NCBI GenBank assembly: GCA_947499565.1
Contig: CANMOV010000002.1
Location: forward strand, 186,001 to 250,000
Direction: 5' to 3'
DNA: 64,000 nucleotides
Source of the DNA: an uncultured Croceitalea sp.
GTDB taxonomy: Bacteria; Bacteroidota; Bacteroidia; Flavobacteriales; Flavobacteriaceae
Below are positions 1 through 64,000 of this stretch, one piece after another. The notes beneath the pieces were generated by a model. It did not search any database and had not been told where the DNA came from. It saw only the letters and a program-made list of their open reading frames with translations. Positions within the stretch are counted from its first letter, which is position 1. Every line of letters starts with the position of its first letter. A program made the translations under genes and the position numbers.

Positions 1-3000
1 ACCCAAGGATCTACTATAGGTTCTGGAGATTGTGATGATAACGACGAGGTGCTTAATCCCAATACGGTTTGGTACGAAGATACTGATGGTGATGGTCTTG
101 GTGATCCGAATGTAACCTTGGTGCAATGTGAGCGGCCAACGGGCTATGTGCTAACCCCCGATTTAGATGGTCCGCTTACCGAAGATCCATTACCAGATCT
201 TTCAGGACTGGATACTCAAGATATGAATACTACTTTTTCCGTTGAGCCCTATACGCCAACTACCAGTCTGTCTCAAATAGATGCTCTTCCGGCAGATGGT
301 AAGATGGCCTCAAGAACATACTATGATGGTATGGGACGCCCGGTTCAAGAAGTGGCCCTTCATGCGGGGGGGATCAGTTATGGGAACTACACGGGCAATG
401 ATATTGTTAACTATATAGAATACGATCGTTTTGGCCGCACGATAAAGCGTTTTTCACCTTATGGAAAGCTTGACCAGACCGCTGCTGGAGACTTTGAACC
501 AGAGGCCAAGGGGGAACAGATAGAATTCTACGCTACGGGCAATCTCCAAAATTCTTTTGTTCAAACTAGCAACCCTTTTAGTGAAACGGTATTTGACCGA
601 TCTCCAAGAAATAGAGCCATAAGACAAGCCAGTCCCGGAGATAATTGGAGCGTTGCCTCGGGCAATGTGGTGAGTACGGGCTATTTCTTTAATGAGCAGG
701 ATGAAGTTCGGTATTTTAAGGTAAACTTGGACAATGATTTAATACCTACGTTGGTGACAGATGGCTATTACTTGGCAAATGAATTGGTAAAAACGGTGGT
801 ACGTGATGAAAATTGGACGAGTGGTGTGGAAAATACCGCAGAGGAATTTGTGAACAAAGATGGGCAAACGGTGCTAAAACGTACTTATGTGGGTGGCGAG
901 ACACTATCCACCTATTACGTTTATGATGACTATGGTAATCTTACCTATGTACTACCACCAAAGACAGAGCCAGATACGGAAACAATAACAACTACCTTGC
1001 TCAATTCATTGGCGTTCCAGTATCGTTATGATGCATTGCGCAGACAGGTGGAGAAAAGAAACCCTGGGGTTGATGGTTGGGAGCGAATCGTCTATGATTA
1101 TGAAGACCGCCCAATATTGGCCCAAGATGCCAATATGGCCATAAACGATCAATGGCTATTCACCAAATACGATAAGTACGGAAGGCCTGTCTATACTGGA
1201 TTCTACAATAGCACCCAAAGCAGGACGCAGCTGCAGCAGCTAGCCGATGATTGGGTCGAAGTTGACCAAAAGTCGCATAATGAACAACGAACGGTGGCGA
1301 CAACCCCCGTTGGCGGTACTGCTATCAATTATAGCAATGAGGCTTTCCCAGATTCTAATTTAGAGTTGTTATCAATCAATTATTACGATGATTACAATAT
1401 CGTTGATAGTGATTTACCTATAACTCCCTCTATAGTAATGGGACAGAATGTGACTACTAATACCAAAGGACTTGCTACTATATCTTGGGTACGGGTACTT
1501 GATGGGCAACCCAATAGCTGGAATAAGACTTATACCTACTATGATGAACGGGCGAGGGCCCTACGGGTACAGACCAAAAACTTTCAGCAGGGATTTGCCA
1601 TAGTTGATAATGAACTTGACTTTAGGGGCAAGGTTGTTGAGATGACAACCGAACACCAAAAAGATTTTCAAGACCCATTGGTCAGTATTAGAGATAGTTA
1701 TACCTACGACCATATGGAACGTATACGTACGCAATCCCAGGCATTATATGACGGTAGTTTTAATGGAGGTACACCAATTGAAAATAAAATTATTTCCGGA
1801 TTCCTTTACGATGCCTTGGGGCAATTGACCAAAAAATATGTAGAACCCGAATCTGACAATTTTGGGTGGCAGGTTGGTCTTGATGAATCAACGAATCCCG
1901 TTGAAACGCCCAATAGCAATGATCCTACGATAGTCGTTAGCCGTGATTTTAACGTGAGTGAAGCAGGTATTTACGATGTCAGTTATGATTTTTCGGGTGA
2001 TACCTCCGGGGTGGCCTATTCCATTGTATTGGCCATCAATCGAGGTTCTGCATTGGTATACCGTGAAAACCTTACACAGAGTGAGTTGGCCAATGCCATC
2101 AATTTTGTGGCAGCGACTTCGGGTACCTATACTGTCGAACTCAGTTTTCGTTCGCCCAACGGTTCATTTTTGGCCGACAGTAATTTTACAACGGCACGTA
2201 TCGGTTTGGCACCTAATACTACTTTGCCTGCACCAAGTTCTGGCTTGGCACATAAAGATGTACCTGCGTTACAGGTGGTCGACTATCAATACAACGCCCG
2301 CGGCAGTATGACTCAGATTAATGATGTTGATGATCTGCAGAACGATCTTTTTGCCTACCGCATGCACTATGATGAGCCAACAGTGGCCAGTGGTGCTACG
2401 CCCATGTACAATGGTAATGTAGCCCAAGTACAGTGGAAGACCCAAAACGATGGGGTACTTAGAGGGTATAGCTACACCTATGATGCGTTAAGCCGTCTGA
2501 CAGGTGCCACTGACAATACGGGCAACTACAACATATCTAATATCTCTTATGATAAAAATGGCAACCTATTAACCTTAAATAGAAAAGGATGGGGCCAGTT
2601 TAATGGTAGCAATACCTTTGGCGATATCGACGTTTTGGATTATACCTCCTATGAGGGGAACAAGCTGTTAAAAGTAGTCGATGGTGGTAATGCAGCTGAA
2701 GGGTTCCGCTATAATTCTGCTGCACCAGTAGACTATAGTTATGATGCCAATGGCAATATGATATCTGATACCAATAAAGGAGTAGTTGCTATAGAATACA
2801 ACCACCTTGATCTACCTGAAAAGGTCACCTTTACCAATGGTGATGAAATACGGTATCTTTATGATGCCATGGGCACTAAATTGAGAAAAACAGCCGTGTT
2901 GAACAATAACCCTACCATAACAGAATACTGGAACGGTTTCCAGTATACTATGGGAGAGCTACAGTTCTTTGCCCAACCAGAAGGTTATGTAGCTGTGGGC

Positions 3001-4362
3001 GAGACCTCGGGGCAACGTGGGTTTGACTATGTGTATCACTATAGTGACCATTTGGGTAATGTACGGTTGAGCTATAGCGATACTGATGGCAATGGCACCA
3101 TTGATGCCGCTAGTGAGATTATTAACGAAAACAACTACTACCCTTTTGGTATGTTACATAAAGGCTATAATACTGGTATACACCCATTGGGCACTGGGTA
3201 TACCTATGGTTTTGGTGGTAAAGAACTGCAAGAAGACGGTGGTTTGGCTTGGCTCGACTTTGGCAGCCGTAACTACGACCCGGCATTGGGCCGTTGGATG
3301 AACATAGACCCACAAGCAGGGCGCTATATGAGCATCTCCCCTTTTGCTGCCATGGGGAACAACCCCGTGACCTTTGTTGATCCCAATGGTGAGGAATTGG
3401 TGACCACATTGATTGCTGGTGCCGTAATAGGCGCTTGGCTTGGTGGGGCGACCACAGCAATTATGGGTGGAGATATAAATGATATTGGTAGAAATATGCT
3501 CATTGGTGGTCTTGCTGGCCTAGCCAGTGCGGGTACAGCTGCTGCGTTGACCGGCGGAACCAATGCTGTCATATCGGGCACCGGATTCTGGAACGGGGCT
3601 GCCGTGGGCGGATCGGCAGGCTTTGCCGGCGGTTTTACCTCGGGCAGTTTGCATGCAGCCTTTAGTGGTGGTAGTTTTGGTGATGTTCTGAGCGGAGGAT
3701 TGAACTCTGGCGTCGTAGGCGGGTTAAGCGGAGCTGGCGTGGGCGGAGTACTTGGCGGACTGAATGCCACCTCCAATGGAAGAGAATTTTGGAGCGGAAA
3801 AAAATGGCTCTATGGTGGTTCTAACTATGAAGAAGTATTTAGAGAAATGGGCGCAAGAATCGCAGAATTGGATGCAAAATGGGATATTGAAGCAGGTGGA
3901 AAATTAAAAGGAGTTGCTCAAATTGATGAATTCGACTGTGGAGTTGCATGTAAGGAAACTGTTGATAATTATTTTGGAAAAAAGCCAATTATTAAATACA
4001 AGGACCTCAGAACCGTGGCGAGTGGCAGTCGAGGAATCAGCTCGAAAACTATTATGGATATATATTCTAAAAATGGTTATACAGTTACTCCACTTAAAAA
4101 TGGTTATAATTACAGCTATAAGCATGAACAAGTACTAACATTCTTAGAAAGTACATTTAACCAAAAAGGACTTGCACATTTTGCTTTCAAAAACTCAGCT
4201 GGTAATCACTTCGGTGTAGCGCACAAAGTGAAATATCTTTCCGACTTTTCAAAGTATAAAATATTCTTATGGGATCCTGCAAGTGGAGGTTTTCAAAGGG
4301 TAATTGACCAAACTAACTTTTATAAGAGAAGTGTTTTTGGAGTTTTTGGAATCAATAAATAA
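1..4362 (+). CDS. RHS-repeat polymorphic toxin, C-terminal part (5' end outside window)
   Basis: The frame is open to the left edge, and the GTG at 49 is internal: codons 1-48 already encode a DCDDND metal-binding-type repeat that continues into DTDGDGLGDP. So this is the C-terminal part of a larger secreted protein. A DUF6443-like segment (YYDGMGRPVQEVALHAGG) and many YD-type repeats follow. The canonical RHS-associated core lies at about nt 3030-3400 (DHLGNVRLSY, YPFGM, ending in NPVTFVDPNGE). A Gly/Ala-rich hydrophobic linker runs from about 3410 to 3770. The tip (about 3890-4362) resembles a C39/papain-fold cysteine peptidase: QIDEFDCGVAC supplies Gln and Cys, NHFGVAH the His, and FLWDPASGG the Asp. 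RHS proteins with variable tips act as contact-dependent or injected toxins; the peptidase activity is inferred. The tip is more A+T rich than the core, as expected for exchanged tips. Confidence 0.88.
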   Translation, partial: TQGSTIGSGDCDDNDEVLNPNTVWYEDTDGDGLGDPNVTLVQCERPTGYVLTPDLDGPLTEDPLPDLSGLDTQDMNTTFSVEPYTPTTSLSQIDALPADGKMASRTYYDGMGRPVQEVALHAGGISYGNYTGNDIVNYIEYDRFGRTIKRFSPYGKLDQTAAGDFEPEAKGEQIEFYATGNLQNSFVQTSNPFSETVFDRSPRNRAIRQASPGDNWSVASGNVVSTGYFFNEQDEVRYFKVNLDNDLIPTLVTDGYYLANELVKTVVRDENWTSGVENTAEEFVNKDGQTVLKRTYVGGETLSTYYVYDDYGNLTYVLPPKTEPDTETITTTLLNSLAFQYRYDALRRQVEKRNPGVDGWERIVYDYEDRPILAQDANMAINDQWLFTKYDKYGRPVYTGFYNSTQSRTQLQQLADDWVEVDQKSHNEQRTVATTPVGGTAINYSNEAFPDSNLELLSINYYDDYNIVDSDLPITPSIVMGQNVTTNTKGLATISWVRVLDGQPNSWNKTYTYYDERARALRVQTKNFQQGFAIVDNELDFRGKVVEMTTEHQKDFQDPLVSIRDSYTYDHMERIRTQSQALYDGSFNGGTPIENKIISGFLYDALGQLTKKYVEPESDNFGWQVGLDESTNPVETPNSNDPTIVVSRDFNVSEAGIYDVSYDFSGDTSGVAYSIVLAINRGSALVYRENLTQSELANAINFVAATSGTYTVELSFRSPNGSFLADSNFTTARIGLAPNTTLPAPSSGLAHKDVPALQVVDYQYNARGSMTQINDVDDLQNDLFAYRMHYDEPTVASGATPMYNGNVAQVQWKTQNDGVLRGYSYTYDALSRLTGATDNTGNYNISNISYDKNGNLLTLNRKGWGQFNGSNTFGDIDVLDYTSYEGNKLLKVVDGGNAAEGFRYNSAAPVDYSYDANGNMISDTNKGVVAIEYNHLDLPEKVTFTNGDEIRYLYDAMGTKLRKTAVLNNNPTITEYWNGFQYTMGELQFFAQPEGYVAVGETSGQRGFDYVYHYSDHLGNVRLSYSDTDGNGTIDAASEIINENNYYPFGMLHKGYNTGIHPLGTGYTYGFGGKELQEDGGLAWLDFGSRNYDPALGRWMNIDPQAGRYMSISPFAAMGNNPVTFVDPNGEELVTTLIAGAVIGAWLGGATTAIMGGDINDIGRNMLIGGLAGLASAGTAAALTGGTNAVISGTGFWNGAAVGGSAGFAGGFTSGSLHAAFSGGSFGDVLSGGLNSGVVGGLSGAGVGGVLGGLNATSNGREFWSGKKWLYGGSNYEEVFREMGARIAELDAKWDIEAGGKLKGVAQIDEFDCGVACKETVDNYFGKKPIIKYKDLRTVASGSRGISSKTIMDIYSKNGYTVTPLKNGYNYSYKHEQVLTFLESTFNQKGLAHFAFKNSAGNHFGVAHKVKYLSDFSKYKIFLWDPASGGFQRVIDQTNFYKRSVFGVFGINK

Positions 4363-4367
4363 TAATT

Positions 4368-5123
4368 ATGAAATTAATCACAGTAATATTATTATACATA
4401 ACTACATTGTTTACTTGTTACCCTCAAGATATAGATACCATAGTTATAAATTATGACAAAAATTATATTAGAAACCTGGTAAAAGATAGTTTGTGGAGTA
4501 GGTATAATTTGACAAAAAGCTACGATTCTAACATAGTAACTGAATATCCTTTAGATAGCCTAAAGTTTAACATTATACCATTTTTTTATTTTAATCAGAA
4601 AAAAATTTCTAAATATAAATGTGTTGATTTTATAGAAGACTACATCAATTTTGATGTTCAAAATGATAAGCTGAAAGTAGTGCTCGATTATAAAAATGAG
4701 ATGATAGGTTACTTTTTAACACAATTTTTTTATGATGAAAAAAACCCAAAAGATAATAGTAATTACGATATTTTAAATAAAATTTCGTTTCAAACTTATA
4801 CTCAACCAAAAATAATTGATGGTCAGTTCGATAATATTAATATTTTCGAACTGAGAAGATTTTTTTTTCTTTTTACATTGCAACCAATAAACGCTGTTTG
4901 CCTCATAGAAAACGGCAAAATCTATGTCATTACAGCATACAAACTCGGAAATTATAAAAAAATAGCTCTTAACGAATATATCCATGAAAAATATGGAAAA
5001 AGAGGTGTAAGAAAAATATATTCACGAAACAAAAAAAATCGATATGAGAAGTGCAGAAAATGTAACCGTAAGAAAGATGTGAGTAATGGTTTATTTATTA
5101 AACTAAATTCAATTTTAGAATAA
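4368..5123 (+). CDS. Probable immunity protein for the RHS C39-like toxin tip
   Basis: Starts 5 bp after the RHS toxin stop, on the same strand, with very A+T-rich codon use. It encodes 251 residues with an N-terminal hydrophobic segment that looks like a signal peptide (ILLYITTLFTCYPQ), which would place it in the periplasm or at the membrane. The C-terminus is strongly basic (KYGKRGVRKIYSRNKKNR, then a CRKC pair). I recognise no family. The immunity role rests only on position and composition: genes directly after RHS tips usually encode the cognate immunity protein. An exported immunity protein would fit a toxin acting outside the cytoplasm. The alternative is an unrelated small secreted protein. 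Confidence 0.6.
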   Translation: MKLITVILLYITTLFTCYPQDIDTIVINYDKNYIRNLVKDSLWSRYNLTKSYDSNIVTEYPLDSLKFNIIPFFYFNQKKISKYKCVDFIEDYINFDVQNDKLKVVLDYKNEMIGYFLTQFFYDEKNPKDNSNYDILNKISFQTYTQPKIIDGQFDNINIFELRRFFFLFTLQPINAVCLIENGKIYVITAYKLGNYKKIALNEYIHEKYGKRGVRKIYSRNKKNRYEKCRKCNRKKDVSNGLFIKLNSILE

Positions 5124-5254
5124 AGCTCTTCAAAAAAATATAAATGTCCAAGCTAGATGATGTCTATGAAGGTAAAGTTAGACATAAAGAAAAGCCCAAA
5201 TATGTGGTTCAGAACTGATAAAGTATGTTATTTGTTATAGTCATGATTAATCCA

Positions 5255-5285
5255 CCACTACCGCTAGTTTGTAACTAGTGGCGGT
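5255..5285. repeat. Imperfect palindrome with two alternative pairings
   Basis: ACCGC-TAGTT (5260-5269) pairs with AACTA and GCGGT (5273-5277, 5281-5285) around a TGT loop, leaving GTG bulged. Alternatively CCACTA (5255-5260) pairs with TAGTGG (5276-5281). It lies in the 312-bp gap between the immunity gene and the next gene and has no T-run, so a REP-like or recombination-related palindrome is as likely as a terminator. The gap also holds a 24-codon ATG frame (5143-5217) that could be debris of a displaced toxin tip. Confidence 0.45.
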
Positions 5286-5435
5286 AATGAGTTAGTAAAT
5301 AAAGTGATTAGAAAAAGCTATTTTAAGAATATTGTGTTTTTTTGCTTTATTACAAAATGCAATTTTATGGTATGTAGTGTACATAGACGATTTGTTAAAT
5401 ATTAAAGGAAACAACATAACAATAAACAATTAAAA

Positions 5436-5912
5436 ATGAAAAAAACAACTTTAACCGTACTTATTGCAATGTTTACAATGGTGTTTTGCAGTGCACAACT
5501 AATTGAAATGCAAAAGGTTTCTGGGGGGTATAAATACAGCCAAAACGGTAACCAGTTAAAAATGCGGGATATGGTCAACATCATGGAGCCGAACCAGCAA
5601 GCTTTCAACTTTATTAAAAAGGCACAGTCTAATCAGTCTCTAGCTTCTGTAATCGGTTTTATTGGTGGTGGTTTGGTAGGTTGGCCCATTGGTACAGCTA
5701 TAGGGGGAGGAGATGCCAATTGGGCTCTAGCTGGTGTTGGTGCTGCACTTATTGGGGTAAGCATACCTATTTCTTCAAGTGCCAATAAAAAAGCCAAACA
5801 AGCAGTGGAGGTCTATAACTTATCTTTGGGTGCAACTGCTTTTATGGGGCACAAAACGCAATTAAGGTTTATCGCAAATGGTAATGGTATTGGGTTGTCT
5901 TTAGGTTTTTAA
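5436..5912 (+). CDS. Small secreted glycine-rich hypothetical protein
   Basis: 158 residues with a clear signal peptide (TLTVLIAMFTMVFCSAQ). The centre (residues about 70-112) has two glycine-rich hydrophobic stretches (GFIGGGLVGWPIGTAIGGG and ALAGVGAALIGVSIPI) of the glycine-zipper type, which suggests membrane insertion or an outer-membrane-associated helical hairpin. The C-terminus ends in beta-like GIGLSLGF with terminal Phe, as outer-membrane-targeted proteins often do. No family recognised. A leader of about 100 bp containing A-rich blocks precedes it. Confidence 0.7.
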   Translation: MKKTTLTVLIAMFTMVFCSAQLIEMQKVSGGYKYSQNGNQLKMRDMVNIMEPNQQAFNFIKKAQSNQSLASVIGFIGGGLVGWPIGTAIGGGDANWALAGVGAALIGVSIPISSSANKKAKQAVEVYNLSLGATAFMGHKTQLRFIANGNGIGLSLGF

Positions 5913-5932
5913 ATCTCCTAACTTTGTAATAA

Positions 5933-5946
5933 CTGCCGACAGGCAG
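5933..5946. repeat. Short perfect hairpin CTGCC-GACA-GGCAG
   Basis: A 5-bp stem with a 4-base loop in the 213-bp gap between the glycine-rich protein and the T9SS cargo gene. There is no following T-run. It may be a dispersed short palindrome; nothing else recognisable was seen in this gap. Confidence 0.3.
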
Positions 5947-6125
5947 GTTTGTGCCGCCGAATGATTTCAATCGAGCGATACTTTAAAATGCAAAAGATTA
6001 GGCCGCTCAAATTTAATTTTTCGCCTATTTAAACCCATGTTCACTTAGGTCTTACATACATCGAGAAAACAGATTGTTTCACAACAAAAGTTAGGTATTT
6101 AAAGGGGTTTGGGTTATTTTAGACA

Positions 6126-9100
6126 GTGATAACGCAACCATATTTCACTTTGAAGCTACGCCATTTTACCTTTGCCTTATTTCTAGTGTTTTGTACCATT
6201 GCCAATGCACAATTAGAGGCTTCCATTTGGTATTTTGGTGACGAGGCAGGGTTGGATTTTAGAAGCGGAACTCCAGTTGCCCTCACTGATGGGGCTCTCT
6301 CCACCAGGGAAGGATGTGCAACTATTTCCGATGCTATGGGCAACCTCCTATTTTATACCAATGGTTTTACAGTTTGGGATAGAAACCACAATATAATGCC
6401 CAATGGAAATTTTCTTGGAGGCGACGATAGCAGCACACAATCGGCCATTATTGTACCCAATCCAGGAAACCCAAATATTTTTTACATTTTTACCACACCT
6501 GCAATATTTATTATTGGTGATCCGGGCCTCCGGTATTCTGAAGTTGATATGACCTTAAATGGAGGCTTGGGTGATATAAACGCTACAAAAAATGTATTGA
6601 TTCATGCACCTGTTCCCGAAAAAGTAACGGCAATAGAACACGCCAATGGCAATGATATTTGGGTAGTGACACATCATTGGGGCAATGATGCCTTTGCGGC
6701 CTATCTGGTGACAGCAGCCGGCCTTAATACCACACCGGTAATCAGCAATACAGGTTTTGATATGGATTATCCCACCGTAGGAAGCGAAATTAGCTTTGCT
6801 ATGGGTGCCATTAAAATATCGCCAGATGGAACAAAGCTGGCTATTGCACATAATATGGTTGGGGTAGAATTGTTTGATTTTGACGCGGCCACTGGGCAGG
6901 TCAGTAATCCAGTTCGTTTAAGAGAGGATGACCAAGAATATTATGGGGTTGAATTTTCACCAAATAGCGAGGTGCTATATATTTCAATTAGTGAAGGTGG
7001 TTTGCTACAGTATGACCTTAATGCCGCAAATATACCAGCGAGTGAAGTTGAAATCTCTGATAGTCCGTTGATATTTGGTCTGCAGTTGGGCATTGACGGT
7101 AAAATGTACATTGCTTTAGACTTTGTGCCCTATCTGGCCGCTGTGAACCAACCCAATGTTGTGGGAGCGGGATGCGATTTTGAACTCCAGGCCGTCAATT
7201 TAGACACGGGTATTAGTTTTTTTGGCTTACCACCCTTTATCCAATCCTATTTTTTTGTCGATGAAGTACAAGCCGAAAACCTTTGTTATGGTGATGTTAC
7301 CGAATTTTCCATCAATGTTAGTGAACCTGTTATTTCCATTAACTGGAATTTTGGGGATGGTACTACTTCTACTTTAGAAAGCCCTACCCACACTTACCTG
7401 GCCCCTGGCACATATACCGTAACCGTTACGTTAACAACAGCTTCGGGCACAGAAACCAAAATTTCTGAAATTACCATTTTCGATGTTCCAATGGCCAATA
7501 CCATCGGAGATATTTTGGGTTGTACTAGTTACGGTAGTTACAATTTAGATTTGCCTTCATTTAACCCTACCATTTTAGGTGCGCAAGACCCAGCTGACGT
7601 TATCGTTAATTATTTTTTATCGCAACAAGATGCGGACGACAATACCAATCCGTTAGCACAGGTGCACTCTTTTGATTATGGAACAACTCCTGTTTTTGTT
7701 AGAGTTTCCAATGTAACGAATAGTTTATGTTATAGCACCACCCAATTTAACGTTATAGCTAGGCAGGCTCCTATTGTTGACCCCATTACGGATTGGTCTG
7801 TTTGTGATGATGATTTGGACGGTGAATTTACATTTGATTTAGCAACAAAGAACACTGAAATATTTAATGGGCAAGATACCGGCACTTTTGAGATTATCTA
7901 TTTCGCTTCTCAGACCGATGCTGATGCAGGCACCAATCCTCTGCCAACAAATTATACGAATACAGCTAGTATTGAAGAAATCTTTTTTAGGTTTCAGAAT
8001 AGCACCTACCCAACTTGTTTTAGAACAGGTAGTTTTATGATTGAAGTTCTTGCAGGCGTAACCGCAAATACACCTACTAATCTGGAAATTTGTGATGACA
8101 ATAATGATGGCCAAGCCGTTTTTGACCTAACACAAGCGGAAGCAGAAATTATAGGAACGCAAAACCCTGCAAGTTTGGTCATAAGCTACCATGGTTCTCA
8201 ATCAGATGCGGATACTAATGCTAATGCATTACCCACCAATTATACAAGCACTTCTTACCAAACCACTATTTACATAAGAGCTGCGAATACTGCCGATGAA
8301 AGTTGTTATGATACTAGCTCCTTACAATTAAACATTTTTGATACCCCAGTTGTGCCAACCGTTACAGATTGGCAAGTCTGCGATGATGATAATGATGGTC
8401 AATTTAATTTTAACCTAACTGAAAAGAATACTGAAATTTTTGGTGCCGAAACTAATTTGGTAATAAGCTATTATGAATTACAAGCGGATGCAGAATTGGA
8501 ACAGAACCCAATAACGGGAACATTCGTAAATAGCACTAGTCCGCAAACAATCTATTATCGTTTGGCAAATGCAAACAGCACCACTTGTTATGCCGTAGGA
8601 AATTTTCAACTACAAGTTTTTGATACACCAGTAGCCAATTCACCACAGGCAATTGTAGTTTGTGATGTTAATGAAACAGGGCTTTATGAGTTCGATTTAT
8701 CTATGCAGGATGATAGCGTTCGTAACGGACAAGACCCTAATTTCTACGAAGTAAGTTACCATGCCACGGAATTAGATGCCATGAACAATGATAATCCACT
8801 TTCAAAAACTACTTATCAAAATACATTGCTAGACGAAACCATTTATGTAAGAATACAACATGTTAGTTTAGATAGTTGTTATGATACAACAAGCTTTCCT
8901 TTATTAATTAATTCCTTACCGCAACCAACTTTAGAAGACAGGTATGTAATATGCCCAGATAGTCCAGATTTGGTTATTGATGCGGGTGTTTTTGAATCGT
9001 ACCAATGGGAAGATGCCGCAGGAAACAGTGTTGGGAATGAACAAACCTTTGCTGTTTTGGATTTAGGGGAGTATGCCTTAACAGTTACAGAAACGGTAAA

Positions 9101-9614
9101 TGGGCTTGCGTGCTCCAATACCAGAAATTTTGAAGTAGTTTCTTCAGGAGCCCCAGATAGTTTTACAGTTAATACTTCTGGTTTTTCAGATGTTATACGG
9201 TTAGAAGTAGAAGCACTAGGAATAGGGGAATTTGAATATTCTATTGATGGTAGTTTATACCAATCCAGCAATAGCTTTGAAGTTTTTCCCGGGGAATACA
9301 CTGTTTATGTGCGTGATATTTTTGAGTGCAGAACATTATCTGAGACTATCTTTCTAATGGGGTATCAAAAATTTTTTACACCCAATGGAGACGGTGAAAA
9401 CGAAAACTGGAATGTGATAGGTGCGGAACGTTTGTTAAATGCAACCGTTACTATTTATGACCGTTATGGGAAACTTATAAAACGAATACCAGCTAATGAC
9501 CTTGGTTGGGATGGTTATTACAATGGAAACCCAGTGCCCGAGGCAGATTACTGGTTTAAATTTGATACCGGAGAAGGGCAACAAATGACAGGGCACTTTG
9601 CTTTAAAACGATAA
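6126..9614 (+). CDS. T9SS type B sorting domain protein with PKD and repeated CDDDxDGxF modules
   Basis: GTG start directly after an in-frame TAG; the signal peptide ends FCTIANAQ. Residues about 30-380 form a beta-propeller-like region. A PKD domain follows (FGDGTTSTLESPTHTYLAPG, about 400-460). Then come at least five tandem modules of about 80 residues with the signature VCDDDNDGQFxFxLT plus SQxDAD and YTN/TIYxR motifs. The last 85 residues are the gliding-motility-associated type B C-terminal domain (FFTPNGDGENENWNV, YDRYGKLI, WDGYYNG, ending GHFALKR). It is therefore exported by Sec and T9SS and tethered at or released from the surface. The role is probably adhesive. It lies 68 bp before a lipoprotein/pseudopilin gene run. 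Confidence 0.9.
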   Translation: MITQPYFTLKLRHFTFALFLVFCTIANAQLEASIWYFGDEAGLDFRSGTPVALTDGALSTREGCATISDAMGNLLFYTNGFTVWDRNHNIMPNGNFLGGDDSSTQSAIIVPNPGNPNIFYIFTTPAIFIIGDPGLRYSEVDMTLNGGLGDINATKNVLIHAPVPEKVTAIEHANGNDIWVVTHHWGNDAFAAYLVTAAGLNTTPVISNTGFDMDYPTVGSEISFAMGAIKISPDGTKLAIAHNMVGVELFDFDAATGQVSNPVRLREDDQEYYGVEFSPNSEVLYISISEGGLLQYDLNAANIPASEVEISDSPLIFGLQLGIDGKMYIALDFVPYLAAVNQPNVVGAGCDFELQAVNLDTGISFFGLPPFIQSYFFVDEVQAENLCYGDVTEFSINVSEPVISINWNFGDGTTSTLESPTHTYLAPGTYTVTVTLTTASGTETKISEITIFDVPMANTIGDILGCTSYGSYNLDLPSFNPTILGAQDPADVIVNYFLSQQDADDNTNPLAQVHSFDYGTTPVFVRVSNVTNSLCYSTTQFNVIARQAPIVDPITDWSVCDDDLDGEFTFDLATKNTEIFNGQDTGTFEIIYFASQTDADAGTNPLPTNYTNTASIEEIFFRFQNSTYPTCFRTGSFMIEVLAGVTANTPTNLEICDDNNDGQAVFDLTQAEAEIIGTQNPASLVISYHGSQSDADTNANALPTNYTSTSYQTTIYIRAANTADESCYDTSSLQLNIFDTPVVPTVTDWQVCDDDNDGQFNFNLTEKNTEIFGAETNLVISYYELQADAELEQNPITGTFVNSTSPQTIYYRLANANSTTCYAVGNFQLQVFDTPVANSPQAIVVCDVNETGLYEFDLSMQDDSVRNGQDPNFYEVSYHATELDAMNNDNPLSKTTYQNTLLDETIYVRIQHVSLDSCYDTTSFPLLINSLPQPTLEDRYVICPDSPDLVIDAGVFESYQWEDAAGNSVGNEQTFAVLDLGEYALTVTETVNGLACSNTRNFEVVSSGAPDSFTVNTSGFSDVIRLEVEALGIGEFEYSIDGSLYQSSNSFEVFPGEYTVYVRDIFECRTLSETIFLMGYQKFFTPNGDGENENWNVIGAERLLNATVTIYDRYGKLIKRIPANDLGWDGYYNGNPVPEADYWFKFDTGEGQQMTGHFALKR

Positions 9615-9682
9615 AGATTAAATCTATAATTTATGGTTTAGGAACGGGTAATTTTAGTTATTTTTAATTCTAGCTTTTTATT

Positions 9683-10405
9683 ATGAATTTCTTTAAGCCT
9701 ACACTTCTTTTTTTATTGGCAATTTTACTTTGTAATTGTGCTTCTTACAAAGCAAAAAAACAGGAAGCCCTATTGGATTTACCACAGTTAGGTACAGTGA
9801 TTAAAACAAAAGGGGGTGTTTTATATAGTGCTGCTGAACAAGTAGGAATCCCAAATTGGCAAAATGTAAAGGTTGATGTCCAAGAATTACCTTTTAATCT
9901 AGAAAGCTATGTTACCTATGCTAAGCATATGCGGCGGGCTGGTAAGATAAATACGATTCCCTATAACGATTCGCTTAGATATAAACCCAAATACATACGG
10001 CTTCAATTGCAAAGTAAAATTGAGCTGACTCAATTACTAAATTCCGAAGAGAATCGTGAAACAAGGGCCTATATTAGTTTGGATAAGGACCATAAATTAG
10101 TGAGTGCTATAGATATTGCGCTTACAGAGAATGAGATAGCTATGTATAATGCTGCTAAAGGAACTCACCTTGCAAAAGACAAATTAGGAAACCTAATAGT
10201 AGTGCTTAATAGTGATAATCAAAAGCAACAAATTCTACTTAAGGATTTACCTAGTTTTAACTACCAGATTAGTTCTTTTTGTTGGGGAGAAGATAAGTAC
10301 CATAATCCACGTATAGAAAATATAATTACTAACGGCGATGGCTGCCCAAAAACCACTTATTTAAAGGCATCTAAATTAAAATCTAAAAGCACCTTAAAAT
10401 TCTAA
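9683..10405 (+). CDS. Lipoprotein of unknown function, first gene of the pseudopilin cluster
   Basis: 240 residues with a lipoprotein signal peptide ending in a lipobox (LLCNC, then ASYKAKK). The rest is soluble, with a late pair of Cys (FCWGEDKYHN, GDGCPK). No domain recognised. It ends 3 bp before the next lipoprotein gene and probably belongs to the same transcript. Two lipoproteins at the head of a T2SS/T4P-like gene set could be outer-membrane or pilotin-like partners; that is inference from position. Confidence 0.75.
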   Translation: MNFFKPTLLFLLAILLCNCASYKAKKQEALLDLPQLGTVIKTKGGVLYSAAEQVGIPNWQNVKVDVQELPFNLESYVTYAKHMRRAGKINTIPYNDSLRYKPKYIRLQLQSKIELTQLLNSEENRETRAYISLDKDHKLVSAIDIALTENEIAMYNAAKGTHLAKDKLGNLIVVLNSDNQKQQILLKDLPSFNYQISSFCWGEDKYHNPRIENIITNGDGCPKTTYLKASKLKSKSTLKF

Positions 10406-10408
10406 ATA

Positions 10409-11098
10409 ATGCTAAAAAGAAAAGCATATGTATTGTTATTAATTGGACTAGGTTTTGCTTGTGAGGATATTTTGGAAGAACCCGATATATCAAATCAGAC
10501 CGTTACAGTTTTTGCACCCTTGGAGGGCTCGGTTATCAACACCAATACCGTAAATTTTAATTGGGATACTTTAGAAGATGTTAGGTCATATAGAATGCAA
10601 CTGGCGCAACCCAATTTTACCAATACGGTACAGTTGGTTATAGATAGCACTTTTGTTTTGGATTCTGCGGGCAACGTAGCTACTCGATTGCAACAGAGTT
10701 TATTAAATGGTAATTATGCCTGGCGCATAAAAGCCTTAAATGGTGGTTTTGAAACCCCTTACACTACCAATTCTTTTGAAGTAAACGGAGATGAAAACGC
10801 AGACATAACTCCGCCGAATACACCAATGCTTGCAGCTCCTACAAATGGCACAACCCAAGATAATACAACGGTTGATTTTAGTTGGACTCGCGAAGATGTG
10901 CCCGGCTCTGCAGAATTGGACAGTATTTTCTTTTTTCAAGAAGAAGCACTAACAACATTAATTAGTAAAGATATTGGTGCGAATAAAACCTATTCGGCTA
11001 CGGTTACTTCAGGCACCTACTTTTGGGTAGTAAAAGCCTATGATGCTGCGGGCAACGAAAGTGCAAATAGCGAAGTGTTTAATTTTACAATAAACTAA
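10409..11098 (+). CDS. Lipoprotein with two fibronectin III/Ig-like domains
   Basis: 229 residues; the N-terminus LLLIGLGFACEDIL is a lipobox. Two similar beta-sandwich units follow: residues about 30-125 (VFAPLEGSVINTNTVNFNWD ... YAWRIKALNGG) and about 135-228 (PMLAAPTNGTTQDNTTVDFSW ... TYFWVVKAYDAAGNES). The W-x-V/I-K-A endings are typical of Fn3-like repeats in Bacteroidota surface lipoproteins. The next gene starts 5 bp downstream, so it is operonic with the pseudopilin-like genes. Confidence 0.78.
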   Translation: MLKRKAYVLLLIGLGFACEDILEEPDISNQTVTVFAPLEGSVINTNTVNFNWDTLEDVRSYRMQLAQPNFTNTVQLVIDSTFVLDSAGNVATRLQQSLLNGNYAWRIKALNGGFETPYTTNSFEVNGDENADITPPNTPMLAAPTNGTTQDNTTVDFSWTREDVPGSAELDSIFFFQEEALTTLISKDIGANKTYSATVTSGTYFWVVKAYDAAGNESANSEVFNFTIN

Positions 11099-11103
11099 GT
11101 TGG

Positions 11104-11562
11104 TTGACAAAGAATACAAAAACATATCTGTTGCTTGGCGTTGTGCTCTTAATATGGGGTGCTGTAGGGTATAGAATATATTCTGGTCTGTCTCCAGACT
11201 TGCCTGCAGAACAAGAAATAAAGACCACTAGTTTTAAGCCAAAAGCCATGGTCAAAAAAGATACCTTTAGTATTCTAGCAGATTATAGAGATCCATTTTT
11301 TGGCACCTATTCTAAAAAAAAGAGAAAGGTTAAAAGTACAACTCCAAAAAAAGTAGTAGCGCCGGAGATAGGCATTTCTTACACAGGTTCCGTTATTGAT
11401 AACAATCAAAAAAACAGTATTTTTTTTGTTACTATAGAGGGGAAACAAGTTTTAATGAAACCCAAACAAACGCTTAACGAAGTAACTTTGTTATCGGGTA
11501 CGAAACAGACTATTCGAGTTCGTCATCAAGGAAAGCTGAGAACCATTAAACTGCAGCAATGA
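11104..11562 (+). CDS. GspC/PilP-like inner-membrane protein of a type II secretion/pilus-like system
   Basis: TTG start, 152 residues: one N-terminal transmembrane helix (YLLLGVVLLIWGAVGYRIY), then a Lys-rich linker containing DYRDPFFG. That motif is typical of GspC/PilP-like periplasmic linkers (RDPF). A small beta domain follows (about 92-150: ISYTGSVIDNNQKNSIFFVTIEG ... VRHQGKLRTIKL), resembling the homology-region fold that contacts secretins. The stop overlaps the next start by 4 bp. The assignment rests on topology and the RDPF motif, not on overall identity. Confidence 0.6.
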   Translation: MTKNTKTYLLLGVVLLIWGAVGYRIYSGLSPDLPAEQEIKTTSFKPKAMVKKDTFSILADYRDPFFGTYSKKKRKVKSTTPKKVVAPEIGISYTGSVIDNNQKNSIFFVTIEGKQVLMKPKQTLNEVTLLSGTKQTIRVRHQGKLRTIKLQQ

Positions 11563-12818
11563 AGGCTTTTCAAAAAATACAAGCAGGTTCCTTACAATTT
11601 GTCTTGTTTATTGGTGCAGTGATTGCAGTTTTGTTGCTCACCTTTGTTCTTTTGAGCCATAGTCATCTTCTATTTGTTAAAAAGACGAACAAGTTTGTTG
11701 AGGTCATTAAAAAAAATGATTTGGTATTGCGTAACGCAATTAATTTGTCTGAAGGGCAATTTTTTGCCGCAGATGATGGTATCGCGACCCAAGTTGATAA
11801 AGCCTATTGGGGTCTTTTTGAAAAATACAATGTTACTACTTCATTTAAAAAAAACAACTTTCAATCAGTAGCTTTAGTAGGTTCCGGGATTAATGAACAA
11901 ACTCCCGGCCTTTATTTAAAAGATAACCAACGCCCTTTAGTTCTTGTTGGAACTGCAAGGCTTACAGGACTAACCTATATTCCTGAACAAGGGATACGGT
12001 CCGGTAACATCTCTGGGGAATCTTATTTTGGATCAAGCTTAGTGTATGGGCAAACAAAGCAAAGTAATAACCAACTCCCCCGATTTGAGGCTAAATTGTT
12101 AGCGCAGGTTAAAAGATTATGCAATCAAGAAGTTTCAAAAAACCTTGAAATACTTACTCCAAAAAGAAATAGCGTAGTACAAAATTCATTTAAAGAACCT
12201 ACAAGACTAATAGTAGGTGATATAGTAGATTTATCAGGGATAAGCCTAACAGGAAATATAAAGGTAATTGCAAGCAATGAAATTCGCTTGGATGGCACTA
12301 CGGCTTTAAAAGATGTAATTCTTTCGGCACCAAAAATCAATGTTGGGAGTGGTTTTAATGGGTCATTTCAGGCATTTGCAACTAAAAAGATATTCGTAGG
12401 GAGTAACTGTAATTTAACTTACCCTACATCATTAGTGATTCACAATAAAAATAGTACTAGTCAAACAAAAAAAACTACCGAACTATCCGCTGCCATTTTT
12501 ATAAATAATGGAACAGTGGTAAAGGGGTCAATCTTATACTTAGATACCTCAGAGGAACGCGTTTTTTACCCTCAGGTAAAACTAGCTCAAAATGCTACCC
12601 TATATGGGCAAGTATACTGCGAAAAAGCTATTGAGCTTAAAGGAAATATTGTAGGGAGTCTTTATACAGACAGTTTTATGGCATTGGAAAATGGTAATGT
12701 GTATCAGAATCATTTATACAAAGGGACTGTTAATCGTTTAGAATTGCAGCAGCAATTTGTTGGCTTGGACTTCAATAAAATTAAAACAACTAAAAAAGTA
12801 GCCAAGTGGTTATACTAA
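11559..12818 (+). CDS. Pseudopilin-associated protein with N-terminal helix and beta-helical body
   Basis: 419 residues with one long N-terminal hydrophobic helix (residues 12-38) and no canonical prepilin peptidase motif. From about 215 to 370 a repetitive pattern (GDIVDLSGISLTGNIKVIAS, then INVGSGFNGSFQAFATKKIFVG, NATLYGQVYCEKAIELKGN) looks like a right-handed beta-helix or bactofilin-like solenoid. It overlaps the preceding gene by 4 bp and the following pilin-like gene by 13 bp, so it is translationally coupled. By position it resembles PilX/GspK-type minor components, but the solenoid body is unusual for them. Confidence 0.6.
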   Translation: MKAFQKIQAGSLQFVLFIGAVIAVLLLTFVLLSHSHLLFVKKTNKFVEVIKKNDLVLRNAINLSEGQFFAADDGIATQVDKAYWGLFEKYNVTTSFKKNNFQSVALVGSGINEQTPGLYLKDNQRPLVLVGTARLTGLTYIPEQGIRSGNISGESYFGSSLVYGQTKQSNNQLPRFEAKLLAQVKRLCNQEVSKNLEILTPKRNSVVQNSFKEPTRLIVGDIVDLSGISLTGNIKVIASNEIRLDGTTALKDVILSAPKINVGSGFNGSFQAFATKKIFVGSNCNLTYPTSLVIHNKNSTSQTKKTTELSAAIFINNGTVVKGSILYLDTSEERVFYPQVKLAQNATLYGQVYCEKAIELKGNIVGSLYTDSFMALENGNVYQNHLYKGTVNRLELQQQFVGLDFNKIKTTKKVAKWLY

Positions 12819-13141
12819 AAAAAATAAGGAGCGCTACCTTAATGGAAACCATGGTTTCTACAGTGCTGCTCGTGGTTATTTTTATGGTAGCTAGTTTGGT
12901 AATGAATGCTTTGATTGCTGCAAAAAGTAATGGAGATACCCAACCGGTAAAAGAACGGATGTTAGAATTGGAATACCAGTATGTTTCGGAAAAGCTGGTA
13001 GTACCCTATTTTGAAGAATGGGAGAATTGGGAAATAGAAATAGTACAACAAAATCAACAAGGAAGAGAATACGTCTATTTTAAAGCGAGTAAACCGGATA
13101 CTAAAAAAAATATAACGTCAATACTAACAGCTAGAGAATAA
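12806..13141 (+). CDS. Type IV prepilin-like minor pseudopilin
   Basis: GTG start inside the previous gene's end. The 111-residue product starts MVILKKIRSATLMETMVSTVLLVVIF, a class III-signal-like prepilin leader with the hydrophobic N-terminal helix and Glu at +5 (TLMETM) used for pilin polymerisation. The rest is a short soluble domain. It abuts the next prepilin by 1 bp. Likely a GspI/GspJ-type minor pseudopilin; the cleavage site (after Ser-Ala) lacks the usual Gly. Confidence 0.72.
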   Translation: MVILKKIRSATLMETMVSTVLLVVIFMVASLVMNALIAAKSNGDTQPVKERMLELEYQYVSEKLVVPYFEEWENWEIEIVQQNQQGREYVYFKASKPDTKKNITSILTARE

Positions 13142-13608
13142 TGCAGTTGAAGAAAAAATTACAAGCATTTACCTTGAGCGAAATGTTAGTGGTACTTCTA
13201 CTAACAGTAGTTGTGGTGGGTCTGGCTTTTGCTATTTTAAATCTGGTGCAACAACAAATGAATACTGCGAAAAATAATTTTGAAAAGAATACCGAGCTAA
13301 ATCAATTACGGCAGGCATTATGGACAGATTTTAGAACCTATCCTAAAATCTCATATATTGGAAATTCCCAACAATTGCTTTTAGAGAGTGAAGCAAGCAA
13401 TACATCTTATACTTTCTTTGATTCCTATATTCTTAGAAATACAGATACCCTTTTTATTGCTATAGAAGAAAAGAAGTTTTACCTAGAAGGAAAGCAAGTG
13501 CCATCTGGATTAGTAAATGCGATGTCACTAAAAACGGAAAAGGAAATGGGGAGTAGAAACGTGTTTGTATACCGCGAGAACGCTGCTAATTTTTATATGA
13601 ATAACTAA
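13141..13608 (+). CDS. Type IV prepilin-like pseudopilin (PulG/GspJ-like)
   Basis: 155 residues. The N-terminus KLQAFTLSEMLVVLLLTVVVVGLAFAIL is a textbook prepilin N-methylation motif with Phe at +1, Glu at +5 and a long hydrophobic helix, here preceded by Ala instead of Gly. After the helix comes a coiled segment (NLVQQQMNTAKNNFEKN) and a small globular head. It shares the stop/start base with the genes on both sides (13141 and 13608), so it is one translationally coupled unit with GspF. Confidence 0.8.
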   Translation: MQLKKKLQAFTLSEMLVVLLLTVVVVGLAFAILNLVQQQMNTAKNNFEKNTELNQLRQALWTDFRTYPKISYIGNSQQLLLESEASNTSYTFFDSYILRNTDTLFIAIEEKKFYLEGKQVPSGLVNAMSLKTEKEMGSRNVFVYRENAANFYMNN

Positions 13609-14744
13609 TGGGATTTCAACTAGAAAAGGCGGAATCGGGGAAGAAACCAGCTAAGGAAGGTAGTGGGCTTTCTGGCATTCTCCAAAAAGAGATTCACCTT
13701 TTTGGAAAGTCTTTCGGAAACAAAAAAAAGGAAGACTTCTATACCGAGCTTGGGGTGCTTTTACAGGCTGGAATTAACTTAAAAGAAGGGTTAAGCCTAA
13801 TCCAAGAAGGGCAGAAAAAAGAGAAACAGCAGGTATTTTTTCAAGATATTTTAGATGGCTTAGTTGGAGGAGAAGGTTTATCTGAAACGGTAGCCAAGAA
13901 AAAAGAATTCTCTGAGTATGAATATTATTCTTTAAAGATTGGAGAAGAATCTGGAACACTAACAGAAATCACAAAAGAACTAGGACTTTTCTTTGCTCGT
14001 AAAAATGAACAGCGTAGAAACCTTATTAATGCGCTTACATACCCCATTATTATTTTATGTACTGCGGTTTTGGTCATTATATTTATGTTGCGATTGGTTG
14101 TGCCTATGTTTGAAGATATTTTTAGGCAAAACAATGTAGACTTACCTTGGATTACAAATATGATTGTGGCAGCTTCTAATTTTATAAAAAGCTATGGATG
14201 GTGGTTAGTATTATTTGTTTTTGGAATGGTGGTATTTAGAAGATTGCTTTTTCAAAATGAATGGTTTCAGAAAAAAAGAGACTATCTATTACTTAAAATA
14301 CCTTATGTAGGTAGTTTTATAAAGGCCGTGTACCTTTCCCAATTTACTAGAGCTTTAAGCTTATTAACCGCTTCTAAGGTGCCAATGCTTACGGGTATAG
14401 ATTTAGCAAGTAAGATGATTAAGTTTGTGCCGCTAAAAGTTGCGTTGGATGGAGTTAATGAAGATATTCTTAGAGGAGAAAGTCTAAGTAATTCGCTCAG
14501 GAAAAGTTCTCTTTTTGATAGTAAAATGATTTCCTTGGTTAAGGTTGCAGAAGAAACCAACCAAACCGAATTCATTTTTGAACGTTTAAATCAACAATAC
14601 AACATACAGGTACAGCAAAAGTCTAAGCTAATCTCTACGCTCTTAGAACCTTTTATCATTTTAATCGTTGGTGTCTTAGTGGGTGTAATTCTGGTAGCTA
14701 TGTACCTTCCTATGTTTAAATTGGGGAGTGTGCTGGGCAGTTAG
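13608..14744 (+). CDS. Type II secretion/type IV pilus platform protein, GspF/PilC family
   Basis: 378 residues with two T2SSF domains (about 40-165 and 235-365). Family motifs are visible: FYTELGVLLQAGINLKEGLSLI, YYSLKIGEESGTL, then FTRALSLLTASKVPMLTGIDLA and MISLVKVAEETNQ. Three transmembrane segments lie near 145-170, 195-215 and 340-370. It is the inner-membrane platform that couples an assembly ATPase to pseudopilin polymerisation. No GspE ATPase, secretin or prepilin peptidase is encoded in this window. It is the last gene before a strong terminator. Confidence 0.9.
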   Translation: MGFQLEKAESGKKPAKEGSGLSGILQKEIHLFGKSFGNKKKEDFYTELGVLLQAGINLKEGLSLIQEGQKKEKQQVFFQDILDGLVGGEGLSETVAKKKEFSEYEYYSLKIGEESGTLTEITKELGLFFARKNEQRRNLINALTYPIIILCTAVLVIIFMLRLVVPMFEDIFRQNNVDLPWITNMIVAASNFIKSYGWWLVLFVFGMVVFRRLLFQNEWFQKKRDYLLLKIPYVGSFIKAVYLSQFTRALSLLTASKVPMLTGIDLASKMIKFVPLKVALDGVNEDILRGESLSNSLRKSSLFDSKMISLVKVAEETNQTEFIFERLNQQYNIQVQQKSKLISTLLEPFIILIVGVLVGVILVAMYLPMFKLGSVLGS

Positions 14745-14776
14745 CAACCCCATAGTCTGGATATCTTAATAATAAA

Positions 14777-14806
14777 AAAAGCCCCACTTGCGTGGAGCTT
14801 TCTTTT
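14777..14806 (+). terminator. Rho-independent terminator of the pseudopilin operon
   Basis: AAAGC-C-CCAC, loop TTGC, GTGG-A-GCTTT followed by CTTTT. The A-run on the left arm would also let it work on the minus strand. It lies 33 bp after the gspF-like stop and directly abuts the tRNA-Asp fragment. Confidence 0.75.
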
Positions 14807-14828
14807 GCGGTCTGGACGGGACTCGAAC
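14807..14828 (-). repeat. tRNA-Asp 3'-end fragment (candidate att site, left)
   Basis: A 22-bp sequence identical to 28504-28525 and in the same orientation. Read on the minus strand it is the T-loop (TTCGAGT), the 3' T-stem arm and the 3' acceptor arm of a tRNA-Asp. The 5' T-stem arm and everything before it are absent (AAAAG replaces the pairing partner), so it is not a functional tRNA. Duplicated tRNA 3' ends are typical footprints of tyrosine-integrase elements. Confidence 0.7.
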
Positions 14829-15039
14829 TTTTTCCTTCAATGCCCGTTGCATAAGGCCTGCCAAAGGGTCATTTTTTAGGCTCACCGCACGGCTCACCTT
14901 TTAACAAAGTTTAACAATCATTTTTTGTTGGATGTTGATTAATAGTCTCGGCTATGATCTCGTGGCCAGTAATTGACATTTTTAGTACAATAAGATTTGA
15001 AAAAATGGTCAAGCGAAAGTCATGGGTAAAAGCCATTTC

Positions 15040-15226
15040 TTATTTTTTGACATATTGATTAATCCTCACTTTTATTTCTCCATTTTCTAAATGAGAAGTA
15101 GCCCAAGCCACATCCTTGTCTTTTTGACTTTTGGTATAATAAAACATAAAAATTCGCTCCGCTTGGATAAATAGATTTTTTCTAATTGTTTTAGCGAGCA
15201 GTGGAGGACGAAGTACGCGATATGAG
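15040..15226 (-). other. Open frame without start codon, possible gene remnant
   Basis: In the 524-bp gap before the AraC gene, one minus-strand frame runs about 60 codons without a stop or an early ATG (segment ISYRVLRPPLLAKTIRKN, then FYYTKSQKDKDVAWATSHL, ending INQYVKK). Its protein-like composition suggests the tail of a decayed gene or a dispersed repeat. I do not recognise it. The remainder of the gap (14829-15039) shows nothing clear. Confidence 0.25.
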
Positions 15227-15268
15227 ATTAAAATATTTACAAATTAATACTTATCTTAACAATAAAAC

Positions 15269-16306
15269 TTGAAGCAAGAACTTCTCTTCTTTTTTAGTGC
15301 TCTAGGAGCCTTTAACGGAATTTTGGTTGGTACTTATTTTATTTTCTTTACCAAACCAAAACACTTATCCAACACATTGCTCGGGGCCTTGTTTATAGCA
15401 TTAAGTGTAAGGGTTGGCAAATCGGTCTTCTTTTACTTTTATGATTCGATTGCAGATGCTTATATACAATTCGGCCTATTTGCCTGTTGGCTTATAGGTC
15501 CCTTTCTGTTTTACTATGTGCGAAGTGCTGTTGCCCCGAATTCTAGATTGGCTAAAGAGGCAACTCTTATAATACTCCTTCTGGCAATGATAGCCGTGGG
15601 AATCAATCTACTTTTTTCTTGGTCCGCCTATCCTAATCTATGGGCGCACATCATACAAGTTATTTATTTACAATGGTTAGGATTTGTGGTCATGTCAGGA
15701 GTGGTTCTTTACCGCACAAGATTGAATTGGTTTGTAAATAGCAAAAATCGCCCGTTTAAAGTTTGGGTATTGAGCATATTTTTTGGAAATCTGATTATCT
15801 GCACAGCATTTAATACCGGCAACTATACTTCTTATATAGTAGGTGCCTTGAGCTTCTCTTTTGTTTTCTATACATTGGTTTTATTGCTTCTTTTTTACAA
15901 AAGACGAGATGAGCTTATTTTTCTTGAAACCCAAAAATACAAGAGCAATAAACTGGATTCATTGCTTGCTGAATCTATAAGTAAGCAACTTGAGGAGGTC
16001 ATTACTACTGATGAACTATACTTGAATTCAAATCTCTCGCTTCAAAAAGTTGCTCAATTATTGAAAGTTTCCACTTTAAAAATATCCCAAACATTGAACG
16101 AATATCTAGGTACCAACTTTAATGATTACATCAACTCTTTTCGTATTGACGCTGCAAAAGAGATGATACTGCACAATGATTCATACACATTTGAAGCAAT
16201 TGCAATGGAGTGTGGGTTCAACTCCAAATCTACCTTCTACGCTGCATTTAAAAAGCACACAGGAATGACACCATCACGTTTTAAAAAGGGAGAAACAAAA
16301 AAGTAG
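15269..16306 (+). CDS. Membrane-anchored AraC-family transcriptional regulator
   Basis: TTG start, 345 residues. The first about 215 residues hold seven predicted transmembrane helices (for example FFFSALGAFNGILVGTYFIF, ALSFSFVFYTLVLLLLFY). The C-terminal about 100 residues are an AraC double helix-turn-helix: NLSLQKVAQLLKVSTLKIS and the signature FEAIAMECGFNSKSTFYAAFKKHTG, with TPSRFK. This 7TM-AraC layout is common in Bacteroidota and senses an unknown signal at the membrane. It lies 89 bp before a serine-hydrolase-like gene on the same strand, its most likely target or partner. Confidence 0.88.
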   Translation: MKQELLFFFSALGAFNGILVGTYFIFFTKPKHLSNTLLGALFIALSVRVGKSVFFYFYDSIADAYIQFGLFACWLIGPFLFYYVRSAVAPNSRLAKEATLIILLLAMIAVGINLLFSWSAYPNLWAHIIQVIYLQWLGFVVMSGVVLYRTRLNWFVNSKNRPFKVWVLSIFFGNLIICTAFNTGNYTSYIVGALSFSFVFYTLVLLLLFYKRRDELIFLETQKYKSNKLDSLLAESISKQLEEVITTDELYLNSNLSLQKVAQLLKVSTLKISQTLNEYLGTNFNDYINSFRIDAAKEMILHNDSYTFEAIAMECGFNSKSTFYAAFKKHTGMTPSRFKKGETKK

Positions 16307-16395
16307 TTGTTTTAAATAATTATTCCGAACTCCAAAATAATTAGAACAGTATTAATCCAAAATTTTTCATCGTATTGTTACAGAAAAGGAAATCG

Positions 16396-18129
16396 ATGAA
16401 AATTAGCAATACCCTTCTATTAACAATAATTTTATTTGGCCTTTTGACATTATCTTGTCAAGAGAAAAGAACAGTTGGCCTTACCAACTCTCAGGAAAGG
16501 AAAGTAGACAGTCTCACGGGTCACTGGAACCTAAAAGAAAAACCTGGTGGAGCTATCGCAATATTGAAGGATGGTGATATATTCTATCAAAACGTATTTG
16601 GCCAGGCTGATGTATCCGAGGCAAAACCAAATTCGGAACAAACAGGTTTTCAATTAGCACAAATTTCAGACAGTTTTGTTGCCTACGCTTTGCTATATCT
16701 TTCCGAAACCTCTAAACTTTCTTTAGAGGATACGCTTTCAAAGCATTTGCCATTTACGAGTTCTATAAGTCCAGATATCAAGGTAAGACACTTGTTACAG
16801 CAGACCTCTGGCATTTATGATTTCGAGGTGTTGAAAAATATAGTTGGTTGGAGCGATCAAAACCCTTTTTCTGATAAAGATGCGCTTAGCTTGATTCAAT
16901 CACAGAAAGAAGCCAGCTTTGCACCAGGAACGGAATTTTCGCCATCACGCTCTAACATTTTTCTCGCGGTTCAAGTAATCGAAAGTTTCTCAAAAAAACC
17001 GTTTTCCAGATATATTGAGGAAAGCATTTTTGGTCCGTTGGGTATGCACGATACGTTTGTACTAACAGATTCAAACCAAGACAATCCACAGATGGCCAAA
17101 TCTTACCGAAATGAAGAGAATGGTGCCATAACCACCATTCCCTCAAAGAAAGAAACCTATGCCAGTATAAATGTTGTTTCATCAATTTCTGATATGGTCA
17201 AATGGGAACAAAATCTTTTAAAACCAAATTCTAGCATGACTAAAACCATACAGAAATTCAACAGTTATGTAGAATTGGATAATGGAAAAACGTATGATGT
17301 ACCCGCAGGAAGATTGACTTACGGCCAAAAATACGTGCACAAAGAGCGAGGTATCAACACTGCAATGTCAACAGGAGGAATTGACGGCTTTGCAAGTGCC
17401 ATTTTTAACTTTCCCTCAGAAAGGTTTACGACCATAACACTCAGCAACAACGGAGAAGGGTATAATGGATATATTGGGATGCTTTCTGCCCATGCTATTT
17501 TAGGGGACGTATTCACTGAGCCAACGACAACTGATTATACAACGTTAAAAACATTCCCAATTGATACAAGTTATCACAAAAAATATGAAGGGATGTATTG
17601 GGATGCACTTGGTGAACTTTCGCGAGAAATACGAATTGAAAATGATACCTTACGCTACATCCGTTCCAACGGAAACAGCTCTGCTTTAATACCGTTAAGC
17701 AAAGATCGTTTCCAATTAAAAACAGACTTCGATGATAAGATCTATTTGACTTTCAACGAAACTGATGAAAGAATAACCATGCAATACTTTTATGGAGATG
17801 CTAACCCGTTTGATTTTGTAAAATATACACCCAAAACACCTAGCCATGAGGAACTGCAAGTATATGAAGGAAATTATATATGTGATGCTTTAGGAATTGA
17901 CTATTCGTTCACTATTTCAGAAAACTCATTGATTGCCTCAAATGAGAAAATTAAGGGTATTACATTCAATTATATCAAGGACGAAGTTTTTCAGGGAGAC
18001 CAATGGTTTATGGGCAGTATCGAATTTAAACGTGCAGATGAGGACTATATTCAAGGTTTCTATGTTCGCAATGATTTGATTCGAAATTTATGGTTCAAAA
18101 AAGATAGGAATATTAAAACACTCCCCTGA
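16396..18129 (+). CDS. Degenerate serine hydrolase (class C beta-lactamase fold) lipoprotein
   Basis: The ATG at 16396 is preferred over an upstream TTG (16375) because it opens directly into a lipoprotein signal (LLLTIILFGLLTLSCQ). The 577 residues contain a beta-lactamase/PBP4-type domain (about 40-370) and a C-terminal beta region with two DUF3471-like units. The catalytic signatures are eroded. Where the family has SxxK, the sequence reads AQISDSF, so Ser becomes Gln and Lys becomes Asp; the YxN motif reads SRSN. The third motif STGG is kept (MSTGGIDGF). It is therefore probably a non-catalytic binding or regulatory homologue. Its 3' end overlaps by 17 bp with the convergent gene. Confidence 0.8.
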   Translation: MKISNTLLLTIILFGLLTLSCQEKRTVGLTNSQERKVDSLTGHWNLKEKPGGAIAILKDGDIFYQNVFGQADVSEAKPNSEQTGFQLAQISDSFVAYALLYLSETSKLSLEDTLSKHLPFTSSISPDIKVRHLLQQTSGIYDFEVLKNIVGWSDQNPFSDKDALSLIQSQKEASFAPGTEFSPSRSNIFLAVQVIESFSKKPFSRYIEESIFGPLGMHDTFVLTDSNQDNPQMAKSYRNEENGAITTIPSKKETYASINVVSSISDMVKWEQNLLKPNSSMTKTIQKFNSYVELDNGKTYDVPAGRLTYGQKYVHKERGINTAMSTGGIDGFASAIFNFPSERFTTITLSNNGEGYNGYIGMLSAHAILGDVFTEPTTTDYTTLKTFPIDTSYHKKYEGMYWDALGELSREIRIENDTLRYIRSNGNSSALIPLSKDRFQLKTDFDDKIYLTFNETDERITMQYFYGDANPFDFVKYTPKTPSHEELQVYEGNYICDALGIDYSFTISENSLIASNEKIKGITFNYIKDEVFQGDQWFMGSIEFKRADEDYIQGFYVRNDLIRNLWFKKDRNIKTLP

Positions 18130-19366
18130 TGCGGCTAGACCAATTGTGCCATCTATTACTAAAAGAGCCCTGATCACTTTTAAAAGCGATATGATCACCC
18201 AAGCTAACTAGACTCCTAAACAACCAAATATGGTTTATACGATTAAATTCACTTTGTCCTGTATTACCAAGGAAAATATAACCTAGTCCCGTTTTTTGGT
18301 CAAACCACATCATGGTGTTGATGCAGTTGTCACCTCCGTTCATGCCGGTAAGTGAATAAGGCACACCATATTGATTTCTATCAATCATAAAGAAAAGACC
18401 ACTATTATCGATTACTTCGTTTTGAACCTTTCCATCCAATTGTACTTCAAGTAAATTGTCGAAGGAGGATTTAGCCAATAAAACCTCGTCTTTTTTGAGT
18501 ATGGCTTGGCAAAAAGTAGTAAGATCATCAATATTGGTAATTAAATCTCTTGACGGATACATCTTAACACCTTCAGTGGACACCTCTTTTATTTCATCTT
18601 TACCTGTAGATTCGTAGTATGAAGTAAAGTTTGCGGGGTCTGTTTCTGATTCAAACCAAGTGCTGCTACCCAAGTCTAATGGTTCAAAGATGTATTTTTT
18701 AGTAAATTCATTAAAGGTGAGTCCTGATTGCTTTTCAATGATATAAGCTGCCAAGCTTGCTCCGATGTTAGAATAGTTAAATCGATTTCCAGGCATATAG
18801 TTCCCAAAGGAGACTTTTCCATATTTCTTGTGCTCAAAGTAGTCCTTCATAATTGGGGTTAAAGACGCATCTTTAAGTGAATCGGTAACGTACAGGGATT
18901 CAACAACAGCTTCATTATAATCTAAGGAAGATGCGTGTGTAGCCAATTGTCTCAAGGTAATGTCAGTTTCTTTAAAATTAGGGTTGGTGACCTCAAATGA
19001 TAGATAATTATTGATGGGAGCGTCTAGTTCAAGTATCCCTAATTCAGCAGCTTTTACCAAAGAAATACCAATCAATGTTTTAGAAATAGAGGCAACATAT
19101 TGTTGCGTTGATGTAGTATAAGGTTTCTGTGAATCAACATCGGCAAAGCCATAACCCTTTTTAAAATATACGGTGTCGGCATCAAAAACCGCTACTGCAA
19201 AACCAGCTGTACGCTTTTTGTTGTAGAATGATAGAAGGTGCTTGTCAATACTTGCAAAGTCTGCTTTAATTTCGTCTTTAGTCTCATAAAGTAAGAAGGA
19301 AACACCTCCAGCTAGAAGCAATACTAAAAGTATTATCGTTGTAATTATGATTTTTTTTATGCGCAT
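18113..19366 (-). CDS. Serine hydrolase, class C beta-lactamase/PBP fold, membrane-anchored
   Basis: 417 residues with an N-terminal signal anchor (IIITTIILLVLLLAGGVSFLLY). All three active-site motifs are present: SxxK in VASISKTLIG, YxN in FNYSNIGASL, and a GG third motif in GMNGGDNC. The family includes D-aminopeptidases, esterases and penicillin-interacting enzymes, so the substrate is open. It is the last gene of the minus-strand BlaI-headed operon, 4 bp after the DUF6090 gene. Confidence 0.87.
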   Translation of the reverse strand: MRIKKIIITTIILLVLLLAGGVSFLLYETKDEIKADFASIDKHLLSFYNKKRTAGFAVAVFDADTVYFKKGYGFADVDSQKPYTTSTQQYVASISKTLIGISLVKAAELGILELDAPINNYLSFEVTNPNFKETDITLRQLATHASSLDYNEAVVESLYVTDSLKDASLTPIMKDYFEHKKYGKVSFGNYMPGNRFNYSNIGASLAAYIIEKQSGLTFNEFTKKYIFEPLDLGSSTWFESETDPANFTSYYESTGKDEIKEVSTEGVKMYPSRDLITNIDDLTTFCQAILKKDEVLLAKSSFDNLLEVQLDGKVQNEVIDNSGLFFMIDRNQYGVPYSLTGMNGGDNCINTMMWFDQKTGLGYIFLGNTGQSEFNRINHIWLFRSLVSLGDHIAFKSDQGSFSNRWHNWSSRIRGVF

Positions 19367-19370
19367 TTCT

Positions 19371-20072
19371 TTATGGGTTTAAAAATTGATTTTGAAGATC
19401 CCTGATGCGTTGGAGCGCAGGCAGATAGTTTTCATAAACCAGCGCATAATGATACGCTACTTTATTGCGGTACTCGTAAGTATTGGTTTGATAGTTATAA
19501 TAGTCATCATTGTCCTTACCTTGGAAGAATGGGGTAAACCAATCATACGAATCTCTCCATTGTATCAAATTGCCGTTTACATCGTTAATAATATTTGATT
19601 TCATTAACTGAAGCTCATCCAGTAAAATCGTGTAAGACTGAATAAAAGACAGAAGTTTTTGGTTTTCAATGTCTTCTCCTTGAACATACCTTTTAACAGA
19701 ACTGAATCCCTCTACATTGGGCCTAAAAAGCAAATGACCACTGATTAAAAAATGGCATTCCTTACATTTTGCTATGGCATTTACACTATATCTACTATCA
19801 ATTATGCTGTCAAATAAGGGTTTTCTTGTCATGTAGTGCTCTCTGATAAATTGTAGTGATTTCTCATCTTCTTGAAAATCACTCTTCATTTTTAGAATTA
19901 TCTCATTCAACTGTTTTTCCTTGATACCGCTGGTATTCCAATTATCGATGGAAACTGCCACCAACACCCCGATTACAATAAGTACAATTTCACCAAGTGC
20001 ATATTTAAAGTATTTCCAAAAAGAATTGGAAGAAACGATTTCCCTTCTTTTCCTTTTAAAAAAGTTTAGCAT
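19371..20072 (-). CDS. DUF6090 family membrane protein
   Basis: 233 residues. The N-terminal block SFWKYFKYALGEIVLIVIGVLVAVSIDNWN is the DUF6090 hallmark: a basic amphipathic start, then one transmembrane helix ending in a conserved NWN. The remainder is a helical soluble domain facing the periplasm. Function unknown. It sits between the S41 protease and a serine hydrolase in the same operon. Confidence 0.85.
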   Translation of the reverse strand: MLNFFKRKRREIVSSNSFWKYFKYALGEIVLIVIGVLVAVSIDNWNTSGIKEKQLNEIILKMKSDFQEDEKSLQFIREHYMTRKPLFDSIIDSRYSVNAIAKCKECHFLISGHLLFRPNVEGFSSVKRYVQGEDIENQKLLSFIQSYTILLDELQLMKSNIINDVNGNLIQWRDSYDWFTPFFQGKDNDDYYNYQTNTYEYRNKVAYHYALVYENYLPALQRIRDLQNQFLNP

Positions 20073-20155
20073 AGTATTGAATGGATTTTTATTTTACCAA
20101 AGTCTTCCAAGGTCAATTCAACCAACCATCCAATTATTAGCAGCACCTTCTTGGA

Positions 20156-21967
20156 TTATTCGTTGCCATTACTTTTTATGAGCTGCAAGGCCGCTAAAAG
20201 TTGTGCATCTCTACCTGATTTGATATAATCGAGGGAGGTTGCAATCTTAACATCGGGAAGGATTCCCTTATTGGGTAAATCTCTTTTTCTGGAAAAACTA
20301 CCCTCCACAGGAAAGTCAATTTCAATTTCTGAATTTGGTAATCGCAAAAACAAAATTTGCCCCCCATTGATACCTCTTTGATTGCCACCGGTCTCTTCAC
20401 CAACTAAGGTACCAATATTGTATTTTTTAGTTGCGTTAGCTATATAAAAGGCCATGGAAACGTTTGCTGGACCAACCAAAAAATATACATCTCCCTTGAA
20501 AGCATTCTTTGCAGGTTTTACTACAACTGCTTTTTCTTCTGGTAACGAGTAATATCCATTTTCATCCTTTTCAGAAACCACCTTCAAGGAATGAAACCAG
20601 GGTTCGCCCCAAGACTTGGCATAAGGTTTCAATGATTCAGGAAAGTTCTTGTACCGTGATTTACTGATAAAATCTTCTACTTTACCCGGTTTCTTTATGA
20701 GGTGTTGCATCAACCCTAGACCTATTTCATCGAAGCCGCCTTGATTCTCCCGTAAATCGACTATAAGATGTTCAATGCCATCAGACCTTATCTGTTTGAA
20801 CGTTGAAGAAAAATACTTCCGCCAATCCCTATCCATTCCATAATCATCAAACGTCCCCGCTTTTAATAAACCAATGTTATTTTTTAGCTTTTCATATCCC
20901 CAGAGTTTTTCTTTGGTAAAGGCGAAGTCAGAAAAGTTGTCCTTTAATTTTTCCGTTCTTTCTTCAAGGGTAAGCGCAGCTACTTGAATTGTATGCTCCT
21001 TACCCGTAGGAGTTTTTACTTCTAAAGTGAATTTATCCTCGACTTGGTAAACCAAAGGGTGAAATACATCAAACCCATTGTATCGATAGGGATATCCCTT
21101 GACCTCCAATTGCTTTACCCTACTCTTATCAGTTGCGCCATCGGCTTTGACATAAGGCTTTAATCTTTCTAGAACCTCTTTTGTTGATACCCCGTTAATG
21201 CTGATTATTTCTGTACCTCTCTGAAGGTTTTTGCTTGAAACATCATAAACAACTATCATCTTATCGCCAACCCAAGAAAATGTAAAGGGTAATTTGTTCC
21301 TTTGATTGTGAATGACTGTTTTTAGTATAGGCCCTTGATTGTAGAATGAAGCAAATGTATGGTCGCATTGTACACTACCGAGCAACTTGGAAATTGCAAG
21401 ATAAGCTTCACCATAAGACAAATCAGTCTGAAATGTTTGCTTGAGCTTTTCAAGTTTTGCTGTAATGCTTTCCTTGGAATTATATCTATAGGTACCGGGG
21501 TGGACTTCCAAAACCATAGTCTTGATAAGCTCAAAGTCTTTCAAAAGGTCATCAGAAGTTATCTTTTTCAATGTGGAAATATCTACCGCTTCCTCCGTGT
21601 TCCACTGGTGGTTTAGAATGATTTTATTCTTACTATCTATTTTTAAAACACGGTTTGTAAGCGCTTCCCATTGAACTTTTTTATCAGAATCATAAAGTAC
21701 ATACTTGAACTGGATGTTTTCAATACTCGTGTCAAAGCTCACATTTGCAGTATAACCATCTCCAACTTTTTTCATTTGAACTGAGGTTTCCCAACTCAAG
21801 GGTTGTTTATCCCCCCGAATCCCCACATATTTATAGTTGGAGCCCTCGGACTTTTTAAGATTGAAGGTGACATTAGTCTGGGCAAACAAACTCAAACTGC
21901 AAATACACACCAAAATTATGGTCAACCGAAAATTGCGTACTCTATTATTTTTATTAATCGTGCCCAT
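20156..21967 (-). CDS. S41 family (C-terminal processing-like) peptidase, exported
   Basis: 603 residues, signal peptide ending SLSLFAQ. Residues about 30-120 form a beta-rich module resembling a starch-binding or CBM-like domain (FQFKYVLYDSDKKVQWE). A helical segment and a PDZ-like part follow, then the S41 catalytic domain (about 380-590: HLIVDLRENQGGFDEIGLGL, and VGPANVSMAFYIANATKKY with the candidate Ser, followed by GEETGGNQRG). It is 1 bp from the preceding beta-lactamase-fold gene. Probably a periplasmic protease in the BlaI-controlled set. Confidence 0.85.
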   Translation of the reverse strand: MGTINKNNRVRNFRLTIILVCICSLSLFAQTNVTFNLKKSEGSNYKYVGIRGDKQPLSWETSVQMKKVGDGYTANVSFDTSIENIQFKYVLYDSDKKVQWEALTNRVLKIDSKNKIILNHQWNTEEAVDISTLKKITSDDLLKDFELIKTMVLEVHPGTYRYNSKESITAKLEKLKQTFQTDLSYGEAYLAISKLLGSVQCDHTFASFYNQGPILKTVIHNQRNKLPFTFSWVGDKMIVVYDVSSKNLQRGTEIISINGVSTKEVLERLKPYVKADGATDKSRVKQLEVKGYPYRYNGFDVFHPLVYQVEDKFTLEVKTPTGKEHTIQVAALTLEERTEKLKDNFSDFAFTKEKLWGYEKLKNNIGLLKAGTFDDYGMDRDWRKYFSSTFKQIRSDGIEHLIVDLRENQGGFDEIGLGLMQHLIKKPGKVEDFISKSRYKNFPESLKPYAKSWGEPWFHSLKVVSEKDENGYYSLPEEKAVVVKPAKNAFKGDVYFLVGPANVSMAFYIANATKKYNIGTLVGEETGGNQRGINGGQILFLRLPNSEIEIDFPVEGSFSRKRDLPNKGILPDVKIATSLDYIKSGRDAQLLAALQLIKSNGNE

Positions 21968-21968
21968 A

Positions 21969-23969
21969 TTATTTTTTTACACCCCCGTAGAAGAGATACT
22001 TGCCCAAAGCTTGACCTAGTTTATGGCCTGTGTTGGAGTTAGTGAATATTACAAACCCATTTTTTGACTCCGAATACAACACGAATTCACTTTGGAAATC
22101 ATAATTACTACCACCATGCATAACTGCTTTACCTACAACTGTTTCTTGAACAAAAAAGCCAAGACCCATACCCAAGTTCCAGTAATTATTTTCTGGGGAA
22201 GTAGGAAAACCAGGGGCAAGAAGGTCTTGATTGAACATAGCTCCATAACGTTCAGATGAAAGTCCCTTTTTGTGTATCAGTGCCTTTACAAAATGTGCAA
22301 AATTTGACGCGTTTGTCAGCATACTGTGCGCTACCCCTGGTTCGGTTGCATACCCTCCCCAATACGTGGGGTTGGATTGAAGATGTCCTTGAGCCATTTC
22401 CAAATTCTCATTTCCAACAAAATAAAGCTCAGGAATGTTCAATGCATCTATCACCTCTTCTTTGAGCAATTGGTTTAAATTTTTTTCAGTCACTTTTTCC
22501 AGTACCCTGGCCAAATACTCAAAAGCTTCACCTGAATAACTGAATTTCAAACCTGGTTCAAAAAGTAGTTCACCTTTGATTTCATTTGTATGGCCACCTG
22601 GTCCACCAAAGGCCCAATTGGGCATTCCTGAGGTATGGTTCAAAACCATTCGTGCTGTTATTTTTTTGTAGCGATTGTCCTCTGAGTAGTTCTCAAACTC
22701 TAGCAATGTATGCAGGGGCGTATCTAAATTAAATTCCCCTCGATCAACCAACCTATTTACAATGAAGGCAAAAACACTTTTTGTAACCGAGGCAGCTTGA
22801 AAATGGGTGTTCTTGGTAATGGGCATTTTATTAAGTGTGCTTCGAACCCCAAAAACCTTATCATATACGAGCTCACCGTTTTTAATGACTGCCACAGAAG
22901 CCCCAGGAACATTATAGTACATCATTTGGGTTCGGATGAAAGCATCCAACTGTTCAACAGAAGTAGATGATAAGCGGTCTATGAATCCCGTTTTACCATA
23001 TAAATAATTGAGTTCTTCATATACTGGAAAAGTGATGTCTTCCAGCGATTTTGAAGCTTCCGATACTGTAAAATGCTTTCTAAAGTTCATATCAATTCGA
23101 AGCTGATTACCATATCCATCACCTACAAATGGATTCGTAAGCTCATATGAAGGCGATATATAATAATCCCCTTTTGGGAGTTCTAATTGAAAATTTCCCA
23201 ATGAATCCAAAGGTGTTTCTACCCAAAAATGACTTCTATCTTTATGGGTGATGCGAATTGTCTTTTGGGTTTGCTCCAAACTATCTTTCCACTTGATTCT
23301 TCCAGAAACACTCCCAAAGCCTGGTCTTTTTGGCAATAAGACGACATCGCCCAACTGGCCAGAATTATATTCTTTCCAGAATCCATTATATCCGATACCC
23401 CAATTGAGATAAGTTTTGTCACCATTGGGGCTATCGACATCCACTATAAAATGGTCAATACCAATGGTTTTATAGTCTGTAATCATTCCGTCAAGCTTTA
23501 CTTGCACTTCAATGACCCACTTTTGTCCTGTTCTTCTAGTTTTGTAGGCAATATCTTCTTCTGATATTGGGCTGTGAATTGGGTCTTTGATCTCTTCGTG
23601 TATGCGAAGCTGCATCTTTTTGTTCTTGAAAATTAAAGAGGCTACGCCTCCAGTATTTTTATGGTGAATGCCATTGATGTAAAATTCATAATAATCACCT
23701 TCCAGAAATCGGTCGTCATTAATTTCGGTTAGAAAGAACAATACGTTTTCAGATGGGTTGTAGGCCACTTTATAGCGCGCTGAAAGGTCTTGAATTCCCT
23801 TCAAAGGGTTTCCAAAATTCTTCTCAATGGAAATCCATTCCTCACTCTGCCAATCCGAATCTCTTGCATCAATCGACTTACTTTCACAGGGGTATGCATA
23901 CGCAATTTTTCCATTATGTGCATTTAAGGCGAAGACTGCCATGAAAAGTAGAAAGCTTAAGATTTTCAT
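21969..23969 (-). CDS. Serine hydrolase with N-terminal sugar-binding-like domain
   Basis: 666 residues with a signal peptide (ILSFLLFMAVFALNAHNGK). Residues about 30-215 look like a CBM9/DOMON-type beta-sandwich (YKVAYNPSENVLFFLTEIND, then a DSPNGDKTYLNWGIGYNG segment). A carboxypeptidase-regulatory-like strand block and the beta-lactamase domain (about 330-660) follow. Motifs: SxxK in AASVTKSVFA, a YSG variant of YxN (KFSYSGEAFEYL), and HGG in VMHGGSNYDF. It overlaps the M56 sensor gene by one base, so it is the most direct downstream target in the operon. Confidence 0.87.
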   Translation of the reverse strand: MKILSFLLFMAVFALNAHNGKIAYAYPCESKSIDARDSDWQSEEWISIEKNFGNPLKGIQDLSARYKVAYNPSENVLFFLTEINDDRFLEGDYYEFYINGIHHKNTGGVASLIFKNKKMQLRIHEEIKDPIHSPISEEDIAYKTRRTGQKWVIEVQVKLDGMITDYKTIGIDHFIVDVDSPNGDKTYLNWGIGYNGFWKEYNSGQLGDVVLLPKRPGFGSVSGRIKWKDSLEQTQKTIRITHKDRSHFWVETPLDSLGNFQLELPKGDYYISPSYELTNPFVGDGYGNQLRIDMNFRKHFTVSEASKSLEDITFPVYEELNYLYGKTGFIDRLSSTSVEQLDAFIRTQMMYYNVPGASVAVIKNGELVYDKVFGVRSTLNKMPITKNTHFQAASVTKSVFAFIVNRLVDRGEFNLDTPLHTLLEFENYSEDNRYKKITARMVLNHTSGMPNWAFGGPGGHTNEIKGELLFEPGLKFSYSGEAFEYLARVLEKVTEKNLNQLLKEEVIDALNIPELYFVGNENLEMAQGHLQSNPTYWGGYATEPGVAHSMLTNASNFAHFVKALIHKKGLSSERYGAMFNQDLLAPGFPTSPENNYWNLGMGLGFFVQETVVGKAVMHGGSNYDFQSEFVLYSESKNGFVIFTNSNTGHKLGQALGKYLFYGGVKK

Positions 23970-25696
23970 TATTTACGTTTGGATTTTAGGAGGATATCAC
24001 CGCTCGTGGTTTCAAATCTAAACTCAGCAGCACTTGAGCCAATTTGAAAAGACTTTCGCATGCGACCGTTCTTTTTGTATTTAGAGTCAACCTCAAAATC
24101 AGAGGTGAAGGAGCCGTCCCCAGCTCTTTGAAAAACCGTTCCAGAAAAATCTTCAGGGTAGGTAGCTTCAATAAAGCCGCTAACCGTTTTATAAGATGAG
24201 TTTCCTGTGGGTACCTTATTGTAAATCGCCTTAATACTACCACTTATGGTTTCGGCCTTCGTTTCTCCACTTACATTTTCCATAGTGATAGAACCAGTGA
24301 TATGTTTTGCGGTTATCCACTTTCCTGAAAGACCGCTTATAGAAATGTCTCCACCATTTACATTCTGCACGATGACATTGGTGTTTTCAGGAATTTTTAT
24401 GGTATAGTCCATACTAAATCTATAGTCAAAGCAGGGTTGGCCGTTACAATTCTCACTATAGCTAAACTCATTTGTTTCGGTATTAAACTTTGAATATGGG
24501 GAATCAAGGTAGAGCGCGAATGATTTTTCGCCGGTATTCCTTCCCAATTTAATCTCCTTCACACCTTTATTAATCTGTGCCTCAGAAGGAGCATTTATAG
24601 TTTTTATAGCCGAAATTTCAATAGTATTTTCCTTGTGCCCTTCGATAGTGATTTTGCCGGTGATGTTAGCCAGTATCAAGGTGTTATCATCACTTTGAGT
24701 TTTAAATGAACCTTCTACAAGTATTTCCTCAATGTGGTCATAGCGATAGGTATAGTTATCCTCTAGCAAAATGTCATCCCCTCCTTTATTGGTGCCATTG
24801 AATGATAGGGCTAAACTGAAAATGGGAAGTAACATTAAATACTTCCAAATGGATTTCATGGAAGATTTTTTAGTGTTCATCATTCGAATTCTCCTCTCTA
24901 AAATGGTTTGGTTATAGTTATTGGTAAAGCTTAACGGCTGTTGGTTCACTGATACTTTGAGTAAACTCATTTCATAAGATTCTTGTTCAGCGCCGTTTTC
25001 AAGCATGGCGTCGTCGGTCTGAAATTCAAGATTATTGTGAATTGCCTTTCTCAGCAACCAAGAAAATGGCCAAAACCAAAAAAATATGAGCAAACTCTCA
25101 GCAACAAGTTTGTCAACATAGTGCCTGCTTTGGATATGGAACTTCTCATGCTCAAGAATCTGCTGATAGGTTTCATAGTTGTAATGAGAAGGATTTATGT
25201 AAATAGAATTAAAAAAGGAAAAAGGAGGAACGTTCCCTATAAGTTCATAAATGCGAAATGGACCATCTTGGATGAACTCCAACTTTTTTGAATTTAATCG
25301 CAATTGAATTAATTGCACTAAAAAAGTGATGAAAAAAACCGCTACTCCTGCAAAATAAATCCAATAAAATATTAAAATAAAAGGAACCTCATTTTTATTC
25401 TCAATTAGTGGCTTACTTGTAACCTCATTACCAGATAATGTAATATTGGTGCCTTCTTGAGATTTAACTTCGTGAAAGAGTCCTTCTGGTGTGATGAACT
25501 CTACCAAATTTTGGGAACCACTTCTAAAAGACCAGCTTGCCGGCACCTCGGCAAATGGGAATGTGATAGAAAACAATACCATCGTCAAGAGTACATATCT
25601 ATTCAATTTGAAAAAGGTTTCTTTCTGCAGAAACAACTTGTAAATGAAGTAACTTAAAGAAAGTAGCAAAGAGGTGTGCAACAAAAAATTAATCAT
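23969..25696 (-). CDS. BlaR1/MecR1-like M56 metallopeptidase fused to a DUF4097-like domain
   Basis: 575 residues. The N-terminal half carries four hydrophobic segments and the M56 zinc motif HExxH (LEHEKFHIQSRH, near residue 180), followed by the usual FWFWPFSW helix and LEFQTDDAML. The C-terminal half (about 330-570) is not the penicillin-binding sensor of BlaR1 but a repetitive beta-helix of DUF4097 type (SISGLSGKWITAKHITGSIT, ETISGSIKAIY, ending FETTSGDILLKS). It abuts the BlaI gene exactly. By analogy, signal binding to the periplasmic domain triggers cleavage of BlaI; the ligand is unknown. Confidence 0.87.
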   Translation of the reverse strand: MINFLLHTSLLLSLSYFIYKLFLQKETFFKLNRYVLLTMVLFSITFPFAEVPASWSFRSGSQNLVEFITPEGLFHEVKSQEGTNITLSGNEVTSKPLIENKNEVPFILIFYWIYFAGVAVFFITFLVQLIQLRLNSKKLEFIQDGPFRIYELIGNVPPFSFFNSIYINPSHYNYETYQQILEHEKFHIQSRHYVDKLVAESLLIFFWFWPFSWLLRKAIHNNLEFQTDDAMLENGAEQESYEMSLLKVSVNQQPLSFTNNYNQTILERRIRMMNTKKSSMKSIWKYLMLLPIFSLALSFNGTNKGGDDILLEDNYTYRYDHIEEILVEGSFKTQSDDNTLILANITGKITIEGHKENTIEISAIKTINAPSEAQINKGVKEIKLGRNTGEKSFALYLDSPYSKFNTETNEFSYSENCNGQPCFDYRFSMDYTIKIPENTNVIVQNVNGGDISISGLSGKWITAKHITGSITMENVSGETKAETISGSIKAIYNKVPTGNSSYKTVSGFIEATYPEDFSGTVFQRAGDGSFTSDFEVDSKYKKNGRMRKSFQIGSSAAEFRFETTSGDILLKSKRK

Positions 25697-26056
25697 TTAC
25701 TTTTTAGATTTAATTAGTTGAAGTATGCGTTTTAGATCTTTTTCAGAGATTTTCTCGTTTTCAGCAAAATGGGCAATCATTTTAGAATACGATTTATCAA
25801 AGTACTTGTCCACCACAGAATTTACCAACGAATTTTTATAGGTCTCTTCGGAAACAACTGGGTAATATTGAAACGTCTTACCATAAGCTTTGTGGTTTAA
25901 AAACCCTTTCTCCTCTAAAATTCGGACCATGGTAGCCACTGAATTGTAGTGCGGTTTAGGGTCAGGAAGTTCTTGGACTACCTCCTTGACAAATGCCTTG
26001 TTCAACTTCCAAAAAGCCTGCATTATTTGCTCTTCTCGTTTAGCCAATTTTTCCAT
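25697..26056 (-). CDS. BlaI/MecI/CopY family repressor
   Basis: 119 residues: a winged helix (1-75; LAKREEQIMQAFWKLNKAFVKEVV, then YNSVATMVRILEEKGFLNHKAYGKTFQYYP) and a C-terminal dimerisation helix pair. It is the first gene of the minus-strand operon and directly abuts the M56 sensor. A 42-bp perfect palindrome lies 26 bp upstream and is its likely operator, so it should repress the whole operon until cleaved. Confidence 0.93.
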   Translation of the reverse strand: MEKLAKREEQIMQAFWKLNKAFVKEVVQELPDPKPHYNSVATMVRILEEKGFLNHKAYGKTFQYYPVVSEETYKNSLVNSVVDKYFDKSYSKMIAHFAENEKISEKDLKRILQLIKSKK

Positions 26057-26081
26057 TATTATTCTTTTTATATGCTAAATA

Positions 26082-26123
26082 TATTATTAATGAATTAGTT
26101 ATACAACTAATTCATTAATAATA
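26082..26123. promoter_or_regulatory. Probable BlaI operator: 19-bp perfect inverted repeat with ATAC centre
   Basis: Left arm 26082-26100 and right arm 26105-26123 are exact reverse complements. The centre reads TAGTTATACAACTA, containing the TACA-type core seen in BlaI/MecI operators. A further half-site (AATTAGTT) is at 26133-26140. It lies 26 bp upstream of the BlaI start, where it would cover promoter elements. Confidence 0.75.
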
Positions 26124-26259
26124 TAACTATTTAATTAGTTTTAAAATTATGATCTACTAGTTATTTTACTTGGACCAGTTCTGTTTTAAAATTGCCTATC
26201 ATTCATAAAAAGATATGTATCAGGAAGTAAGAAGCTATTTTACCAGCATTAAAGTTTAA

Positions 26260-26460
26260 TTAATAAACAAAAAAGTGGTTTGTAGAATGTTAGAGGAAGG
26301 TCATCTAGGTTTTGAGGGTGGAATGAAGGCCCGAAAATATGTTTCACTTGCAAAAACATCCAAAGCAACAGCCACCAGGGATTTGTAAGACCTAGTTGCA
26401 AAAGGTATTTTCAAACCTATTGGAGGGGGTGGAATTACTAGATATGGAATAGATCTATAA
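26260..26460 (+). pseudogene. Remnant of a Fic-family protein, C-terminal winged helix
   Basis: One frame reads INKKVVCRMLEEGHLGFEGG, then KYVSLAKTSKATATRDL-stop-DLVAKGIFKPIGGGG and TRYGIDL with a final TAA at 26458. This matches the conserved C-terminal wHTH of Bacteroidota Fic proteins, in which the stop (TAA, 26386-26388) replaces a Gln (CAA). No Fic catalytic core (HPFxxGNGR) is present upstream, so only the tail survives. It lies between the BlaI operator and the integrase, as expected for debris in a mobile region. Confidence 0.8.
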
Positions 26461-27006
26461 CATTAAATGAAATTTTAATTTCGTTTAATTCAAGATGTGT
26501 CATTGTCATGACAATCTTGCTTTTGCTCCCGATGGTTGCAAAAGAAAATGAAGCATTAGGAAATCACTTAGCACCAAGAAATGAAAAAGCGAGTGAAACA
26601 AAGTTTCACGCTGCAAGCCCCAAGTCTTACCAGGAATTAATACTACTGAGTGAGGTAAGGTGAGACCTATAGATGGATGAAGGGTTTGCTCCAAACTTTT
26701 ACAGTTTTTATAGGAGATTTAAGGGGTTTTGCGCCAAACTTCTAAGATTTACATATTTATAATTTCACTTCTAACCTTCTTTGAAATAAGGGTTTGGAGG
26801 AAAAATGTGTTGTCCTAGCGTCGCTTTAGCGCGCGCTACCCTCTTGCTATTCAAAACCGCTTCTTTGCAGTCGCTGTTTCGAATACCTTTGGTATATAGT
26901 AGGTTTGCACCCAATCCGATTTTTTCTTTACGCTTATCTTCCTGAATACTAAAAAAATCGAACAGGAACCATGTGCAAAAGTTAGGGGTAAGAATTTGGG
27001 ACAATT
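26461..27006. other. Intergenic region without a recognisable gene
   Basis: 546 bp between the Fic remnant and the integrase. It contains a perfect 14-bp palindrome ATTGTCATGACAAT (26502-26515). A minus-strand frame at 26771-27004 has an unconvincing composition and no motif. Nothing else can be supported. Confidence 0.4.
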
Positions 27007-28263
27007 CTAGCTTTCAATGCAACCTTCGTCTTTTGGATTGGAAATTTCAGCTGGTTTTATCTTTTCTTTTAGTCGCTCCATTTCCTCCGCAATTTTGCTA
27101 TCAAGAACTTTCGCGTAAATCTGAGTTGTCTTTAAAGAACGATGTCCCAACATTTTACTGACTGTCGAAATTGATACTCCATTTGACAACGTCACTGTAG
27201 TTGCAAATGTATGCCGTGCTAAATGTGTAGTGAGATTTTTATTAATTCCACAGACATCGGCAATCTCCTTTAGGTAGGCATTGGATTTTTGATTGGTCAA
27301 TACTGGCAAAACGCCTTTTCCATCTAATACATAAGGATAGTTACTATACTTAAGAATAATTTCTTCTGCTGGAGCCAACAATGGTATACTACTTATAGTT
27401 TTAGTTTTTTTTCTAGGCATTTTAATCCATCTATCCCCATTGACCCCAATTATGATATGTTCATGTTTCAGTTGTTGTACATCCGAATAGGCTAGACCTG
27501 TATAACAGCAGAAAACAAAAACATCCCTTACCAAATCAAGACGTGGTAAAAAGGATTTCTTCTCTCGAAGTGTGTCCAATTCGGCTTGGGTCAGATATTG
27601 CTTTTCCTTTGTTTTCCAAGACGCTTTCCAATGAAAGAAGGGGTCTTTGATGATCCATTCATTAGCTAGTGCAATCCTCATAATCTTTTTGAAGTTCACC
27701 ACATATTTTATGGCGGTGTTATGCTCACAGTTTCGTTGAGACTTCAAAAAGAATTCTAATCCAGTAATAAACTTATGGTCGACCCTACGAACTGGAATAT
27801 CATTTCTATGGTAGTTTTGTATGATGTAGGCCGAGACGTGCTTATAAGCTGCCATATAGCGTTGTAACGTCCCTTTGGTAAAACCTTTACCTAATAGACT
27901 TTCAATTTCATCATTATGCTCTTGAAAGATTTCAAGAAGCATATACTCTTTACCCTCTTTCCCCAGATAAATATTCTTTATGATAGCAGCTGAAATATGC
28001 TCTCGTTCTTTTAGCAACGAATCGTAAATGTCGTAGAGCCTATTCTTGACATTATCCAGAAATCGATTGAAATTTGATACCTCGGTAGTTGTTCCCCTTA
28101 ACTTTCCGCCACGTGAATCCCACCGTTGTTCATCTATGCGACGACCTAAACTGAACTCACCACGCTTACCATTAATGGTTATACGGACATAAATCATGAC
28201 CATTCCGTCATCATTTCTTTCAGATTTTTTCGGGTAAAAAAGGATGTTCATCTTTCCATACAT
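27007..28263 (-). CDS. Tyrosine-type site-specific integrase (Bacteroidota phage/ICE type)
   Basis: I start at ATG 28263, which opens MYGKMNILFYPKK, the usual N-terminus of this family; a TTG at 28305 would add 14 residues. Domains: arm-binding (1-90), SAM-like core-binding (about 105-215), catalytic (about 225-405). Catalytic residues seen: HLARHTFA (H-x-x-R), GHRSLKTTQIYAKV with the nucleophile Tyr. The first Arg is replaced in CYTGLAYSDV, as in IntDOT-like members. It is read away from the tRNA-Asp fragment 240 bp upstream, the usual integrase-att layout. Confidence 0.92.
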   Translation of the reverse strand: MYGKMNILFYPKKSERNDDGMVMIYVRITINGKRGEFSLGRRIDEQRWDSRGGKLRGTTTEVSNFNRFLDNVKNRLYDIYDSLLKEREHISAAIIKNIYLGKEGKEYMLLEIFQEHNDEIESLLGKGFTKGTLQRYMAAYKHVSAYIIQNYHRNDIPVRRVDHKFITGLEFFLKSQRNCEHNTAIKYVVNFKKIMRIALANEWIIKDPFFHWKASWKTKEKQYLTQAELDTLREKKSFLPRLDLVRDVFVFCCYTGLAYSDVQQLKHEHIIIGVNGDRWIKMPRKKTKTISSIPLLAPAEEIILKYSNYPYVLDGKGVLPVLTNQKSNAYLKEIADVCGINKNLTTHLARHTFATTVTLSNGVSISTVSKMLGHRSLKTTQIYAKVLDSKIAEEMERLKEKIKPAEISNPKDEGCIES

Positions 28264-28446
28264 AGGTGCGGGTTTTAAATCCTCACCAGAAGGTACGAAA
28301 AACAAATGTTAAAATTTCTTTGTAAAGTATTCTTTAACAGTCAATTACAGTGATTTAGGTGTGGGTTTTTGGAGGGGTAAAATACGCACCGATTTCCGCA
28401 CTTTTTATATGATATTATATGGTGACTTTTGATATTATATAAAATG

Positions 28447-28481
28447 AAAAAGCCTGTAAATCATTGATTTACAGGCTTTTT
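28447..28481. terminator. Bidirectional hairpin terminator
   Basis: A perfect 17-bp inverted repeat (AAAAAGCCTGTAAATCA with its complement) separated by one base, with A-run and T-run at the stem ends. It lies between the integrase start and the tRNA-Asp fragment, where a tRNA transcript from the minus strand would end. Confidence 0.8.
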
Positions 28482-28503
28482 GTAAAATTTTGAACAATTT
28501 CTA

Positions 28504-28546
28504 GCGGTCTGGACGGGACTCGAACCCGCGACCCCCTGCGTGACAG
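28504..28546 (-). repeat. tRNA-Asp(GTC) 3'-half fragment (candidate att site, right)
   Basis: On the minus strand this reads anticodon loop CTGTCAC (anticodon GTC), GCAGG stem arm, variable loop, a complete T-arm (GCGGG-TTCGAGT-CCCGT) and the 3' acceptor arm CCAGACC-GC. Homology stops inside the anticodon arm (CCTTTT follows), so the 5' half is missing and it cannot be a functional tRNA. Its outer 22 bp are repeated at 14807. A hairpin terminator follows at 28447. Confidence 0.85.
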
Positions 28547-28707
28547 CCTTTTAATTCCTCTATTTTTTTAAATCAAAAATCATTTAACATATTGATTTGT
28601 AGCGTTTTAATAAACTTTGATGTTATTTGATATCATACCGTTTTAAGAAAAAGATCGCAAAAAGTTTGCAATTTTTATTCGTAACTTAAAGGAAAAAGCG
28701 GATAAAA

Positions 28708-29961
28708 ATGGCTAAAATTAGTCTCATATTAGATACCAGAAAAAACTCTAAAAAGGGTGATGGAACCTACCCCATTTCCTTGAGTATTTACCATAAAAAA
28801 ACAAGATTTATCAGTCTAGGTTATTCTACTTCTATTTTAGGATGGGATGAATCCAATTGCAAATTAAGAAAATCCGTAGCCTGTAACAAGAACCATAAAT
28901 GTGAAGAAATTGATATGGAACTTGAAGATAAATTGTTCCAGGCAAAATATCTTTTAAGAGAACTTGGAAGTAGCATTCAGCTATTGGATGTTAATGGATT
29001 AATAGAATTGATAAAGAATCGATGGGACGACAATATCACTTCTGAAATTAAAAAAAAAGTTGAAAATAATATAACCCTTCGTGAATGGGGAGAGGTTATC
29101 ATAAATAGAAAAAGAAGTGCCGATAAACCAGGGACTGCAAGATGGTATGAAACTGGGGTACTCGCAGCCGAAAAATTCAATAAAGGAGAAACTGTAAAAC
29201 TTTACGACATAACGGTTTCATTTTTACGAAATATTGAAGCTTTTTACTTGGGTAAGGGCAATAGTAAAACTACTATAGGCATTCATTTAAGGGCAATAAG
29301 AGCGATATATAATTCTGCAATTGAAGAAGACCAGTTCGTCCCATTGAAAAATCCTTTTGAGACCTATAAAACACCTACAGCAGGACGTTCGAAAAAAAGG
29401 TCAAGAACCAAGGAAGACATCAACAATATCAGGAACTTAGAATACCCAAAAGAATCCATCCTATGGCATGCAAAGAACTATACCATGGTAATGTTCTATT
29501 GCAGGGGTATGAACTTTATTGACCTTGTTCAAGTCAAAGTCGAACACATTACCCAGACCCATCTTTATTATGGAAGAAGCAAATCGGACAAACCCTTAGC
29601 GATTAAAATCGTACCTGAACTTAGAGAAATACTGGATTATTACTTGGTTGGCAAACAACAAAAAGAGTATCTCTTCCCTACAAATTATGATGGAAGTACA
29701 GAGCATTACCAAAAATATAAGTCTCAAAGAAGGAGAATGAACGAGCGATTGAAAATCATCGCTAAAGATGCAGGGATTGAGGGAACGTTTACCACCTATT
29801 ATATCCGTCACACATGGGCGACCATCGCAAAGTATATGGGGATTTCAACGGAACTCATCAGTGAAGCTCTAGGACATAGTTCCCTCAAAACCACCCAAGT
29901 CTATCTTAGGGATTTTGATAATGAAGTTTTAGATGAAGTCAATGCAATGGTGGTTTCTTAA
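28708..29961 (+). CDS. Tyrosine-type site-specific integrase
   Basis: 417 residues. An arm-binding N-terminus (MAKISLILDTRKNSKKGDGTYP) is followed by a SAM-like core-binding domain (about 120-215) and a catalytic domain (about 230-410). Motifs: Arg in YCRGMNFIDL, H-x-x-R in YYIRHTWATIA, GHSSLKTTQVYL with the nucleophile Tyr. It differs clearly from the integrase at 27007. The tRNA-Asp fragment lies 160 bp upstream and a tRNA-Asn 3' fragment 65 bp downstream, so it probably belongs to a separate element, with tRNA-Asn the better candidate target. Confidence 0.93.
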   Translation: MAKISLILDTRKNSKKGDGTYPISLSIYHKKTRFISLGYSTSILGWDESNCKLRKSVACNKNHKCEEIDMELEDKLFQAKYLLRELGSSIQLLDVNGLIELIKNRWDDNITSEIKKKVENNITLREWGEVIINRKRSADKPGTARWYETGVLAAEKFNKGETVKLYDITVSFLRNIEAFYLGKGNSKTTIGIHLRAIRAIYNSAIEEDQFVPLKNPFETYKTPTAGRSKKRSRTKEDINNIRNLEYPKESILWHAKNYTMVMFYCRGMNFIDLVQVKVEHITQTHLYYGRSKSDKPLAIKIVPELREILDYYLVGKQQKEYLFPTNYDGSTEHYQKYKSQRRRMNERLKIIAKDAGIEGTFTTYYIRHTWATIAKYMGISTELISEALGHSSLKTTQVYLRDFDNEVLDEVNAMVVS

Positions 29962-30025
29962 TTTCCATCTGTTTTCAAAGGAAATCTCTAAATCATCTTT
30001 TATCCCAACAAAACTCTAATACCTA

Positions 30026-30067
30026 TTAATCAGAGGGTCCCTGGTTCGAGCCCAAGAGGAGTAGCCC
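30026..30067 (+). repeat. tRNA-Asn(GTT) 3'-half fragment (candidate att site)
   Basis: Plus strand, from the end of the anticodon loop: TTAATCAGAGGGTC, then CCTGG-TTCGAGC-CC and a degenerate acceptor end (AAGAGGAGTAGCC). The 5' half is absent, the T-stem has a mismatch, and the anticodon G is replaced. A 13-bp copy of its start (TAATCAGAGGGTC) recurs at 30234-30246, which could be a second recombination footprint. Confidence 0.7.
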
Positions 30068-30074
30068 AGTGAGA

Positions 30075-30107
30075 AAAGGCCTTTCGATTTCTCGAAAGGC
30101 TTTTTTT
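30075..30107 (+). terminator. Rho-independent terminator after the tRNA-Asn fragment
   Basis: Perfect 9-bp stem GCCTTTCGA/TCGAAAGGC with loop TTTC and seven T. It is probably the original tRNA terminator carried along with the 3' fragment. The rest of the 396-bp gap (29962-30357) shows only the repeat copy at 30234. Confidence 0.8.
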
Positions 30108-30357
30108 ATGTTCAAAAAGTGCTGATTAGGTCGAATATTCGACCTATCTATACATAGAATCAGAAATTACAAATAAATTAAAACAATGTATTGAAACCAA
30201 TTAAATAGAAATATCATTCCTAATAAAAATGAATAATCAGAGGGTCTTTTAAAAGTGAAATAATTTCATTTTATGAATGATTAATTTCCTTAGAATCTAA
30301 TATCTCAACCCGTAAAATAGGATAAAGATTCTATCTCCTGTTCAAATCGAAAACAGA

Positions 30358-30600
30358 ATGAAAAAGACGCTTCAGAAGTATTACTGGAACTTAAAAGAAT
30401 TTGCTAAAATAGTAAACAACCAAAAGAGCATTTCCAGTTATGTTGCGTGCCATAGTTTTGCCAATAGGCTTAAACAAAAAGGTATTCCCATTTATATTAT
30501 TAGTAAATCGTTGGGTCATAAAAACTTAGCTATCGCTCAAGTTTAATTGAAACAACTAGATACTGAGGAGGTGGATAGGGCGATGGAAACTCTTTTTTAG
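30358..30600 (+). pseudogene. Tyrosine recombinase C-terminal remnant with stop at the catalytic Tyr
   Basis: The frame reads SISSYVACHSFANRLKQKG, then YIISKSLGHKNLAIAQV-stop-LKQLDTEEVDRAMETLF and a final TAG at 30598. It matches the end of Bacteroidota integrases, with two lesions: the box II Arg is Cys (VACHSF for VARHSF), and the catalytic Tyr codon is TAA (30544-30546). Only the last 80 codons survive. It is a third, dead recombinase in this 4-kb segment. Confidence 0.85.
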
Positions 30601-30716
30601 CTTATTTGAAAAACTATATAATAAATCAACGTGAACTATAATTATGAATGACCAGGATCATTACATGATAAGTTTTCATAAATGACTATTGATAGACAAA
30701 TCATGTCCCCAAAACC

Positions 30717-30789
30717 TCATTTAAAAGTACTCTTCTGAATAAAAAAGATTAAAGCTCCGATATTAATAAATAATTCACCCTTTCTTCAA
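30717..30789. repeat. 73-bp direct repeat, copy 1 (3' end of the thioesterase gene)
   Basis: Matches 60250-60322 with a single mismatch. It contains the last about 40 bases of the thioesterase coding sequence and its downstream flank. The other copy lies next to a paralogue of the neighbouring membrane protein, 29.5 kb away. Confidence 0.9.
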
Positions 30790-31225
30790 AAATCGATTGA
30801 TCAATATGATTTTCAACATTTGAAAACAATTCCATCAATTCATGAGAATGTTGCGTTCTTTTTTTGGTTACACTATCAAAATATACAAACTTTACCCAGT
30901 AAATCGCTTTTAACTCTTTTTCATGGGCATCCCACATTTTCATTTCAACCGACAATGTACTGTTAGTGCATTTGAAAATTTGGGATTGTATAATCAGTTC
31001 CTCCATTAAAAATGCAGGTTTGATATAGGCAATTTGATTGTTAGCAACGACCCAGTTCTTTTTGGTGGTTATAAAATGTTCGTAAACATTAAGGTCGTAA
31101 CATTCCAGTACCTGATCTTCTCTTGCATTCATAAAATAATCAAGGTACTTGGAATTGTTGAGGTGATTAAATGGATCACAATCTTGAAACCTTACCTTGA
31201 CTTTGCTTTTAATAATTTTATCCAT
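30749..31225 (-). CDS. Acyl-CoA thioesterase, 4-hydroxybenzoyl-CoA thioesterase (hot-dog) type
   Basis: 158 residues. The N-terminal signature KVRFQDCDPFNHLNNSKYLDYF matches the hot-dog active-site helix, with the catalytic Asp in the D-x-x-x-HLNN block. ARED and YIKPAFLMEELIIQSQ are family-like strands. It would hydrolyse acyl-CoA thioesters in the cytoplasm; chain length unknown. The downstream 147 bp carries a repeat shared with 60250. The 113-residue membrane protein lies 82 bp upstream on the same strand. Confidence 0.87.
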   Translation of the reverse strand: MDKIIKSKVKVRFQDCDPFNHLNNSKYLDYFMNAREDQVLECYDLNVYEHFITTKKNWVVANNQIAYIKPAFLMEELIIQSQIFKCTNSTLSVEMKMWDAHEKELKAIYWVKFVYFDSVTKKRTQHSHELMELFSNVENHIDQSIFEERVNYLLISEL

Positions 31226-31307
31226 TTACAAGTACTCTGTTTTGATTACAGTTAAAATCGTTTACACATCTGTTCCAGAAGATTGAGAAGTCATAAAATA
31301 TCTTAGC

Positions 31308-31649
31308 TTAAGACTTAAAGTGTTTTCCCAACAATACTGCCCCAATATCGCCGTCGTTTTTAAAGGATAGGTATAAAAGATAGGGAGCTAAAAATATTAT
31401 TCCACCAACAAATGCAACCAATCCCAATACTACACTGGCAGCAGAAAACTTCTGGCGCCACATGGTCCATAATCCTGACAACAACAAAAAGCTTGTGAAA
31501 TCTGTATTGAATTGCCCAGGCCAGGTAAATTCTGAAATATCTTTAACAAAAATTGATAACAGGTTCCAGCCATGGCTCGTTCCAGTATAAAGTGTGTAGA
31601 TTAAAATATTGACCGATAAAATGACTAGTAAAACACGGAATAACTTCAT
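31308..31649 (-). CDS. Small integral membrane protein (paralogue of the gene at 60434)
   Basis: 113 residues with three hydrophobic segments (LLVILSVNILIYTLYTG, FTSFLLLSGLWTMW, VLGLVAFVGGIIFLAPYLLYL). The block GQFNTDFTSFLLLSGLWTMWRQKFS aligns with GQFTLDFNCYLILSALWIAWRNKFT in the protein at 60434. It possibly belongs to a DUF2834-like group; function unknown. A dyad TGTACG-N4-CGTACA lies 62 bp upstream and also precedes the operon of its paralogue. Confidence 0.75.
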   Translation of the reverse strand: MKLFRVLLVILSVNILIYTLYTGTSHGWNLLSIFVKDISEFTWPGQFNTDFTSFLLLSGLWTMWRQKFSAASVVLGLVAFVGGIIFLAPYLLYLSFKNDGDIGAVLLGKHFKS

Positions 31650-31710
31650 TATAATTAGTACTAATAAAATTTTATTTTAAGTAAAATTAATACGAAATAT
31701 TGCCTAACTC

Positions 31711-31726
31711 TGTACGCCACCGTACA
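31711..31726. promoter_or_regulatory. Candidate operator, perfect dyad TGTACG-CCAC-CGTACA
   Basis: A perfect 6-bp inverted repeat with a 4-base spacer, 62 bp upstream of the small membrane protein gene. Close variants occur at 50015-50030 and 62507-62522, also upstream of minus-strand genes and in the same orientation. It has the size and symmetry of a TetR-type operator. Confidence 0.55.
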
Positions 31727-31913
31727 ATATCCACAAATCAATAAATTTTTAGGATATAATTCCATTTATGAAGCCCAGCTACAGTCTATATATCAATTTC
31801 TGTATTGTCTTTTGGGAATGGACAATCAAATACCTTTTAGGAGGTATTTGAAAGAACAGAGAAAGTAGCATAATGATTAATAACCGGAACTTATATTTAG
31901 AGCAAAACCTGTC

Positions 31914-32168
31914 CTAAAAATTTGGGGGATGCTCAGTAATTGTACCGTGTGTAATTAATATGTCCTCATTTGGAGAATTTTCAATAATCTGAGCAATAGC
32001 GTTTAGGTCATAATCTGTGATGAACCTACTGTCTTTTGAAAAGACATTCTGAATAAAATAGTTCTCAAGTAATTCGGAAATAGATACAGTAGTACTTGAC
32101 GATGCTTTATTCTCATTGTCATACTCCAAACCTTAAATAGTACCACCAGTTGTTATTATTTGTATCAT
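31914..32168 (-). pseudogene. L-asparaginase pseudogene, N-terminal and middle fragment
   Basis: From ATG at 32168: MIQIITTGGTI, then an in-frame TAA (32133-32135), then GLEYDNENKA through KDSRFITDYDLNAIAQIIENS and EDILITHGT before a terminal stop at 31914. TGGTI carries the nucleophilic Thr of asparaginases and THGT is their second active-site motif. The nonsense codon, the shortened spacing between the motifs and the loss of everything after THGT show a decayed gene. An ATG at 32129 would give only a 71-residue fragment. Confidence 0.82.
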
Positions 32169-32175
32169 CCTATTT

Positions 32176-32457
32176 TTACTTTAAAGATCTTTTCATCTCA
32201 TCTTGGTAACACCAAGCAAATTTGGACCACGGCTTTGGGAGAATGGATGTCACCACTGGATGACCAGTTTCTTCATAATGCTTTTGTGCGTGTTTGTTTG
32301 GTGATGAATTGCAGCATAGCACTACACCACAGGCTTGACATAACCGCAAGTGGTTCCATTTGCCATCTATTTTTACGCATTCTTCACAAACTTTCTTTTT
32401 CGTGGTTTTAAAATCCACATCGGTCAGGTGTTCGCAGTATGTTTTTGAATCTTCCAT
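32176..32457 (-). CDS. UBP-type zinc finger protein
   Basis: 93 residues, essentially one ZnF-UBP domain. Zinc ligands are visible as CEHL, CEECVKIDGKW, LRLCQACGVVLCC, then SSPNKHAQKHYEETGHPV and FAWCYQDE. In eukaryotes this domain binds ubiquitin C-termini; in bacteria its partner is unknown. It ends the cassette with a cNMP-domain flavoprotein (6 bp apart), a glutaredoxin-like protein and an antiporter, an association that suggests redox or pH sensing. Confidence 0.9.
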   Translation of the reverse strand: MEDSKTYCEHLTDVDFKTTKKKVCEECVKIDGKWNHLRLCQACGVVLCCNSSPNKHAQKHYEETGHPVVTSILPKPWSKFAWCYQDEMKRSLK

Positions 32458-32463
32458 ACCTAC

Positions 32464-34119
32464 CTAACTACTGACTTTAGTTTCAGCCAAATATTGGTGT
32501 ATCTGGCTTATGGCCATTGACCCTTCACCAACGGCAGAGGCAACTCGTTTTACAGAGCCTTTTCTCACATCTCCTACAGCAAAAAATCCCGGTATGCTCG
32601 TTTCTAATGATTGAGGCTTTCTATTTTCAAAAATGGGGCATTGTATCATCGCATTATCGGCAACATCCGGTCCTGTATAAATGAACCCTTTTGGGTCGGT
32701 AGAAATAATTCCACTCAACCATTCTGAACAGGGTTTGGCCCCAATGAAGGTAAACAGGTTAGAGATGCCTAAGGTTTGCTTTGTTCCTTTGGTGTTTAAA
32801 ACAACCGATTCCAAGTGATGTGTTCCAATTAGGTCGACAACATTTGTTTCTTTGTGCAAAGTGATATTGGGAGCAGCAATAATTCTTTGTACCAGATAAT
32901 CACTCATTTTAGTCCCTAAATCATTTCCGCGTATTACGATATGAACCTCCTTAGCGTGTTCAGCCAAGAACAATGCTGCTTGACCTGCTGAGTTACCGCC
33001 ACCTATAACACCAATTAGTTCATTTTTACAAGAAACCGCATTCATTCCCGTAGCTGAATAAAAAACACCACTTCCTTCAAATTTTTCAATATTACCTATT
33101 GGTAATTGACGGTAGTTCGCACCAGTAGCGGCTATGACCGATTTGGCTTTTATTTGCTTTCCATTAGATGCATAGAGTGTAAAGTAATCTCCATTGTACT
33201 CTAACTTTTCCGCTCTGTACGGAATGGAAATATTACATCCAAATTTTTGGGCTTGTATGTATGCTTTATTGGCGAGGTCATTACCTGAAATGCCTGTTGG
33301 AAATCCTAAATAATTTTCAATTTTTGAACTTTTTCCAGCCTGTCCTCCAGGGGCATTCCCGTCTATAGTGACTACAGTTAAGCCTTCTGATGCGGCATAA
33401 ACACTTGCCGCCAATCCTGCTGGGCCAGCCCCCACGATCAATACATCATAAAGGTCATCTCCAAACTCCATCAATACGCCCGCTTGTTTTGCAAGTTCCA
33501 GAATAGTTGGTTTTCTGCAAACCTCTCCAGCAGGATTTAATAATATGGGTAGTTCATCTTCCTTAATGCTAAAACTATCTAATAGTTGCAGTGCTTCTTC
33601 TGAAATATCGATATTTAAAAAGGTATGCCAAATGTGATTTTTCTCCATAAAATCACGAAGTGCATACGTTTCTTTGGAAGATTGGGAGCCAATCAGTTTT
33701 ATTCCACCGCTAAATTCATTGAGCATTGTTTCTTGTCTTTGCAAAAAAGCACTCAAAAGCAAATCACTAATATCACTATGCTTAGAAATTAGGTGTTGTA
33801 ATTTGTCGGGTTTTATACGCAGAAGTGTTGAACCTTTAGAAGCATATGCATTGAATTGTGCTTTTCTACTTGAAAGCATACTGTTATCTCCAGTAAATTC
33901 ATTTAAACCGTGAGTAACAATGACTTTTTCATTATAGCCTTCATCTTTTACGCAGACTTCTCCGCTCAACACTACAAAAAAGTCATAGGAATTATCGCCA
34001 ACTTGGAACACAAGTGTTGATTCTTCAAAGGTTTCAATTGTTCCATATTCCTTTAGAACATTGATTTGCTTTTGGGTCAATATAGGAAATCGTGGGTCTG
34101 TCATTGTAGCACTATTCAA
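32464..34119 (-). CDS. cNMP-binding/thioredoxin-reductase-like FAD oxidoreductase
   Basis: 551 residues in three parts. A Crp-type cyclic-nucleotide-binding domain (about 15-135, VFQVGDNSYDFFVVLSGEVCV) comes first. A thioredoxin/glutaredoxin-fold spacer (about 145-215, SSKETYALRDFMEKN) follows. A TrxR-like module (about 225-545) has the FAD motif VGAGPAGLAAS and the NAD(P)H motif GVIGGGNSAGQAA. The CATC redox pair of true thioredoxin reductases is replaced by SATGMN, so electrons must go elsewhere. Membership of a cNMP-controlled flavoprotein family is clear; the substrate is not. Confidence 0.9.
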   Translation of the reverse strand: MNSATMTDPRFPILTQKQINVLKEYGTIETFEESTLVFQVGDNSYDFFVVLSGEVCVKDEGYNEKVIVTHGLNEFTGDNSMLSSRKAQFNAYASKGSTLLRIKPDKLQHLISKHSDISDLLLSAFLQRQETMLNEFSGGIKLIGSQSSKETYALRDFMEKNHIWHTFLNIDISEEALQLLDSFSIKEDELPILLNPAGEVCRKPTILELAKQAGVLMEFGDDLYDVLIVGAGPAGLAASVYAASEGLTVVTIDGNAPGGQAGKSSKIENYLGFPTGISGNDLANKAYIQAQKFGCNISIPYRAEKLEYNGDYFTLYASNGKQIKAKSVIAATGANYRQLPIGNIEKFEGSGVFYSATGMNAVSCKNELIGVIGGGNSAGQAALFLAEHAKEVHIVIRGNDLGTKMSDYLVQRIIAAPNITLHKETNVVDLIGTHHLESVVLNTKGTKQTLGISNLFTFIGAKPCSEWLSGIISTDPKGFIYTGPDVADNAMIQCPIFENRKPQSLETSIPGFFAVGDVRKGSVKRVASAVGEGSMAISQIHQYLAETKVSS

Positions 34120-34130
34120 ATTTTTTCAAT

Positions 34131-34373
34131 TCACTTTTTAATAAAAGCATTTAGTTCTGAAATGGTTGGATTTTTAAGATGATTTTTGCCTTTTATGACC
34201 GTTGGAAATTTAAGCTCCCCATTATACAATGCTCGCACACGCAACTCTGCATCTGCATCATTTTCAACGTTGAAATCATCAAACGCTATCCATTTTGACT
34301 GCAAATAATTTCTTAGGGCAGTAGACTTCAAGCACCAACCTGTACCATACAATTGTAATCTTGGTTCAGTCAT
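34131..34373 (-). CDS. Glutaredoxin-like protein with CxxS active site
   Basis: 80 residues with a thioredoxin fold: RLQLYGTGWCLKSTALRNYL has a single catalytic Cys (CLKS), and FPTVIKGKNHLKNPTISEL contains the cis-Pro and C-terminal helix typical of mycoredoxin/glutaredoxin proteins. Lack of the second Cys suggests a monothiol mechanism. Its start overlaps the antiporter's stop by 8 bp, and the flavoprotein follows 11 bp downstream, so it may pass electrons between the two. Confidence 0.85.
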   Translation of the reverse strand: MTEPRLQLYGTGWCLKSTALRNYLQSKWIAFDDFNVENDADAELRVRALYNGELKFPTVIKGKNHLKNPTISELNAFIKK

Positions 34374-35547
34374 TTTTCTTTATACGTTTTAAAATTTTTG
34401 GCTGTATTTTTTCGGCATTGCTTACAACAAATGGGGTAACTGACATTAATATGATGGATACCGCTAAAAATATTTGATAGTTGGTGTCGGAGATCAATTC
34501 ATATTTGAGTCCGCTTTGAGCCAAAACAAAAGAGAACTCTCCAATTTGGGCGATTGAAAATCCAACTGCCAAAGCTGTTTTCCAGTCTAGTTTCATTACG
34601 CGCACTGCGAGTATTCCTGCAATTGCTTTAACCGCAAATGCAAAGACCGTCCAGAATAGAATCCAATGAAAATCGGTTATAAAAATTTCGTAGTTTAAGA
34701 GCATTCCCATTGATATAAAAAAGAAAGACATAAAAACATAGCGAAAAGGGAGGAAACAGGAAATGGCCATGTGGTTATACTCTGTCTCTGCAATAATCAA
34801 TCCTGCGATAAATGCACCCAATGCTAAAGAAAGTCCAAGCTCTTCAGTTAGTAAAGCGATACCTGTTACGATAAATACAGTGGCAATCAAAAACACTTCT
34901 TGACTTTGTATTTTCATGACCACTTTTAAGAAAAATGGAATTATGTATCTGGCTAATAAATACGAAATACCGCCCATAAGTACTAACTTACCTAAAAGCC
35001 AAAGTAAGGCAGTTAACGGATTGTCACCAACGCCTGCCAATATGGGCGTAAAAAGCATTAATGGCACAATCATTATATCTTGAAAAAGTAATACCGCTAA
35101 AATGAATTTACCGTGGGGTGTTGCAATTTTGTTGCTATCTTGAAGCGTTTTGACTACGATTGCGGTGCTGCTCAATGCGTATAAAAACCCCCAGAATACA
35201 CTTTCTTGCCAACTAGGCCTCATCAATACCCATATAAGTGCAGCGGTCAATACAATAGTAAAAAACACTTGTGCACTACCACCACCTAAAACGTATTTTT
35301 TAATTTTCTTTAAGTTGGTAAATGAGAATTCGAGCCCCACGGTAAAGAGCAATAAAATAATGCCAATTTCTGCATACACATCAACTTCTTTTATATCTGT
35401 AAAATGGCCCGTTGTATTAGGACTAAGCAATATGCCTGTTATTAAATATCCGATGATGTATCTAATCCTTAGAAATTTACAGATAATTATAACCGCAGTA
35501 GCTACTCCAAAAATGGCACAGATGTTTATAAGAATGTGATGTTGCAT
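34366..35547 (-). CDS. Cation:proton antiporter, CPA2/KefB family
   Basis: 393 residues, almost entirely hydrophobic with about 12-13 helices. Family features are YIIGYLITGILLSP, AEIGIILLLFTVGLEFS (the conserved G-L-E-F/x-S region), and YALSSTAIVVKTL. The RCK/TrkA-N regulatory domain of full KefB/KefC is missing, so gating may depend on partners. It is the first gene of the four-gene redox cassette; monovalent cation/H+ exchange at the inner membrane is expected. Confidence 0.9.
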   Translation of the reverse strand: MQHHILINICAIFGVATAVIIICKFLRIRYIIGYLITGILLSPNTTGHFTDIKEVDVYAEIGIILLLFTVGLEFSFTNLKKIKKYVLGGGSAQVFFTIVLTAALIWVLMRPSWQESVFWGFLYALSSTAIVVKTLQDSNKIATPHGKFILAVLLFQDIMIVPLMLFTPILAGVGDNPLTALLWLLGKLVLMGGISYLLARYIIPFFLKVVMKIQSQEVFLIATVFIVTGIALLTEELGLSLALGAFIAGLIIAETEYNHMAISCFLPFRYVFMSFFFISMGMLLNYEIFITDFHWILFWTVFAFAVKAIAGILAVRVMKLDWKTALAVGFSIAQIGEFSFVLAQSGLKYELISDTNYQIFLAVSIILMSVTPFVVSNAEKIQPKILKRIKKND

Positions 35548-35773
35548 ATAATACTCTATGTTAGGATTGTCTATAGCTCAATGTCAAAGATGGATACATA
35601 TCAATTTGATATTTCAACGTTTCAATTGATGCGCTTTCCTGTTTTATCCAAGGTCTTCCCTTTGGATTATAAAATTCTGAAGAACTTTTTACATATTCAC
35701 ATACGAGCATGCATTTTTTAGGTTTCCATACTACCTTAAAATCTCCTTTTAAATACTTATACCTTTTCCAGTC

Positions 35774-36058
35774 CTACGATTTTAATACATCTCTAATATC
35801 ATCTAGCTTTTTGAACATTGTATTTGCAAATGGACAAAGCGGAAGAATTTTTAAGTTCTTCTCCCTGGCCATTTCAACAATCTTATAGAGCAACTTTTCA
35901 CCTACTCCTTTACCATTGTATTTTGGTTCTACTTCGGTATGGTCTATAATAATAAAATCACTCCCAGGAATTGAATAGCTCATCAACCCTGCTTTTTTTT
36001 TGTTTTCCCGAGCTATGGCAAAACCCTTGTTTGCCCGTTCTCTAATTTCTATTTCCAT
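35774..36058 (-). CDS. GNAT-like N-acetyltransferase, short YjdJ type
   Basis: 94 residues, shorter than full GNAT enzymes. It keeps the core: FIIIDHTEVEPKYNGKGVGEKLLYKIVEMARE with the acetyl-CoA loop (Q/R-x-x-G-x-G analogue YNGKGVG) and LKILPLCPFANTMF with the Cys/Phe of the YjdJ/NATD1 group. Last gene of the tyrosinase operon, 3 bp after its neighbour. Substrate unknown. The 226-bp gap after it shows nothing clear. Confidence 0.83.
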   Translation of the reverse strand: MEIEIRERANKGFAIARENKKKAGLMSYSIPGSDFIIIDHTEVEPKYNGKGVGEKLLYKIVEMAREKNLKILPLCPFANTMFKKLDDIRDVLKS

Positions 36059-36061
36059 TGG

Positions 36062-36370
36062 TTAGCTTAATGCTTTATATTTTAGTTTTTGAATCATCTC
36101 AATATTTAACGGGTCCGCGTATGCGCCGTAAGCATCTACAAGTAAACCTTTCAACTTAAAAGAATCCGAAGAAATTGCAAATAGAATAGAGGAATCATCT
36201 GGATTAGAAGCTCCTTCAAACCGATGCATCTCATCGATTTCAAATTGGTCTATATACATTTTATAATCAAGAGATTTACATTCAATACAGTCACTTTGTA
36301 GATTATGGTCTTCTATATATCCTCTTTTTTGTAAATCTGTTACGGCCTCTGATAGTGTATCGTAGTTCAT
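36062..36370 (-). CDS. Small conserved Bacteroidota protein (often mislabelled PRPP synthetase)
   Basis: 102 residues: MNYDTLSEAVTDLQKRGYIEDHNLQ, then YIDQFEIDEMHRFEG and SDPxDSS-like ILFAISS near the middle, ending LNIEMIQKLKY. This family circulates in databases as phosphoribosylpyrophosphate synthetase, but at this size, and without a PRPP loop visible, that cannot be right. Function unknown. 1 bp from the alginate-export-like gene, hence operonic. Confidence 0.75.
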   Translation of the reverse strand: MNYDTLSEAVTDLQKRGYIEDHNLQSDCIECKSLDYKMYIDQFEIDEMHRFEGASNPDDSSILFAISSDSFKLKGLLVDAYGAYADPLNIEMIQKLKYKALS

Positions 36371-36371
36371 T

Positions 36372-37724
36372 TTAAAATTTTATTTCGGCGGTTAAGACAG
36401 TATGAAAAAGAGTGTCATCTAAACTACTTTCTGACAAGAAATTACCTGGGAAAATTAGATTCGTTTCTAATTCAAGATTAATAAAGTCATTGATTTCAAT
36501 TCCCCCGATGGTTCCGATTTGGTGACCGATGAATCGGTCATTATTAGTAGATGGGTATTCCAATATAAGAGGGGGACTATACACCCCATCTTGCCTTGAA
36601 AAACGCCAAAATGCCACATAGTCCAATTCTATAGAAAAAGCTCCTATAGAGGTGTTTATATAAGGGTGAATATCAATAAGGTTAGAAGGTCCAAAACGGG
36701 CAACCCTACCAAAATAAGCACCTCTAGGGTAAAGACCATCAAAAGTATTTAGTGTGCTATCAGAATTGCTTGAATCTCCACTTATGGCTTCGGTCTTGAT
36801 ACCGATGATGCCATCATCACCTAAAATACCAAGAGGGTGTTCTACATTAAAGGAAGCCGTCCAAGCACGAATACTTTGGTCTCCAAAACTTCCCGTTTGA
36901 AACACAAACTCATTGTTAAAAGTAAACTTTTTCCACGTTCCAAAGTGACGTAACCCTATGGAAAGTCTATTGTCGTCGGCAGTTCCTAAATTCCAAGTTT
37001 TATTCTCTTCCTTTTTATAAAGGGCGTAGATATCTGTATTCGTGTTTGTATTCCAATTTTGCGTCCAATACAAGGCCGATACCGACTCTTTAAAGTCGAG
37101 CATATCATTGTCAAACACACCTTCTTTCAATTGCACAGGAACAGCGTAGAATCCGGTTATCCGTGTTTTTGAATTATTGTACTGAAGTTGTGCCATATCA
37201 AATGACAAACGCACATTTGGCCCTTCTCTAATATCGATTAGACGGCCGCTTCCCAAACGCATGTTTTGACGACCAACCAGAACATTCCAACGAGGGTGGA
37301 AATGATAACGTACAAAGAATTGATTGAAACTTAGCTCATCTTTTTCAACAGGAGAAATCTCTTCTTTACTTGCAATCAGACTCGAATTTAGTTCTGCAAA
37401 TAACTCAAATTTATCAGATACCTTTAAATGGGAATACAATTGAAACCGGTTTAAAAACCAGAAGTCATTTTGGTCTTCCTCGCTGGAAAATTGTTCGTTT
37501 ACAAAGCCTTCTGTTTGAAAACGATAGCTTCCTCCAAAACTCAAAATTGTCTTATCTGATAAATTGATTTCTTTTATGTTTTGATAAAAGTTTTTCGGAG
37601 CATCTCGGTCTATGTTTATTTCGTCATTCTGCCGTAATAAACTAAAGTCATACGTATTGCTTTCGTCTTGAGCATTTAAGGAAGCAAAACAAAATAAAAG
37701 CCCTATGAAAATCCAAAACTTCAT
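36372..37724 (-). CDS. Alginate-export-like outer-membrane beta-barrel protein
   Basis: 450 residues, signal peptide FWIFIGLLFCFASLNAQ. The body matches the alginate_exp porin type: SYRFQTEGFVNEQF, FLNRFQLYSHLKVSDKFELFAEL, VLVGRQNMRLGSGRLIDIREGPNVR, and a terminal aromatic strand (FHTVLTAEIKF). It would form a channel in the outer membrane. Next to tyrosinase and transporter genes it may admit a phenolic or other substrate; this is inference. The family name does not prove alginate as substrate. Confidence 0.87.
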   Translation of the reverse strand: MKFWIFIGLLFCFASLNAQDESNTYDFSLLRQNDEINIDRDAPKNFYQNIKEINLSDKTILSFGGSYRFQTEGFVNEQFSSEEDQNDFWFLNRFQLYSHLKVSDKFELFAELNSSLIASKEEISPVEKDELSFNQFFVRYHFHPRWNVLVGRQNMRLGSGRLIDIREGPNVRLSFDMAQLQYNNSKTRITGFYAVPVQLKEGVFDNDMLDFKESVSALYWTQNWNTNTNTDIYALYKKEENKTWNLGTADDNRLSIGLRHFGTWKKFTFNNEFVFQTGSFGDQSIRAWTASFNVEHPLGILGDDGIIGIKTEAISGDSSNSDSTLNTFDGLYPRGAYFGRVARFGPSNLIDIHPYINTSIGAFSIELDYVAFWRFSRQDGVYSPPLILEYPSTNNDRFIGHQIGTIGGIEINDFINLELETNLIFPGNFLSESSLDDTLFHTVLTAEIKF

Positions 37725-37726
37725 TA

Positions 37727-38176
37727 TTAAAATCTTCTAATCATTAATACCCCAGTTATTAAAAAAGCTACCCCAATGAAGCGTTGCCAATTGATATGTT
37801 TTGTAGGAAGACCTAGCAGTCCATAATGATCAAAAACCAGTGAAACTACCATTTGCCCGGCAACAACAAGAACAAAAGTGAGTGCCGTACCCAATTTTGG
37901 GGCCAAGATGATTACAGCTGCAACGTAGAAAGCACCTAGGATCCCAGCCGTCCAAACAACTAGGGAAACCGATTTGGTCTGCGACATTGTCGAAAAATCG
38001 AATTTTAAAATCAATAAGTAAATAAATAACCCAACGGTACCTATCAAGAAAGAGGCAAAAGCGGCAAAGATCGGTTGGTGTACCGATTTTCCGAGCTGTA
38101 CATTAAGTCCTGCTTGTAATGGTAAAACAGCCCCTGCGGCAATGGCCAAAATTATTAGGAATATTTGCGCTTTCAT
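37727..38176 (-). CDS. DMT-superfamily transporter, YdcZ/DUF606 type
   Basis: 149 residues, five predicted helices. IFLIILAIAAGAVLPLQAGLNVQLGKSV is the conserved opening of DUF606 proteins, and the end GVAFLITGVLMIRRF is likewise typical. Half-size DMT members work as dimers. Overlaps the DoxX gene by 4 bp. Substrate unknown. Confidence 0.87.
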   Translation of the reverse strand: MKAQIFLIILAIAAGAVLPLQAGLNVQLGKSVHQPIFAAFASFLIGTVGLFIYLLILKFDFSTMSQTKSVSLVVWTAGILGAFYVAAVIILAPKLGTALTFVLVVAGQMVVSLVFDHYGLLGLPTKHINWQRFIGVAFLITGVLMIRRF

Positions 38177-38604
38177 TTCATTTTTTTTAAGAATTTATTA
38201 TCAAGTGAATTACGGCCCGGGCCTAAATATAGTAAGAGCATGAAGGATAGTGAGTACATTAAAGGCACATCCTTGACCGGCCAAGGGTCGTTAAAATGAA
38301 CTATAAAAAAGCCAGAGAGGGTAATGCTCAATATAGGTATTATGGCCAACCTTGTAAATAAACCTGCTATTATAAAAATTGGGCAGACCACATTGGCAAA
38401 AATGGCAAAATAAGTACTGAATTCAGAGCCAAAGCCAAAGGGGTCAGGTATATGTTGTAACGTTTCTTCAAAATGTAATATTTTTTTCAATCCGTGCGTA
38501 TTCAAAAGCGATATAGCTAATACGATTCTAAAAATCAATAAGCCCATACTGGTTCTTTCAAAAGAGAGGTGCGTAGCTAAAAGTCGTTGTATAGTTGTTT
38601 TCAT
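38173..38604 (-). CDS. DoxX family membrane protein
   Basis: 143 residues with four helices: GLLIFRIVLAISLLNTHGLKK, FAIFANVVCPIFIIAGLFTRL, ILSITLSGFFIVHF, and LMYSLSFMLLLYLGPGRNSLDN with the conserved GPGxxSLD ending of DoxX proteins. DoxX members occur in respiratory quinol oxidases and in thiol-redox complexes. It shares one base with the SCO gene, so it is translationally coupled to a copper chaperone. Confidence 0.88.
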   Translation of the reverse strand: MKTTIQRLLATHLSFERTSMGLLIFRIVLAISLLNTHGLKKILHFEETLQHIPDPFGFGSEFSTYFAIFANVVCPIFIIAGLFTRLAIIPILSITLSGFFIVHFNDPWPVKDVPLMYSLSFMLLLYLGPGRNSLDNKFLKKMK

Positions 38605-39245
38605 TATAATGCTTTTAACAAAATATTTATATCCTTAATAAGCCGTTGTGTGTCTTTTTTGCTCAGGCCATCGTAATACCCCCTAACATGCCTATTCTCA
38701 TCCAATAGCACAAAAGTACCGTCATGAATAAGGTTCAATCCGTCAGCAATACTATCATCAAAAGCGCGCACTTTATGTCCTTTTGCATGTTCAAAAATGC
38801 GTTCACTATCTCCGGTCAGCAATGACCATTTTTCGGTGTCCAATCCATGGAAATCTGCATATGATCTTAATTCTTTTGGCGTGTCGTTTGTAGCATCAAT
38901 AGAATATGAGATGATAGCTAGCTCGTCCACTTCCCAGAAATGATCTTGAACCATTTTTAAATGATTTGTCATAACTGGGCATATGGTGGGGCAGCTAGTA
39001 AAAAAGAAGTCGATTACCTGTATTTTACCCTGAAATCTTTTATCAGTTACTCTTTGCCCCGCCTGATTTATAAGATTGAATTTAGGTGCCTTAAAATATA
39101 GTGTGTCCCCGGTTGTTTTATCAATTGAAAACTCTCCAAGAAAAGGCAGCGACTCTTTTTGATCGTTATCATTTTTGATAACACTGTTCGCCAATACCAA
39201 AATACAAACATAAAGCAACAAAAAAGTAAGACTGATTTTCTTCAT
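38604..39245 (-). CDS. SCO1/SenC family copper chaperone
   Basis: 213 residues with an N-terminal membrane anchor (TFLLLYVCILVLANSV) and a thioredoxin fold. Copper ligands are the CxxxC pair in FFFTSCPTICPVMTNHL and the distal His in LIHDGTFVLLDE. SCO proteins load copper into cuproenzymes on the outer face of the inner membrane. It starts 2 bp after the tyrosinase gene, making delivery of Cu to tyrosinase the simplest explanation for its presence. Confidence 0.92.
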   Translation of the reverse strand: MKKISLTFLLLYVCILVLANSVIKNDNDQKESLPFLGEFSIDKTTGDTLYFKAPKFNLINQAGQRVTDKRFQGKIQVIDFFFTSCPTICPVMTNHLKMVQDHFWEVDELAIISYSIDATNDTPKELRSYADFHGLDTEKWSLLTGDSERIFEHAKGHKVRAFDDSIADGLNLIHDGTFVLLDENRHVRGYYDGLSKKDTQRLIKDINILLKAL

Positions 39246-39247
39246 TG

Positions 39248-40639
39248 CTAAACGGTTAGTTTCAATGAAATGTTTTCTAGTCGCAATTTCTCATTTGGTA
39301 TATTCCTGTTTGGCAGTGGAGTTGGTTCAAAAATTACCTGAATGTCCTTTTTGGCCTTGATGGCTTCGGCAATCTCTTTTTCAATTTCAATCTGCAGGTG
39401 CACCCCGTTTTGTAAAAACATGGCATCCAAATCTAGAATGGGCAAGATGGTAAAGGTGCCCGTATACCTGCTTTGTTTTACCCCATCTTTGTCATATTCA
39501 AAATAAACCCTGGCACAATACGCATGATAAGGAATTTGGGCACGTTCAAAATGCAGGATAACATGGGTGCGTTCTTTATCATTTAAATCGGCATAGATTT
39601 TATCTGCTTGTGAGGTTTTCAGGTTCAAGGGCGCAATGCAGTCCCTAACGGATTCTTGTCTAATTGGTTGATCGCTGTGCTCCAAAGGATTGGAAAATGT
39701 TGGATTGAAATCGAGATTTTCAAACCGATATCCCAAGTCCTCAGTATTAAGTAGTTCTTTTATTTTAAAGGCTACCGGTGTACCGTTGCCATCGGTTGCA
39801 TATAACCTCTTCTCCAACCATTCTTCGGTATCGGGCAGTTGATAAGAAGTATTATAGTTTCTCCAAGCATCCCAAATACGATCACAATTTCCGTGGTGGC
39901 CATAGAAAATGGGTTCAAACCCAGACTCTGTAAATGTTGCCATTTGACCCCCGATCCAATTATGGATATTATTATGGAACGTCTGCTCGGCTATGCCATC
40001 CAATTGTGAGTTACCACGTTTTTTGGCTGCAGGATATCCTCCAAAAGTCTTATAATCCGATGCCCTAAATGCAGCACCTACATTGATAAAATCCTTTGGT
40101 ATTTCGTCTTCTGGACCTACTTCTCTGGTTCCATTGAATAATGGATTGTCCGATCCGCCCCAATAATGCCCTGGTATTTTCCTATCCTTTGTCCAATCCC
40201 AATAATGAAGGGCCAGTTTGGGTTCACCAACGGCTTTTTGCAGCTTCTGCTCCATGGACCATAAGTAAAGACGATGCCAAGGCCATACGTACCAATTGTA
40301 ATGTACTTGGTTTGAGTAAATACTCATGGCACAAAAGGTGGTATGTAACATACAATGTGCCTGCCATCCACTAGGGTCTAAGGGCGAAATCTCGGATCGT
40401 TTTCGAAGAATTTTCACCGCATCCTTGAAAAGTTGAATTTCTGGGTCATTTGACGGTAAATCGGCTATGTTCTTTCTGACTACGATACTTGAACCACCCG
40501 AGGTCAAAGTCTTTTGTTCTTCTTTTTTTTGGGCACAACCAGTAAGACCAACTATTGGAATACTTGAGGCGCCAATTGCTGTTAGGCCTGCTAATTTTAG
40601 AAAACTTCTTCTACTATCAGGGTTATTCGTTTCATTCAT
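39248..40639 (-). CDS. Tyrosinase (type 3 copper polyphenol oxidase), Tat-exported
   Basis: 463 residues. The N-terminus SRRSFLKLAGLTAIGASSIPIVG followed by GC is a Tat signal with a possible lipobox. CuA ligands: His in QAHCMLH and WPWHRLYLW. CuB ligands: FHNNIHNWIGG and YGHHGNCDRIWDAW. A C-terminal beta domain (about 330-463) follows, as in plant-type PPO C-termini (FTILPILDLDAMF). It should hydroxylate or oxidise phenols to quinones outside the cytoplasm. It heads a seven-gene operon including a SCO copper chaperone. Confidence 0.92.
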   Translation of the reverse strand: MNETNNPDSRRSFLKLAGLTAIGASSIPIVGLTGCAQKKEEQKTLTSGGSSIVVRKNIADLPSNDPEIQLFKDAVKILRKRSEISPLDPSGWQAHCMLHTTFCAMSIYSNQVHYNWYVWPWHRLYLWSMEQKLQKAVGEPKLALHYWDWTKDRKIPGHYWGGSDNPLFNGTREVGPEDEIPKDFINVGAAFRASDYKTFGGYPAAKKRGNSQLDGIAEQTFHNNIHNWIGGQMATFTESGFEPIFYGHHGNCDRIWDAWRNYNTSYQLPDTEEWLEKRLYATDGNGTPVAFKIKELLNTEDLGYRFENLDFNPTFSNPLEHSDQPIRQESVRDCIAPLNLKTSQADKIYADLNDKERTHVILHFERAQIPYHAYCARVYFEYDKDGVKQSRYTGTFTILPILDLDAMFLQNGVHLQIEIEKEIAEAIKAKKDIQVIFEPTPLPNRNIPNEKLRLENISLKLTV

Positions 40640-40670
40640 AATGGTGGTACTTAAAAAGGATAATCGTTTT

Positions 40671-40710
40671 AAAAAAAGGGAAGTGTTCTAGTCACCCAAA
40701 ATCACTTCCC
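40671..40710 (-). terminator. Rho-independent terminator after the YceI gene
   Basis: Minus strand: GGGAAGTG, 17-base loop, CACTTCCC, then seven T. It lies between the YceI stop and the tyrosinase start, separating two minus-strand transcription units. Confidence 0.75.
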
Positions 40711-40739
40711 TCTTCAATACAAAACCAATCAACCTATCA

Positions 40740-41264
40740 TTAGGCTTTAATGAACTGTAGGTCTACTATAAGTTTTACGGTGTCACTCACTACAATACTG
40801 CCTGCCTCAGTGACAGCACTCCAAGTAAGATTAAAATCCTTTCTATTAATACTTCCTGTTACTTCAAATCCCGCTTTGGTCTGTCCGTAGGGATCTACCG
40901 CAATGCCATTGAAGTCAACATCCAATTCAACCTCTTTGGTCACATCTCTTATGGTCAAATCTCCAACCATTGTGCTACCGTCAAAAGATTTAGATTTGAA
41001 GGTCATTTCTGGGTATTCGGCCGCATTGAAAAAATCATCTGATTTTAGATGCCCATCTCTATCTCCATTTTTTGTGTTGATAGAATCAATTTGCGCCGTA
41101 AAGTTGAAATTTGCATTGGTGAAGTTGTCATTTTCAGTTTCTACCGAAGCATTAAAACTCTCGAAATGCCCTGTTACGGTTGAAATCATCATATGCTTTA
41201 CCTTAAAGCTGATTTCTGAGTGTGTTGCGTCTACGTTCCATGTTGTTTTTACTGCTGTTTCCAT
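40740..41264 (-). CDS. YceI-family lipocalin-like isoprenoid-binding protein
   Basis: 174 residues, complete YceI domain: TTWNVDATHSEISFKVKHMM, the DGHLKSDDFFNAAEYPEMTFKS core motif, GDLTIRDVTKEVELDVDF, and NRKDFNLTW near the end. YceI barrels bind polyprenoid or similar lipid ligands. There is no signal peptide, so this is a cytoplasmic form. Located 24 bp after the amidohydrolase gene and terminated by the hairpin at 40671. Confidence 0.93.
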   Translation of the reverse strand: METAVKTTWNVDATHSEISFKVKHMMISTVTGHFESFNASVETENDNFTNANFNFTAQIDSINTKNGDRDGHLKSDDFFNAAEYPEMTFKSKSFDGSTMVGDLTIRDVTKEVELDVDFNGIAVDPYGQTKAGFEVTGSINRKDFNLTWSAVTEAGSIVVSDTVKLIVDLQFIKA

Positions 41265-41288
41265 TTTTCTTTTTTTAAATGATTTGAT

Positions 41289-43082
41289 TTATTTAGATTG
41301 ATAGCCTCCAAAGTATTTTACTGGAGACCAATTAGGTATTACTTCGGGCAATGAAGGATTCATCGCCTCGTATTCTCCACCGGCATACACTACTTTTCCA
41401 TCCACAATGGTGAGTACCGATTTCAATGATTTAATCTGCTGTTCTGGAACGGTGAAATAGTCATCCGATAGCATGGCAAAATCTGCATACATTCCGTTTT
41501 CTAATGTGCCTTTAACGGTTTCTTCATTTGATACCCAGGCACTTCCTTGCGTATATAGATGTAGTGCTTCTTCACGGGATAATTGATTGGCTTCTTCAGC
41601 CAGTTGAAAATCGCCAACGGTTTTACCTGTTACCAACCAGTATAAGGCTGGCCAGGGGTTATAACTTGCTACCCGTGTACCATCTGTACCTGCGCCAACA
41701 GGAAGTCCCATTTCAATCATCTTTTTAACAGGCGGGGCTTGTTTTGCTTTTTCAGCACCGTAACGCTCTACAAAATATTCACCTGCATAGGCCATACGTG
41801 CTTGAATGGCAATACCACCATTCAATGCCTTAATTCGTTCAAGGTCTTTTTCTTGTACTGTTTCAGCGTGGTCAAAAAGCCATCTTTTTGACGCTAGTTT
41901 ACCATTGGTCTCTTGGTTTACTTCTTCAAAGACATCCAACATATTTGCAATGGTCTCACCATACGTGGCATGAATTCTAAATGGCCATCCATTATCAACG
42001 TGCAGGCGAACAATACGTTTCAAGTCTTCTCTCCACGTTGGTCTATCTCTATTCAGCATCGGTTGTGGAGCAAGGAAGTTTTCAAAATCACCCGCACTCC
42101 AAGCTAGAAATTCGCCGCCACCTTCTAATTCATATCCGTGGTCTAAATGAATCTCGCCGTTGTGACCAACTTCATTTGTTGCCATCCATTCTGTAAATTC
42201 CTCGTATTCTGCTCCCTTGTTTTGTGGAAACAAATAGTAGGACAAACGGATGGGCATTTCACCAGCATCAGCCAAAGCTTTAGTACCCGTATAATCTTTA
42301 GGAAATTTATGTCCGCCACCGCCTGCATCGATTCCACTGGTAATGCCAAAGCTGTTCAATTCACGATAGAATTGCTTTGTGCCATTTTCCATTTCTTCTT
42401 GGGTCAATGGTGGAAGGCTTCCAATTCTAGCATATAAAATGGTAGGGTTAGGTTCGGCTATCAGCACACCTGTAAGTTTTCCGTCCGGTCCTTTTTCGAA
42501 CCGTGAACCTTTTGGAGCTTCAGTATTTTCGTCAATCCCTAGAAGGTTTAAACCAGCTTGATTTAAATATCCCTGGCTATAAAGGAAAAGGACGTAGGTA
42601 GGAACATCTCCCGTGGCTTCGTTGAGTTCTTCCATAGTGAACAGTCTCTTTTCTTCAAATTGGAAGGGACTCCAGCCACCAATAACACGTACCCATTGTC
42701 CTTCAGGCGTTCTGGCAGCTTGTTCCTTCAACATTTCAAGCGCACGCTTTAAGGTCTTTACACCATCCCAACGTACTTCCGCATTAAAGAATCGTCCTCC
42801 ACGAGTTAAGTGTAAATGGGAATCATTTAAACCGGGTATGACGGTTTTACCTTTAGCATCTATAACGGTGGTACTATCATTTGCATAGGCCAAAATTTCT
42901 TGCGACGTACCTACTGATAAAACTTTACCATCCTTTACGGCAATTGCCTCTGTGATTGTTCTTGCACTGTCCATGACCGCGACCTTTGCATTGGTCACTA
43001 TAAGGTCAGCTGCTATGGTGTCTTTTTGCTGACATGCAACCAATACCAAAAGAACAGTAAAAAGTGAAAATATTTTTTTCAT
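41289..43082 (-). CDS. Amidohydrolase, YtcJ-like, lipoprotein
   Basis: The ATG at 43082 is preferred over 43124 because it opens on a lipoprotein signal (FSLFTVLLVLVACQQ). 597 residues of YtcJ type: metal motif VIPGLNDSHLHL, strands with DAGGGGHKF, PFRIHATYGE, LFDHAETV, and the GAGTDGTRV Asp motif, then AMLSDDYFTVP near the end. The family hydrolyses amide bonds, but specificity cannot be read from sequence. It sits between the isochorismatase-like and YceI genes. Confidence 0.9.
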   Translation of the reverse strand: MKKIFSLFTVLLVLVACQQKDTIAADLIVTNAKVAVMDSARTITEAIAVKDGKVLSVGTSQEILAYANDSTTVIDAKGKTVIPGLNDSHLHLTRGGRFFNAEVRWDGVKTLKRALEMLKEQAARTPEGQWVRVIGGWSPFQFEEKRLFTMEELNEATGDVPTYVLFLYSQGYLNQAGLNLLGIDENTEAPKGSRFEKGPDGKLTGVLIAEPNPTILYARIGSLPPLTQEEMENGTKQFYRELNSFGITSGIDAGGGGHKFPKDYTGTKALADAGEMPIRLSYYLFPQNKGAEYEEFTEWMATNEVGHNGEIHLDHGYELEGGGEFLAWSAGDFENFLAPQPMLNRDRPTWREDLKRIVRLHVDNGWPFRIHATYGETIANMLDVFEEVNQETNGKLASKRWLFDHAETVQEKDLERIKALNGGIAIQARMAYAGEYFVERYGAEKAKQAPPVKKMIEMGLPVGAGTDGTRVASYNPWPALYWLVTGKTVGDFQLAEEANQLSREEALHLYTQGSAWVSNEETVKGTLENGMYADFAMLSDDYFTVPEQQIKSLKSVLTIVDGKVVYAGGEYEAMNPSLPEVIPNWSPVKYFGGYQSK

Positions 43083-43094
43083 TTTTGGTAGTAT

Positions 43095-43122
43095 AAAAGG
43101 CCTCCTTACAATTAAGAAGGCC
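43095..43122 (-). terminator. Hairpin terminator/attenuator after the isochorismatase-like gene
   Basis: GGCC-T-TCTT type stem (43099-43122, one mismatch, AATTGT loop) followed on the minus strand by TTTT. It ends 12 bp before the amidohydrolase start, so it may dampen read-through into that gene. Confidence 0.5.
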
Positions 43123-43142
43123 AAGGTTATTACTTCATCTTT

Positions 43143-43892
43143 TTAGTGGTCGCTTGGGTTCTCTTTCATCCATTCACTCATTGTCTTGATGTAATCTATA
43201 CCAAGCCCGTATGCCCCACCATAACGTTTTGAAATTTTTACCACCTCCATGTACTTATCACTACGTGCCCAGTCTCTATGGATTTCCAATAAGTACTGCA
43301 ATGAAGTAATTGGTTTTACCCCAGCTTGAATCATTCTGGTTATTGCCATATCATGAGCTTCTTGAGAAGTTCCGCCACTGGCATCGGTAACGACATATAC
43401 GTCATACCCATCTTCCAAAGCTGATAACGAGGCACTTAGCGTACAAACCTCCGTCCATAGACCTGCTATGACCAGTTTTTTCTTCCCTGTATCCGCTACT
43501 GCCTTAACTACCCTTTTATCTTCCCAAGAGTTCATTGTTGTACGGTCGATATAATCTTTTTCATTTGGAAAATATTCTCGTATTTCTGGAAAAACAGGAC
43601 CGCTAAACGATTTTTCGGCAACAGTGGTAATAATGGTAGGAACCTTGTATAAGGTAGCTGCTGCTGATAAAAGCCCGGTATTGTTCCGCAACTCTTCAAT
43701 AGGTTGTGATTCTACGGCAAAAGCCATCTGGCTTTCATGGTCAATCATAAGCAACGTATGGTTTGTCGGGTTCAATAATTCTTTTGAAGCATTGGCAGGG
43801 TCATTGTTTGGGTTTGGATTGTACATATCCCATTGTGCAAATGACACGGTACTGATTAAAAGTGCAACGATTGATAATTTAATTGTTTTCAT
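43143..43892 (-). CDS. Isochorismatase-family hydrolase, exported
   Basis: 249 residues, signal peptide LSIVALLISTVSFAQ. Catalytic triad candidates: Asp in LLMIDHESQM, Lys in AEKSFSGP, Cys in GLWTEVCTLS. The region VYVVTDASGGTSQEAHDMAITRM is typical of ycaC-like hydrolases. Export is unusual for this family, whose members are mostly cytoplasmic. Likely cotranscribed with the pirin gene (59-bp gap). Confidence 0.9.
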   Translation of the reverse strand: MKTIKLSIVALLISTVSFAQWDMYNPNPNNDPANASKELLNPTNHTLLMIDHESQMAFAVESQPIEELRNNTGLLSAAATLYKVPTIITTVAEKSFSGPVFPEIREYFPNEKDYIDRTTMNSWEDKRVVKAVADTGKKKLVIAGLWTEVCTLSASLSALEDGYDVYVVTDASGGTSQEAHDMAITRMIQAGVKPITSLQYLLEIHRDWARSDKYMEVVKISKRYGGAYGLGIDYIKTMSEWMKENPSDH

Positions 43893-43951
43893 GGTAAATT
43901 GGATTTTTGTCTTTTTTGACGTTTATATTTAATTTGTTAATTGATTGTTTA

Positions 43952-44812
43952 TTAATTCATAGGAACTTCCATTAGAAGAAGCTCAGTATCGGTGTCCGCT
44001 TTGATGTCCAAATGGTCAACATCCCAAATACCAAAACCGTCTCTTTTGTTCAGAGCTTGTTTATTAATAGTAGCATCACCTTTTAATACAAAGGCGTACA
44101 CTCCATTTCTTTCTGCATTTTTAAGTTCATACTTGAGTGATTTCCCTTTGTCGAGGTTTGTCATACTGAACCAAGCATCTTGATGGATCCATACCCCTGC
44201 GTCTTCTGGGTCTGGCGATAACACTTGTTGTATCTTGTTTTTGCGCTCTTCCGTCGTTAAGGTGATTTGATCATAGCGTGGTGTGGTATTCTTTTGATTT
44301 GGAAAAATCCATATTTGAAGAAATTTTACCTTTTCATCCTTATTCTTATTGTACTCCGAATGGGTGATGCCCGTTCCAGCACTTAAAATCTGTATATCAC
44401 CAGATTTTATGACGGCCGTATTGCCCATACTGTCTTTATGCTCTAAATCACCCTCCATTGGTATGGAGATGATTTCCATATTTTGGTGCGGGTGCGTTCC
44501 AAAACCCATTCCGGGAGCAACGACATCGTCGTTTAAAACCCGTAATACACCAAAATGCATTCGTTCTGGATTGTGATAATTGGCAAAACTGAAGGTATGT
44601 TTTGATTGCAACCAACCATGGTTGGCATCTCCTCTTGTACTTGCCTTATGAAGGATTGTATTCATAGTTTTATATTCTTTATTAGGTAAATGATTATAGC
44701 CCAGTTTTTCAACTTCTTTGGGCTTTTGATTTGCTTTTGCCAGCGAGGAAAGCCCTAGAACTGAGAATGAGCTTCCCTTAACCGCTTTTTTTAAAAATTC
44801 TTTTCGTTTCAT
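43952..44812 (-). CDS. Pirin family protein with Tat-like leader
   Basis: I start at ATG 44812 because a sigma54-type promoter lies so close upstream that 44833 would nearly coincide with the transcription start. The first about 30 residues (MKRKEFLKKAVKGSSFSVLGLSS) resemble a signal or Tat-like leader; after them a normal pirin cupin starts (TRGDANHGWLQSKHTFSFANY). Metal ligands are seen in GMGFGTHPHQNMEII and the later GTGITHSEYN. Pirins are often quercetinases or redox-sensitive cofactors. A leader on a pirin is uncommon. Confidence 0.88.
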   Translation of the reverse strand: MKRKEFLKKAVKGSSFSVLGLSSLAKANQKPKEVEKLGYNHLPNKEYKTMNTILHKASTRGDANHGWLQSKHTFSFANYHNPERMHFGVLRVLNDDVVAPGMGFGTHPHQNMEIISIPMEGDLEHKDSMGNTAVIKSGDIQILSAGTGITHSEYNKNKDEKVKFLQIWIFPNQKNTTPRYDQITLTTEERKNKIQQVLSPDPEDAGVWIHQDAWFSMTNLDKGKSLKYELKNAERNGVYAFVLKGDATINKQALNKRDGFGIWDVDHLDIKADTDTELLLMEVPMN

Positions 44813-44843
44813 GTAATACTGATTCACTTTCACTTTCTTATAA

Positions 44844-44860
44844 GCTAACGCTATGCCAAG
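44844..44860 (-). promoter_or_regulatory. Candidate sigma54 promoter of the pirin operon
   Basis: Minus strand TTGGCATAGCGTTAGC: GG and GC separated by exactly 10 bases, close to TGGCAC-N5-TTGC. The predicted start is near 44832, about 20 bp before the pirin ATG at 44812. The divergent gene encodes a sigma54 activator, which makes the match more credible. Confidence 0.6.
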
Positions 44861-44964
44861 AATTTAAATAATTGAAAATCAGATATTTAATTGAATTTGG
44901 ATCGTTATTAAAATGCTATTTTTATAGAATATTCTATTATTTGAGAAAATAAAACGTATTTTTT

Positions 44965-47103
44965 ATGCTAGAAATCGAAAGAATGGAATCTGAATTACAA
45001 GCGTCAAACGTAAAGGAATGGATGGTCGAACATTTACCTTATGAGGTAATGTGGATAAATGAAGGAGGGAAAATCATTTACGCGAACAGGAAATTTTGTG
45101 ACCGATTAGGCTACAGAAAGTCCGATTTAAAAGGGCTTTACATCTTTGATATCAATACTACTGCCACCAAGGAAAGTTGGAAGAATCATTGGGAACTAGT
45201 GAAAAAGGAAAAGATCCAACACTTTAAGGAGACCCATGTAAATAAAAGCGGCAGATTTTATGAGGTAGAGGTTTTTGCACAATTTTTCTCAAATAATAGA
45301 AATGGTTTAATCTGTGCTATAGTTCATGATATTACCCAATCCAGTTTTTACAAGAATTTGATGGATAGCACGGAAACCATCGCCCATGTTGGCGGCTGGA
45401 AACTAAATCTACAAGACGGTTCATTGATTGCTACTAAGGAGGCCATTCGCATGTTCAATGTCGATGATACCGATGATTTACGACCGGGTGAAATCATCCA
45501 TTATTTTAAGGATACTGAAAAGATAAAAAGCCTGCTCCGAGGAGTAATTCAAAAAGCGGCTCCCTACGATGAAATCTTAGAAACAAATGAAAGCCCACCT
45601 AGATATATAAGAGTAGTTGCAAAGCCAGTTCTTAAAGGCGATAAAGTGTTTAAGGTTTTAGGTATATATCAAGATGTGTCTAGTCAGCAATTCAAAGAAA
45701 AAAAGCTACAATTCTATAAGGAAATAATCGATAATACGAACGACTTAATATATGCATATAATGTAGAAGGGCAGCTACTACATTACAGTAAATCAGTTAG
45801 TAATCAGCTTGGTTTTACCCCTAAAGAACTCAATGGATTTAGTATCTATGACCTAGACCCTAACATTACTGAGGATTGGTGGAAGAGTCATTTTAAAGAA
45901 ATAAAAGATAAAGGAGCGTTACGTCTTGAATGGTTGATAACCCGCAAGGATGGCACCAAGTTTCCTGCAGATATAACGGCCAATCACTTATACTACCACG
46001 GACAGGATATCAACTGTGCGGTTGTGAGGGATATTACAGATCGAAAAATGAGGGATTTAAAACTCTATGAGGCTTTGGAGGAAATCAAATCATTAAAAGA
46101 ACGGTTGGAAATTGAAAATGAATATTTACAAGAGGAGATTAGCGGGAAAATCAATTACGGAAACATCATCTGTAAAAGTGAGGCATTTAAAAAAGTATTG
46201 GAAAAGGTGGAGCAAGTATCACCTACCGACACTACTGTATTAATAACGGGTGAATCGGGCACTGGTAAAGAATTAATTGCAAGTGCCCTGCATGCCAACA
46301 GTAAAAGAAATGAAAGGCCGTTAATCAAAATAAACTGTGCGACCCTGCCTAATGAACTTATAGAAAGTGAATTGTTCGGTCATAAAAAAGGGGCGTTTAC
46401 GGGTGCAGTAAATGATAAGATAGGCAAGTTTACCTTGGCAGACGGAGGAACTATTTTTCTTGATGAAATAGGAGAAATGCCCATTGATTTGCAACCTAAA
46501 CTGTTACGCGTATTGCAGGAAGGCGAATATGACGAATTGGGCGGGACTAAAACCGTAAAAGTGGACGTAAGGGTGATAGCCGCTACTAATAGGAACCTTG
46601 AACTTATGATAAAGGAAGGCAGTTTTAGGGAAGACCTATACTATAGATTAAACGTTTTTCCAATCTACAATATTCCTTTACGGGCCAGAAAAGAAGATAT
46701 TCCCTTACTGGCACAATACTTCTTGGAAAAGTATGCGGCAAAGGCTGGAAAAGCTTTCAAGCGATTGTCAAAAAAAACGGTCGAGCTTTTGTTGAATTAT
46801 AATTTTCCAGGAAACGTTCGCGAGTTGGAGAATTTAATTGAACGTGCGGTAATTGTTGAAAATGGGACCACGCTCAAACCAGGTGAATGGATACCTAACA
46901 GAACTGCTGAAGTCGTCAATGATGAGTTTAAATCTTTTGAAGCCATGCAACGCGACTACATTATATCAGTTTTGAACCATACCAATTGGCGCGTCAGTGG
47001 AACAAGGGGCGCTGCCACTATTCTAAATATGAAGGATAAAACGCTTTTTGCTAAAATGAAACGGTTGGGTATTGAAAAAGAAATACGATTAAAAAACAAC
47101 TAA
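44965..47103 (+). CDS. PAS-domain sigma54-dependent transcriptional activator
   Basis: 712 residues: three PAS units (about 15-125, 130-235, 250-365; motifs VMWINEGGKIIYANRKFCDRLGY, HVGGWKLN, AYNVEGQLLHYSKSVSNQLGF), a coiled linker, an AAA+ domain (about 398-630; Walker A GESGTGKE, the sigma54-contact loop GAFTGA, Walker B TIFLDEIGEM), and a C-terminal Fis-like HTH (about 665-705). There is no receiver domain, so it senses directly through PAS. It is divergent from the pirin operon, which has a sigma54-type promoter. Confidence 0.93.
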   Translation: MLEIERMESELQASNVKEWMVEHLPYEVMWINEGGKIIYANRKFCDRLGYRKSDLKGLYIFDINTTATKESWKNHWELVKKEKIQHFKETHVNKSGRFYEVEVFAQFFSNNRNGLICAIVHDITQSSFYKNLMDSTETIAHVGGWKLNLQDGSLIATKEAIRMFNVDDTDDLRPGEIIHYFKDTEKIKSLLRGVIQKAAPYDEILETNESPPRYIRVVAKPVLKGDKVFKVLGIYQDVSSQQFKEKKLQFYKEIIDNTNDLIYAYNVEGQLLHYSKSVSNQLGFTPKELNGFSIYDLDPNITEDWWKSHFKEIKDKGALRLEWLITRKDGTKFPADITANHLYYHGQDINCAVVRDITDRKMRDLKLYEALEEIKSLKERLEIENEYLQEEISGKINYGNIICKSEAFKKVLEKVEQVSPTDTTVLITGESGTGKELIASALHANSKRNERPLIKINCATLPNELIESELFGHKKGAFTGAVNDKIGKFTLADGGTIFLDEIGEMPIDLQPKLLRVLQEGEYDELGGTKTVKVDVRVIAATNRNLELMIKEGSFREDLYYRLNVFPIYNIPLRARKEDIPLLAQYFLEKYAAKAGKAFKRLSKKTVELLLNYNFPGNVRELENLIERAVIVENGTTLKPGEWIPNRTAEVVNDEFKSFEAMQRDYIISVLNHTNWRVSGTRGAATILNMKDKTLFAKMKRLGIEKEIRLKNN

Positions 47104-47141
47104 TAACAATTAGGTTTAACTAGAAAAAGTAACAATAGACC

Positions 47142-47702
47142 ATGAACAACGAACTTACACTCCCTTGGATATTGGAAGGATACAGACTATTTGCCCACGA
47201 GGGACCCAAAGCCTTGAAAATAGAAGTGATGGCAAAAAAAATGGGTAAGAGCAAATCCTCCTTTTATTATCATTTTATCGATATGGAGCTCTTTATACAA
47301 GCATTGCTAGACTATCATCTTAGTAGGGCTGAAATTATCGGTGAGCGCGAAAGGCAATGTAAGAACGTTGATCCCGAGTTATTCAAATTACTTATTGAAA
47401 TAAAAGAAGATTTACTTTTTAGTCGTCAATTGAGAATAAATAGGAGAATTGTAGCTTATAAAGAATGTTTTGAAAAGGTCAATGAAATAATAGGAGATGC
47501 TATCGTCATCATTTGGTCTGAAGCTATAGGTTTAAACTACAACTCTAATGTGGCGAAATTAATTTTGGGCCTTACTATGGAGAATTTCTATCTTCAGATA
47601 ACCCCAGAAACCCTATCCTACGAATGGTTAAGGGGATATTTGGAAGATGTCAAAACAATGATAACAGAATTCCAAGATGCTGAGAAAAAGAAAAACCACT
47701 AG
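47142..47702 (+). CDS. TetR/AcrR family transcriptional regulator
   Basis: 186 residues. The N-terminal HTH PWILEGYRLFAHEGPKALKIEVMAKKMGKSKSSFYYHF fits TetR, with the YYHF recognition-helix ending. A helical ligand domain follows. It is 38 bp after the sigma54 activator on the same strand. A 16-bp dyad of TetR size occurs three times in the window (31711, 50015, 62507), and this is the only TetR protein here. A link is possible but untested. Confidence 0.88.
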   Translation: MNNELTLPWILEGYRLFAHEGPKALKIEVMAKKMGKSKSSFYYHFIDMELFIQALLDYHLSRAEIIGERERQCKNVDPELFKLLIEIKEDLLFSRQLRINRRIVAYKECFEKVNEIIGDAIVIIWSEAIGLNYNSNVAKLILGLTMENFYLQITPETLSYEWLRGYLEDVKTMITEFQDAEKKKNH

Positions 47703-47794
47703 TTATGGCGAATTTTTGATATGAATAATAATTGATTTTACATCAATATTTTAATTGACTCTAAATTTTTTCTAAAAAACAATCCATTTATACG

Positions 47795-49849
47795 TTAGCC
47801 GCTCTTTTTGACCCTATGTGTAATTCTACGATTAGTTATTATTACTTTCCTTTTTAAGCTTACTGTAGCAGTATCACTTAATCCCAAAGCAGGACATATA
47901 GAGATTGTTGAATCGGTTATTGTATAGGTGAAATTAGCCGTTGAAAAACCAGATGCTCCATTGTAAGTATAGGTAACCAAGCCATTATCTGCATCGTCTA
48001 TTGCTACAGAGCCAACAGATGGCTGTGTTATACTTACTATTGAAAAATCCTCTCCATCTGGTTCTGAATCATTTTCAAATAAGTTAAGTTGTACAGAAAT
48101 CGAATTATTATTAGGTACATATATCAAATCATCGACAGCGTCCGGTGGGTTGATGTTTTCGAGGACTTCGGCATCGGTCGTAGATAGGTTATAATTATTG
48201 GGATTTGCAATTTCTATAGGCCTAGCTATGATTGTCGAGGATAAGCGAGTAAATCCTTCCATTGAATCATAAAAATTTGGATATCTAACTTCTATGGTGT
48301 ATGTCTGATCTTCTCCTAAAGGTAGTCCGAAATGCACTTTTTGAGGTGTTTGGGTCCCATGCCCATAAACACCATTGACCTGTCGTAATCCACTAATAAT
48401 ATTTCCAGAACAATCCTTAAGAATAACATTAGTTCCAATCGCAACTCGTGCTGGATTTCCCCCGGCAGAACCATTGGCACCTCTATCTTCTGTAACATCA
48501 ACAAAAAGATGATTTGTTCTATTAGCTAAAGGTAAATTGTTTATAAATAGCTGGTTTCCTGAGTTATGGTTAATATTCATGTAAATATCTAAATCTCCAT
48601 CATTATCAATATCGAGCATTGTAACGCCTTCACCATTTCTGTTATTAAAAGTTTCAGAATCAAGAAGGAATGTCATTTCAGTGCCACTTCTAATGACCCC
48701 AGGTGCGGGTGTTGGACTGTTTAGTTGATTAATATAAAGATAGCTTCTACTGTTTCCTACAAATAGAATATCTATATCCCCATCATTATCAACATCCCCT
48801 CCAGCAAGGGCATCAATTCTGCCGCTCGAAAAACCTCTATCAGTATTACTTGGTTGGGGTAATCCGGGAAAAACGTTATTCATGGAAAACCAAGTTCCAT
48901 TACCATCGTTCCTAAAAATTTGAGTTAATCCATTCTCAGTCCAAACGGCATCTAAATCACCATCATTGTCCAAATCCCATAGGGCATTGCCTCCCTTATT
49001 GGCGTTTGCAGCTTGTGCCAAATCAGAACCATTTGTAAAAACCCCTCCTTGATTTAAAAAGAAATCGTTTTCATCTCTTTTTCTCATAAAAATATCCACC
49101 CACCCGTCATCATTGACATCTGCGGCAGTACCATAGTCCCCGTCAGTAGCAAATTGGTTAAGACCAAACTGGATATTAGGACTACCGGTTTGATCTGTAA
49201 TATGAGTAAACAAACCTGATGTTGGTGGGTTTACCACGGCGTGTGTAACATGTGATATGTAATTATTTCTAAGTAGTTCTATACCATGATTATGGTTATC
49301 AAAAAAAATGTCCAAATCTCCATCACCTTCAAAATCAAAAAATCCAGCTCCTTCAGCATTCATAGGGTTTACTCTTAATGTAGAGGAGTTGTTGGCTGAA
49401 ATAGTAAATGGTTGAGTACCCCCAACTCCATCACCAAAAGTCCCTGTTGGATTTTGCAGGAAAATTTGAATTAAATTAAACGAATTCATCATAAAATCTG
49501 GCTTTCCATCTCCATTCAAATCACCCCAGATTGCTTGCCTTTCAGCTCTAGCATTTAACATTCCCGGCACTAGAGTGGGTTGAACATTGGTGAAAGTTCC
49601 ATTCCCATTATTACGCATTAAGTGATTTCTAACAGAATTACTGTTTAGCAAAACCAGCACATCCAAATCTCCATCTAAGTCATAATCAGCCCAGGCATGT
49701 CCGCCATCTTTGGAAGAACCAATATTCAAGTTGTAAGAAGCTGCATCCTCCGAAAATGTAGTTTGAGCATTTAAGGTATTTCCAAAAAAATAAAGGAGCA
49801 ATACAGCATAGAGAAAAATTTTATTAAACTGTTCATCCATAAATTTCAT
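47795..49849 (-). CDS. FG-GAP/VCBS repeat protein with ASPIC/UnbV domain
   Basis: Start taken at ATG 49849; TTG 49864 and ATG 49840 are alternatives. The signal peptide ends FFGNTLNAQ. Residues about 50-440 contain seven-bladed-propeller-type repeats with Ca-binding DxDxDG motifs (ADYDLDGDLDVL, DVDNDGDIDILF, DIDNDGDLDIYM). An ASPIC/UnbV domain follows (about 460-540), then a cadherin-like ENDS/DPDG unit (about 575-660). The C-terminus ends in basic IITNRRITHRVKKSG. I see no standard T9SS type A or B domain, unusual for such a protein. Confidence 0.85.
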   Translation of the reverse strand: MKFMDEQFNKIFLYAVLLLYFFGNTLNAQTTFSEDAASYNLNIGSSKDGGHAWADYDLDGDLDVLVLLNSNSVRNHLMRNNGNGTFTNVQPTLVPGMLNARAERQAIWGDLNGDGKPDFMMNSFNLIQIFLQNPTGTFGDGVGGTQPFTISANNSSTLRVNPMNAEGAGFFDFEGDGDLDIFFDNHNHGIELLRNNYISHVTHAVVNPPTSGLFTHITDQTGSPNIQFGLNQFATDGDYGTAADVNDDGWVDIFMRKRDENDFFLNQGGVFTNGSDLAQAANANKGGNALWDLDNDGDLDAVWTENGLTQIFRNDGNGTWFSMNNVFPGLPQPSNTDRGFSSGRIDALAGGDVDNDGDIDILFVGNSRSYLYINQLNSPTPAPGVIRSGTEMTFLLDSETFNNRNGEGVTMLDIDNDGDLDIYMNINHNSGNQLFINNLPLANRTNHLFVDVTEDRGANGSAGGNPARVAIGTNVILKDCSGNIISGLRQVNGVYGHGTQTPQKVHFGLPLGEDQTYTIEVRYPNFYDSMEGFTRLSSTIIARPIEIANPNNYNLSTTDAEVLENINPPDAVDDLIYVPNNNSISVQLNLFENDSEPDGEDFSIVSITQPSVGSVAIDDADNGLVTYTYNGASGFSTANFTYTITDSTISICPALGLSDTATVSLKRKVIITNRRITHRVKKSG

Positions 49850-50014
49850 CAATATTACTCTCAATCAATAGGAGTTTATAAAGTAAATGATTAGTTATTC
49901 CAAGTACTAAAAAGATTTTAACCTTGTTAAACAGAATCTTCATAAGTTATGTGCGAAATAATTGAGCAAATTTTAACACCCTTTGCAAGGTTAACTAATA
50001 AAACCAAGTTATAG

Positions 50015-50030
50015 TAGACGGTTCCGTACA
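50015..50030. promoter_or_regulatory. Candidate operator, dyad variant TAGACG-GTTC-CGTACA
   Basis: Same layout as 31711-31726 and 62507-62522, with the left half-site diverged. It is about 165 bp upstream of the FG-GAP gene. In the 550-bp gap to the PIG-L gene there is also a weak AAGTGTA/TACACTT stem at 50363-50392, a possible PIG-L terminator. Nothing else was seen. Confidence 0.4.
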
Positions 50031-50413
50031 ATGACTGCAAACAATAATCGCAAAATAGTATTCTTATCCAAACTGTTCGTTTATAGGGTGATTACCCAAT
50101 AGAATTGAGCTAAACTTTAAAAAAAGAGGAGGTATAATCGAACTCATTCATTGGATAAAGTTTAATAGAAAGGACACATAAATCTAAGGGTGGATTATTC
50201 TCCATTTCATCTTAAATGTCATGAATCAGGTTATTAACTATATTCGATACCTGGTGAAAAAACTGTTTGAAATCGTATTTGCACTTTATACCCTAAGTAT
50301 GAACTATGAAAGCACGGGCTTTAGGTAGCAGCTTAATTTGAAGGGGGCACCTTTCAAAAATTAAGTGTAAACCCTCACAAATAAGTACACTTTATTTGAC
50401 TAGAAGGTTTAGT

Positions 50414-51094
50414 TTAAAACCTTGAGTTATTCTTGGTGTGTGCAACGAAAGCTTCAGCATGTTCATAACCACCTTGCATACCCCTAAATTCTTCCATTTT
50501 ACCATGATCACCGGGATAATATTGTTTAATATTTTGACTTGAATGCACAAAACAGGCTTTATGCTTTATATCAATTACTGAGGTGATATCCACAAAATCA
50601 GTTGGGTTGAACGTTTGTGTTTGCTCTCCGGTAAGGACTTCGTAATAATAAAAGTTTGGACGGTTCTCCATTCCAAGCCAAGCATCGTAAGTAAGGATAG
50701 AACAGATTCGATGGTCCCTATGGGCATCAATGGGCCAATGTGTAAATAGTAAATCAGGTTTTTCGGCCTTTAGGAATTCACTCATTTGGAGATAAGCCTC
50801 TTCGTTCACAACTGTACTTCCATCAATTTGCCCTAAAAAGAAATACTTCGCCTTTAAAATTTCGCAAGCCTTTTTGGCCTCTATTGTTCGGATTCTTGCC
50901 GCATCCTCATGGGAAACTCCATATATTCCTGCTTCACCTTTTGTTAAGTAACCAATGGTGACCTCATGGCCTTCATTTGTCATTTTTGCAATTAAACCGC
51001 CGCAGCCAGTTTCAGGGTCATCAGGATGGGCGCCGGTTACAACAATTTTTAGTTTTTCATTATTCCTTGAAACGTAAAAAGGAGCTCCAAACAT
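50414..51094 (-). CDS. PIG-L family (LmbE-like) deacetylase
   Basis: 226 residues from ATG 51094. The zinc motif AHPDDPETGCGG (H-P-D-D) and HWPIDAHRDHR are typical of PIG-L/LmbE N-deacetylases acting on GlcNAc-containing or similar substrates. The frame stays open upstream to about 51217 and encodes a Tat-like leader (LNISRRNAIKKGVTGIGFS), but that stretch has no ATG, GTG or TTG. Either a rare start (ATT or ATA) is used, or the leader lost its start codon and the protein is now cytoplasmic. Confidence 0.87.
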   Translation of the reverse strand: MFGAPFYVSRNNEKLKIVVTGAHPDDPETGCGGLIAKMTNEGHEVTIGYLTKGEAGIYGVSHEDAARIRTIEAKKACEILKAKYFFLGQIDGSTVVNEEAYLQMSEFLKAEKPDLLFTHWPIDAHRDHRICSILTYDAWLGMENRPNFYYYEVLTGEQTQTFNPTDFVDITSVIDIKHKACFVHSSQNIKQYYPGDHGKMEEFRGMQGGYEHAEAFVAHTKNNSRF

Positions 51095-51366
51095 AGAGAA
51101 CCCAATTCCCGTAACCCCTTTTTTTATGGCATTTCTTCTCGATATGTTTAATGTCTTCTTAATTTTTTTATCAAAGTATGTTAGTATTTCAATTTTCTGT
51201 TTCCAACGAATGGATTTTTAAAGTCCCTATTTCAATCAAAAGCGGAAATAAAACACTAAAGTTGTGGAAATTAATTTTAATGTAAAAATATATTTACATT
51301 TTAAGATATTGTATACGCTAGTGTCCATTAAGCTAAAGGCAATTCAATTTTTACCATATTGTTTTA

Positions 51367-51505
51367 CAAAATTCAAACAAAACGATTATGTTTTGAATGA
51401 TAGTTTATAAATCAAGTCTTTGTCCAACTTATACCATTTGCCAACTATGAAATTTATTAATTTAGGAAATTGGTTTAGTAGTTTTTAAAAGGGCTGTTTT
51501 ACAAG
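51367..51505. repeat. Diverged dispersed repeat, copy 1 (cf. 62564-62702)
   Basis: About 139 bp alignable with the region at 62564, best around AGTTTATAAATCAAGTC and CAACTATGAAAT. Neither copy has an intact reading frame. The rest of the 567-bp gap upstream of the PIG-L gene shows nothing else. Confidence 0.6.
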
Positions 51506-51661
51506 ATATTTTTTAATTTGGCAGGGTATAGTCTACCTAAAAAATCAATGGTTGTATCAAGAAGTTTTAATAGTGATTACATCACCTTTATTACCAATTC
51601 TAGTAGAAGACCAGAAATGAGATACTAGGATGATAAAAGATGACCGTTTGTAAGATTCTTG

Positions 51662-52603
51662 CTAATTGTGCCCAACTTCTTTTAAACCCATATGATAATC
51701 TACACTATATAGAAGTAAGAAATCTGATTGTTCCCAAGAAGGATACAATTCTTTCATTATATGATTTGCTTCATCTTTAGATTCTGATGTATCTATCGTT
51801 GATTCGAAGTCAGATATATACTTCAAAACAACATCAAATATTTTGGCATCTGAGCTACTTCCATGACCAGGATATATAATCGTCTCAGTAGTTTCATATT
51901 TCTCTTTAAAATTTCGAAGTTCAGATTTCCAATTTGCAATATGAGCTGAATCAACGCCTTGTCCAAGCCATAAATGAACTCCATTATAGCAAAAATCTGA
52001 AGTAAAAAGAGCATTTAAATCCTTAGAGTAAACAGTTGTCAAGTGTTCGGCTTCGGTAGGTTTATAGTCACTCTTTAATTCTAAAGTTCCTCCTCCATTT
52101 AATGTAAAGGTATTTGAACTCAATATGTTTATCTGATTTTCGTAATCAAAACCTGATGGATTTTTATCTGACTGTGGTTTTAAATTCGGCTCACCGTCTA
52201 ACCAACCGACACTTTCCATCCATTTGCTAAAACCAATGATATCTTTTTTGATTTCTTTAGTTGGAACCACTATTTCCGCATTAGGAAATTCTTTTTTTAA
52301 AATATCCATTCCTATATAATGGTCGGGATGACCATGAGTAATTAGGATATGGGTAAGGGGCAATTTTTTTGTCTTAATAAATTGGGCTAATTTTTTAGCA
52401 TCCTTTGTGCTTCTTAACACATCCATGACCATTAATGATTTGCCATTACTAAAAAGATAACTGTTTACAGAAGCTTCTTTGCCTTTAAATACTTCTACTG
52501 ATAGCTTATAATTTTTAATATCGCTTTCTTTTTTGCTTTTTAATTGACAAGAGAGTATAGTTCCTGATAAGATTGTTATTAGAAAACATCTAGATAGTTT
52601 CAT
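51662..52603 (-). CDS. MBL-fold metallo-hydrolase, lipoprotein
   Basis: 313 residues; lipobox in FLITILSGTILSCQ. Metallo-beta-lactamase fold motifs: ILITHGHPDHYIG (HxHxDH), AEHLTTVY, LFTSDFCYNG and IIYPGHGSS. The fold covers lactonases, glyoxalase II and others; nothing narrows it further. It is transcribed divergently from an HxlR regulator with a 105-bp shared intergenic region, so it is that regulator's likely target. Confidence 0.9.
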   Translation of the reverse strand: MKLSRCFLITILSGTILSCQLKSKKESDIKNYKLSVEVFKGKEASVNSYLFSNGKSLMVMDVLRSTKDAKKLAQFIKTKKLPLTHILITHGHPDHYIGMDILKKEFPNAEIVVPTKEIKKDIIGFSKWMESVGWLDGEPNLKPQSDKNPSGFDYENQINILSSNTFTLNGGGTLELKSDYKPTEAEHLTTVYSKDLNALFTSDFCYNGVHLWLGQGVDSAHIANWKSELRNFKEKYETTETIIYPGHGSSSDAKIFDVVLKYISDFESTIDTSESKDEANHIMKELYPSWEQSDFLLLYSVDYHMGLKEVGHN

Positions 52604-52708
52604 AAAGTAACTTAGTTTTTAATTATAACTTTGTTTGGCAAAGTAATTTTTTTTCTTTTGATGAAGAAGGCATTATTTTATTTCTGGTAACCTGCAAGTA
52701 ACCACAAA

Positions 52709-53029
52709 ATGAGATACATATATAAAAACCCTGAAAATTGCCCTGTAACAAAAATAATGTCGGTGCTAGGTGGAAAATGGAAGTTTATTATCCTTTACAT
52801 CATTAGGAAGTCATCAAAACGTTTTGGACAAATTAATCAATTTATCCCTAGCATTAGTAATAAGGTTTTGACAGAACAATTGCGAGAACTAGAAGATGAT
52901 GGAATTATAGAGAGAAGAGTTTTGACAGATAGAATTCCAGTCAATGTGGAATACAGTTTAAGTGAAAAAGGAAAAAAATTAATACCTCTTATAGAATTAA
53001 TGGAACAATGGGGAGAGAATATTTACTAA
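52709..53029 (+). CDS. HxlR family transcriptional regulator
   Basis: 106 residues, complete winged-helix HxlR domain: NCPVTKIMSVLGGKWKFIIL with the conserved Cys and GGKW, RFGQINQFIPSISNKVLTEQLRELEDDGIIERR, and VEYSLSEKGKKLIPLI. The single Cys may sense electrophiles or aldehydes, as in YodB/HypR. Divergent from the MBL-fold lipoprotein. Confidence 0.93.
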   Translation: MRYIYKNPENCPVTKIMSVLGGKWKFIILYIIRKSSKRFGQINQFIPSISNKVLTEQLRELEDDGIIERRVLTDRIPVNVEYSLSEKGKKLIPLIELMEQWGENIY

Positions 53030-53521
53030 TTGCATACAACAGTTCTATAAGATTACTATTGCGCATATATCTATTTTAGAAGTAAAATAATATCAATTAC
53101 CTATTACTCTCAAGGATAAGATAACCTAATCGTATAATATGCTCTTACAAATATTTGCAGCGTGATAATATTGAGTTACGAAAATTGAACACTACTATAA
53201 GCATATCTAAACCATCAGATAATAGAACTAATTGAGGAAAAAGAGAAAGCTCCGAAAAAAGTTAGTTTTAGAAGACTCATTGAAATTCGTCATTACTTCA
53301 AACCCATTCTTTTTTGAATAAACTACAAATAATATATATTCAACGTCTAGTCTTCAGCTTTCTTTTGAACTGCGGCCAACACCGTGAAACCTCATGCGTC
53401 CAAAATCTCATTCGTATTATTGCCTTTAGTATTGCTATTTTCATGGACATTTGGGCTGGTTTGGATTCGTATCTTGAATTTGGAAAAGTAGACCTCCGCG
53501 ACTAAATGATCTTTAGAGGAA
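53030..53521. other. Gap with possible protein debris
   Basis: No intact gene. A plus-strand frame around 53201-53317 reads AYLNHQIIELIEEKEKAPKK and then FRRLIEIRHYFKPILF before a stop. It has a protein-like composition but no start and no family I recognise, so it may be the tail of a lost gene. Confidence 0.25.
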
Positions 53522-53522
53522 T

Positions 53523-53553
53523 AAAAAAAAAGCGCAGGCCAGAGACCTGCGCT
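53523..53553 (-). terminator. Rho-independent terminator at the end of the SRPBCC block
   Basis: Perfect 8-bp stem AGCGCAGG/CCTGCGCT with a 7-base loop, followed on the minus strand by eight T. It lies 93 bp beyond the last SRPBCC gene and closes the minus-strand arm of the sigma-factor regulon. Confidence 0.85.
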
Positions 53554-53645
53554 ATCATTTTCATAGCCATACAAAATTCCTCAGCATGTAAACACCAACC
53601 TATCAATGAAAAAACCAGTCCATTCGTATGGCCAGAAAATTGTCA

Positions 53646-54176
53646 TTACATTTTGGCTTCCATTTTCGCCTCTGCAATAACATTCCCAACCATCTCATTC
53701 AAACTCTGGTCAATGAACCCGAAGAACTGCTCTTTGGTCATCTTGGGGTTTTCCATGAACTCCTCGAACTTGGAGGTCCATACGATCATCGATTTATTGT
53801 ACCCGAGATCCACTACGTTCCAGGTATTGACCATTCCTTTGATTGGTACGCCTTCTATAACGGAATAACTGTAAGTTCTATTGGCATCGCTGTAATCCAC
53901 AATGTTCTCCTTAAAGAACCCTTGGTTGTCCGGAGCATAACATACTCTTTGTCCACCTACGTCCTTTGGCCCTTTCCATTCCAATCTTGCAATACCCTTG
54001 GAATAGTTCTGGATCTCGTCCATTTTTCTTAGGACCGACCATACCGCATCCGCGGAGGCATCCACCACTTTGGTATACGTTTTGTTGGCATCGGCACTTT
54101 GGGCCTCAACATTGCTAAAGCTTAAGGCAAATACAAATGTTACTGCCAGCGAAAAAATTGATTTTTTAATTTTCAT
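53646..54176 (-). CDS. SRPBCC (START-like) protein, exported
   Basis: 176 residues, signal peptide SLAVTFVFALSFSNVEAQ. SRPBCC core: KVVDASADAVWSVLRKMDEIQNYSKGIARLEW, then GGQRVCYAPDNQGFFKENIVDY and TYSYSVIEGVPIKGMVNTWNVVDLG. The centre is very close to the lipoprotein at 57221 (FFKEKIVAF, YSLVEGVPVKGMVNTFKVVNLG), so the two are recent paralogues placed on opposite arms of the locus. These helix-grip proteins bind hydrophobic ligands in a deep pocket. No own sigma-type promoter is seen in the 51-bp gap upstream. Confidence 0.88.
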   Translation of the reverse strand: MKIKKSIFSLAVTFVFALSFSNVEAQSADANKTYTKVVDASADAVWSVLRKMDEIQNYSKGIARLEWKGPKDVGGQRVCYAPDNQGFFKENIVDYSDANRTYSYSVIEGVPIKGMVNTWNVVDLGYNKSMIVWTSKFEEFMENPKMTKEQFFGFIDQSLNEMVGNVIAEAKMEAKM

Positions 54177-54227
54177 CTTGTTTCTATTATTTAATTGTTA
54201 TTTACTATTTGAAAAATGATTTTAGGT

Positions 54228-54824
54228 TTACCGATATACCGCCTCGGTATCGAAAAGGCCATCTGCCAGAGGCGCAAAAGGTTCGTCCACATCAGTTACT
54301 GCCAATTGGTTGGTAAGGTTTGACATGACCTTTGCCCCGATGTTGGTAATGACCTCTATCGCCTGAGCCTTGTCATAACCTGCCGAAAGGAAATTTTTGA
54401 GCACTTTATCGGATACCCTTCCCTTTCCCCTGTACACGTCAAGGGTAAAGGAACGGAGGGCATCGAATTTTTCATTTGGGATGGTATCCTCGTTCCGGAT
54501 GGCCTCAAGGTCCTTTTGGTCCGACCCGAAGAACGCTCCACCGGCCATTTGGTGGCCCGAGGTACAATATTTGCACCTGTTCTCGACGGCCACGGTCATT
54601 TGGATGATGTTGTGCTCCTCCGGGGTCAATGTTCCATATGTTGCCAGTTGCAATTGGGTCAGCCAATAGGAACGCAGAGCTGCCGGAGATGCGCTCAGGA
54701 CCTTTGTAAGATTGGGCACGAACCCGAAATTTTCCCTGTACCAATCAAAAACCTCTTTTACCTCTTGGGGCTCATTGGGCAATTCGTCCATCTTAAAGCC
54801 CCTGCTTGTTTCTTTCATAGTCAT
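54228..54824 (-). CDS. Carboxymuconolactone decarboxylase/AhpD-like protein
   Basis: 198 residues. The AhpD active-site motif CxxC-x3-H is seen in NRCKYCTSGHQMAGG, in the usual helix after MTVAVE. NFGFVPNLTKVLSASPAALRSYW is typical of peroxidase-related CMD proteins. It could reduce organic peroxides, the likely redox member of the regulon. Its start shares a base with the stop of the upstream SRPBCC gene, so both are driven by the promoter at 55460. Confidence 0.92.
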   Translation of the reverse strand: MTMKETSRGFKMDELPNEPQEVKEVFDWYRENFGFVPNLTKVLSASPAALRSYWLTQLQLATYGTLTPEEHNIIQMTVAVENRCKYCTSGHQMAGGAFFGSDQKDLEAIRNEDTIPNEKFDALRSFTLDVYRGKGRVSDKVLKNFLSAGYDKAQAIEVITNIGAKVMSNLTNQLAVTDVDEPFAPLADGLFDTEAVYR

Positions 54825-55423
54825 TATTTTGTAAATGTTACCTCGTAATCCTTTCTGATTTCCTTGATCTTCTTGTTGAAAGGGGTCACCTGTTCCCCAG
54901 TCTCCACATAGTGCTTCAATCCCTTTAGGTTGTTGGCCAAGCTCTTTTTGAAGCTTCCCTTCATCATACCGGTCATAAATGCGGGCTTTCCGCGGAACTG
55001 CATGAGATAGGAGGCCGTGGAGGTTCCATTGCCGTTGTCCTTTACACGGTAATAGGCCTGGGTGTTGTCTGCGTCCAAGGGAAACTTGGCCCCATCAAGA
55101 ATAATGTTCCGCATTTCCATTTTTTTCTCGTCGATGTCCGCTATCCTTTCGTGTACCCATCTTGTACCATTGGCATTGAGGTCACATTTTCGCTCGGCCC
55201 CTTTTACACCGGATAGGGAGCCGTTCTCGTAATTGGCGGCATAGATATAGGGAGACCAATTGGATATGGCCCCATAGTCCCGTACCATGGCCATCCAGAC
55301 CTTTTCGGCCGGGGCGTCGATATCGATTGCCACTTCTATCGATTTGTACCTCTTGTCCATGTTCTGGGCCGAAATGATGAGCCCCGCTGTCATGAACAAC
55401 ATTAAAGCAAGTGTCTTTTTCAT
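54824..55423 (-). CDS. SRPBCC (START-like) protein, exported
   Basis: 199 residues with signal peptide TLALMLFMTAGLIISAQ. Core: EVAIDIDAPAEKVWMAMVRDYGAISNWSPYIYA, GAERKCDLNANGTRWVHERI, and a long C-terminal helix containing KSLANNLKGLKHYVETGE that closes the ligand cavity. First gene of a two-gene unit (with the AhpD-like gene) controlled by the TGTAACA-N15-TATCAAA promoter. Confidence 0.88.
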   Translation of the reverse strand: MKKTLALMLFMTAGLIISAQNMDKRYKSIEVAIDIDAPAEKVWMAMVRDYGAISNWSPYIYAANYENGSLSGVKGAERKCDLNANGTRWVHERIADIDEKKMEMRNIILDGAKFPLDADNTQAYYRVKDNGNGTSTASYLMQFRGKPAFMTGMMKGSFKKSLANNLKGLKHYVETGEQVTPFNKKIKEIRKDYEVTFTK

Positions 55424-55459
55424 GATTTGATTTCTTTAAATAGATTTTAGTTACTCCCT

Positions 55460-55488
55460 TTTGATACCCCATGCAAAGAGGTGTTACA
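55460..55488 (-). promoter_or_regulatory. ECF-type promoter P3: TGTAACA-N15-TATCAAA
   Basis: -35-like box at 55482-55488 and -10-like box at 55460-55466 on the minus strand, 37 bp before the SRPBCC start at 55423. Identical spacing to the three other promoters of the set. Confidence 0.75.
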
Positions 55489-55491
55489 GAA

Positions 55492-55995
55492 CTAGGCCGC
55501 CTTTTTGGAGAGTTTTAACAGTTCCTTTTCCTTTTCGGGACTTGGGATGCCCCTTTCCACATAATGTTTGAAGTCCTGGATGACGCCCTCAATGGTCTTG
55601 TTCAGCTTCATTTTCATCATTGGGCCCATTATGATTCCCATAATCCCCTTGGTCTCCATTTTCAGGTGCATGCTGACCTTGGTCCCGTTGCCAAGTTCCT
55701 CAAGATTCCATGTATTGATGGCAGAGGAAATGAAACCGGGAAAACCTTTCACGACCTCGTAGGACAGCACGTGGTTCTTATTATCGAACATTCGGATCTC
55801 TTCCTGTATGGTTCCGAAACCGGGCACTTCACAAGTACGGTTGTTACAGCTGGCCCCATCGAAGATGGGCTGCCCATATCCCTTTGAATGGTCCAGGCCC
55901 CTTGCCCATTTGTAGGCATTGCTGAACTGGTTTCCAAGAACGTCCCAGGCTTCCTCGATTGGTCTGTCCACGGTCAACTCTTTGAATATTTCCAT
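55492..55995 (-). CDS. SRPBCC (START-like) protein, cytoplasmic
   Basis: Start at ATG 55995, not 56055: the upstream candidate lies within the promoter at 56021-56049. 167 residues without a signal peptide. Core: MEIFKELTVDRPIEEAWDVL, CNNRTCEVPGFGTIQEEIRMF, VSMHLKMETKG and a closing helix TIEGVIQDFKHYVERG. The helix resembles that of the protein at 54824. It is the only plainly cytoplasmic SRPBCC member here. Confidence 0.88.
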   Translation of the reverse strand: MEIFKELTVDRPIEEAWDVLGNQFSNAYKWARGLDHSKGYGQPIFDGASCNNRTCEVPGFGTIQEEIRMFDNKNHVLSYEVVKGFPGFISSAINTWNLEELGNGTKVSMHLKMETKGIMGIIMGPMMKMKLNKTIEGVIQDFKHYVERGIPSPEKEKELLKLSKKAA

Positions 55996-56020
55996 AGGTT
56001 TAAAATTTAATAGTTGTCCC

Positions 56021-56049
56021 TTTGATGCAAAGAGTGACCATGTGTTACA
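56021..56049 (-). promoter_or_regulatory. ECF-type promoter P2: TGTAACA-N15-CATCAAA
   Basis: -35-like box 56043-56049, -10-like box 56021-56027, minus strand, 26 bp before the start at 55995. The -35 box overlaps the T-run of the terminator that ends the sigma-factor transcript, so this gene is a separate unit. Confidence 0.75.
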
Positions 56050-56079
56050 AAACAAAAACCCGAAGAAACTATCTTCGGG
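56049..56079 (-). terminator. Rho-independent terminator of the sigma-factor gene
   Basis: Minus strand CCCGAAGA, loop TAGTT, TCTTCGGG, then TTTTTGTTTT. Lies 25 bp after the sigma gene stop. Confidence 0.85.
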
Positions 56080-56103
56080 CCTTTACTAGGGTTCAATAAC
56101 AAG

Positions 56104-56976
56104 TTAGTTGAGTTCAAAAAAATCAAGAAGTTCCTTGTCCCCCAGTATTTCATCCAAAACTGTAGTGCTGTCAAAATTGTCCTTGGCAGGAACGTCGCGC
56201 AATAACCGCAAATGCTTATGGTCCACGATATCGGCGACCAGGTCAAGGTTCTCTTCCACATAGTCAGCGACTTTTTTACGATAGCCGACATTGAACATGT
56301 GCTTGTCATCGGTCAAATATCCCTTTTGGTGCATGGCCTTGGTCTTTTTGGCACATCGGCAGGGGTTTTTTGGATTCATGAGCCCGCATTTGTCTTGCAT
56401 AAAGTTGATGATGTCCTTTCTGGCCCTGTGGAGTTTTATTCTGTAATTCTGCTTGGAAAGATCAAATATCTCGGCACCGGTGTTATGGTCGGCACCAAAG
56501 GTCTCGCCAACGATGAACAACAACCGCTGTTCCCTTGTCAGGCACATGATCATGCCCGATAGGCACTTGTAGCGCAATTCCTTGATCTGTTCCTCTAGCT
56601 CCCTTTCGTCCTGCTCGCCAATGACGGCGTTCTCGATAGAATCCAATCGCTCCCCTTGGTCCTCGAAGTTGGTGAACTGTTTTTCCCCTTTCCTTCGTTT
56701 TGATTGGAGAAACTCGTTGAACACGATACGGTATAGCCATGTTCTGAACTGGCTCTCAAATTTAAACTGTGATAGTTTGGTGATGACCTTGATGAGGGCC
56801 TCTTGTGTAAGGTCCTCCGCATCCATTGGGTCAAAGGTGAATTTCCAAGCAACATTGTAGATGTAGGGCCGATGTAATTTTATCAATTCGTTCAAGGCGT
56901 GCTTATCGCCCTTAAGGGAGGCCCTGACCAATTCAATGTTCTGTTCTTCCGAATAGTTTTCGCCTAATGGGTTCAT
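56104..56976 (-). CDS. ECF-type RNA polymerase sigma factor with long C-terminal extension
   Basis: 290 residues. Region 2 is at about 15-95 (RPYIYNVAWKFTFDPMDAEDLTQEALIKV, FRTWLYRIVFNEFLQSKRRK), and region 4 at about 135-195 (CLTREQRLLFIVGETFGADHNTGAEIF, YRIKLHRARKDIINFM). About 95 extra residues follow, beginning with a Cys cluster CGLMNPKNPCRCAKKT and continuing helically (YRKKVADYVEENLDLVADIV). ECF factors with C-terminal extensions often use them for self-regulation; no anti-sigma gene is adjacent. The gene is preceded by the same promoter motif found before three SRPBCC units, so it likely drives itself and them. Confidence 0.9.
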   Translation of the reverse strand: MNPLGENYSEEQNIELVRASLKGDKHALNELIKLHRPYIYNVAWKFTFDPMDAEDLTQEALIKVITKLSQFKFESQFRTWLYRIVFNEFLQSKRRKGEKQFTNFEDQGERLDSIENAVIGEQDERELEEQIKELRYKCLSGMIMCLTREQRLLFIVGETFGADHNTGAEIFDLSKQNYRIKLHRARKDIINFMQDKCGLMNPKNPCRCAKKTKAMHQKGYLTDDKHMFNVGYRKKVADYVEENLDLVADIVDHKHLRLLRDVPAKDNFDSTTVLDEILGDKELLDFFELN

Positions 56977-56992
56977 TCATAATATTTTTAGT

Positions 56993-57021
56993 TTAGATGC
57001 ATTTTGGACCGCGGTGTTACA
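56993..57021 (-). promoter_or_regulatory. ECF-type promoter P1 of the sigma-factor gene: TGTAACA-N15-CATCTAA
   Basis: -35-like box 57015-57021, -10-like box 56993-56999, minus strand, 17 bp before the sigma start. The sharing of boxes and of 15-bp spacing with P2-P4 points to autoregulation. Confidence 0.75.
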
Positions 57022-57156
57022 AAAGTGTATTCCACTGGACCATTTCATTTTCTTGGGAGAACCCAAATCGGTCATATCATCGCTTCTGACATTCATTTTA
57101 AGATAGAAAAAAGCATTGACATCCTTTAAGACTGTGAAGCAAAATTCCATCGAATT

Positions 57157-57185
57157 TGTAACACCATACCAAAATTGGAATCAAA
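57157..57185 (+). promoter_or_regulatory. ECF-type promoter P4: TGTAACA-N15-AATCAAA
   Basis: -35-like box 57157-57163, -10-like box 57179-57185, plus strand, 36 bp before the lipoprotein start at 57221. It is divergent from P1, so the pair controls both arms of the locus. Confidence 0.75.
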
Positions 57186-57220
57186 GCGGTAAACATAACA
57201 TTCAAATAAAAACTAAAATT

Positions 57221-57796
57221 ATGAAATTGACAACGTATTTCGCCATGGCCGCTATCCTGTTCATGGGCTGTAAAAAATCCGAAAAGAACGGTGATATGGA
57301 ACAGGACATGGATATGAATGAACCAAACACCGAAGTCTATTCCATAGAGGAGGATGCCCGGTTGACACAGACCCTTATCATTGATGCTAGAGCGGACAGG
57401 GTATGGGGTTTGTTGCGAGAACTGGATGATGTGGACAAGTACTCCTCGACCATTGCCAAAGTGGAATTTACAGGGAATAAGGGGGTCGGCGGTGAAAGGT
57501 TGTGCACTTCTGTCGACGGAAAAGGGTTCTTCAAGGAAAAGATAGTGGCCTTTGATGACAGGTTCCGAACTTACTCCTATTCCTTGGTGGAAGGGGTTCC
57601 GGTTAAGGGCATGGTGAACACCTTCAAAGTGGTGAACCTTGGCTACGGCAAAAGTGCGCTCATATGGTCATCAAACTTTGAACAGTTTATGGAAAACCCC
57701 AATATGACGGAAGATGAGTTTATGGCCTTTATGGACTCGGCATCCAAGGAGACATTGCAAAAGATAGGTGAGGCCGCCACTTCCACTCCAATGTAA
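57221..57796 (+). CDS. SRPBCC (START-like) lipoprotein
   Basis: Start at ATG 57221; an upstream ATG at 57116 would precede the promoter at 57157 and is rejected. 191 residues, lipobox in FAMAAILFMGCKK, then an acidic linker (DMEQDMDMNEPNTE). Core: LIIDARADRVWGLLRELDDVDKYSSTIAKVEF, GGERLCTSVDGKGFFKEKIVAF, YSLVEGVPVKGMVNTFKVVNLG. Close paralogue of the soluble exported protein at 53646. First gene of a two-gene unit with the esterase. Confidence 0.9.
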   Translation: MKLTTYFAMAAILFMGCKKSEKNGDMEQDMDMNEPNTEVYSIEEDARLTQTLIIDARADRVWGLLRELDDVDKYSSTIAKVEFTGNKGVGGERLCTSVDGKGFFKEKIVAFDDRFRTYSYSLVEGVPVKGMVNTFKVVNLGYGKSALIWSSNFEQFMENPNMTEDEFMAFMDSASKETLQKIGEAATSTPM

Positions 57797-57806
57797 GGAT
57801 ATGCTA

Positions 57807-58544
57807 ATGGGCAAGAGGTTATTGACCGTTTTACTTTTTTTTCTGTTATTGGGCTTCTGGACCTCACTTGGAGCCCAACAAGAGGATTGGACATCTTTGC
57901 GCAGTGAGGTCCTCGGGCTATCGGTCGATGTGAAGATTTACGGTACTGGTTTCAATAGGAGTGAAAAGCCCATTGTTTACCTGACGGATGGCAGAAAGTT
58001 GCTCGATAATGGGGCCATGGATATCATACTGGAACTGACAAAGAAAGGGTTGGTTCCTGAATCGATCTATGTGCTGGTTAGTACTATTGATAGGTCATCG
58101 GAAAAGGACCTGCGCAACCAGTTCTTCTTCTGTAATCTGGACTATCTAAGGTTTTTCGAGTCGGAACTGGTTCCCTTTGCGGAAGCCAAACATGGGGGCC
58201 TTCGGACTCCTTCCGAAAGAAGTTTAGTGGGTATTTCCTTTGGTGGACTCAACGCCGCCTATTTTTCGGCCAAGACCAACATTTTTGGAAACTATGCCCT
58301 GCTCTCGCCCGTGACCTATCCCTGTAAAGGTGTGATTGCCGATATATCCTTTTCAACTGGTAAGGACCTAAAGATTGTCCTATCCACGGGCAAGAACGAT
58401 GCGGAGCGCTATGTGGACGAACTGGAAGGGATGTACAGGTCAAAGGGCCATACCCTGTCTACCATTGAGACCAACGGGCAACATGACTTTGAGAACTGGA
58501 ACGGACAATGGAAACATGTGTTGGGCTTCCTGCTAACAAAATAA
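57807..58544 (+). CDS. Alpha/beta-hydrolase esterase (PF00756-like), exported
   Basis: Start chosen at ATG 57807, 7 bases after AAGGA; ATG 57801 is also possible. 245 residues, signal peptide LLFFLLLGFWTSLGAQ. Esterase features: PIVYLTDGRKLLDNGAMDIIL, nucleophile elbow VGISFGGLNAAYF (GxSxGG), acid candidate in VLSTGKNDAERY, catalytic His in NGQHDFENW. This resembles the IroE/BesA esterases that hydrolyse siderophore or other ester substrates. 10 bp after the SRPBCC lipoprotein and under P4. Confidence 0.88.
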   Translation: MGKRLLTVLLFFLLLGFWTSLGAQQEDWTSLRSEVLGLSVDVKIYGTGFNRSEKPIVYLTDGRKLLDNGAMDIILELTKKGLVPESIYVLVSTIDRSSEKDLRNQFFFCNLDYLRFFESELVPFAEAKHGGLRTPSERSLVGISFGGLNAAYFSAKTNIFGNYALLSPVTYPCKGVIADISFSTGKDLKIVLSTGKNDAERYVDELEGMYRSKGHTLSTIETNGQHDFENWNGQWKHVLGFLLTK

Positions 58545-59044
58545 AGGGTTCTGATTGAAGGGGATTTTTACAATTCCTTCAAAATTTATAAGGAGTGAAA
58601 TATTTGACCGGGGCCCATATTCAAGGCCCAATACATTTGGTCCGAATTGGGATAAGCGAAATCCTCCAGTTGTACGTCAGCCTGGGTAAAATCAAAAGAT
58701 TCTCCTTTGATGATTCTTTCAGTACCTGCAAAGTTAGTTTATCGACTTCCACATTTTTAAGCATGGTTACAGACCTTTGCATAATAATCAAAATATCAGA
58801 AGATAGATCTATTGTCCAGGGAGTTAAGGTTACGGTTTTTTTGGCCAGTAGGAATTCAAGGAAAGAACTTTGTTTTGCCAATCGAGCATTTCAAAATATG
58901 TACTGCCTTTTTTTAAGACCGTTTGCGAATAACTGGTTATGGGACTTAAATACCCGACTGGAAAAGCATAATGGATAAGTAAAACCTTTTGAAAGGAAAA
59001 TAATCAATTAATGACTAATAAAAGTCTACAACAGCGTTGCTAAA
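58545..59044. other. Gap with overlapping unconvincing ORFs
   Basis: 500 bp. A plus-strand frame (58595-58978) starts with GTG near an AAGGAG, and a minus-strand frame (58621-58881) overlaps it. Neither shows a motif, a signal peptide or a convincing composition, so I do not call either as a gene. Confidence 0.3.
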
Positions 59045-60109
59045 ATGGAAAAATCAATTTTGTTCCTTCCGGATATTTCAGGTTTTACAGAGTTTGTGGA
59101 AGAGACCGAGGTAAACCATAGTCAGCATGTGATAGCAGAACTTTTGGAAATCCTCATCGAGTCGAACATTGCTGGGATGGAACTGGCTGAAATAGAAGGG
59201 GATGCCCTTTTCTTCTATTCCGAAGAATCGATACCCTCCCAAGAAATCCTACTTGCCCAGATCACCAATATGTTCACCGCATTCTATAGCCACCTTGACC
59301 TGTTCAGGGAAAATAGGATATGCCCCTGCAATGCCTGTGCTAAGGCCCCTGATCTTAAACTCAAGATCATTGCGCATTGTGGGGAGGTCGAACACATAGT
59401 TGTGAATGGAAAACGAAAGCCTTTTGGCAGAAAGGTCATTGAGGCCCACCGGCTTCTGAAGAACACGGTTAAAGATGACAGCTATGCATTGCTCACGAAG
59501 GAATTGGCTCAGGAAGTGGACCTGTCGTTTTATTATTTCAGTAAGGTTTTTCATTTCAAGGAAGGTGAAAACGAATATGACGGGAAGAACCTGGAATATA
59601 TTTATTCATTGATTGATCCCCTGAAACTGAATCTAAAGCCTGTTCCCACAGTAAAGACTTTTGTGCCGGATAAAAGTCCCAATCTTCATTTGCAACGGCA
59701 AATGAACCGTTCGGCGGCAAAACTACTTTCGTTGATTATGGACTTTTCCATTCGCCCACAATGGGTAAAAGGGGTAGATCGATTTATTTTTGATGGGAAT
59801 GAGGTAAATCGGGTGGGTACGCAACATCTTTGTGTGATCAATGGGAAAAATCTAAGTTTCACCACTATAAAAAAAGCGGTAGAACCTTCGCAGTTGGTCT
59901 ATGGTGAGCATACAACCGATGCCAGTCCTTTCAAACAGTACTACCAGATTTATATCATCACCCCCATATCCGATATTGATTGCAAGCTTGAGGTAGAGGT
60001 TTATTGGACCATGAAATGGTCCATTTTTGGGCGGATACTGGAACCTTTGGTAAAAAGAAAAGTGAGAGGAAACATTTTGGAATCTTTGGAACTCTTGGAT
60101 GCCATTTAA
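59045..60109 (+). CDS. DUF2652 (cyclase-like) protein fused to a SRPBCC-like domain
   Basis: 354 residues. The N-terminal about 190 residues match DUF2652, a degenerate class III adenylate-cyclase fold (ILFLPDISGFTEFVEETEVNHS, LAEIEGDALFFYSEE, CPCNACAKAPDLKLKIIAHCGE, FGRKVIEAHRLLKNTV). The C-terminal about 140 residues look like another SRPBCC domain (AAKLLSLIMDFSIRPQWVKGVDRFIF, YYQIYIITPISD). It is the fifth SRPBCC unit in the block and may sense the same ligands. No TGTAACA-type promoter is seen upstream. Confidence 0.85.
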   Translation: MEKSILFLPDISGFTEFVEETEVNHSQHVIAELLEILIESNIAGMELAEIEGDALFFYSEESIPSQEILLAQITNMFTAFYSHLDLFRENRICPCNACAKAPDLKLKIIAHCGEVEHIVVNGKRKPFGRKVIEAHRLLKNTVKDDSYALLTKELAQEVDLSFYYFSKVFHFKEGENEYDGKNLEYIYSLIDPLKLNLKPVPTVKTFVPDKSPNLHLQRQMNRSAAKLLSLIMDFSIRPQWVKGVDRFIFDGNEVNRVGTQHLCVINGKNLSFTTIKKAVEPSQLVYGEHTTDASPFKQYYQIYIITPISDIDCKLEVEVYWTMKWSIFGRILEPLVKRKVRGNILESLELLDAI

Positions 60110-60249
60110 TCCAATGGAACAGGAATATTCGATTATTGGGATTGAAGTATATCAAAATCTGTCAAACCTGAAACAAAGATTTATATTGACCATTAAAACG
60201 GCCAAGAGAAGAAACGTTTTAAAAAAATAGGTGGGGTCTTTTTAAGCGT

Positions 60250-60322
60250 TCATTTAAAAGTACTCTTCTGAATAAAAAAGATTAAAGCTCCGATACTAAT
60301 AAATAATTCACCCTTTCTTCAA
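60250..60322. repeat. 73-bp direct repeat, copy 2 (truncated thioesterase end)
   Basis: Matches 30717-30789 with one mismatch and encodes on the minus strand the last residues of the thioesterase, but the rest of that gene is missing. The remainder of the 324-bp gap shows nothing else. Confidence 0.9.
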
Positions 60323-60433
60323 GGCATCCCTTCTTGATATATTTGGGTTCATCTTAATTTCAAGAATATAGTTAATTACCTCTATTTATATTTAATGGCG
60401 GCACTGGATTATACACCAATATGCTTTTAATAT

Positions 60434-60790
60434 TTATGATTGTCTATATCCAACAAGTACCCTTTTCAAATCACCCTTTTCCTTAAAAATCAGAAATAAT
60501 ACATAAGGCGCAAAAACAATGATTCCCAAGATACTGGCAAGAATTGCCATTAGTATGGAAGAAGTAGTGAATTTATTCCTCCAAGCAATCCATAAAGCCG
60601 AAAGAATTAAATAACAATTGAAATCCAAGGTAAATTGTCCCATCCATGTGAGAGAAAAGACAAACTCTTGGGCCCTTTCCAGAAAATTTCCACCATCATT
60701 TTTTATGGCTATCGCTGTATAAATGAGTAAGCCCACTGTCTGAACTATCAGTAATCCTTTCAAGAAGTATAGTTTATTAGTTGTTTTCAT
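60434..60790 (-). CDS. Small integral membrane protein (paralogue of the gene at 31308)
   Basis: 118 residues, three hydrophobic segments. GQFTLDFNCYLILSALWIAWRNKFT matches the equivalent block of the 31308 protein, and the ends (FAPYVLFLIFKEKGDLKRVLVG) also correspond. Function unknown. Overlaps the preceding gene by 4 bp as the last member of a four-gene operon. Confidence 0.77.
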   Translation of the reverse strand: MKTTNKLYFLKGLLIVQTVGLLIYTAIAIKNDGGNFLERAQEFVFSLTWMGQFTLDFNCYLILSALWIAWRNKFTTSSILMAILASILGIIVFAPYVLFLIFKEKGDLKRVLVGYRQS

Positions 60791-61269
60791 TTTTTGCTTT
60801 TGATTAAATAGTAAAATATAAGAATATGACTAACCGTCATTATTGGTAGTAATACTGTAGGAACATACCAAGCAGCATCCATATAATTTGCTAAACCTGC
60901 TTCGGTTGCTCTAGTCATTGTCATAATTTGGTCAGCGAATCCTATAATGTTCAATATCCAAACTGAAGTAATGGCCAATTTCGAATTAGTATTTAGCAAA
61001 ATAAAAGCGATAACAGCGCAAACAGCTGTTAACCAATCGCCAATGGCAATATGCTGGGCAAGTTCGATAGGAATGTTTTTTGAAGTAACTACTGGTGAGG
61101 CCGCTACTGAAACACCAATGTAGCGAAACATTTGAGGTATGACGAGTAAGATTAAGAGCGTCTTTTTTGAAAGTTGATTGAGTTTTGGAACTATAAGAAA
61201 AATGGACAATACTAACCAAACTGCGTAAGCCGTAAAAAGCTGTGTCAAGAATATTTGAGTTATGTTCAT
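60787..61269 (-). CDS. Integral membrane protein of unknown function
   Basis: 160 residues with about five helices (LFTAYAVWLVLSIFLIVPKL, TLLILLVIPQMFRYIGVSV, WLTAVCAVIAFILL, AITSVWILNIIGFADQIM, VPTVLLPIMTVSHILIFYYL). No family recognised. 4-bp overlaps with the genes on both sides indicate translational coupling. Confidence 0.78.
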   Translation of the reverse strand: MNITQIFLTQLFTAYAVWLVLSIFLIVPKLNQLSKKTLLILLVIPQMFRYIGVSVAASPVVTSKNIPIELAQHIAIGDWLTAVCAVIAFILLNTNSKLAITSVWILNIIGFADQIMTMTRATEAGLANYMDAAWYVPTVLLPIMTVSHILIFYYLIKSKK

Positions 61270-62012
61270 CCGAGCATCTTTTTAATCTGTTCAGCCACCA
61301 AATATGGTTTTTGACGTGGCACCCAATGTCCGCAATCCTCAATCATCACTACTTTTCCACCCAATCTATGTGCATATTCTTGTGTAACCAAAGGGTCTTG
61401 TTTACCCCATAAAACTGTTGTTGGGATTTCTGTAACCACTTTTTTGAACTTATCTTCCCAACCATCATAATAGTCAGGTGCAGTCATTTTTTGAAATAGC
61501 TTTAAAAGACTTCTCCTTGCAGTTTTTGAAAGTCCTTTAGCAACATTGTTAACATCAACTTCTGCTAATTCAGGAAAGTCTTTGCTGAAGCCCATTTTAA
61601 AAAAAGTATTGTTAACGAAGAACATAAATATTCTTCCCCATATCTTATGTCCCCATATTTTGGCCATTTTGTGCCATTCGAAATTCCTATCTGCCACAGT
61701 ATTCATAAGAAGAAGTCCACTAACCTCTTCTTTATGCTCACTAGCCCAAGCCAAGGAGAGAATAGCACCAATGTCATGACCAACAAGTAGTATTTTTTCA
61801 CTGGTATGCTTGTTAATCAACCAATCACTTAAATAGTTCACTTGGGAACGGATGGTGAAATCAAAATCATTGGAAATTTTGCTAGTAAGACCAAAACCAG
61901 GTAAGTCCATGGCCAGACATTGATACTCATCGAGTAATTTAATAACAGCATTCCATTCTTCTTTATGGTCCGGTCCGCCATGTAGGAATAAGATAGTATC
62001 TTCTTTTTTCAT
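61266..62012 (-). CDS. Alpha/beta-hydrolase with Asp nucleophile (epoxide hydrolase/dehalogenase-like)
   Basis: 248 residues. LFLHGGPDHKEEWNAVIKLL forms the oxyanion HG motif. The nucleophile elbow LLVGHDIGAILSLAWA has Asp instead of Ser, pointing to epoxide hydrolases or haloalkane dehalogenases. TTVLWGKQDPLV carries the acid region and EDCGHWVPRQKP the catalytic His. No signal peptide, so cytoplasmic. Second gene of the four-gene operon, between membrane proteins. Confidence 0.87.
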   Translation of the reverse strand: MKKEDTILFLHGGPDHKEEWNAVIKLLDEYQCLAMDLPGFGLTSKISNDFDFTIRSQVNYLSDWLINKHTSEKILLVGHDIGAILSLAWASEHKEEVSGLLLMNTVADRNFEWHKMAKIWGHKIWGRIFMFFVNNTFFKMGFSKDFPELAEVDVNNVAKGLSKTARRSLLKLFQKMTAPDYYDGWEDKFKKVVTEIPTTVLWGKQDPLVTQEYAHRLGGKVVMIEDCGHWVPRQKPYLVAEQIKKMLG

Positions 62013-62015
62013 AAT

Positions 62016-62453
62016 TCATTTTTTTGCGGGCAACCATAGCGGACCTACAAAAGATAATAAAACAAGTATATTCCAAACTGCATTAGACGCATGTCCACCA
62101 GCTATGGAGCCTGAACTGTCCAGAATAAACCAAGAGCACAAACCGATTAATACACATTTTCTGACCATTTCTGGGGCCTTATCGTAAACAAATACAGAAA
62201 GGCACCAAATCGTTACACCATAACCTAATAGAAAACCACCTAATAGTGCGGATAATAGGCGAGCGGTACCATCATTTAGAGATTCCCTATCATCCAATGG
62301 CCAACTGAGTATATCAAGAGTCCATCTTGCCATTTCAGCAGTTTCTGGTATAGTCCCAAAAAAGCAAATGGGACCAAAAAGAGCGACAAGGAACCCCGTA
62401 ACTTTTAAATACTTTTTATGAAATTTATGGGTTCTATATCTTGGAATTTTCAT
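62016..62453 (-). CDS. Integral membrane protein of unknown function
   Basis: 145 residues with four helices (VTGFLVALFGPICFFGTIP, ARLLSALLGGFLLGYGVTIWCL, KCVLIGLCSWFILDSSGS, AVWNILVLLSFVGPLWLP). First gene of the four-gene operon, 3 bp before the hydrolase. A dyad at 62507-62522 lies about 54 bp upstream. Confidence 0.78.
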   Translation of the reverse strand: MKIPRYRTHKFHKKYLKVTGFLVALFGPICFFGTIPETAEMARWTLDILSWPLDDRESLNDGTARLLSALLGGFLLGYGVTIWCLSVFVYDKAPEMVRKCVLIGLCSWFILDSSGSIAGGHASNAVWNILVLLSFVGPLWLPAKK

Positions 62454-62506
62454 GTATAACCACCTGATTAAATAGCTCTAAATTAAGTTAGAATCATGAG
62501 AGATTC

Positions 62507-62522
62507 TGGACGTTACCGTACA
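62507..62522. promoter_or_regulatory. Candidate operator, dyad variant TGGACG-TTAC-CGTACA
   Basis: One mismatch from the perfect dyad at 31711 and at a similar distance upstream (54 versus 62 bp) of an operon holding the paralogue of that gene. Confidence 0.55.
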
Positions 62523-62563
62523 ATGGATTTAGAGTAGTCCTATTTTTTTAGCATTGGATTTTT

Positions 62564-62702
62564 CAAAATGCGAATAAAACTATAAGGTGTTGAATCGTAG
62601 CTTATAAATCAAATCTCTATCCGATTTATGCTACTTATCAACTCTGAAATCCATCAATTTTGGATATTAGAATAGCAGTTTCCTAAAACAGTTATTTTAT
62701 GG
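62564..62702. repeat. Diverged dispersed repeat, copy 2 (cf. 51367-51505)
   Basis: Aligns with the copy at 51367 over its length, best around AGCTTATAAATCAAATC and CAACTCTGAAAT. Non-coding in all frames. Confidence 0.6.
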
Positions 62703-63270
62703 GACTATTTCGTTCAAGGACTTGATAACTAATACTTTCTTGAATCTCCCTATAACTCGTTTGCCTTGTTCAACGTTTTATTCCCCTTTTTAAAGCGGCC
62801 TTAAGATTCTTCTTTTCTTAGTCTTCCTTACAATTGGGGTATCTTCTTGGTTCTCCTCAATCTAGCTGTCCAGATTCTTGAATGACATCATTTTGGATGG
62901 CTCTTTTCATAAAGCCTTTGGACTTCCTCTTGAAAATATCTATATGTAAGATATGCTTCATTAATGTTCTTTTAAATGCCCTCAATTATTGAGATAGCTA
63001 TGTATTTTTTGAAGTGTAGGTAAAAATTATCCTTACATTACATTTTCTTCCACTTCCTTGATTTAGAATTTCACAAAAACTATTTTCTAATTCACCTATC
63101 ACCCAAACACAGTTCCCTTTTTTTCGAAAGCAAAACAACAACATCCGTTCATGGACAACGGCATAAACCAGGACCCCGCGCAATGCCGGGCTCTCTTATT
63201 TATACGTCTTACCAAGCCCAGATATTGTGACCCGTACAGCATCAAAAAAAGGGTAACAGCGATAGGCACT
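62703..63270. other. Intergenic region without recognisable content
   Basis: Only short unconvincing frames on the minus strand (62998-63320). No RNA gene or repeat was identified. Confidence 0.4.
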
Positions 63271-63435
63271 ATGGGAAGTAAATCAAAAACAGAAATCATG
63301 AAATCATACAAAATCAACAAAAAGAAATTGGAAAAAAGGTTAAAAAAACAAAAAAGGGAAAACGCTCAGGATATAATAAGTAAATCACTTCTAAAGGCTG
63401 TTCGAGGGTCGGACAGCGCAATATTAAATTTTTAA
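63271..63435 (+). CDS. Small basic hypothetical protein upstream of ssb
   Basis: 54 residues from ATG 63271, strongly basic and helical (YKINKKKLEKRLKKQKREN, then SLLKAVRGSDSA). The stop is 11 bp before ssb, so it could be cotranscribed. An upstream ATG at 63151 gives a longer, less plausible N-terminus. No family recognised. Confidence 0.4.
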   Translation: MGSKSKTEIMKSYKINKKKLEKRLKKQKRENAQDIISKSLLKAVRGSDSAILNF

Positions 63436-63446
63436 ACAATTGAGTT

Positions 63447-63800
63447 ATGAGTCATCTAAGAAACAAAGTGCAATTAATCGGAAATGTAGGAAACGAACCA
63501 GAGATCACAATTCTGGAAAATGGTAAAAAAGTCATCCGTTTTTCATTGGCAACAAACGAGACCTACAAAAATGCCAAGGGCGAAAAAATTCAAAGCACCG
63601 ACTGGCACAATATGGTCGCATGGAACAAGACCGCAGAAATTATCGAAATGTATGCAGCGAAGGGAAAGGAGATTGCCGTAGAGGGAAAACTGACCACAAG
63701 AAGCTATGAAACTAAAGAAGGCGAAAAAAAGTATATCACCGAAGTAATTATAAACGAGGTGCTTCTTTTAGGGAACAAGAACGAAAACAAAGCAGCGTAA
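63447..63800 (+). CDS. ssb: Single-stranded DNA-binding protein, short mobile-element type
   Basis: 117 residues, one OB fold: NKVQLIGNVGNEPEITILENGKKVIRFSLATNE, STDWHNMVAWNKTAEI, VEGKLTTRSYETKEGEKKY. It ends NKNENKAA and lacks the flexible acidic tail (DDDIPF type) of housekeeping SSB that recruits repair proteins. Such short SSBs are usual on Bacteroidota plasmids, ICEs and islands. A RadC-like gene follows. Confidence 0.92.
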   Translation: MSHLRNKVQLIGNVGNEPEITILENGKKVIRFSLATNETYKNAKGEKIQSTDWHNMVAWNKTAEIIEMYAAKGKEIAVEGKLTTRSYETKEGEKKYITEVIINEVLLLGNKNENKAA

Positions 63801-63820
63801 TTGTAGATGTAAACAAAAAG

Positions 63821-63860
63821 AAAGAGGGCGCACACTAACCACAGTATAGCCCTCTTTTTT
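63821..63860 (+). terminator. Rho-independent terminator after ssb
   Basis: AAAGAGGGC and GCCCTCTTT (9 bp, 19-base loop) followed by TTT, 20 bp after the ssb stop. Confidence 0.75.
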
Positions 63861-63884
63861 CATTATCACTAAACTTATAAATCA

Positions 63885-64000
63885 ATGAAAATGAAAAACA
63901 AAGTTAATGAAATACAGGTTCGCTATAAAGAACAAATTCCTGCTTGTTTTTGGGAACAGATAAGCTCTTCTAAAGATGCGGCCGAACTCCTTTTTAAAAC
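63885..64000 (+). CDS. RadC-like JAB-domain protein, N-terminal fragment (runs off window)
   Basis: From ATG 63885 (or 63891) the open frame reads MKNKVNEIQVRYKEQI, then FWEQISSSKDAAELLFK to the edge. This opening is typical of the JAB/RadC-like proteins found in Bacteroidota mobile elements, usually with SSB and other accessory genes. Only 38 residues are visible, so the catalytic JAMM motif cannot be checked. Confidence 0.65.
   Translation, partial: MKMKNKVNEIQVRYKEQIPACFWEQISSSKDAAELLFK

Follow-up and report, generated by a model that had tools for sequence, protein, structure and literature searches.

The window, a stretch of 64,000 nucleotides from an uncultured Croceitalea sp., very probably carries a self-contained regulon, composed of an ECF-type sigma factor with a Cys-bearing extension, a promoter of its own and three client promoters, gated through the extension and laid out as a movable module. 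Judged from the sequence, the motif repeated at this locus is real, well beyond chance and functionally plausible, and there is good support for an ECF-type regulon that is autoregulated and comprises SRPBCC, AhpD-like, and esterase genes. Close relatives of the regulon seem to be passed among marine bacteria in the form of gene cassettes. The locus comprises the following features.

53531..53553, minus strand: terminator-like hairpin ending the SRP2-AhpD-SRP3 unit (-17.4 kcal/mol, z -4.39; found by the consensus scan)
53646..54176, minus strand: SRP3, SRPBCC protein, signal-peptide-like start by eye (Polyketide_cyc2, 6.7e-15)
54228..54824, minus strand: AhpD/CMD-like protein with an E-x2-C-x2-C-x3-H motif (CMD, 0.00033, below cut-off)
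54824..55423, minus strand: SRP2, SRPBCC protein, signal-peptide-like start by eye (Polyketide_cyc2, 1.5e-14)
55460..55488, minus strand: promoter-like site of the SRP2-AhpD-SRP3 unit, exact motif
55492..55995, minus strand: SRP1, SRPBCC protein of 167 aa, no signal peptide by eye (Polyketide_cyc2, 3.5e-12)
56021..56049, minus strand: promoter-like site of the SRP1 unit, exact motif
56053..56085, minus strand: terminator-like hairpin past the sigma gene, with a T-run that continues into the next site (-18.8 kcal/mol, z -4.40)
56104..56976, minus strand: ECF-type sigma factor of 290 aa with a C-terminal extension of ~100 residues (CGLMNPKNPCRCAKK; Pfam)
56993..57021, minus strand: promoter-like site of the sigma gene, TGTAACA-N16-ATCTAA, exact motif, which would make the gene autoregulated
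57157..57185, plus strand: promoter-like site of the SRPBCC lipoprotein-esterase unit, exact motif
57221..57796, plus strand: SRPBCC protein, lipoprotein-like start by eye (Polyketide_cyc2, 4.6e-15)
57801..58544 (start 57801 or 57807), plus strand: putative esterase (PF00756, 5.9e-12)
59045..60109, plus strand: DUF2652 protein inside the shared block described below (PF10851, 1.6e-40)

Sigma factor, motif, and putative client genes at the locus

The exact motif TGTAACA-N16-ATCWAA occurs four times in the whole 3.88 Mb genome, every time at the sigma locus, and the same pattern read backwards gave no match. All four sites have the same spacing, and shuffles of the window yielded a mean of 0.01 matches (largest 1). 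The preliminary description had listed four identically spaced sites at these places, all of which were recovered, and had put them 17-37 bp ahead of the start codons; the gaps are indeed short, but their measured lengths are 16, 25, 36, and 35 nt. When one mismatch was permitted, 33 matches appeared in the genome, 29 of them off-locus, compared with 21 for the backwards control. We regard these near-matches as background and therefore dropped an extension of the regulon to one-mismatch sites. The anticipated confinement of the motif to the locus thus held in the genome-wide scan, which lends support to the central proposal, namely one ECF-type sigma factor with a promoter-like site of its own and three client sites.

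The sigma factor matched the Pfam profiles Sigma70_r2 (1.6e-15) and Sigma70_r4_2 (0.0017, under its cut-off) and no other sigma region at E 0.01, and it scored 71.9 bits against TIGR02937 sigma70-ECF (cut-off 42.9). Both hallmarks of an ECF factor were found, that is, sigma regions 2 and 4 without regions 1.1 and 3, and a bipartite promoter-like motif ahead of its own gene. The Pfam matches end at residue 188 of 290, and the ~100 residues beyond are unmatched at E 0.01, in agreement with the 95-residue Cys-containing extension described earlier. C138, C145, C197, C206, and C208 are invariant among 36 aligned family members (an alignment that omits the fragment L020, L021, which has no extension, and L076, which has an internal stop); two of them lie at the start of region 4 and three in the C-terminal extension, where the family carries the signature CGL..NPCRC. 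The C-terminal 101 residues had no match among PDB sequences at E 10. A structure prediction from ten close sequences reached a mean pLDDT of 47.6, too low for interpretation or for a fold search, so that a Cys switch is something we infer. None of the ten proteins scanned at the locus with Pfam and TIGRFAM-type profiles resembles an anti-sigma factor, just as the preliminary description had it.

Four neighbors of the sigma gene matched Polyketide_cyc2 (SRPBCC) above the cut-off. The AhpD/CMD-like protein scored 1.3e-14 against TIGR01926 peroxid_rel, below the cut-off, and contains ENRCKYCTSGH at residue 81, which fits E-x2-C-x2-C-x3-H, presumably the motif of AhpD/CMD-like proteins. Since no exact motif precedes the DUF2652 gene, we did not count it as a member of the regulon. 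The two hairpins proposed as terminators between the transcripts both fold well compared with shuffles, but only the one at 53531..53553 was listed by the consensus terminator scan, which omitted 56053..56085 and found no excess in the region (5 sites versus 6.9 in shuffles).

Relatives of the sigma factor and their motifs

Nine close loci (L005-L013; 75-93% identity) were found in three Aquimarina, one Dokdonia, two Ulvibacterium (one a MAG), and one Winogradskyella, and in MAGs named Lewinella and Saprospiraceae. More distant members occur in 8 of 120 genomes of the taxonomic family (E 1e-20), in at least 11 of 395 genomes of the phylum (E 1e-30), and in at least 7 of 395 genomes of the order (E 1e-50); these samples overlap, each tally counts the window's own genome, and for phylum and order six candidates were scored per genome. 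G428, from the same genus as the window genome, gave no match in the phylum (E 1e-30) and order (E 1e-50) searches.

All nine close loci have such a site ahead of the sigma gene. The broader pattern TGT[AC]ACA-N15-17-[AG]TC[AT]AA matched 23 sites in the close loci (9/9, one to three per locus); among the 29 distant loci, 18 contained matches, 20 sites in all, while the reversed pattern gave none in either set and Markov controls averaged 0.27 (close) and 0.15 (distant), with a largest value of 2 each. The distant sites precede either the sigma gene itself or a run of genes of which it is the last; at L015 they also precede two SRPBCC genes. The remaining 11 of the 29 distant loci showed no motif within the fetched stretch; these include L021, whose sigma factor has no NPCRC extension, and L020, which is cut to a fragment by the end of its contig. 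Across eight whole genomes of close relatives, TGTAACAC-N15-ATCWAA matched 23 sites, 21 of which are at the sigma locus; the pattern read backwards gave no match. A frequent, unrelated occurrence genome-wide, named beforehand as the finding that would speak against the regulon, was therefore seen neither in the window genome nor in these relatives. Two exact sites lie off-locus in relative genomes (G121:C6:1180562 and G125:C29:9200). At L005 the motif stands ahead of two units only, and at L013 a fourth site, before SRP2, is one base off in the -10. L012 comprises the sigma gene with its own site, and similarity to the window proteins revealed no client there.

The window genome also encodes a paralogous NPCRC sigma factor (L023), which is preceded by TGTCACAC-N16-GTCTAA (G000:C1:1480037-1480066), a pattern that occurs nowhere else in the genome even with one mismatch allowed (control 0). 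The boxes differ between two sigma clades, with TGTAACA/ATCWAA in front of the sigma genes of one and TGTCACA/GTCTAA in front of those of the other. This clade-specific pairing is the strongest argument for regarding the boxes as promoters of their sigma factor. The motif might instead be the operator of another DNA-binding regulator, with the sigma gene merely one of its targets, and the fixed spacing would fit a dimeric regulator as well. We consider this very unlikely in view of the two clades and of L012, which retains the motif before its sigma gene with no recognized client; moreover, the boxes resemble the -35 and -10 elements of ECF promoters and end 16-36 nt ahead of the start codons. 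ECF promoters commonly have an AAC core in the -35 and TCTAA or TCAAA in the -10.

Recognition of the boxes by the sigma factor is the preferred reading. An SRPBCC protein, rather than the C-terminal extension, could act as sensor or anti-sigma-like partner, as SRP1 shows no signal peptide by eye and comes after the sigma gene in 7 of the 9 close loci. This appears rather unlikely, because L011 lacks SRP1, L012 has no match to any SRPBCC protein, and only 5 of 20 neighbors scanned in distant loci are SRPBCC proteins, the others including SDR, SnoaL, DinB, and ydhR/ABM proteins. In the sub-clade formed by L018, L019, L023, and L024, the sigma gene is paired with a small protein that looks like a membrane protein by eye; L018, L019, and L024 additionally carry a protein that is MGMT-like by eye, with a Pfam match below the cut-off for L018, the one tested.

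Plasmid records contained 20 relatives of the sigma factor at 28-44% identity (best 44%), which stem from Leptospira (14, 39-42%), Enterococcus raffinosus (5, 28-29%), and Runella (1, 44%). A review on Leptospira sigma factors mentions one 301-residue ECF protein that was left unclassified (PMC12655853). Viral contigs held no close sigma member; the best 80 of 167 relatives retrieved from them with alignment A2 as the query are, among the matches listed, mostly similar in sigma region 2, and none of those listed extends past residue 204. Phage records gave no sigma relative at E 1e-15.

Probable horizontal spread and cassette form of the close relatives

The sigma gene DNA is 91-97% identical among L006-L012 (seven of the nine close loci), compared with 66-87% for recA of the same genomes, or 66-79% except for the two Aquimarina L008 and L010 (87%). 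L005 was left out of this comparison; its module has ~73% DNA identity to those of L006-L012. Two genomes named Ulvibacterium, L007 and L013, share 85% identity in recA and 67% in the sigma gene, whereas L007 and the Saprospiraceae genome L012 share 67% and 96%, respectively (L011, L012, and L013 are MAGs, and binning may err). Strong purifying selection rather than transfer is an extremely improbable explanation for the identity between genera: regulators can be conserved, but these pairs of values run in opposite directions, and the identity among the close loci also covers intergenic DNA and stops near the module or attC-like borders. Transfer of the module is the favored reading. The window itself contains the following feature.

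53257..60194, no strand: shared block, 88.9% DNA identity to L013 5796-12728 in a single alignment that ends on both sides

The identity of this 6.9 kb block compares with 76% for recA of the two genomes. This block, which has sharp limits, contains the window copy and, we infer, moved by a route other than the cassette. At the block end in L013 (12720-12880), a GTTAG is preceded by attC-like pairing that has no covariance-model support.

Six of the nine close loci lie between attC-like sites, in the manner of integron-type cassettes. A covariance model placed sites of the same orientation on both sides of the module in five of the nine (L005, L006, L008, L009, L010), and the left site of L007 came from the arm finder only, a search for YAACA...CGTTR with pairing arms. 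The right site of L006 lies ~460 bases past the last SRPBCC-like ORF. The pair is incomplete at L011, with the right site only, and at L012, where no site was convincing (best 9.2 bits); L013 has a single attC-like site, ~1.8 kb past the last gene of the module. For the window copy, the model gave no match at E 1 and a best score of 9.4 bits with filters off in 52400-61500. The right borders of L005, L007, L008, and L010, near 11060-11200, combine the same gene module with attC types that differ between hosts, and several attC sites resemble one another within L005 and within L008.

The arm finder counted, forward/reverse, 8/0 sites in L005, 4/0 in L006, 4/1 in L007, 11/0 in L008, 3/0 in L009, 2/1 in L010, 2/0 in L011, 4/2 in L012, 2/2 in L013, and 3/6 in the window. 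Shuffles gave one-strand means of 0.05-0.95 for the loci, with no single shuffle above 3, and a mean of 3.0 for the window, where the largest of five shuffles reached 4. L011 and L013 were not above every shuffle, and L012 was so barely, with sites that are un-attC-like; the reverse count of 6 in the window exceeds the shuffles, and the covariance model finds nothing there. The model was built from twenty sites, and their consensus shows AAC/GTT ends, an unpaired spacer, and inner stems, with 17 pairs of which 10 have changes on both sides; as most of these sites had been picked by the arm finder for their YAACA/CGTTR ends and arm pairing, the ends and the pairing lean towards the model. Among ten sources it yielded 60 matches at E 1, the 20 training sites included; 59 of the 60 share the orientation of the sigma gene, and the window has none.

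Cassette structure was analyzed in 23 cassettes, 16 of L008 (weak matches to E 0.04 used) and 7 of L005 (two weak matches omitted). The 5' end of the cassette was complementary to its own R'' at 69 of 92 positions (permuted mean 36.8; 0/20000 as high) and fully so in 12 of the 23, and the longest ORF pointed forward in all of them. The distant loci, for which wider stretches were also taken, have attC-like sites in 5 of 29 cases. In four (L022, L063, L068, L075) the site begins 10-17 nt past the sigma stop codon; in the fifth, L016, the sigma gene lies on the opposite strand between two such sites.

Searched genome-wide, the model matched 8 of 9 genomes, with counts from 0 to 44 across the nine and 14 in the window genome; these are lower bounds, with 150 candidates scored per genome. 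No IntI scored above the TIGR02249 cut-off in nine genomes (L005 was outside this search). Weaker IntI matches mean little, because 13 of 14 control genomes gave them as well, and were rejected as evidence for an integrase. In marine flavobacterial genomes, twelve stretches (L172-L183) contain attC-like arrays with 79 model matches at E 0.001 and no IntI above the cut-off; they come from five locus-derived genomes and the window genome and were picked for IntI or attC-model matches (L180 overlaps L006, and L181 has none). Two of the stretches encode a tyrosine recombinase beside such sites, namely L174 (8034-8930, minus strand; sites at 9658 and 10354, plus strand) and L175 (16436-17569, plus strand; sites at 18327 and 19392, plus strand). 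Compared with TIGR02249, these recombinases leave ~55 profile positions unmatched over 13-16 residues, a stretch that we take to be the IntI-specific insertion, which they thus seem to lack.

Proposed mechanism and comparison with known systems

In the mechanism that we propose, the sigma factor would read the -35 TGTAACAC and the -10 ATCWAA before its own gene, giving positive feedback, and would serve three client units, SRP1, SRP2-AhpD-SRP3, and the SRPBCC lipoprotein-esterase pair. The transcripts would be kept apart by hairpin terminators and separate promoters. Sigma activity would most likely be gated by the C-terminal extension, and the five invariant Cys would make a natural metal, redox, or ligand switch, which renders the signal directly testable. 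The clients might bind or modify a small hydrophobic or oxidized compound, mostly outside the cytoplasm. Since the module includes the exact sites, it could be transferred as a unit and function in another host; the close relatives would do so in integron-type cassettes and the window block by another route.

A cassette that holds a sigma factor together with its sites would carry its own regulation along to any new place. With somewhat less than even confidence, we further propose that the NPCRC sigma factors are transplantable switches, each with private promoters and one or a few clients that handle small molecules, many of them spread as cassettes in Bacteroidota by a little-recognized flavobacterial platform whose recombinase lacks the IntI insertion. 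If so, a cassette platform would carry whole orthogonal regulons, and the recombinases in L174 and L175 would be candidates for its enzyme. The two paralogous factors in one genome, each with its motif only at its own locus, suggest a source of orthogonal switches.

A limited search of partial texts on ECF sigma factors with SRPBCC proteins and on integron or attC cassettes found no such system. Genes in integron cassettes are usually expressed from the promoter of the platform, and some from promoters of their own (PMC8618304, PMC8876359). The close relatives share with chromosomal integron cassettes, as described there, the attC-bounded gene units in arrays and the internal promoters; they differ in that the unit holds a sigma factor and several of its sites, and in that no IntI scored above the cut-off in the nine genomes.

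ECF238 (CorE-like) factors are described as having a Cys-bearing C-terminal extension, no separate anti-sigma factor, and a CXC in the linker of regions 2 and 4 (PMC8999054). The window protein shares the Cys-bearing extension without a separate anti-sigma factor, but shows no CXC by eye in this linker and has a different Cys pattern. With regard to the Cys-rich C-terminal domain of ECF238, its extension has three invariant Cys and a poorly predicted fold (pLDDT 47.6). By analogy with CorE-like factors, the conserved Cys suggest metal or redox control.

A precedent for the plan is ECF41. Wecke 2012 (PMC3426412) reports no anti-sigma gene, a regulatory C-terminal extension, and a private motif TGTCACA..., with CMD, oxidoreductase, or epimerase neighbors as the only detectable targets; the promoter reads TGTCAC with a -10 of the CGTC/TGTT kind. 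The same plan is thus on record, and the remark in the preliminary description that no described system built this way was known to its author finds no support. The window factor could even be a plain Bacteroidota member of ECF41, given the absent anti-sigma gene, the extension, the private motif, the CMD/AhpD neighbor (CMD match below cut-off), and a TGTCACA-like -35 in part of the NPCRC family. Compared with ECF41, however, its extension has no match at E 0.01 to SnoaL, the domain type of ECF41, and carries CGL..NPCRC instead, while the promoter differs from that of ECF41, with TGTAACA and ATCWAA in the window and ATCWAA or GTCTAA as the -10 of the family. As these two defining features differ, we did not file the factor under ECF41 and consider membership very improbable. 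The clients further differ in being SRPBCC-dominated, with several client sites, and the relatives in their cassette form. The factor looks like one that works in the manner of ECF41 but forms a family apart, set off by its extension and by the cassette form of its relatives. The plan therefore has a known precedent, and mobility is the new twist: as far as the sequences tell, what is new are the sigma genes that match at 91-97% across hosts with 66-87% recA identity and the cassette form, between attC-like sites, of most close relatives.
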